From: a virus
IMG/VR virus record: IMGVR_UViG_3300047678_000146
Coordinates: 1-25,687 of that record
Strand: one strand, 5' to 3'
DNA: 25,687 nucleotides
The notes under the pieces are model-generated. The model was not told where the DNA came from, searched no databases, and saw nothing but the letters and a program-made list of their open reading frames with translations. This document shows, one piece after another, positions 1 to 25,687 of the stretch; the stretch's first letter is position 1; the number at the start of each line of letters is the position of its first letter. The position numbers and the translations under genes were made by a program.

Positions 1-185
1 GGTAAGCTTTGTAATAAAAAGCCTAATGTAGTAGATTTTCCTGTACCAGCTGAACCAAGAAAAGTATATAAATAATCTTCTGGATCTTCGGGAGTACTAT
101 TTATCCATTTTAAAAGTGTTTGTACTACATTTTCTTGTTCTTCTGTTAGAACAATTGTAGGAATATTAGAAAGGGGTTTCAACAT
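1..185 (-). CDS. SF1 DNA helicase, Dda/RecD-like (N-terminal part)
   Basis: Partial gene running off the left edge; about 61 N-terminal residues are visible. The start ATG is at 185 and overlaps the end of the upstream small gene by 20 nt. Residues 14-25 read LTEEQENVVQTL, the Q-motif-like beginning of SF1 helicases, followed at about 46-55 by a Walker A motif, GSAGTGKSTT. This arrangement matches phage T4 Dda and related RecD-type helicases, which unwind DNA 5' to 3' during replication. An AAA-type ATPase is a less likely alternative because the Q-motif spacing fits SF1 well. The gene is the last visible member of a minus-strand run of small genes. Confidence 0.8.
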   Translation of the reverse strand, partial: MLKPLSNIPTIVLTEEQENVVQTLLKWINSTPEDPEDYLYTFLGSAGTGKSTTLGFLLQSL

Positions 186-474
186 TTTTTTGTATATATT
201 TTAATAAAAAATCTATACCAAGAGTATAATTTATTATTAAATTCTTATTATTATTAAAATCTTCGTGTATTAAAAGTCTATCTTTTATAATTTTAAATAT
301 TTTATAACCTAAATCATTAGCTACTAATAGAAATCCATATTCTTCAAAATAGGCTAAATAAATTCCTATTTGAAAATGAATACTTAATGTTCCAAAAGTA
401 ACTAAAGGTGGTTTAACAATTTTTAGTCGAGAATACCAATTATTAAAATGTTTCGTATTACTAATTTTGTTCAT
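166..474 (-). CDS. hypothetical protein (102 aa)
   Basis: A 102-residue protein that I do not recognise. It is rich in aromatic and aliphatic residues (Tyr, Phe, Ile, Leu) with a Lys-rich C-terminal half, and has no clear transmembrane segment or metal motif. Its ATG overlaps the end of the upstream 75-residue gene by 14 nt, and its own end overlaps the start of the helicase gene by 20 nt. This suggests the three are translated from one message. Nothing points to a function beyond its position next to a replication helicase. Confidence 0.65.
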   Translation of the reverse strand: MNKISNTKHFNNWYSRLKIVKPPLVTFGTLSIHFQIGIYLAYFEEYGFLLVANDLGYKIFKIIKDRLLIHEDFNNNKNLIINYTLGIDFLLKYIQKNVETPF

Positions 475-688
475 AATTTATACTTATTTGTTGTTTTCTT
501 ATTTGTTCTATTAAATAGCACATATAATCATACATTTGAAGAATTTCTTCGTCTGTTTTTTCTTCATTGTCTTTAATCAAAATAGAGTAAAGAGGCTCTG
601 TAATTTCAACAAGAAAAAGTATATTTAAAAGATAGTCTGTAAAACTACATGTTTGCGTTTTTAAATATCTTGATTTATAATTTTTCAT
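461..688 (-). CDS. hypothetical protein (75 aa)
   Basis: A small unrecognised protein of 75 residues with a basic N-terminus (MKNYKSRYLK), a hydrophobic central patch (LLNILFLVEI) and an acidic Asp/Glu segment at about 40-50. It ends with TAG and overlaps the next gene by 14 nt. It begins only 15 nt after the structured RNA at 703-848, so that RNA could be its 5' leader. Confidence 0.6.
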   Translation of the reverse strand: MKNYKSRYLKTQTCSFTDYLLNILFLVEITEPLYSILIKDNEEKTDEEILQMYDYMCYLIEQIRKQQISINYEQN

Positions 689-702
689 CTTTAAATATTT
701 AA

Positions 703-848
703 GGTTTGCCGATTAAGAGAGTTTTTAACTCTCGTATATAAGTTACTCACCCACATACAATTTATCCCAGTATAAATTACATTATACCATAAAGTATAAC
801 TCCCGGAATGGGCGTAAATTCTTTGCACAAAGTTTTAACCGACAAACC
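703..848 (-). ncRNA. 146-nt structured RNA between two genes
   Basis: The two ends pair in a continuous 12-bp helix (703-714 with 837-848). Inside are hairpins 717-733 (7-bp arms), 759-778 (7 bp), 782-799 (6 bp) and 821-832 (4 bp). A 6-bp helix (748-753 with 809-814) encloses the two middle hairpins. Read as minus-strand RNA, three imperfect positions become G-U pairs: two in the closing helix and one in the 6-bp helix. On the plus strand they would be C-A mismatches. The RNA is therefore most likely made from the minus strand, like its neighbours. I do not recognise it as a tRNA, tmRNA, group I intron or known riboswitch. It could be an independent RNA or a leader of the gene starting at 688. 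Confidence 0.65.
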
Positions 849-854
849 AAATTT

Positions 855-1430
855 TTATTTGTTGTAAATTTGAAGAAATTCTACTTTAGTTAAAATATAA
901 CATTTTCCTTTATTCGTAGAATGATTTAAAATCACTAAATAATCTTTAATATCTATTACTATATTTTTATATAAATAGTTCCAAAGTTTATGTGGATTTT
1001 GCCATGTATATGGTTGCCATCCTCTGTAATTCCAATCAGTAACTTCAAATTTGTATTTATAACCAAAAACTATCCAAATTAAATCTTTACTTCTTTTACC
1101 TATTTCAATAGCTGTTTTAAAGCTAATTTTTTCAAATTGTAATTCAAAGATGTTATGTTTACTATTTATAATATCTCCAATTTGTCTATTTCCATCATTA
1201 TCAAAATATTCTTTTTCAATAAAAGAAGGATTAAAACATTTTTTCAAAGTATTTGCCCAATGAGAGCCTTTAGTTTTAGATACACAATCAATATTTTGTT
1301 CATGTGCCCAATGCCATGTTTTAATTGTACCACATTTACTAAAAACTTTATGATTACAATATAAGCATTTTCCAATTATTTGTGGTTCTGGTTCAATTCT
1401 TTCGTTTAAACTATTCAGAGCTAATAACAT
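855..1430 (-). CDS. CoiA-like zinc-finger nuclease
   Basis: A 191-residue protein resembling the competence protein CoiA family, predicted PD-(D/E)XK-type nucleases with an N-terminal zinc-binding segment. Visible features are a Cys/His cluster (C22, C25, H40, H43, in KCLYCN and WHWAHE), a His-Trp at 57-58 (SHWANTLKK), then E74, D86 and E96-x-Q98 (GDIINS, IFELQFEKISF). This acidic spacing fits the family's D...ExQ active site. CoiA acts in recombination or processing of incoming DNA in competent bacteria; in phages a role in DNA processing is an inference. Its start overlaps the end of the RepL-like gene by 20 nt, suggesting co-translation. Confidence 0.72.
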   Translation of the reverse strand: MLLALNSLNERIEPEPQIIGKCLYCNHKVFSKCGTIKTWHWAHEQNIDCVSKTKGSHWANTLKKCFNPSFIEKEYFDNDGNRQIGDIINSKHNIFELQFEKISFKTAIEIGKRSKDLIWIVFGYKYKFEVTDWNYRGWQPYTWQNPHKLWNYLYKNIVIDIKDYLVILNHSTNKGKCYILTKVEFLQIYNK

Positions 1431-1965
1431 CTTTTAAATCTTTTAATTTTTTGTTTTGTTTAATAGATTCTTTTAAAAGAGCTAAACGATTTCCTTTAAA
1501 AATAATATTAACGTTTATATAATAAACATTAGCATTATCAGTTTTAGCTATTATATTTGCTTGTAAAAGCTCTCTTGTACCTAAGTAAAAACTACTAAGA
1601 GATGGTAATTTTAGCATTTTAAAAATAGATGAAGGAAGAATAATTATATCGCTATTAAATTTTAATGTTTTAAAAATATATAATAATATTTTTAAACAAT
1701 GTTTGCTAGAAACAGCTAAAAAGTCTAAATCACCATTAACAATTTGAACGTATTCATAAGATTGAATCTCGTTTTCTTTACCGGCTACTAAATTTTTAAC
1801 CGAAAATTCGTAATTATCCGTCTTAATTGTAGCATCATCTGCTATATCTGCAATTTTAGTAATTTTAGTTTTAACTTTTAAGTTTTCTAAAAAAGGATTT
1901 TTAGTGTACTTTGGAAAGTCTTTAAAACCAGAATCATCAATGTTTTGTTCCATATTTTCAGTCAT
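1411..1965 (-). CDS. RepL-like winged-helix replication initiator
   Basis: A 184-residue protein when started at the ATG at 1965; an upstream in-frame TTG at 1995 is possible but lies inside a repeat that looks regulatory. Residues about 85-160 carry the pattern of plasmid RepL proteins. A helix with CLKILLYIFKTLKFNSDIIIL is followed by a recognition-helix region (SIFKMLKLPSLSSFYLGTREL) and a beta wing ending YYINVNIIFKGNR, close to the RepL signature YYINPNxFFKG. RepL initiates plasmid replication, and crAss-like phages are reported to carry RepL-like genes. A phage replication or transcription regulator of the same fold is the alternative. The upstream direct repeats would be natural binding sites. 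Confidence 0.65.
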   Translation of the reverse strand: MTENMEQNIDDSGFKDFPKYTKNPFLENLKVKTKITKIADIADDATIKTDNYEFSVKNLVAGKENEIQSYEYVQIVNGDLDFLAVSSKHCLKILLYIFKTLKFNSDIIILPSSIFKMLKLPSLSSFYLGTRELLQANIIAKTDNANVYYINVNIIFKGNRLALLKESIKQNKKLKDLKDVISSE

Positions 1966-1977
1966 AAAATTAGCCGA

Positions 1978-2014
1978 TTTATGCAAAATTTGCAAAAAGT
2001 TTATGCAAAATTTG
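1978..2014. promoter_or_regulatory. iteron-like direct repeats upstream of RepL-like gene
   Basis: The 15-bp sequence TTTATGCAAAATTTG occurs twice (1978-1992 and 2000-2014) with a 22-bp period, about two helical turns, just upstream of the RepL-like start. The first copy is part of a palindrome, GCAAAATTTGC (1983-1993). The arrangement suits an operator or replication iterons bound by the adjacent initiator. This is inferred from sequence layout only. Confidence 0.5.
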
Positions 2015-2058
2015 GAAATGAATAGCTTAGAGAATCAATGAGTTAACCCGTTTCTCTC

Positions 2059-2427
2059 TTATAGATTAATACACATTTTTTCTTTTTTATACTTTATAGA
2101 AGTTTTAGTTGTTTCAACTCTTATAAAAATGTTTTTATTAAGAGTTATTTTTAGGTGTCCACCTGAATCTACAAAAGAAGTTATTTGGTTAGTTGCAATT
2201 AATTTCTTAATATCTTCGTTTAGTTGCATATCTGATAGTTTGCCTGTAATAAAATGTACATTACCGTCTAAGTACGTTGCACTTTTTATTACAGGCTTTT
2301 TTTCTATCTGTTTTTTAACAACTTTTTTATTAAAATTTTTAGTTTTTGGATTAACTTTTAAATCTTTTGATTTTTTAGAAGTAAAAGGTGTAAAAACTAA
2401 TTTAAAAGGTGTTTTTTCGTCTGACAT
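2059..2427 (-). CDS. hypothetical basic protein (122 aa)
   Basis: An unrecognised 122-residue protein. Residues 17-50 are strongly basic (repeated Lys, low complexity) and probably disordered, suggesting nucleic-acid contact. Residues 50-122 look like a small folded alpha/beta domain with segments FITGKLSDMQL, FVDSGGHLKITL and FIRVETTKTS. The start forms a TAATG overlap with the upstream gene's stop. About 90 nt separates its end from the RepL-like start, and that gap holds the direct repeats. Confidence 0.6.
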   Translation of the reverse strand: MSDEKTPFKLVFTPFTSKKSKDLKVNPKTKNFNKKVVKKQIEKKPVIKSATYLDGNVHFITGKLSDMQLNEDIKKLIATNQITSFVDSGGHLKITLNKNIFIRVETTKTSIKYKKEKMCINL

Positions 2428-2834
2428 TACTCTTTATTTTTCATTGTTAATAAAAAGAAAATTTTATTAGCTATTTCTACGGTTTCTGTAAAAATATTTG
2501 ATTGTTTTCCAAACAATTTTATAATCTCTTTATTGTAAATTATAATTCGAGTTTTGGCTGCTTTATACCTTTTTGCAATACTTTTATGTTGAGAAAGTAA
2601 ATCAGAACTATCAGCATAAAAACCAACAATAAGAGTATTAGTTAGTTTAGGGTGCAAAAATATTACAGAATATCCTTCTGGTTTAATTAAATATTTTTCA
2701 ACAAAATTATTGTTAAAATATAAACCTTGTACAGTTAAAGAAACTGTACTTTTGTCGTAAGAATTTCTTTTTTGATTTTTAATAGGAATTAAATCTTCTA
2801 AGTTTAAAATTGTTTTTTATGAGTTTTTTGTCAT
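2427..2834 (-). CDS. hypothetical protein with in-frame TAA at codon 6
   Basis: The frame is open and protein-like from 2427 to 2816. It continues in the same frame to an ATG at 2834, interrupted only by a TAA at 2817-2819: MTKNS, stop, KTILNLEDLIPIKNQ and onward. The only conventional start after the stop is a TTG at 2657, which would discard about 54 plausible residues. The gene may be inactivated, misassembled at one of the two A6 runs near the start, or begun at a non-standard codon. Other genes here stop with TAA, so general reassignment is excluded. The C-terminal part (VGFYADSSDLLSQHK, then ETVEIANKIFFLL) is unrecognised. It ends at a TAATG junction with the next gene. Confidence 0.55.
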
Positions 2835-2931
2835 AATTTATTTTTTAAATCAATTAGTATTGTTCTATAGGATGACATATCGAAAAGCTTCTTTAATATA
2901 TAATCTTTATATCTATGTTCATCTAATCATA

Positions 2932-3129
2932 TTAATATTTGATTATTTCTCTGTTAGATATAATACATATACTCCAACGTGGTAATGTTGTATTTAAAGC
3001 TATCATTACACCGCAAAAAAACTCACATTGTAATTCATAAAATTTTTTACTTTTAAATTTTATGTTAAAATTAATACAACGAGTTTTAAAACTTTGTTCT
3101 ATTCTTATTATTTCTTCTTCTGCAATCAT
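2932..3129 (-). CDS. small conserved phage-type protein (65 aa)
   Basis: A 65-residue protein with the pattern SKKFYELQCEFFCGVMIAL followed by PRWSICIISNREI. I recall this pattern from small uncharacterised proteins in gut Bacteroidota phages and prophages; this is recollection, not a search. It contains Cys residues but no clear zinc motif. Its ATG overlaps the upstream gene's TGA (ATGA), indicating translational coupling. The function is unknown. Confidence 0.65.
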   Translation of the reverse strand: MIAEEEIIRIEQSFKTRCINFNIKFKSKKFYELQCEFFCGVMIALNTTLPRWSICIISNREIIKY

Positions 3130-3332
3130 TTTATCTTTAACTTTTTATAAAAATGCTGAACCACTTCTGGAATATATTTTTTATAGTACGGTTGATTCTC
3201 CATAGCCCATTTTTTAACGTCTGCTTCCGTTTTAAAATTATCTTTAACGAGATCAAATGTTATATCTAATTCGTCTATAAAATCTTGTATTGTCCAACCT
3301 TCCCATATATGTTTTTTGTAATCTATCTTCAT
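3126..3332 (-). CDS. small conserved phage-type protein (68 aa)
   Basis: A 68-residue protein, mostly helical in appearance, with MKIDYKKHIWEGWTIQDFI at the N-terminus and ENQPYYKKYIPEVVQHF near the end. This resembles a recurrent small hypothetical family of gut phages with the same IWEGWTxQDFI and NQPYYKKYIP blocks. The start ATG at 3332 follows an A/T-rich leader. It ends in an ATGA overlap with the next gene. No function is assigned. Confidence 0.68.
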   Translation of the reverse strand: MKIDYKKHIWEGWTIQDFIDELDITFDLVKDNFKTEADVKKWAMENQPYYKKYIPEVVQHFYKKLKIK

Positions 3333-3472
3333 TTTGTTTTATTTAAATTATAATGTTTTCTTTAATTCCTACTTCATCATTTAAAATTAACAACAATATA
3401 AGATTTACTTTTATATTATTTCAAATGTCCCAATTATTACTTCAAATAATTGCTCATAATGCTGTTAACATT

Positions 3473-4237
3473 TTAATTAATTGGATAAAATTGTTTTAAT
3501 TGATCAATTATATTAGAACCATATTGATTTTTAGTTTTTTCAATAAATTCTAATACTGTAAATTTATCTTTTTCAAGATTAATATTATTTTGATTAATAA
3601 ATAACATTCTACCCATATTACAACTTCCTGTTAAAAAATAATGCCAATTAAAATAATCTATCGCTTTGTATTTTTTTTTTAACGAAGAAAATTTTTCTTT
3701 AAATTTAAAAATACGTTGTTCAATTGATAATTTAATTAATAATTTTTCTTGTAGCGACTCTACAGCTTCATGAATAGTACTACCATGAGCAAATTGATTT
3801 TCTCCTTTTGCTATATAACACGGTAATAAGGATAAATCTGGTTGTAAGATAAATCCTTTGGCAATATTATTTTTAATAGAAGTAATAATAGTTTGTGTTT
3901 TGTCTATAATGTTTACTGGTTGGTTATTAAATGATTTAATACCATCACCATAACCACTACCATCACCATCACCATCACCAACACCATCACCATCACCATT
4001 ACCAGTACCATAACCATTACCTTCACCGTCACCATAACCATTACCATAACCATCACCATTACCAGTACCATAACCATTACCTTCACCGTCACCATTACCA
4101 TAACCATAACCATAACCATAACAAGTACCAGTACCAGTACCATAACCATTACCATAACCATAACCATAACCACTACCCTTATCATTACCGACAATAGTAT
4201 GTATTGCTAAAAAAGAATTTATTTTTTGTATGTCCAT
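3473..4237 (-). CDS. Gly/Tyr/Asp/Asn tandem-repeat protein with conserved C-terminal domain
   Basis: A 254-residue protein in three parts. Residues 1-20 are a short N-terminal segment. Residues 20-99 are almost pure Gly-X dipeptides (GYGYGNG, GDGEGNGYG, GTGNGDG). Residues 100-254 form a folded domain with KSFNNQPVNIIDKTQTIITS, IAKGFILQPDLSLLPCYIAKG, FAHGSTIHEAVESL and FNWHYFLTGSCNMGR. I recall this G-X tract and domain pair from many uncharacterised proteins of gut Bacteroidota phages. The His, Cys and Arg residues in HGxTxxEA and TGSCxxGR may form an active site, but the activity is unknown. The start overlaps the upstream gene by 19 nt. Confidence 0.75.
   Translation of the reverse strand: MDIQKINSFLAIHTIVGNDKGSGYGYGYGNGYGTGTGTCYGYGYGYGNGDGEGNGYGTGNGDGYGNGYGDGEGNGYGTGNGDGDGVGDGDGDGSGYGDGIKSFNNQPVNIIDKTQTIITSIKNNIAKGFILQPDLSLLPCYIAKGENQFAHGSTIHEAVESLQEKLLIKLSIEQRIFKFKEKFSSLKKKYKAIDYFNWHYFLTGSCNMGRMLFINQNNINLEKDKFTVLEFIEKTKNQYGSNIIDQLKQFYPIN
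3941..4177. repeat. hexanucleotide tandem repeat array (Gly-X coding)
   Basis: Roughly forty degenerate 6-bp units (CCATAA, CCATCA, CCATTA, CCGTCA, CCAGTA on the plus strand), each encoding Gly plus Tyr, Asp, Asn, Glu, Thr, Val or Ser. A higher-order 60-bp copy is present: 3991-4035 is identical to 4051-4095. Because units are multiples of six, gain or loss of units keeps the reading frame, so length variation between relatives is expected. Confidence 0.9.
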
Positions 4238-4536
4238 ATTGGTATAGATTTATTTTGATTAATAGATTTTTTAGTACAAGGTAATATTTGTTCAAATTTA
4301 GAAATAACAATTGTATCAACTTCTGTTGTTAATTTACAATTATCAACATTTAAAGCCCCTTGTGCAGCTAAATCTTCAACTGTATTTGCCCCCGAAAAAT
4401 AATAAAATTTTCTTGCTTTAGAAAGAGTTAATTCATCGCCTTCTTTATGTGTTAATATGCCAAAAAATACACCTGCAAGATTACTTCTTACAATTACATA
4501 TTTTCCTATTAATGAATTTGTTTGTTTTGTTGTCAT
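4219..4536 (-). CDS. conserved phage protein (DUF-like, 105 aa)
   Basis: A 105-residue protein matching a widespread uncharacterised phage family. It has IGKYVIVRSNLAGVFFGIL at residues 10-28, then ELTLSKARKFYYFSGANTV and EDLAAQGAL. Next come CKLTTEV and ISKFEQILPCT, and an Ile-Trp near the C-terminus. The family is small and mostly beta with no known activity, and is commonly found beside the Gly-X repeat protein, as here, where the two genes overlap by 19 nt. This suggests they act together. Recognition is from memory of the motif order. Confidence 0.75.
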   Translation of the reverse strand: MTTKQTNSLIGKYVIVRSNLAGVFFGILTHKEGDELTLSKARKFYYFSGANTVEDLAAQGALNVDNCKLTTEVDTIVISKFEQILPCTKKSINQNKSIPIWTYKK

Positions 4537-4595
4537 TTTTATTTGATTTTATTTGATTTAGTTTATAAAATATATTTTTTATGAGTTTAATAAAT

Positions 4596-4710
4596 AACTA
4601 ATCAATCAATTGTAATTTCAGGAGCTTCACCTGCTTTCTATTATACTTAGAACCTCCAAGCTAATGGTCAGTTCAGAGCTTTTTACTTTATTACAATATC
4701 ATGATTAGTT
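4596..4710 (-). ncRNA. inverted-repeat bounded structured element (115 nt)
   Basis: The ends pair: 4596-4604 with 4702-4710 (AACTAATCA / TGATTAGTT), a 4x4 internal loop, then 4609-4615 with 4691-4697. Inside, read on the minus strand, are a hairpin CAGG-(7)-CCTG (4619-4633) and a hairpin GAACT...GGTTC. The same terminal structure recurs at 6288-6582 around a gene. It lies in the gap after the stop of the 4718-5467 gene, whose 3' end is part of an exact repeat with the other copy. No tRNA is recognised. Confidence 0.5.
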
Positions 4711-4735
4711 AATAAGTTTATAGATTTTGTTCAAT
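4690..4735. repeat. 46-bp exact direct repeat, copy 1
   Basis: Positions 4690-4735 are identical to 6562-6607. The repeat covers one arm of an inverted repeat plus the last five codons and stop (IEQNL then TAA, minus strand) of the 249-residue gene. The other copy ends a related reading frame in the same way, which suggests duplication or gene conversion of a gene end. Confidence 0.9.
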
Positions 4736-5467
4736 TTCTGAAAGATTATTTTCTCCTGTTAATTGAAAGTTTCTACCTACCTCAAAAGCTAATTTACCAT
4801 AAGTAATCATTTCAGTTTTACTATACATCTTCTCCTTTACAGGAAGAATAGTAACATATCCTTGAGGATTGAGTTTAGGTTGTCCTTTATATACTACATT
4901 TTCATATTCTCCTTCCATTATTTCTTCTATTGTTTCAAAATCATCCTCAAAATCCATCATAGCATCTACAATAGGAGTTCCATTATTTATTTCTCTTACC
5001 CACGCTTGTTGAAAGTCTGGAGATATTTGAGGTAATACATCTTTTTGTTGAAAATTTATAAATCCTGTTGAACCAACTTCATAATCTTTGGTTGCTTCTT
5101 CAAAGTCTAAAGACTTATTGTCTGTTGCTACCACTTTTCTGCATTCATTAATAGAAGGATGATTAGTTGTATTTTTAGATAATACTATTCTTCCTGATAC
5201 ACCTGCACACTGGTCTAAATATTCTACTCCACCTAACTCAGTAATAAACCAATCTCCTTTTTTAATAATTTCATTTACTATGGCATAAAGATGATGTGGT
5301 TGCCAATACCGATTACCTCCATCTTCAGCTACCTTCCAATTTTTGTTAATTGTAAAAGTACCTACTTTTGTACTATCATCTATATACATTTTCTTGATAC
5401 ATTTCATTATTGTACCAATAGTTGCTTTTTGTGTAGGTAAAGCATAAATTTTTATTTCTTGTTTCAT
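4718..5467 (-). CDS. hypothetical protein with C-terminal MYS/MYT module (249 aa)
   Basis: A 249-residue protein that I do not recognise over most of its length. The N-terminal part is mixed alpha/beta, with WKVAEDGGNRYWQPHHLYAI at about 45-63. A strongly acidic region lies at about 175-200 (MMDFEDDFETIEEIMEGEYE). The C-terminus (about 207-249) has ILPVKEKMYSKTEMI and ends SEIEQNL. This resembles a short tail with MYTxEEV...W-EQ seen at the ends of unrelated gut phage proteins. A second copy of this tail ends the frame at 6590-6886. The ATG at 5467 gives an uninterrupted frame. Confidence 0.7.
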   Translation of the reverse strand: MKQEIKIYALPTQKATIGTIMKCIKKMYIDDSTKVGTFTINKNWKVAEDGGNRYWQPHHLYAIVNEIIKKGDWFITELGGVEYLDQCAGVSGRIVLSKNTTNHPSINECRKVVATDNKSLDFEEATKDYEVGSTGFINFQQKDVLPQISPDFQQAWVREINNGTPIVDAMMDFEDDFETIEEIMEGEYENVVYKGQPKLNPQGYVTILPVKEKMYSKTEMITYGKLAFEVGRNFQLTGENNLSEIEQNL

Positions 5468-5505
5468 AATAGTAATTATGTTTAATAGTAATTAAATAAT
5501 GTTGT

Positions 5506-5778
5506 TTAAGATTTTAATTGAAGTATTTCATCTAAATCTTTAGTTAATTCAGGGTCTTCAATACCTTCATCTGTAGCCATTGACATATAGTCACTCATAA
5601 GTTTACATAGATTTATAATATTTGTATCAAGAGGTATTATTACACTATCTTGACAATTTTCTTCAAGAGTATCTTCAGCTTCTTTAAGTGTGTCAAATAT
5701 CAAAATATCACCACTTCCATCATCTTTACAAATGATGTTTAAGTTTCCATTGAAGTTATCTAATTGTATATATTGCAT
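5506..5778 (-). CDS. hypothetical acidic protein (90 aa)
   Basis: A 90-residue acidic protein with many Asp and Glu residues, unrecognised beyond resemblance to short acidic proteins common in Bacteroidota phages. It has an N-terminal beta-rich half with DGSGDILIFDTLKEAEDTL and a helical C-terminal half. The start at 5778 lies about 48 nt downstream of the large structured RNA at 5826-6190 on the same strand, so the RNA could be a processed leader of this gene. Confidence 0.62.
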   Translation of the reverse strand: MQYIQLDNFNGNLNIICKDDGSGDILIFDTLKEAEDTLEENCQDSVIIPLDTNIINLCKLMSDYMSMATDEGIEDPELTKDLDEILQLKS

Positions 5779-5825
5779 ATTTTTAAGTTTTAGTAATGAG
5801 TTTTAATAGTAATTAAGTAAAAGAA

Positions 5826-6190
5826 ATTAAAAAAATCTTTCTACACATAGTTTGTAATACATCAGTTTATCTAATTGCTGATTTCAACAGGGATTCAGCC
5901 TATCTATATTACAAACTACCCATTCCTTAAAAGGTTGATTAATTCCTTGATAGCTTTTTATAGTCAATTAAGACATCAGGAAGTGTATTAATCAAGTAAT
6001 TTAATATCTTAAATTGTAATAGAATATAAGGTTGCAACATACATTTTTGGACAGTTAGGAAAACAACTAATGTTATTTTATAAGGGTTTATTTGCTAACC
6101 TTACAACTCTGACTATTTATTTATATACTCATAAACTATTACAAAATAAGATACTAAACTACAATGGTTGTGTAGAAAGAATGTTTTAAT
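5826..6190 (-). ncRNA. large multi-branched structured RNA candidate (about 365 nt)
   Basis: No gene lies here, but the sequence is packed with nested inverted repeats. The closing helix pairs 5826-5832 with 6184-6190 and, after a 3x3 loop, 5836-5847 with 6169-6180 (12 perfect bp). Directly stacked on it is a hairpin with perfect 12-bp arms (5848-5859 with 5907-5918), holding an inner hairpin. Next is a hairpin at 5935-5995 (8 bp plus 8 bp with bulges). A long arm pairs 6006-6022 with 6136-6152 (15 of 17), then 6027-6037 with 6092-6103 (11 bp, one bulge). The two mismatches in the long arm are U-U on the minus strand and A-A on the plus, mildly favouring minus. I do not recognise the family. 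Confidence 0.62.
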
Positions 6191-6200
6191 CCTTGTAAAA

Positions 6201-6260
6201 TAGTTGTAATTACATGATATTCATAATTGTAAGAATATGTTATTTACCTTGTTACAACTA
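6201..6260. other. 60-nt inverted repeat hairpin
   Basis: TAGTTGTAA at 6201-6209 pairs perfectly with TTACAACTA at 6252-6260. It lies directly beside the large RNA candidate and may be an extra domain of it or a separate hairpin. No T-run follows on either strand, so it does not look like a terminator. Confidence 0.45.
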
Positions 6261-6287
6261 AATTACTTGGATTATTTAAAAAAAATT

Positions 6288-6582
6288 AACTAATCAATCA
6301 ATTGCAATGCTTGTTTTTTAAAGAGTATAAACTTTAAGTAGTGAAAAATACCACCTTAAATCATACCCTTTGTATTCAAGAGCTTTTTTAACTTCTTGAT
6401 GAAGTCTTTGAATTTGCAATCTTGAATCATGACAACAAAATAAACAAATATCAGAAGGAATGTTAATTTCTTCTGTAATGTCTAAATCATGTCCTGTTGG
6501 GTCAATCCCAAAAACAACTTTGAGTTTCATGCTTTTTCTTTTTTAGTTATAATTAAAAAGCATTACAATATCATGATTAGTT
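6288..6582. repeat. inverted-repeat cassette enclosing a small gene
   Basis: Arms 6288-6312 and 6558-6582 pair as 9 bp, a 4x4 loop with the same bases as at 4596-4710, then 12 bp (6301-6312 with 6558-6569). One position is a U-G pair on the minus strand but C-A on the plus, favouring minus-strand RNA. The arms frame the 70-residue gene at 6318-6530. The shared arms show the two cassettes are related while their contents differ. Confidence 0.6.
6318..6530 (-). CDS. hypothetical protein inside inverted-repeat cassette (70 aa)
   Basis: A 70-residue unrecognised protein. It starts at an ATG at 6530 behind an A/T-rich leader. The N-terminal half looks beta-rich with Asp/Glu residues (VVFGIDPTGHDLDITEEINI), and the C-terminal half is helical (LQIQRLHQEVKKALEY). 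The Cys pair CLFCCH at 30-35 is notable but gives no complete metal site. The gene is the only content of the cassette bounded by the repeats at 6288-6312 and 6558-6582, so it could be cargo. Confidence 0.58.
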   Translation of the reverse strand: MKLKVVFGIDPTGHDLDITEEINIPSDICLFCCHDSRLQIQRLHQEVKKALEYKGYDLRWYFSLLKVYTL

Positions 6583-6607
6583 AATAAGTTTATAGATTTT
6601 GTTCAAT
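6562..6607. repeat. 46-bp exact direct repeat, copy 2
   Basis: Identical to 4690-4735. It includes the right arm of the 6288-6582 inverted repeat and the last codons and stop of the frame at 6590-6886. A further related block, one mismatch in 31 bp, lies at 6688-6718 versus 4822-4852, encoding the start of the MYS/MYT tail. Confidence 0.9.
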
Positions 6608-6886
6608 CCATTTATCAGATAAATTACCATTATAATTTATTCCATAATTAATAGCATCAGTAATTAATTCAATCACTTTTTCTTTTGTATACATCTTCTC
6701 CTTTACAGGTAGAATAGTTTTAGAAATTTTATATTTTAAACAAGTATCAAACCCATCTTCCCATGCAAGTTTAATACGAGTTAATGCACCTACACCATTT
6801 TTATCTGCATCTTTTAAAGCATACTGTTGTGCAGCAACTATTTTTCTATCCTCTATGTTCGTACCTACAGGAAGAATAGTTTTCTT
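6590..6886 (-). pseudogene. frameshifted downstream half of a gene, with MYT tail module
   Basis: A 98-codon open frame with no start codon in a useful place; TAA at 6887-6889 lies directly upstream. It reads KKTILPVGTNIEDRKIVAAQ, then a helical stretch, then a second KTILPV block followed by KEKMYTKEKVIELI and the ending WIEQNL. The preceding gene (6846-7034) overlaps it in a different frame. A single-base frame change near the A4-G-A4 run at about 6883-6892 would join them into one protein of about 150 residues. Either an indel has broken the gene or +1 frameshifting occurs. Doubled ILPV blocks also fit a tandem tail duplication. Confidence 0.5.
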
Positions 6887-7034
6887 TTAATCTTTCAATA
6901 GGTACAAAATAAGCGAATGAACCGTATTTTTCTAATCCTACTTCATCATTTATTAAATGACATTCAGATTCAAACCAATCATAGTCCAATAATTCTTGAA
7001 TATTATTCCAAGTTACAATAGTGTATAATTTCAT
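6846..7034 (-). CDS. conserved small phage protein, C-terminus probably frameshifted (62 aa)
   Basis: A 62-residue reading frame. Residues 1-52 (MKLYTIVTWNNIQELLDYDW, then ECHLINDEVGLEKYGSFAYF and VPIERL) resemble a small gut-phage family with the IVTWxExQ...LINDExGLxxxGSxAYFV pattern, whose function is unknown. The last ten residues look like out-of-frame sequence. In the +1 frame the DNA encodes KTILPV, the join seen elsewhere in this window. The true protein probably once continued into the frame at 6590-6886. Confidence 0.6.
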   Translation of the reverse strand: MKLYTIVTWNNIQELLDYDWFESECHLINDEVGLEKYGSFAYFVPIERLKENYSSCRYEHRG

Positions 7035-7041
7035 AGTTTTT

Positions 7042-7500
7042 AAAGATTAATTAATTTTATTGCGAAGTCATTAACTCGCTGCACAATGTTGTTAGATGCG
7101 CACATAACAACTACTAAACAAATATTACTATTTTTGTTAGGCATAAATAAATAGTGTTTCCAATCGATTAGACTATTATATTATGCTGCCACCACATATT
7201 TTACTTAAATTATATACTATGAAGTACGACTGCTACAACAGGAATTTCAACCTGCTCGTACCGTAACGTCTAAAGCCTTTAAATAGTTAATTTCAATAGT
7301 ATTTTCAAATATGTTTTACAATTTTCTACCTATTCTTATGTATCTTTTGTCATTAGGTATAAATTATTAATTAAATCAGTAAAAACAACAGCATAATCTT
7401 CGTCAAGATTACTTGTTTTTGTTGTTTACCTACCTGCTCTAAACAGAACATTAATCTTTCATTATGGAGCTAACATAATTACTTGAAGGTTTTAGTTTTG
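7042..7500 (-). ncRNA. gene-free region rich in hairpins, possible second large RNA
   Basis: No credible gene lies between 7035 and 7503. Strong local inverted repeats are 7088-7111 (7-bp arms), 7141-7186 (12 of 15 paired), 7224-7261 (GTACGA / TCGTAC with an inner CAGG / CCTG), 7327-7359 (6 bp) and 7394-7411 (7 bp, 4-nt loop). A 9-bp pairing of 7042-7050 with 7451-7459 could close the whole. The inner hairpin at 7224-7261 shares a motif with the RNA at 5826-6190 (minus strand AGG, UGAA loop, CCUGUUG). The outer boundary is uncertain because the closing helix is all A/T except for one G-C pair. Confidence 0.4.
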
Positions 7501-7503
7501 AGA

Positions 7504-7737
7504 TTAAAGTTCTTCGTCTATGTATAGACTGCAATTTACACACAGGTATAATGCACCTATTCCACTACAAATATAAATTAGTATAATTGGACTAAGTGCT
7601 ACATTAGTTATTGTTGTTTTAAACACTAAAGAAAAGAAAGCGGTTAGTAACCAATTAAGTAATGTAATTAACATTATAATAAGAGTTATCATAGTTGGAT
7701 AAAGAAATGTTTTTTGAATTGTGTTTAGTTTTTTCAT
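7504..7737 (-). CDS. small membrane protein (77 aa)
   Basis: A 77-residue protein with two predicted membrane-spanning segments, about 14-39 (PTMITLIIMLITLLNWLLTA and onward) and about 48-70 (ALSPIILIYICSGIGALYL), with a basic N-terminus (MKKLNTIQK) and an acidic end (DEEL). It is unrecognised; small two-span proteins in phages may be holin-like or superinfection-exclusion proteins, but nothing here decides. The start at 7737 is preceded by four copies of CATTTCAAA (minus strand). It stands alone between two gene-free stretches. Confidence 0.6.
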   Translation of the reverse strand: MKKLNTIQKTFLYPTMITLIIMLITLLNWLLTAFFSLVFKTTITNVALSPIILIYICSGIGALYLCVNCSLYIDEEL

Positions 7738-7751
7738 TTATTTGTGCTTGT

Positions 7752-7801
7752 TTTGAAATGATTTGAAATGTTTGGAAAATTGTTTTGAAATGTTTGAAAT
7801 G
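7752..7801. repeat. four copies of TTTGAAATG upstream of membrane-protein gene
   Basis: TTTGAAATG occurs at 7752-7760, 7762-7770, 7784-7792 and 7793-7801, with offsets of 10, 22 and 9 bp. On the minus strand the copies (CATTTCAAA) lie 15-64 nt upstream of the start at 7737. The near-helical spacing suggests an operator or a translation-related leader. Confidence 0.5.
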
Positions 7802-7831
7802 TGGGATTTAATGGATTATAGGTGTGTTTGT

Positions 7832-8079
7832 TTAGATTAAAATGATATTAGAAGTTTTAATTGAAATGATGTTAGAGTTATTAGAAAGATTGATGTTTGT
7901 AAAAAATTGGATATAAATAGGAAGAAAATGATTTATTTGATATTGAGTTTGAAAATATATGAGAGTTCCTACTGCATAAGCAGCTTCTTTACCATCATCA
8001 GCATCAATTAAATCTTTTTCTTCTTCTATTTACACTTCTAAAACTCAAAATCCACTATTACACCTTCTGTAGTCTTTCA
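7832..8079 (-). pseudogene. decayed small gene remnant
   Basis: No intact frame exists, but protein-like pieces line up in order on the minus strand. TEGVIVDFE (8044-8070) is followed in another frame by VLEV (8033-8044), a TAA, then IEEEKDLIDADDGKEAAYAV and GTLIYFQ in an open frame down to 7832 with no start codon. Together they read like one acidic protein interrupted by at least one frameshift and a stop. The family is not recognised. The A/T-rich sequence from 7832 to about 7945 encodes only low-complexity residues. Confidence 0.4.
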
Positions 8080-8231
8080 ACTGGTTTCATAATTATCTTT
8101 TTTACACTATAATTATGTTTTGCCAAATAAGCCTGAATAGAACGTTTTTTAAGAACAGATTTATTTTCATCTGTTGTAATAATTAGTTGAACTTGATTCT
8201 CTTCTAATTGGAGTACTTGAAATGTTGTCAT
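8058..8231 (-). CDS. small hypothetical protein (57 aa)
   Basis: A 57-codon frame with ATG at 8231 and TAA at 8058. It reads MTTFQVLQLEENQVQLIITT, then DENKSVLKKRSIQAYLAKHN and a basic end. Residue composition and the beta-then-helix layout look genuine. It overlaps the end of the upstream 60-residue gene by 65 nt, unusually long for this genome, so one of the two ends may have shifted. It is followed at once by the decayed remnant. Confidence 0.45.
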   Translation of the reverse strand: MTTFQVLQLEENQVQLIITTDENKSVLKKRSIQAYLAKHNYSVKKIIMKPVERLQKV

Positions 8232-8349
8232 TTTGTTTTGATTTTAGTTGGTTATGAATATAGTTAAATAATTCGTTGTAAGTTATACGTTCAGGTGGAT
8301 AAACTGTATATTTAATTTGAAGTTGTTTATTTTTTGCGCTTGGTTGCAT
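8167..8349 (-). CDS. small hypothetical protein (60 aa)
   Basis: A 60-residue protein beginning MQPSAKNKQLQIKYTVYPPE at the ATG at 8349. An earlier in-frame ATG at 8427 would add a Cys/Tyr-rich leader translated from the tandem repeats and terminator, so it is rejected. Residues 20-42 contain ERITYNELFNYIHNQLKSK; the last 20 residues are low-complexity and may be out of frame. The gene follows three tandem 10-bp repeats that probably belong to its promoter. The function is unknown. Confidence 0.5.
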   Translation of the reverse strand: MQPSAKNKQLQIKYTVYPPERITYNELFNYIHNQLKSKQNDNISSTPIRRESSSTNYYNR

Positions 8350-8370
8350 GTGTAAGAAGATTAAGTGATA

Positions 8371-8400
8371 AAGCACGAGTAAGCACGAGTAAGCACGAGA
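8371..8400. promoter_or_regulatory. three tandem 10-bp repeats, candidate operator
   Basis: AAGCACGAG(T/A) occurs three times head to tail (8371-8380, 8381-8390, 8391-8400), with a degenerate fourth unit following. The 10-bp period puts each copy on the same DNA face. The array lies between the terminator of the 238-residue gene and the start at 8349, where a promoter for the downstream minus-strand genes is needed. Confidence 0.5.
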
Positions 8401-8413
8401 GTAACACGAATAG

Positions 8414-8454
8414 CAAAAAATAATCAAGTAGTAGTCACGCCTACTACTTGATTA
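8414..8454 (-). terminator. intrinsic terminator of the 238-aa gene
   Basis: A perfect 14-bp stem (8421-8434 with 8441-8454) with a 6-nt loop is followed on the minus strand by six T residues (8415-8420). It begins about 6 nt after the stop codon at 8460. The stem core AAGTAGTAG is shared with the terminator after the capsid gene. Confidence 0.9.
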
Positions 8455-8459
8455 ATTCA

Positions 8460-9176
8460 TTATTCGCTAATTACAGTTTGTTTAGCTTCCCAAGCATGTC
8501 GAGCTGTTTGAACTGCTTTGCGATATGCTGCATCGGTCATTCCGGCTGTACGAACAACAGAAGATGTATCGAATTTAGCTTCTTCCTTTGTTTCAGGAGC
8601 TTCTTCGAGATCATCAAATGAATTAAGGTCAATACGCTTTTCAGGAACTGCTAATGCTGCACGTTGTAAATCAAAATGGATTTTAGCCTTTTGGTTTAAT
8701 TCCATGATTTGCAATTGTGCAGGAGATAGTACTTGAAGTGTACCAACTTCTACATTAGTAATCGAAGCATGATTCTGTTTGATAACAATTGCTTCACCGT
8801 TACGTCCAACTATTTCATCACCAACTTCACGTACTTCTACGTCAGCGGAAAATGGAATGTTTTTTGCGGCAATTACAAAGTTATCAACCGTTAAACCAGT
8901 TCTGGATGACATGGCAAACAGTGTTGTTTCATCGCAATCGAATACGTATTCATTACGTGTTGGATTATATCCAAAAGCGGTAATTTGATTACCTTTACTG
9001 TTAGTTAAACCTTCTAAAGCTCTGTCAAGAACAGTAAAAGATTTATCTGCTTTTAGATAAATACGATGTGTGTTGATGCGAGATGTTTTACCGTCTGCAT
9101 TTTGCGTTGCTACCTGCATGGAAGCTGGTTTTAGTGCAATCGCAAGAATTTGTGAATTGATTTTAATTTTATTCAT
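8460..9176 (-). CDS. hypothetical protein, probably abundant (238 aa)
   Basis: A 238-residue protein with noticeably less AT-rich codons than its neighbours (more Ala, Val, Gly and C-ending codons). The N-terminal 160 residues look beta-rich (VEVREVGDEIVGRNGEAIVI), followed by a helical stretch and an acidic linker at about 188-200 (DDLEEAPETKEEA). It ends with a basic/aromatic tail, AYRKAVQTARHAWEAK. An OB-fold single-strand DNA-binding protein would fit the beta core, acidic linker and dedicated terminator, but the acidic part is not at the very end and no SSB motif is certain. It is transcribed as a single unit with its own leader and terminator. Confidence 0.7.
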   Translation of the reverse strand: MNKIKINSQILAIALKPASMQVATQNADGKTSRINTHRIYLKADKSFTVLDRALEGLTNSKGNQITAFGYNPTRNEYVFDCDETTLFAMSSRTGLTVDNFVIAAKNIPFSADVEVREVGDEIVGRNGEAIVIKQNHASITNVEVGTLQVLSPAQLQIMELNQKAKIHFDLQRAALAVPEKRIDLNSFDDLEEAPETKEEAKFDTSSVVRTAGMTDAAYRKAVQTARHAWEAKQTVISE

Positions 9177-9206
9177 TGCATTATGAATTATATGTAAATA
9201 TGTATC

Positions 9207-9287
9207 TTGGAATTACCGTATTCGTGCGTGACCGGATATTCGATTCCAATATTGAGTAGGGGGTGTTGGCGAGGGTGGATAGCACCC
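9207..9287 (-). promoter_or_regulatory. GC-rich structured 5' leader of the 238-aa gene
   Basis: The 148-nt gap upstream of the start at 9176 is far richer in G/C than the surroundings. It can form a hairpin 9207-9213 / 9243-9249 with an inner CCG / CGG, and a second hairpin GGGTG (9261-9265) / CACCC (9283-9287). No known riboswitch is recognised. It probably holds the promoter and a leader that stabilises or regulates this message. Confidence 0.4.
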
Positions 9288-9324
9288 ATCTTAATTAAAT
9301 CCAATAAATTTTTTAAAAAATTTT

Positions 9325-9567
9325 TTATTTTAAAATCCAAAATGGTATTAACCAAAGTAAACTCCCCACTAAATACATACATGCTCCTAACGGTGTTGTC
9401 ATATAAGCTATAAAACTTACAAAATATGTATATTCATATTTATAAAATCTATAAGGACATAGTTTCCATTTTTCATTTGGAGCAACTAACCATTTAAGTG
9501 TTATAATAAATAAAGGTAGAATTAATCCAATTAAAGAGAAGTAAAAAATTAAAATGTAATCTGACAT
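9325..9567 (-). CDS. small membrane protein (80 aa)
   Basis: An 80-residue protein with two membrane-spanning stretches, about 5-27 (ILIFYFSLIGLILPLFIITL) and about 49-78 (FVSFIAYMTTPLGACMYLVG, then LLWLIPFWIL), separated by a polar loop with Asn, Glu, Lys, Cys and Tyr residues. No signal peptide or lipobox is seen. It is the first minus-strand gene left of the divergence point. The role is unknown; holin-like or membrane-exclusion functions cannot be told apart from sequence alone. Confidence 0.6.
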   Translation of the reverse strand: MSDYILIFYFSLIGLILPLFIITLKWLVAPNEKWKLCPYRFYKYEYTYFVSFIAYMTTPLGACMYLVGSLLWLIPFWILK

Positions 9568-9641
9568 ATTTTTTCTTGTAAAAATAAGTATTATTTTATA
9601 ATTATTATGGATATATAAAAAAATTTATTAATTTTGTTTAC
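9568..9641. promoter_or_regulatory. divergent intergenic region between early and late arms
   Basis: This 74-bp A/T-rich gap separates the minus-strand and plus-strand arms, so promoters in both directions should lie here. TAATTTTG at 9629-9636 fits the Bacteroidota -7 consensus TAnnTTTG, but it is only 5 nt from the ATG at 9642 and no convincing -33 TTTG partner is present. The promoter assignment is therefore weak. Confidence 0.3.
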
Positions 9642-10007
9642 ATGAAAGAAGAAGATAATATAAGAAAAGAAGTAATAAATAAAATTGTTAAAAGTGTTTT
9701 AAAAGTAAACGAAGTAGAACTTTCCACTAGTATTGTTAATGAAATTATTAATCATCAATATAAAATAAATAGAGAATTATTTGAAAAGAATGAAAATGTT
9801 TTAAATAAATATTTTGGTTCTTGGAAAAATATTAAAGATTTAAAAGAGCATAAACAAAATATTAAAGAAACAATTTTAAAACAAGGAGGAACTCTAGTTG
9901 ATGTTAATAGGGCTTTAAGAAAAGATAGTATTGAATATATTAAAGGAGAACAAAGAGCAGTTAAAGAAAATAAAAGTATGACTAAACTTATAATATTTAA
10001 GAAATGA
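9642..10007 (+). CDS. small helical phage protein with FG motif, possibly HU/IHF-like
   Basis: A 121-residue, lysine-rich, largely helical protein that opens the late arm. Residues about 28-65 (STSIVNEIINHQYKINRELF, then YFGSWKNIK) follow the IVxxQFxxxxxxI...FGxFxxK pattern of a small family common in Bacteroidota phages and distantly like the HU/IHF N-terminal half. DNA binding is plausible but unproven. The end overlaps the next gene by ATGA. Confidence 0.55.
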   Translation: MKEEDNIRKEVINKIVKSVLKVNEVELSTSIVNEIINHQYKINRELFEKNENVLNKYFGSWKNIKDLKEHKQNIKETILKQGGTLVDVNRALRKDSIEYIKGEQRAVKENKSMTKLIIFKK

Positions 10008-10693
10008 TATTTTATAAAGAAGGTTTTGAACTTGTTCCTGATTTACAATTTATAAAAGCTATTCCTGAATTTGCTGAAATAATTAGTTCTGATAGAGGTG
10101 GTTCTATTGGAGATGCAGATGGAAGAAGAAAGAAATTTGCATTAGCTGTTTTAAACTATGTTTTTTATTGTTGCGAATTTACGCAAAGAAATCCTTTTTG
10201 GAATTTGCCGATAAAAGATAGACATGAACCTGCAATGAAACTAGCTGGATTAGAACCCGAAACTTATGATAAAGTTAAAAAAGTTTCTGGTAAAATTACT
10301 TTTATAGATAATTGGATTACAAAAGTAGAAGAAGCTAAAACAGCTTTTATGAAAATACAAGGTTTTATAACTCCTTCTATTGAAACGCAAATAAATTTAC
10401 AAGAAGGAATTAGAATTAGTAATGAAATAGTTACTATATTAAATGCTAATTTAAAAAAGCAATTAGACACTACATCTAAAATGGAAGAAGTTCCTGTAGC
10501 TAAAATAAATGAAATACTTGGAAATATTAATACACTTTTAGTTACTCAAAGTAGTATAAAGAAAGCTCAAAAAGATTCAGATGATTTAATCGAATTAATT
10601 CAAAAAGAAAGAATAGAAACTGCTTTAGCTAAAGGCGGTAAAATTATAGGTTCAAGAGCAGATCCTAATAATATGAAAGGAAAAAGAAAATGA
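10004..10693 (+). CDS. conserved pre-terminase phage protein (229 aa)
   Basis: A 229-residue protein. Its N-terminal half matches a family commonly found upstream of TerL in crAss-like and other gut phages: VPDLQFIKAIPEFAEII, then SDRGG, then DADGRRKKFALAVLNYVFY and NPFWNLPIKDRHEPAMKLAG. The C-terminal half (about 120-215) is long helical and probably coiled coil, ending in a basic tail. Its position invites comparison with small terminase subunits, but no helix-turn-helix is evident, so this stays a hypothesis. It is linked by ATGA overlaps on both sides. Confidence 0.65.
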   Translation: MIFYKEGFELVPDLQFIKAIPEFAEIISSDRGGSIGDADGRRKKFALAVLNYVFYCCEFTQRNPFWNLPIKDRHEPAMKLAGLEPETYDKVKKVSGKITFIDNWITKVEEAKTAFMKIQGFITPSIETQINLQEGIRISNEIVTILNANLKKQLDTTSKMEEVPVAKINEILGNINTLLVTQSSIKKAQKDSDDLIELIQKERIETALAKGGKIIGSRADPNNMKGKRK

Positions 10694-11550
10694 CATTATT
10701 TGATTCAACAAGAACAATTATAGATTTTGATGCTGACACTCATAGATATAAACGTAGGGATACGGGAGAAATTTTAACGAGTGTAACACAAAAAATAGAT
10801 ACAATTAAAATTCCTTTTAATACTTACGAAGAATCAGTTAAGTATGCAAAAAAACATGGAAGGACTCCAGAATATTGGAGAAATCAATGGGAAAATATTA
10901 AGAACGTTTCTTTAAAAAGAGGTAACGATATTCACGATGAACTAGAAGAAAGTACAACGACACTTTCTACTAAAGGCAGTGGTACAGCTAACTTCTCTAA
11001 ACGTGATATTATAAACTGTTTAAATGGGAATATTGTAACAAGAAAAGATTTAAAAAATACACCACTTGAAAAGAAATATCCTGAAATTTATGAGGATTTA
11101 ATTAAAGAAATAGAAAATGGTTGGAATATTTATTCTGAAATACTTGTATATAATCTAGTTTATAGTATAGCCGGATTAATTGATTTACCTTTAATTAAAG
11201 GTAATAAATTAAAAATTAAAGATTGGAAAACTAATAAAGATGATCTTAAATTTACAAGTGGTTATTTTAAAAAGAATAATGGTATTAAAACTGATATTTG
11301 GGTAGAACAAGATAAAAGGTTTTTAAAACCTTTAAATTATATACAAGATTGCAAGGGAAATGTTTATACGTTGCAATTAAGTTTATATGCGTATTTAGCG
11401 GAAACGGTTGGATTAACTTGTGTAGAATTAACTCTTTGGCATATTCATCCAAGTTATATACTACCTTATAATATACAATATATGAGAGAGGCGGCAATAA
11501 AATTATTGCAATATAAAAATAATAATAATCAAGAGTTAAGCATAGATTAA
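10690..11550 (+). CDS. PD-(D/E)XK exonuclease, RecB/Cas4-like
   Basis: A 286-residue protein with the ordered motifs of the phage PD-(D/E)XK nuclease family. They are an N-terminal HRYKRRDTGEILTSVT, then RGNDIHDELE with H82, E150, and AGLIDLPLI with D165. Next come IKDWKTNK with D178 and K180, and TLQLSLYAYL with Q229 and Y233. These place the catalytic Asp, Asp-x-Lys and the downstream QxxxY helix as expected. Such nucleases process phage or host DNA, and one is commonly encoded near the crAss-like packaging genes. It starts by ATGA overlap with the preceding gene. Confidence 0.82.
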   Translation: MTLFDSTRTIIDFDADTHRYKRRDTGEILTSVTQKIDTIKIPFNTYEESVKYAKKHGRTPEYWRNQWENIKNVSLKRGNDIHDELEESTTTLSTKGSGTANFSKRDIINCLNGNIVTRKDLKNTPLEKKYPEIYEDLIKEIENGWNIYSEILVYNLVYSIAGLIDLPLIKGNKLKIKDWKTNKDDLKFTSGYFKKNNGIKTDIWVEQDKRFLKPLNYIQDCKGNVYTLQLSLYAYLAETVGLTCVELTLWHIHPSYILPYNIQYMREAAIKLLQYKNNNNQELSID

Positions 11551-11551
11551 T

Positions 11552-11761
11552 ATGGGAAAAGCAGCAGTAAATTTTACGGATTTAGGTGATGTGGATTTAA
11601 CTTGTAAAGAAGGAAAAGCTTTAATAGCGGCATTAGCAATAATTACTACTGAATGTAGATTACAAAATAATCCAAAACAAGTTTTACAGGAAATATGTTT
11701 ATTAGCTAATAAAATATTTTTAGATAAATCAGATGAAATTGAAAATGATTCATTAATATGA
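11552..11761 (+). CDS. small hypothetical protein (69 aa)
   Basis: A 69-residue protein, mostly helical, with LGDVDLTCKEGKALIAALAI at about 10-30 and an acidic C-terminus. It is unrecognised. It starts 1 nt after the nuclease stop and overlaps the amidase start by ATGA. Such tight coupling to a lysis enzyme could mean a helper role, but nothing in the sequence proves it. Confidence 0.65.
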   Translation: MGKAAVNFTDLGDVDLTCKEGKALIAALAIITTECRLQNNPKQVLQEICLLANKIFLDKSDEIENDSLI

Positions 11762-12357
11762 GAAAATTAATTATTAGTGCTGGTCATAGTTGTACTCTAA
11801 GAGATGCTAATGGCAATACTAAAAATATAGTACAACCTGATAGAGGTGCAGTTAGTTCTTCTGGTACTTATATTGAAGGAGATTTAACTGCAAATTTTCG
11901 TAAAAAACTTTGTAATGATTTAAACGAAATTGGAGTAAAAGCAGTTGTAGATAGGGATGATTCTGTATTAGCTAATTCTTTAAGATTTTTTAAAAGTCTT
12001 GTTTCTGCTAATGATATTGCAATTGAATTTCATTTTAATTCTTCTTCAAGTACTTTAGCTACAGGTACAGAAGTTCTAATACCACAACAAGCAAGTAAAT
12101 TAGAAAAGCAAATAGGTAGCGATATAGCACATATTATTTCTGTTACATTAGGTATAAAAGATCGTGGTATTAAAACCGAATTAGATTCACACCATACAAA
12201 ACTAGGTTGGTTAAATAAATTAAATTGTGAAAATTTTATTGTAGAAATTTGCTTTATATCTAATTTTTCAGATTTAAATTCATTTCTTACAACTGAAAAT
12301 AGATTATCTAAACAACTATCAAATTATTTAAAACAATATATAAATGAAACAAACTAA
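11758..12357 (+). CDS. N-acetylmuramoyl-L-alanine amidase (Amidase_3), endolysin
   Basis: A 199-residue protein of the Amidase_3 family, which cleaves the bond between N-acetylmuramic acid and L-alanine in peptidoglycan. The zinc ligands are visible: H10 in ISAGHS, E40 in YIEGDLT and H92 in IEFHFNSS, with the catalytic glutamate E163 in VEICFISN. The length is that of a catalytic domain alone, with no cell-wall-binding domain and no signal peptide, so release would depend on a holin or other membrane damage. It is the likely endolysin. The end overlaps the next gene by 14 nt. Confidence 0.9.
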   Translation: MRKLIISAGHSCTLRDANGNTKNIVQPDRGAVSSSGTYIEGDLTANFRKKLCNDLNEIGVKAVVDRDDSVLANSLRFFKSLVSANDIAIEFHFNSSSSTLATGTEVLIPQQASKLEKQIGSDIAHIISVTLGIKDRGIKTELDSHHTKLGWLNKLNCENFIVEICFISNFSDLNSFLTTENRLSKQLSNYLKQYINETN

Positions 12358-12898
12358 TAATTTATCAAAGATTCATAACGTTTATTTGGAACGTCTTGAA
12401 ACAGATTTAAGAGAAAAAGCTAAAGAGGATGAAGTAAAAGAATTAGAAATACTTAACGAATACATAAATCGAGAAGTAGCAATTGGTATAGATTATAAAT
12501 TAGGTTTTATTCCTAGACCTACGGATATTGTTTGCGAAGTTCCACTTCAAAGTAAAAAAACGCTTTCTGGTATAATTAAAACACATTTGCAATTAGAAAG
12601 AGAAAAAAAAGAATTAACTAAATATCCTTTAATGGTTTTAGCTGTAGGTTCAGAAGTTAATCTTATTTTAGCAGGAATGAATATTCAAACTGGAGAATAT
12701 GTAAGTGTTGTTTTAGATGAAAATCCGAATAAGTATTTTTTTAATTGGAGAGAGAATAATAAAGAAAAATATTATTTTATATTTCCTTGTGAGTATATTA
12801 AAGCAAAAGCAACTGATAGTTTGAAACTCCATAAGGAAATTAAAGAGATTATAAATAAATTAAACAATAAAGCAGAAGAAGAAAGTATTAAAAAATAA
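12344..12898 (+). CDS. possible GroES-like co-chaperonin (184 aa)
   Basis: A 184-residue protein. Residues 1-50 are a charged helix. Residues about 55-160 are beta-rich with an order suggestive of GroES-type barrels: GFIPRPTDIVCEVPL, then KKTLSGIIKT at the mobile-loop position, PLMVLAVGSEV, YVSVVLDE and YYFIFPCEYIKAKA. Phages such as T4 encode GroES-like proteins (gp31) for capsid folding, and its place before the terminase and capsid genes would fit. Similarity is by pattern only and a different beta-barrel is possible. It joins TerL by a TAATG overlap. Confidence 0.45.
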   Translation: MKQTNNLSKIHNVYLERLETDLREKAKEDEVKELEILNEYINREVAIGIDYKLGFIPRPTDIVCEVPLQSKKTLSGIIKTHLQLEREKKELTKYPLMVLAVGSEVNLILAGMNIQTGEYVSVVLDENPNKYFFNWRENNKEKYYFIFPCEYIKAKATDSLKLHKEIKEIINKLNNKAEEESIKK

Positions 12899-15045
12899 TG
12901 GGTTTAACTACTGCGGGTCTTTATGTTAATGATGATATAAAATTTGTTAATACAAGTTTAATAACAGAGAGTGCCCGACACTTTTTAAAACATGGCTTCT
13001 ATACCAAAGCTCCTCGTGGTTCTAAAGAACATAAGGAGTTTTGGGATATAGAAGAAGATAGAATATTAAATGGAATACATATTCCGGGTTGTCTTTATAC
13101 AGACGAAGAAGGCAATCAACGCTTGCAAGATGTTCATATTACAGGCAAACATTACAGCTATTTAAATTACGGTCAAATCTTAAAAGTAGAAAACTTAGAA
13201 GATTTAGATGGTGTAGTTAAATTAACAAAGAAACAAACTAAAGCTGCAACTAAAGTTGTTTCCTTTCCAGATTTTTGGGATGGAGATTACCATTGGTTTA
13301 CTGCAAAACAATGGGCTGAAGAAAACGGTTTAAATATAATAGGAATGAAAGCCCGAAGAAAAGGGTTTTCTTACAAAGAAGGATTTGATGCAGCTATTAC
13401 TGTAAATATGAATCCTTTCAAAACAGTTCTTTTAACCGCTTATGATTTTAAGTATCTAAATAAAGGTGACCAGATTTTTAATATGGCTCGAAACTATTTA
13501 GATTTTATAGAATTAAATACAGATTTTAATAGAGGTTTTTTAAAGAGAACAGATGAAAATGTTACTCTTGGTTATAAAGAAGAAGGTACAGATATAGATG
13601 CTGGATTCCGAAGTAAAATACTTGCTTTAAGTTTTGGTAATAATCCAGATTGTGCCGCAGGTAAAGATGGTTTTCAAATTAAAGTAGAAGAGATTGGAAA
13701 AGCTCCAAACCTTTTATCTTTTTTAGATATTACGTTAAGTACAGTAGAAGCTGGTTCTCTTGTAACAGGTATGATTACTATGTTTGGAACAGGTGGAACT
13801 AAAGATGCAAACTGGGAAGCAGCTGAAGCAGTTTTTTATCATCCCGATAAATATAATTGTTTAGCTTTTGATAACGTTTGGGATGATGGTTCAAGGGGTA
13901 CTAGTTCAGGTTTCTTTTTTCCACATATTCAAAACCTTGAACCTTTTATAGATAAAGATGGAAATAGTGATTTAATTGCGGCTCAAAAATCTTCAGACGA
14001 AAATGGAGAAAAACAAAAGACTGTAGCACACGATATAAATTCATTTAATATATGGCGAGGTCAAAGAGCAAATAAACCGAGTGAATCTTTTTTAAGAACC
14101 ACTGAAAATATTTTCAGTAGTATTGTTTTAGACGAACATATTATTAAAGTTCAAAATAATCAATTATTAAAAGACATTGCACGAAATGGTAGATTTTTAG
14201 AAACACAAAAGGGTATTGTATTTTTAGATAATTATAATCTAAAAGAAAGAGGTCTTTCTCACTTAATACACGAACCTGTTCAATTTCCCGTTCAAAGAGG
14301 TATTGATACTAGTGGCTGTTATGTTGAATGGCATGCACCATATAGAGATCCAGCAACAGGTTTAATTCCATCTAATCTTTATAGAGTTTGGAATGATCCA
14401 TTCGCTTTTGATAAAAATAAAGAATTTATTAGTTTAAAAGATTCTTTGGGTGCAACTTTTGTATATGAAAGGGCTAATAATTTTACACCTACTAGAGGAG
14501 ATATTTTAATAGGTGCTTATATAGGTCGACCTAGTTCCTTAGATGAATATAATGAACAATTACTATTTACTACATTGTATTGTAATGGAATGTGTATGTT
14601 TGAAAATGACAGAGGTGATGTTAAACCTTACTTTAAACGTATGAAACAATTACATAGATTAGTATCTGAACCCGATTTTAATTGGAAAAAAGAACTTGCA
14701 GCTACAAAATCGGGAAGAGGTTATGGTGTTAGTATTGGTTCTAATCTTCAACGAAAAGGTGCAGGTGCAGTATATTTAAAAGATTGGCTTTATACACCTA
14801 GAGGTTTTGATGAAAATGATAATAAAATTTATAATTTACATTATATAAATGATTTACCTACTTTGCGTGAATTGCAAAAATGGTCGTTAAAAGGTAATTT
14901 CGATAGGGTTTCAGCTTTAATAGTAGGTATGTTTGATATACATGAACTATTAGATAAAATGGTAGGTATTAATTCTCCACAAGTTTTGAAACAATCTAAT
15001 TTCTTTAATAGAGTATTTGAAAAAAAATCTTTAATTAGAAGATGA
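12898..15045 (+). CDS. terL: terminase large subunit (TerL)
   Basis: A 715-residue packaging motor protein. The ATPase Walker A-like loop is at about 149-161 (GMKARRKGFSYKEG), in the form found in crAss-like and related phages. A Walker B with paired glutamates is at 261-268 (IKVEEIGK), and the coupling motif is MFGTGG at 295-300. The RNase H-like nuclease domain occupies about 470-700, with YRVWNDPFAFDK, GAYIGRPSSLDEYNEQ and MFENDRG carrying acidic residues that probably bind metal. It cuts concatemeric DNA and pumps it through the portal encoded next. It ends in an ATGA overlap with the portal gene. Confidence 0.93.
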   Translation: MGLTTAGLYVNDDIKFVNTSLITESARHFLKHGFYTKAPRGSKEHKEFWDIEEDRILNGIHIPGCLYTDEEGNQRLQDVHITGKHYSYLNYGQILKVENLEDLDGVVKLTKKQTKAATKVVSFPDFWDGDYHWFTAKQWAEENGLNIIGMKARRKGFSYKEGFDAAITVNMNPFKTVLLTAYDFKYLNKGDQIFNMARNYLDFIELNTDFNRGFLKRTDENVTLGYKEEGTDIDAGFRSKILALSFGNNPDCAAGKDGFQIKVEEIGKAPNLLSFLDITLSTVEAGSLVTGMITMFGTGGTKDANWEAAEAVFYHPDKYNCLAFDNVWDDGSRGTSSGFFFPHIQNLEPFIDKDGNSDLIAAQKSSDENGEKQKTVAHDINSFNIWRGQRANKPSESFLRTTENIFSSIVLDEHIIKVQNNQLLKDIARNGRFLETQKGIVFLDNYNLKERGLSHLIHEPVQFPVQRGIDTSGCYVEWHAPYRDPATGLIPSNLYRVWNDPFAFDKNKEFISLKDSLGATFVYERANNFTPTRGDILIGAYIGRPSSLDEYNEQLLFTTLYCNGMCMFENDRGDVKPYFKRMKQLHRLVSEPDFNWKKELAATKSGRGYGVSIGSNLQRKGAGAVYLKDWLYTPRGFDENDNKIYNLHYINDLPTLRELQKWSLKGNFDRVSALIVGMFDIHELLDKMVGINSPQVLKQSNFFNRVFEKKSLIRR

Positions 15046-17396
15046 ATATATATCCAGAACAAAAGAGCAAAAAGGATAAAGAGTTTTATATCGCTAATGC
15101 AAAGTATTGGAAAGGACTTGCAAATTTTGGAGATAATTCTTATAATGAATTAAGACAATTAGCGAGAGTTGCAGACGGTGAATTAATAGATGAAGACTAT
15201 GAAGCTGTTTTAAATCCTTACGGAGTTGAAGACGAAACATTATTAACTTCTCGTCCAGCTACTTTAAAAAATATTAATATAATTAAACCTGTTATTAATG
15301 CACGTTTAGGTGAAAGAACTGCAAGTCCATTTAATCTTTTATGTATAGCATTAAATAGTGATGAAGATAATACATTTAATAAAGAGTTAAATAAAAAGAT
15401 TATAGCTGCGATGACACAAGACGCTGTTAATTTTTTAAATGCGGCAGGTTTAAATACAGGTGTTGAAAGCAAAGAAGTACCATCTTATGAAGAAATAGCA
15501 AAACAACATAGCGAATCTTTTAAGGACAAAAGAGCTATTTTTGGTCAAGACGCTTTGGATTATATAAAGTTTGACCAAGACTTAGAAGATAAGTATATGG
15601 ATTTATATAATGATTGGCTTTATTTTGGTAGAGCTTTTACTTATAAAAATACAAGTTTTGGAAATGTTACATTACAACGGGTAGATCCTTTTAATATTTG
15701 GTATTATAAAACACAAACAAGTAAGTATCTTGAAGATAGTCCAGCTGTAGTAGTTAGATATGCTTTTGCTATTAATGAAATTAAAGATAGATTTCGGCAT
15801 TTACTTGAGAAAGAAGATTTACAATATTTAGAAGAAAAGGCAAAAAATGTAAGTGATTATTTTGGTACTGCTTTTCAATATATAGACCAAACAGAAAATA
15901 TTAAAAATTACGATACATACAATATAGCAGAAAAACAAAACGGAAATATTTGGATTTATCATATTGTTTGGCAAAGTCAAACTAAAATAGGTTATTTAAA
16001 ATATATAGATAACTTAGGACAAATGCAAGAAAGAGATGTAGATGAAAATTATGAATTTAATCCCGAAGCTGGAGATATTGAAATTGAATGGGATTGGATT
16101 TCAGAATGGCACGAAGTTTTAGAATTTGATGATAAAGTATATTTTGGTTACGGTGCAGGTGCAGAACAACGAAATGATATAAATAATTTATCTTTAAATA
16201 AGTTATGTTATAACGGACTTGTTAAAACAAGTAAACTAGGTGCTGTTGCTTCTCTAGTTAAAGAAGGATTAGTTTATCAATGCTTAGTTAATATTTATCA
16301 TTATAACCGAGAAAAGGTTATTAATAAAAGTCGAGATAAAATTTTAATGTTACCTATTGGTTTAATTCCCGCTGAATTTGGTAAAAATGGTGTTGATCCT
16401 ATTGATAAGTTTATGAGTTTTTTAGATAATCATAGTGTAATGCCAATAGACGATACTAAACCTAATTTTGCTTCCGTTATAAACGGATTAAAACAACTTG
16501 ATTTAAGTTTAGGTTCTTTTGTAGAATCATTAACTAATGTTATCAATAGTATTAAACAAGAATATTGGGATGCTATTGGTTTCAATAGACAGCGTTTTGG
16601 AGAAACATATGCGAGCGATGGTAAAGGAGTTAATGAGCAAGCATTGTTCCGTAGTTCTCTTATATCGGCAGAGGATGATAGACAGTTTAACAAACTTGTT
16701 GAAAAAGATGCTAATGGATTATTAGACTATGCTAGATATGCTTGGGTTAATGGTAAGAAGGCACACTATTTAAATAGTGATATGGAACAAAAAATATTAG
16801 ATATAGAACAAGAAGAAGATTTAATTAAATTTATGTCTTCTAATTTTGGTGTATTTGCCGTTAAATCAAGAGAAGAAGCTGAAAAATTAAAACTATTAAA
16901 AGATTATGCTTTTGGTCTTGCACAAAAAGGTGGTGTAGGTGAAGATGTAGTTGCTGAAATTATTGATTCTAATAATTTTGCTAAAATTAAAAAATATATT
17001 AAGGACGCAAAAGTAGCTACACAAGAATATGAAATGCAAAAACAAAAACAAATTACTGATAGTCAAGAAAAAATACAGCAAATGATTAATGATAATGCAC
17101 AAGCTGATAGAGATTCTAAAGAAAAAATAGCTGAAGATTATAACGATACTATAATTAACGGTAAACTTATAGATGCAGATGCTACTGTTCTTGGTTATGA
17201 TAAAGGAATGAATGGTGCAGAGGATGCTCAAAAAATTGAAGAAATGCAATTTGAAAGAGAAAAATTTAATAAAACACATAATCTTAAAGAAAGAGAATTG
17301 AGTCAAAAGACACAACAAGATAAGACTAAAAACTTTCTTGAGTTAATGAAAACAAAATCACAGGAAAAGATAGCAAGACAGAATAAGAAGAAATAA
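15042..17396 (+). CDS. portal protein
   Basis: A 784-residue protein directly after TerL, the standard portal position. The size is in the crAss-like portal range (about 750-800). The N-terminal part includes KYWKGLANFGDNSYNELRQL, a conserved-looking opening. The body is alpha/beta with LQRVDPFNIWYY and WDAIGFNRQRFGETYASDGK (a likely stem or crown region). The last 120 residues are a long Lys/Glu/Gln-rich coiled coil. The portal forms the dodecameric entry ring for DNA. Assignment rests on position, length and recalled family features. Confidence 0.85.
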   Translation: MNIYPEQKSKKDKEFYIANAKYWKGLANFGDNSYNELRQLARVADGELIDEDYEAVLNPYGVEDETLLTSRPATLKNINIIKPVINARLGERTASPFNLLCIALNSDEDNTFNKELNKKIIAAMTQDAVNFLNAAGLNTGVESKEVPSYEEIAKQHSESFKDKRAIFGQDALDYIKFDQDLEDKYMDLYNDWLYFGRAFTYKNTSFGNVTLQRVDPFNIWYYKTQTSKYLEDSPAVVVRYAFAINEIKDRFRHLLEKEDLQYLEEKAKNVSDYFGTAFQYIDQTENIKNYDTYNIAEKQNGNIWIYHIVWQSQTKIGYLKYIDNLGQMQERDVDENYEFNPEAGDIEIEWDWISEWHEVLEFDDKVYFGYGAGAEQRNDINNLSLNKLCYNGLVKTSKLGAVASLVKEGLVYQCLVNIYHYNREKVINKSRDKILMLPIGLIPAEFGKNGVDPIDKFMSFLDNHSVMPIDDTKPNFASVINGLKQLDLSLGSFVESLTNVINSIKQEYWDAIGFNRQRFGETYASDGKGVNEQALFRSSLISAEDDRQFNKLVEKDANGLLDYARYAWVNGKKAHYLNSDMEQKILDIEQEEDLIKFMSSNFGVFAVKSREEAEKLKLLKDYAFGLAQKGGVGEDVVAEIIDSNNFAKIKKYIKDAKVATQEYEMQKQKQITDSQEKIQQMINDNAQADRDSKEKIAEDYNDTIINGKLIDADATVLGYDKGMNGAEDAQKIEEMQFEREKFNKTHNLKERELSQKTQQDKTKNFLELMKTKSQEKIARQNKKK

Positions 17397-17475
17397 AATA
17401 AATACTTTTTTAGTATAAAAAAAATTTGAATAAATAAATAAATAAATATAAGTAAAATTCTAATTACATTTGATT
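17397..17475 (+). other. AT-rich gap with TAAA leader repeat
   Basis: A 79-nt gap holding a weak 5-bp hairpin (ATACT/AGTAT, about 17402-17417) and a run of TAAA units (about 17430-17446). Similar TAAA runs lie before the starts at 20269 and 22325. TACATTTG just before the start fits the Bacteroidota -7 box, but no -33 partner is clear. Confidence 0.35.
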
Positions 17476-18684
17476 ATGGTAACAGAAGATTTAAACATTA
17501 CAACAGTAACAAAAACAGGCGAAACTGACGGAGGTGATATAGGTTTACCTTTTAATTTAAGTTCAGAGGATTTTAACAAAACTGAAATTAAAGAAGAAAA
17601 TTCAGTTATAACTGAAGTACCTCCTGGAACAACTCCAGGAGTAAAAACAGATGAAAATTCTTCTGAAGTAATTAAAGAAGCTGCATCAACTACAGTTGAT
17701 ATAGATGGTGTTAATTATAAACTGGATGATAAAGGAAATGCAGTAAGTGATGCAGGGGATATTTTTAAAACAAAAGAAGAATTAGATGCTTTAGCAACTG
17801 AAGTTCCTGAAATCGGTGTTATAGAAGAATTTATAACTAAATCTGGATTTATTCCTTTAGATGCAAATGGTAATCCTTTAGTTTTTGAAGATACACCAGA
17901 AGATTTAATTACTTGTGCGCAAGAGTATGGAAAATTTTTAGCTAAAAAAGAAAACAATGAATTGCTTGAGCGTTTTCCCGATGCTAAAGAATTTTTACAG
18001 CATCAATTAAACGGAGGTACTACTGAAAACTTTCGCAAATTTACTGCACCCGATTGGAAAAGTATTGAAATAACTAAAGATACACCAAAAGAAAGAAAAC
18101 TCGAAATTATAACAGCTAATTTTAAAAATAAAGGATTTAGTGAAGAAAAAGCTAAACGCTTTACAGAACAAATTGTTGCTGGAGGTGATCTTGAAATAGA
18201 AGCAAAAGAAGCTTTACAAGATTTAGTTAAATTACAAGAAGATGCAGAAGAAATAACAAAGGCTCAATTAAAAGCACAAGCTTTAGCTTACGAAGCCAAA
18301 CAAAAAGAAACTTGGGATGCAATTGAAACAGCGGTAATTAAAAAAGGTGTAATTAAAAATTTTTTAATTCCCGCAGAAGATAGAGAAAAGTTTTATAATT
18401 ATATTGGAAAACCTTTAAATACTAAAGGAGAAACTCAAGCGGTAATTGACGAAACAAATGAAGATTTAGAAACAAGTTTAGTTATAGATTTTCTTCGTTA
18501 TAAAAAGTTTGATTTAAAAACACTAATTAATAATATAGCAATTACTCAAAAAGTACAGAATTTAAGAAGTAGATTATCTAATAAAACTACTAAAGATTTA
18601 ACAAACGGCAGTACAATAAATCAATCAGATAAAACTAATGTTAAAGTTGCTGATGGCTTATCTTTAGAAAGCCTTTTCAAATAA
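17476..18684 (+). CDS. scaffold-like acidic protein between portal and capsid
   Basis: A 402-residue protein starting at the ATG at 17476; a TTG six nt upstream is possible but less likely. The first 90 residues are low-complexity Thr/Glu/Pro-rich and probably disordered. A helical middle (about 195-280, KRFTEQIVAGGDLEIEAKEA and onward) and a Lys/Asp-rich helical end follow. Acidic, helical proteins between portal and major capsid genes are commonly scaffolds, and crAss-like genomes have such a gene here. No protease motif is seen. The function is inferred from position and composition. Confidence 0.65.
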   Translation: MVTEDLNITTVTKTGETDGGDIGLPFNLSSEDFNKTEIKEENSVITEVPPGTTPGVKTDENSSEVIKEAASTTVDIDGVNYKLDDKGNAVSDAGDIFKTKEELDALATEVPEIGVIEEFITKSGFIPLDANGNPLVFEDTPEDLITCAQEYGKFLAKKENNELLERFPDAKEFLQHQLNGGTTENFRKFTAPDWKSIEITKDTPKERKLEIITANFKNKGFSEEKAKRFTEQIVAGGDLEIEAKEALQDLVKLQEDAEEITKAQLKAQALAYEAKQKETWDAIETAVIKKGVIKNFLIPAEDREKFYNYIGKPLNTKGETQAVIDETNEDLETSLVIDFLRYKKFDLKTLINNIAITQKVQNLRSRLSNKTTKDLTNGSTINQSDKTNVKVADGLSLESLFK

Positions 18685-18710
18685 CAATAACAATTTAATA
18701 AATATAAAGT

Positions 18711-20183
18711 ATGGCAAGTAATTCAGCAAGAGTTGTAATACACGATAATTATGATGGTCGTGGTTATACAAATGAGGAAACTTTGACACGATACCTTCAA
18801 AAACGTCCAGACAAAATAAATCCTGTTTTGACATTTTTACAAGGTAGAGATTCAACAGATTTTCCGTTAACCTTTTTAACAGAAGGACAAGTAGGTGGAG
18901 TTAAACCGATTGAAGTAAGTACGATTGAGTATGAGCACGATGTAATTAGACGATTAAAACGGAGTGATGCTATTATTAGTCATAATTATAGTGGTTCAGA
19001 TAAACCAGGTTTAGGTAATACACCTATTTATGTGGTTTTTGAAACTAATTGGCTAAAAGAACAACATATTATTCGTTCTCCACGCGGAATACAATTACGT
19101 ATTCAAGGTAAACCACAACCTTATGGAGTTAATTATCGTTATAAATTACGAATGGTTCAAGGTAATGCTACAGCTTTTGTTCCTTTAACAGAACTTTTAC
19201 CACAAACTCGTTGGTCAATGAGTGGTGGTGCTCCTGTTAGTCAATCTTTTTCTAAAGGAAATGCTAGTAATATTCAAACTCCCGGTAAAATGAAAAACCA
19301 GATTTCTATTTTAAGAAAATCTATGCGTTGGGGTGGAAATATTGCTAAGAAAGAAGTAGAATGTGTATTTAATATAGATGGAAAACAAACATCTTATTGG
19401 ATGCCTTTTGAAATGTGGCAACATCAATTAGAGTGGAAACGTTCTTGTGAAGAACATTATTGGTATTCTCTCTATAATCGTCAAGCTGATGGAAGTATTT
19501 CATTAACAGACGAAGATAGTGAATTACCGATTCCTATTGGTGCAGGAATTTTAGATCAAATTCCTAATAACGATACTTACGGGTTTTTAACTGCAAAAAA
19601 GTTAAAAAATACAGTACGTGACGTAATGTTTCAGACAACTGATTCAGCAGACGCTAAAATGGATATTGTTCTTTATACAGGTTTAGGTGGTCTAGAAAGT
19701 TTTGACGAAGCCATGAAAGAAGATTTAAAAGGACTTGGTTTTAGTGTTATTTCAGATAATCTATTTGTAAGTGGTGCAGGACGGAATTTATCTTTGGGTG
19801 GATTCTTTACTCAATACAAACATATAGACGGTCACGTTGTAACAGTAAAACATAATTCTTTATTTGATAGTGGTGGTGCTGCTGAAAATGCTCCTCCACA
19901 TCCTGTAACAGGATTGCCTTTGACTTCTTATGAAATGGTTTTTCTAGATCAATCTACTTATGGTGGAGTTAAGAATATTCAAATGGTTACTGAAAAAGGA
20001 CGTGCAATGCGTACAGGATTACTTAAAGGTATGGCTACAATTCCAGATGATTGGGCTGGTAGTGACCAAAGTAACTTAATCGCAGATGAAGTAGATCAAG
20101 CGTCTATGCACTTTTTAAGTGCTAAAGGAGTTAATATTAACAGACCAACAAACTGTTTCCGTTTAACATGTGATTTGAGTTAA
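18711..20183 (+). CDS. major capsid protein (HK97 fold, crAss-like)
   Basis: A 490-residue protein, the typical length of crAss-like major capsid proteins. Sequence blocks such as TDFPLTFLTEGQ, SMRWGGNIAKKE, YWMPFEMWQHQLEWKRSCEE, YWYSLYNRQADG, PIPIGAGILDQIP and VLYTGLGGLESFDEAM are characteristic of that family in my reading. Codons are less AT-rich than in neighbours, and the gene is followed by a strong terminator, both in keeping with very high expression. It lies directly after the scaffold-like gene. The HK97 fold is established for crAss-like capsids; assignment here is by similarity. Confidence 0.88.
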   Translation: MASNSARVVIHDNYDGRGYTNEETLTRYLQKRPDKINPVLTFLQGRDSTDFPLTFLTEGQVGGVKPIEVSTIEYEHDVIRRLKRSDAIISHNYSGSDKPGLGNTPIYVVFETNWLKEQHIIRSPRGIQLRIQGKPQPYGVNYRYKLRMVQGNATAFVPLTELLPQTRWSMSGGAPVSQSFSKGNASNIQTPGKMKNQISILRKSMRWGGNIAKKEVECVFNIDGKQTSYWMPFEMWQHQLEWKRSCEEHYWYSLYNRQADGSISLTDEDSELPIPIGAGILDQIPNNDTYGFLTAKKLKNTVRDVMFQTTDSADAKMDIVLYTGLGGLESFDEAMKEDLKGLGFSVISDNLFVSGAGRNLSLGGFFTQYKHIDGHVVTVKHNSLFDSGGAAENAPPHPVTGLPLTSYEMVFLDQSTYGGVKNIQMVTEKGRAMRTGLLKGMATIPDDWAGSDQSNLIADEVDQASMHFLSAKGVNINRPTNCFRLTCDLS

Positions 20184-20206
20184 TTAAAATAATATTATAA
20201 TGTTAC

Positions 20207-20236
20207 AAGTAGTAGGCTAATAGCCTACTACTTTTT
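20207..20236 (+). terminator. intrinsic terminator after capsid gene
   Basis: A perfect 12-bp stem (20207-20218 with 20222-20233) with a 3-nt loop is followed by further T residues (five T from 20232). The stem core AAGTAGTAG matches the terminator of the 238-residue gene. It is placed 23 nt after the capsid stop. Confidence 0.92.
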
Positions 20237-20268
20237 AAAACAATAAAATAAATAAATAAATAATAAAT

Positions 20269-21219
20269 ATGAAAGAAGTATCAGAAAAAGTGTATATTAA
20301 ACATATACCTATTGCAAACTTACATCGTTTTTCTAATAAAGAAGCGAAAGAAAGTATTGTAGATTTTAACGTTTATATCGGAGCTTCATTAAAAGGTAAT
20401 GATGTTTTAAGAGGTTTAAACCAAGAAGAAGAAGAAAGATATTTAAAAGATATCATAGGAGTTAATCCTAAAAGTCAAGATTGGAATAAAGAAACTAAAA
20501 ATTATTGGGCTAATATGCGAGCTAGAGTACCTCAAGGAGATATTGGACTAGAACTCGAAATTGGTTTTTCTTATCCATCAGATGAAATTGCAGCGAAAGC
20601 GGAAAAAGCCGCAGATGATTTTACTGAATATGTTGATATTTTAAAATCAAATCAAAAATTTGGTAATCCAATAAACGTAACAAATTATATACTTTTTCGA
20701 TATGCTTTAGTATATAATAAAATAGCAAACAAAGAAGAGGATATATATAAAAGTCCTAATATTACTATGTATATTACAAGTAAAAGTGAAAAACTTAAAA
20801 AAGAAACTAAGCTTCTTAAAGCAAAACAAAAAGCTTTTGCTAAGTCAATGGAAATCGGAGAAAATGAAACTATTATTGATGGTATTTTATATCAATTTGA
20901 TATTCCTCCACGACATTTAAGTTTAACTGAAAAATTACTTGAAGTAAATAAAATTGTAACAGAAAAACCTTATGATTTTATTCGTATTGTAAACGACTCT
21001 AAATTTGAAATGAAGTCTTTAATTGAAGGAGCTATTATTAATGGAGATTTAAGACGAATTGAAAATACAGATGTAATTTATTTTGGAGATAACGATCTTT
21101 TAGGTAATTCAATAGACGAAACTATTGTATTTTTAACTTCTAAAGAACCTCGAAATACGAATATCTTAAATACAATTAAAGCGAAACAAAAGATAAAAAA
21201 TAAAGTCGTTAAAGAATGA
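20269..21219 (+). CDS. conserved head-tail module protein (316 aa)
   Basis: A 316-residue protein after the capsid gene. The N-terminal part has LRGLNQEEEERYLKDIIGVN followed by NKETKNYWANMRARVPQG. This LKGLxxEEExxYLPxII...NYW pattern is one I recall in structural blocks of gut Bacteroidota phages. The C-terminal part has helices and PPRHLSLTEKLLEVNKIVTE. It is probably a virion or assembly protein of the head-tail region; the exact role is not known. It starts behind a TAAA-repeat leader and ends with an ATGA overlap. Confidence 0.65.
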   Translation: MKEVSEKVYIKHIPIANLHRFSNKEAKESIVDFNVYIGASLKGNDVLRGLNQEEEERYLKDIIGVNPKSQDWNKETKNYWANMRARVPQGDIGLELEIGFSYPSDEIAAKAEKAADDFTEYVDILKSNQKFGNPINVTNYILFRYALVYNKIANKEEDIYKSPNITMYITSKSEKLKKETKLLKAKQKAFAKSMEIGENETIIDGILYQFDIPPRHLSLTEKLLEVNKIVTEKPYDFIRIVNDSKFEMKSLIEGAIINGDLRRIENTDVIYFGDNDLLGNSIDETIVFLTSKEPRNTNILNTIKAKQKIKNKVVKE

Positions 21220-22316
21220 CAATACAAGAATTTCATATAAATTTAGATATTGTTTCTGATAGAATGGGTGCAAAAATTTTTGCAGGTCTTGGTAGCGAAA
21301 AGAAAGATATTTTAATTTATAATGGAACTTTAAAGTATATAGACGACAGAATAGCAGAAGAATTAAATGTAACTAAAAAAGGTTTTGAGTTTGGACAAAT
21401 TCGTATAGACGAATTAGAAGAACTCAAAACTTCCTTTAGTTCGCCTGTATATAAAGATACGTTTGACGATAATGTTTATTTTGTTCCTTTACCTTCTAAT
21501 TATAAACATCATATTAGAAGTAAAGTTATAATTTATACAAATTGTAACAAAGAGATTAAAATAAATCTTGAAAATAAGATAAGTAAAGTTGCTCCTGTAT
21601 ATTATAAAATAGGAGGAACTGCAAGTAAACCATCCGCAAATATAGATATATTTGGAGTAGTAGTTAAAGATAATACAGGAACAGAAACTTTAATTTATAA
21701 AAGTACTCTTGAAAAAAATATTTATAGTGAAGAAGCTAATTTTGATTTACTTTATTATTTTATTAATGATTTTAATCAAAGAGTTTCAGATATTAAAGTA
21801 AGATACGAACATTGTTATGGAGTTTATTTATCTAACAATTTATTTTTTACTTCTGATAATCTGAATTATACTAATATTAAATTAGTTAAATTTTCAAATT
21901 TATCAAATACATACGTTGATATTACAGGCACAGATACAAATTTTGTTAATAAAAATTTTACAGTAGTTAATCCTATTGATGATTTACCGACAGAAGATGT
22001 AAGTACTATTGTTACTTCTTCTACCATTATAGACAAATTATTAAAAACTCCTTTTTATAAAAGTCAAAAAGAAGGTATTAGAGTAACTATTGAAAAAGGA
22101 TTACTTAAAATTTTTACTGATAAACTTTTGATTCCTAAAGAATTAAAAATGACATATTTGCGTATGCCACAAATAAATAATATATTTGCAAATATAAGTT
22201 GTGAATTAAACCCTAATGTGCATTATAAAGTTTTAGAAGCAGCAATAAGTATTGCTGCCACTGTTTTAACTCCCGCAAATTACGAAATACTAAAAAGAGA
22301 TTTACAAATTAAATAA
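21216..22316 (+). CDS. putative head-tail connector protein (366 aa)
   Basis: A 366-residue, beta-rich protein. The last 40 residues (CELNPNVHYKVLEAAISIAA, then LTPANYEIL) form a helix pair like that at the end of a conserved structural family of Bacteroidota phages with a CELPxHTHxxIVxxAV motif. An N-terminal MTIQEFHINLDIVSDRMG helix and the central beta core would suit a connector or ring protein, but the assignment is from memory and position. It is coupled to the previous gene by ATGA and followed 8 nt later by the next. Confidence 0.55.
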   Translation: MTIQEFHINLDIVSDRMGAKIFAGLGSEKKDILIYNGTLKYIDDRIAEELNVTKKGFEFGQIRIDELEELKTSFSSPVYKDTFDDNVYFVPLPSNYKHHIRSKVIIYTNCNKEIKINLENKISKVAPVYYKIGGTASKPSANIDIFGVVVKDNTGTETLIYKSTLEKNIYSEEANFDLLYYFINDFNQRVSDIKVRYEHCYGVYLSNNLFFTSDNLNYTNIKLVKFSNLSNTYVDITGTDTNFVNKNFTVVNPIDDLPTEDVSTIVTSSTIIDKLLKTPFYKSQKEGIRVTIEKGLLKIFTDKLLIPKELKMTYLRMPQINNIFANISCELNPNVHYKVLEAAISIAATVLTPANYEILKRDLQIK

Positions 22317-22324
22317 ATAAATAT

Positions 22325-23314
22325 ATGAGTGCTTTAAAAGTTTTAGTTGCAAAAGACGTAGCTTACGCCTCCAAAATTGGAGGAGGTACAGTGGGTAACG
22401 CATTTGTGGATGGTAATGCTCTAGTTGATGGAGGTATTGCTTTTTATACGGAAGATGGACGAGTATTAACAGCAGCAGGAGCAACCGCAACTTTAGCTGC
22501 GCAACCAAATACTAAAAAAATATTTGCATCAGTAGGTTTTGGAGATTTAACAAAAAATCCAATTCAATCTGGAGCAATGGATAGAGAAACTGCGGATGTA
22601 CAATTTTTAGCTTATCGTGCTGCTGTTAGACACGTAGTTCAAGTAGGACAGAATGCAGCTATTGGTGCGTTAAATTTACCAACACTTGTAGAAAGACAAG
22701 AAGCAATTCTTCGTGTTATAATTAATAAAAAAGGAACATTAACACCAACTCGCAGAAGTTACAGCGAAATGGTACGAGTTGGAGATACGGGAGCTGCAAT
22801 TATAACCCGTTTAGTGGCAAAGATTGTAGCTGATGCTGATAGTCGCGTAACTTCGGCTGTATTAAATTCTGGTACAGGTTTTAGTTTAACGTCATTATAT
22901 GATAATGAACGTATTCAAGTAGCTTTGGACGGTATTTTGGCAAATGCAACTGTATATGCTAATGGAGAAGCAACTAGTAGTTCAGTACAAATTGTTAACG
23001 GTAACGGTACTTATGCGCAAATTGCTGAATTAGCTAAACTTGCAGAAAGTTCAGAAGGACATGAAAATCGTTCTTGGTTGCAAGATGCTTATTGGACAGG
23101 TCGTAGTACACTTACACCCGGTACAAACTACGATGTTTGGACTATTACCTGGGTTAATAATCGTCTTCGGTCTTCTCCGGGAGTACCACATAATGCACCT
23201 TTTACAACTATTATAGCTGTACCGCAAGGAAGTGCTACTGTACCTATTGCAACTATTACTACAATTTTAGCTGCTGCTTTTGGTACTGTGGATTCTGAAG
23301 AAACAGGAGCTTAA
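22325..23314 (+). CDS. abundant virion protein (tail-tube or auxiliary capsid candidate)
   Basis: A 329-residue protein, Ala/Val/Thr/Gly-rich, with less AT-rich codons than its neighbours and its own terminator directly after, like the capsid gene. Blocks include KKIFASVGFGDLTKNPIQSG, RAAVRHVVQVG, LRVIINKKGTLTPTRRSYSE and VGDTGAAIITRLVAKIVADA. The pattern of N-terminal beta strands followed by a helical region and a beta C-terminus resembles major tail-tube or auxiliary capsid proteins of Bacteroidota phages. Which of the two depends on whether this phage has a long tail, which cannot be seen here. Confidence 0.6.
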   Translation: MSALKVLVAKDVAYASKIGGGTVGNAFVDGNALVDGGIAFYTEDGRVLTAAGATATLAAQPNTKKIFASVGFGDLTKNPIQSGAMDRETADVQFLAYRAAVRHVVQVGQNAAIGALNLPTLVERQEAILRVIINKKGTLTPTRRSYSEMVRVGDTGAAIITRLVAKIVADADSRVTSAVLNSGTGFSLTSLYDNERIQVALDGILANATVYANGEATSSSVQIVNGNGTYAQIAELAKLAESSEGHENRSWLQDAYWTGRSTLTPGTNYDVWTITWVNNRLRSSPGVPHNAPFTTIIAVPQGSATVPIATITTILAAAFGTVDSEETGA

Positions 23315-23357
23315 TATTACATTTGGTTTTGTGATTTAGTTGTTTTTATTGGTTAAT

Positions 23358-23386
23358 AGGTAAGCGGTTTATCCGCTTACCTTTTT
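23358..23386 (+). terminator. intrinsic terminator after the 329-aa virion gene
   Basis: A 10-bp stem (23358-23367 with 23373-23382, AGGTAAGCGG / CCGCTTACCT) with a 5-nt loop is followed by T residues to 23386. It lies about 45 nt after the stop and 13 nt before the next start. Confidence 0.9.
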
Positions 23387-23398
23387 AAAAAAACTTAA

Positions 23399-25198
23399 AT
23401 GGTACTTAGATTTAAAATAGGGAGTCCTATTGCAGACATAGCGGATAATTATATTATTTGCGGTTTACCGAATGATGTTACAGATTTAGGTAATAGTAAT
23501 ATAGAAGCTATTATCAAGATAGATAATACTACTATTTTAAATACACTTAATTTAAGTAGTATTCCTATTGGATTAATCACTGTACCTTTACCGAATGGTG
23601 TAGCTGTTTTAGTTAAAACTACAACACTTTTTGGTTATTCTTATGCTTTAATAATTAATGAGAATAATTTAGGAGAAGTTCCGTCATATACTGAAAGAAA
23701 TTTTTATTTCAAATTTAGTGGAAGTAATTTAAGACCTTTTGAAAAGTCTTTTACTTGTTATGATTATGATATTGGAAATAATCAAGATGAAGTTCCTCCT
23801 GTGCAAGATAACATTGAACTAGATTTTCATTTAATTGCAGATAACAATGCAAGTTTTGTTAATGGCGTTCAAACATTACCTTATTCTAAGTTTATTGCTT
23901 TTAGAAAACCGTTTACAAATCAAGTTAGAATTTATAATTTAAGTTCTACACAAGGAAATATTACTTATACAGATGATGCTAATAATCTTTTATTAGCTTC
24001 TCCTGACGGTTTTATTTGCGCTGATAACGATTTAGTAATAAAACAAAGAGTTGAAATTAATGGAAATATTTGCGAAACAACTGCAAATTTGCCTTTATAC
24101 AAAGATATTTGTTCTTTGAATGTAGGTATTAGTTGTAACATTTCTACAACGATTAACGATGTAATTACTAATTCAGTTGCTGGAGTAACTACGGTAGAAA
24201 CTCAAATTGACTTTGATAAATTACATATTTATAACCGCCTTAACCGAAAGGCTTATGCAAACGATTGTTTTACGTTATCTTATCAGTTATTCAATATCAA
24301 CGGTACTTTAGTTGATTCAAAAGAATATTATATTAATACCAAGATTGATTTCCCTTTTATTTATAATCCAGCAAATTATAGGTTCACGTGTACACTTCCA
24401 TTTAAAGGCGATTATATTGTTATTATAAAATTAGAACAAAATGGTTTATTAGGTAGTCAATATACTAATACACAACTTCAAGACGGTAAATGGTATATAA
24501 TCAATAAGACATCTAATGCCGCAGATTTTACATTAGCAGGTGCAGCAGATAATTTTGAAGGTACTATTTTTAATTATAACGGGGGTTCAATAAATTGGGA
24601 TATTGCAAGTGTAATCGAACTTTTACCTATTATAATAACTACTAGAAATGAAGCTATAAGAGGTTCTAATTTTGTAGAACTAAATCCTGTAAGTTGTAAT
24701 GTTTTTAAATTAGAAAATTTAACTTTTGATTATATAAATTATACGGTTTATAGTTTAAATAATAAAAAAGAATGGGAAGTAATTGGAGTAGAAGATAGTC
24801 AATTATTATCTCTTTCATACGCTATACTTAGTTTCTCAGAAGATAATATTTATAAAATAAAAGTTACTCGTTTAGGTGTAGATAGTTATTTTATTTTACT
24901 TAATTATTGTAATTTAATTAATTGCTTAACCGAATTAGTTACAAATATTCTTTGTCCTACAAAAGAGGAAAGTTGTTCAAATATTTGTGAAAAAGTTTAT
25001 GAATTTAATTCTTTAGTTATTAATGCACATGCTTATTTTAGCCTGTTAAATACAGAGTATAATTTTAATTATATCTATGAAATTATTGATGCAGATAAAC
25101 TTGAAGAAATCTTTAACTTAAAACAATTCTTAGATAAGTTTAAAGAATATTGTAAAAGCAGAAAGTGTGGTTCATGTTCTAATTGTACAGGAAAATAA
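23399..25198 (+). CDS. large beta-rich protein with Cys-rich C-terminus (599 aa)
   Basis: A 599-residue protein with repeated beta-strand-like blocks throughout. Several regions read like Ig- or fibronectin-type strands, for example GDYIVIIKLEQNG and NIYKIKVTRLG. Near the end is a helical domain containing a C-rich segment (CNLINCLTELVTNILC), a second cluster around ESCSNICEK, and a terminal CKSRKCGSCSNC. This recalls a gut-phage family with beta domains and a Cys-rich end; its role is not known. A metal site or disulfide-linked tail is possible. It starts after a terminator and ends in a TAATG overlap. Confidence 0.6.
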   Translation: MVLRFKIGSPIADIADNYIICGLPNDVTDLGNSNIEAIIKIDNTTILNTLNLSSIPIGLITVPLPNGVAVLVKTTTLFGYSYALIINENNLGEVPSYTERNFYFKFSGSNLRPFEKSFTCYDYDIGNNQDEVPPVQDNIELDFHLIADNNASFVNGVQTLPYSKFIAFRKPFTNQVRIYNLSSTQGNITYTDDANNLLLASPDGFICADNDLVIKQRVEINGNICETTANLPLYKDICSLNVGISCNISTTINDVITNSVAGVTTVETQIDFDKLHIYNRLNRKAYANDCFTLSYQLFNINGTLVDSKEYYINTKIDFPFIYNPANYRFTCTLPFKGDYIVIIKLEQNGLLGSQYTNTQLQDGKWYIINKTSNAADFTLAGAADNFEGTIFNYNGGSINWDIASVIELLPIIITTRNEAIRGSNFVELNPVSCNVFKLENLTFDYINYTVYSLNNKKEWEVIGVEDSQLLSLSYAILSFSEDNIYKIKVTRLGVDSYFILLNYCNLINCLTELVTNILCPTKEESCSNICEKVYEFNSLVINAHAYFSLLNTEYNFNYIYEIIDADKLEEIFNLKQFLDKFKEYCKSRKCGSCSNCTGK

Positions 25199-25674
25199 TG
25201 TGGTTTTATAGAGTAAATACTAAATCAACAGATTTAGATAATTATATTTTAGCTTTTCAGTTGAAATATAATGCAATAACTACAAAAAATGTTCTTGCAC
25301 AATTTAACGAAGAAAACATTAGAAATAAATCTAATTTACAATATAAAACTATTTATTATTATTTAGCTTTATATTATGTAATTCTAATTTATTTAGAATA
25401 CAAGAAAGGATTTAATCAAGATTGGAATTATTATATTAATAAATATAAAATTGATTGTGTAAGAAAAACTTTATTTTGTCATAAAATTAATCTTGATAAA
25501 ATTCTCGAATTATTTAATTTACCTCAAATTTTTGTAATAGACGGTATTAATACTTTAGGAATTGAAGAAAATTTTGTAGTAGAAAATAACAATATATTTT
25601 TAGAAATGTTTGATATAACACAATATTTAAAAGAATTAAATACATTAAAAGTTAAAAATTTTGTTTTAGATTAA
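25198..25674 (+). CDS. hypothetical protein (158 aa)
   Basis: A 158-residue protein starting at the ATG that overlaps the previous stop (TAATG); an upstream TTG at 25183 is rejected because it overlaps more coding sequence. It is helical, with IYYYLALYYVILIYLEYKKG at about 57-80 that could be amphipathic or membrane-associated. No family is recognised. The next gene probably starts at an ATG at 25685, at the edge of the window. Tight coupling to the 599-residue gene suggests a related role. Confidence 0.6.
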   Translation: MWFYRVNTKSTDLDNYILAFQLKYNAITTKNVLAQFNEENIRNKSNLQYKTIYYYLALYYVILIYLEYKKGFNQDWNYYINKYKIDCVRKTLFCHKINLDKILELFNLPQIFVIDGINTLGIEENFVVENNNIFLEMFDITQYLKELNTLKVKNFVLD

Positions 25675-25687
25675 GATTATAAAAATG

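Follow-up and report, generated by a model that had tools for sequence, protein, structure and literature searches.

Few known phages are as abundant as the crAss-like phages, to whose kin one of the commonest viruses of the gut belongs. Most of their early gene arm is still without an explanation. Several phage and virus RNAs offer points of comparison for a structured RNA from this arm. GOLLD RNAs are often longer than 800 nt and lie near tRNA islands. The exonuclease-resistant RNAs (xrRNAs) of flaviviruses form a three-way junction in which a hairpin loop pairs 3' of the closing helix, and they occur in tandem copies. The put antitermination RNA of HK022 is structured, lies on the early phage strand and is not tied to one gene. 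GOLLD (RF02032) is large and elaborately folded, occurs in phages and prophages, has a constant and a variable part and is of unknown function (PMC12286853). ROOL (RF03087) is a phage RNA of several hundred nucleotides, with pseudoknots and no known partner (PMC12286853).

Here we analysed a 25,687-nt stretch of viral DNA (IMG/VR record IMGVR_UViG_3300047678_000146, positions 1 to 25,687; hereafter the window). As judged by comparison with related loci, a gene-free gap in it very likely encodes a structured RNA of a family that is absent from Rfam and is carried by many environmental crAss-like phages. GOLLD and ROOL are the nearest to it in kind: like GOLLD, it is a large structured phage RNA with a constant and a variable part, and like ROOL, it is a phage RNA of several hundred nucleotides with pseudoknots (PMC12286853). 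It differs from GOLLD in its core of about 80 nt and its other structure, and from ROOL in its architecture. In Rfam 15, the GOLLD, ROOL and intron models were unmatched in the window and 28 family loci, with no GOLLD or ROOL match above the gathering threshold; by Rfam score, the family is neither of the two. tRNAs lie within kilobases of some family loci, and none was found in the window. Among the open-access papers searched, we found none that describes such an RNA from crAss-like phages.

Host genome of the window

The window, a 25.7-kb fragment, is a crAss-like phage contig as judged by its protein matches. Its TerL, portal and major head protein matched phrog_6681, phrog_6547 and phrog_11589, all crAss-like types. 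In a tblastn search of GenBank phages, the best matches of the terminase were crAss-like phages (33-35% identity), and the nearest capsids in IMG/VR were 48-60% identical to that of the window. The early-arm proteins had no relatives in the sets searched, and the route to related phages through the neighbouring early proteins yielded none.

Fold and strand of the gene-free gap

A sequence-only reading of the window had proposed a non-coding RNA in a 365-nt gene-free stretch (5826-6190). An ORF check confirmed that the stretch is gene-free and gave the gap a different size, 539 nt (5779-6317). No ORF of at least 40 aa was found inside 5779-6317 (standard code, TAG=Q), and a TGA=W reading gave a single 46-aa frame only; an alternative genetic code in the gap was rejected, as no long frame appeared. 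The three elements that had been described, namely an end pairing of 19 bp round a 3x3 loop, a 12-bp hairpin stacked on the closing helix and a long arm, were all present in the plus-strand MFE fold (-83.8 kcal/mol, z -4.74, an energy that none of 100 shuffles reached). The minus strand reached -99.0 kcal/mol (z -7.50; 0 of 100 shuffles) and, for the whole gap, a z of -6.75. Folding beyond chance was thus borne out on both strands. Both flanking genes (5506-5778 and 6318-6530) lie on the minus strand, so the statement that the RNA shares the strand of its neighbours holds for the complement and not for the printed strand; the fold models place the RNA on the minus strand, collinear with both neighbours. 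In a coarse scan of 200-nt segments, many coding stretches also had a low z, so that folding energy alone is insufficient and the homologues decide. A search of Rfam 15, which had been proposed as a check, returned no match for the window beyond chance matches.

Homologues and the wider family

A 30-nt blastn match (E 0.003) was found in contig G008 (capsid identity 52%). This match, too, falls between genes, its position and its strand with respect to the early genes agreeing with those in the window, and the fold there contains arms P1, P1b, P2, P3 and P4, ordered as in the window. A pattern from the P2/P3 boundary common to the window and G008 led to a third member on contigs L058 and L059; the L058 terminase is just 27% identical. 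The covariance model R1, built from two homologues, was run on 79 terminase loci and matched only L142, weakly (E 0.3). This fourth member is without P2 and P3 and led to a short form of the module. With ATTACAAYTRAGTRYAGA, the stretch common to L058 and L142, as the pattern, a scan of IMG/VR returned at least 120 stretches, and at least 95 distinct modules remained when a perfect P4 partner was required. A second covariance model, R2, gave 93 matches at E<0.1 in 100 loci. Blastn with the module against 50,697 GenBank phages gave nothing credible, and the module was absent from the reference phages crAss001, crAss002, crAssphage ZA, cr127_1, cr3_1, cr115_1, cr271_1 and Fpv1.

Several candidates were set aside. 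Blastn matches in G006 (at 53118) and G013 (at 2225) lie inside coding genes and were ascribed to chance. The loop-pattern matches L062-L069 and the huge-phage record LR756500 (E 0.4) were rejected because they are without the family fold. A pattern scan of bacterial genomes gave 11 stretches, none of which R2 matched.

Strongly folded gene-free gaps were also seen in L035, L039, L025 and L048 (left arms of G004/G006, G001 and G007), where they lie comparably far upstream of the capsid gene. Neither R1 nor R2 matches them; they may hold other RNAs.

Architecture and covariation

The family core is predicted to fold as a three-way junction of P1 (UGCAC/GUGCA), P1b (CUCAC/GUGAG) and P4 (CAGUUGUAAU/AUUACAACUG), with a pseudoknot in which the P1b loop CCC pairs with GGG just 3' of P1; this conserved core carries variable arms. 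The consensus of the short form is UUAAUGCACCAU(U/AA)CUCAC-UUCCCAAGG-GUGAG-CAGUUGUAAUA...UAUUACAACUG-A-GUGCA-GA-GGG. The long form adds P2 (GUGGAUAUAAAGACUU...UAAGAUGUGAAACCAC) and P3 (CUGAUUAA...UUAAUCAG) inside P1b. The P4 tip varies from about 12 to 200 nt and has no common words, and modules stand in tandem in L176, L178, L209, L256 and L261.

In an alignment of 53 short forms, pairing was found in 99.3% of cells, as against 27-50% in slid controls; the members were picked by a sequence pattern that drew in part on P4, the P1 5' strand and the loop motif, so the independent support comes from P1b and the 3' side of the pseudoknot only. P1b showed two-sided changes at 5/5 pairs while remaining 100% paired, and two pairs of the pseudoknot also changed on both sides. 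Here, the loop CC(C/A) pairs with (G/U)GG 3' of P1, in the variants CCC/GGG, CCA/UGG and CAC/GUG. G-U pairs replaced standard pairs in P1 and P4 of short-form members. Among the long forms, covariation is seen in P1b, P2, P3 and the pseudoknot, and the window keeps the pairs throughout; in L165, the P1b pairs UCUA/UAGA are standard.

A second conserved hairpin (CAAGGGUUGCAACCUUGUGAGAGUAC / CAAGGGTTGCAACCTTGTGAGAGTAC) was found in 17 places (e.g. L177:975, L187:8058, L181:1153), in several loci 0.15-0.6 kb upstream of the module, and has no Rfam match; it is perhaps a second RNA of the same transcript. Directly 3' of the L058 module (L058:431-670), there is a second long stem, TTTACACTTAGTTGTAATTTG / CAAATTACAACTAAATGTAAA, which has the word UAGUUGUAAU/AUUACAACUA as in P4.

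The window as a long-form member

The window contains every long-form element, with P1, P1b, P2, P3 and P4 in order and with the P2/P3-boundary and P4 motifs (Table 1).

Table 1. Predicted parts of the RNA in the window
Feature	Position	Strand	Basis
Whole RNA unit (long-form module; P1 5' strand through 3' strand of the pseudoknot)	5837..6179	-	fold z -7.5; full ordered descriptor; homologues G008, L058
P1 5' strand CUUUCUACACA, core UACAC 6170-6174	6169..6179	-	pairs with 5837-5847
P1 3' strand UGUGUAGAAAG, core GUGUA 5842-5846	5837..5847	-	fold, long-form alignment
P1b 5' strand CCAUU	6163..6167	-	pairs with 5920-5924
P1b 3' strand AAUGG	5920..5924	-	fold, long-form alignment
P2 5' strand GUAGUUUAGUAUCUUA	6147..6162	-	fold, long-form alignment
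P2 3' strand UAAGAUAUUAAAUUAC	5996..6011	-	matrix match together with P3 5' strand
P2-arm insert, larger than in other members	6012..6146	-	fold
P3 5' strand UUGAUUAAU	5987..5995	-	fold, long-form alignment
P3 3' strand AUUAAUCAA	5935..5943	-	fold, long-form alignment
CCUUUUAAGG, counterpart of family loop CUCCCAAGG	5925..5934	-	long-form alignment
P4 5' strand UAGUUUGUAAU	5908..5918	-	fold, long-form alignment
P4 3' strand AUUACAAACUA	5848..5858	-	fold, long-form alignment
Additional arm 5' of the unit, GUAAUUUAGUUGUAA...UUACAACUAUUUUAC	6187..6274	-	inverted repeat, fold

Compared with the other long forms, the window has two-sided changes at one P1, four P1b, one P2, one P3, two pseudoknot and one P4 pair, and a standard pair is kept at every one of them. 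Four of the five P1b pairs and pair 2 of the P1 core are changed on both sides relative to the family. In the pseudoknot, UUU (5929-5931) can pair with AAG (5837-5839) where the family has CCC/GGG, so that three pairs are kept; AAG is also part of the P1 3' strand, and this pairing competes with the outer part of P1. The P2-arm insert contains UUGCAACCUU, a part of the family's second conserved hairpin. The inverted repeat of the additional arm (6187-6209/6252-6274) is 83% complementary and adjoins the RNA unit; the fold suggests that the arm may belong to the same RNA.

A matrix of the P2/P3 boundary was built without the window and scored over the whole window on both strands. The best position was 6011 on the minus strand with 15.0 bits (next 10.7), a score equalled in 1 of 400 shuffled gaps. 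We also wrote an ordered descriptor of four steps from the other members. It was found in full in the window gap, G008, L058, L256 and L155, and incompletely in the long forms L222 and L259. None of 270,322 dinucleotide-preserving shuffles of the window gap passed step 2, and nowhere else in 1.37 Mb of crAss-like DNA (both strands counted) was step 1 passed; the tolerances were set after the window was seen, so that this is not a blind test.

These results bear on the possibility that the window RNA is not homologous to the wide family, being an unrelated structured gap that resembles it. The fitting of the tolerances speaks for that possibility, as do the models: R1 and R2 gave no significant match in the window, R3, a covariance model made without the window, had its best match at the right place and strand but weakly (E 0.19), and sequence-only nhmmer profiles of single segments left the window unmatched. 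However, R3 likewise misses L058, probably because its arms are long, although the L058 core is plainly canonical. All helices of the window share order, strand and genome place with those of G008 and L058, and neither the shuffled gaps nor other crAss-like DNA came near the full descriptor. We therefore regard non-homology as very improbable; the window very likely belongs to the family, as indicated by its architecture and the bridging members.

The sequence-only reading fared as follows. Its non-coding RNA of unknown class is supported by homologues of the same architecture, compensatory changes and the lack of an Rfam match. The unit of 365 nt stands as a structured RNA and not as a self-contained type, being one long-form member of a family with a core of about 80 nt, variable arms and possible tandem copies. 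The covariation that it named as a check was found across the family, while the window's own place there rests on architecture and bridging members.

Genomic context of the family

Among 78 modules without an overlapping frame, both neighbours lie on the module strand in 50, and 18 more stand at a locus end with their one visible neighbour on that strand. The median length of the gaps that hold modules is 580 nt, and the longest measures 1.8 kb. At loci that include TerL, the module lies 3.7-11.1 kb upstream of it, on the other strand in 20/21 cases; the remaining case is a secondary match on the plus strand of L058, a locus in which the main module does run opposite to TerL. The window RNA is 6.9 kb upstream of TerL, on the opposite strand, in a gap of the early arm. 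DNA polymerase, where seen, lies on the module's strand 2.6-10 kb downstream (8/8), and a single matching locus was found in every large contig searched (88-127 kb; 14/14). Small genes, for the most part of unknown kind and not the same from phage to phage, adjoin the modules. A constant gene class downstream of the modules was not found, the largest neighbour family occurring in 10 loci. Ten family loci carry the window's TerL/portal families or phage DNA polymerase; 57/86 loci showed none of the marker genes used, so the host assignment rests on the remaining ones.

Two Hatchet ribozymes (L177:46-208 and L156:6387-6553) lie on the module's strand 1-1.2 kb upstream of it in crAss-type loci, and L236 has a hammerhead-like string, CTGATGAGTC, after the module.

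Possible function of the RNA

Conserved structure, the early strand, a single locus and changing neighbours together point to a stand-alone RNA and not a one-gene switch. The reading that we favour, at roughly even chances, is a trans-acting RNA scaffold or decoy made early. The non-coding RNA would be an early-strand product of a crAss-like phage. Comparison between members shows a core that folds into the P1, P1b and P4 junction, a pseudoknot between the P1b loop and the sequence that directly follows P1, optional arms P2 and P3 and a very variable P4 tip. Such an RNA could act in trans early in infection as a rigid, modular scaffold or decoy. A protein of the phage or the host, or further copies of the RNA itself, might recognise its constant core, whereas the arms would differ between phages.

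The main rival, which we consider distinctly less probable, is a cis-acting element of the early transcript that serves the downstream genes, for instance through antitermination (as in HK022 put), stability or processing. The module lies in the early arm, mostly inside a collinear gene run, on the strand of the replication genes and with DNA polymerase downstream of it. Like put, it is structured, on the early strand and not tied to one gene; unlike put, it is much larger and variable. Gaps of up to 1.8 kb, changing neighbours, variable long arms and tandem copies exceed what a simple leader needs, and the differing neighbours speak against a switch for one gene. No constant downstream gene class of the sort expected for a riboswitch or gene-specific leader was found in the family loci. 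A group I or II intron had no Rfam match in the window and 28 family loci, and the module lies between genes.

By analogy with flavivirus-type xrRNAs, the junction and the loop-to-3' pseudoknot might make up a knot at which a ribonuclease halts, so that the RNA downstream or upstream is spared. This is unlikely. The three-way junction, the pairing of a hairpin loop with sequence 3' of the closing helix and the tandem copies do recall xrRNAs, but the likeness is in topology only: sequence and host are unrelated, a different hairpin loop pairs, and the ring-closing contact, a second pseudoknot, was not found in the family.

Equally little probability attaches to an element acting at the DNA level, such as a replication origin with a folding strand or a replication-priming transcript. 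One locus per genome near replication genes, and an A/T-rich sequence with many inverted repeats, would suit it. Against it, G-U pairs replace standard pairs in P1 and P4, one strand folds better than the other, and the modules are oriented as the early genes are. The long inverted repeat of P1+P4 also suggested a mobile element bounded by terminal inverted repeats, which was set aside since the hairpin between the repeats covaries and the module has one conserved place per genome.

Returning to the trans-acting RNA, we tentatively propose a wider possibility, less probable than the favoured reading itself: a new class of modular phage RNA that a large branch of environmental crAss-like phages would produce early. 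Its pseudoknotted modules of the three-way-junction type, single or in tandem and with arms that can be swapped, would assemble into an RNA-based structure or serve as an exonuclease-proof decoy during host takeover. A covarying pseudoknotted RNA that is present once per genome and absent from Rfam offers a well-defined object for mapping transcripts, for pull-down and for structural studies, and the consensus and list of loci make the family testable at once.

Other features of the window

All of the following are on the minus strand. A common TTAATTACTATTAAA-type motif stands at 5470-5499 and 5791-5820, just upstream of two early genes, and is perhaps a promoter or ribosome-entry signal. A 254-aa protein with a long GYGYGNGDG repeat is encoded at 3473-4237. 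A strong intrinsic terminator (8454-8421; 14-bp stem, T6) follows a 238-aa gene (8460-9176) and sets this gene apart from the early genes on its far side.

Two near-identical flanks (46 nt exact, 28 nt 89%) recur at 4589-4735 and 6281-6607, enclosing a G+C-richer folded 73-nt stretch at one site and a 70-aa gene (6318-6530) at the other; both sites follow copies of one gene. As judged by these repeats, this is a cassette that has been duplicated and whose two copies differ in content. At 6600-7034, repeats D1, D2 and D8 and an interrupted frame mark a broken paralogue of the gene at 4718-5467 (249 aa). Another folded gene-free gap (7035-7503, -87.5 kcal/mol) contains ACGGTACGAGCAGGTTGAAATTCCTGTTGTAGCAGTCGTACTTC and AGCTCCATAATGAA, the latter with one near copy in L234, beside a family module.
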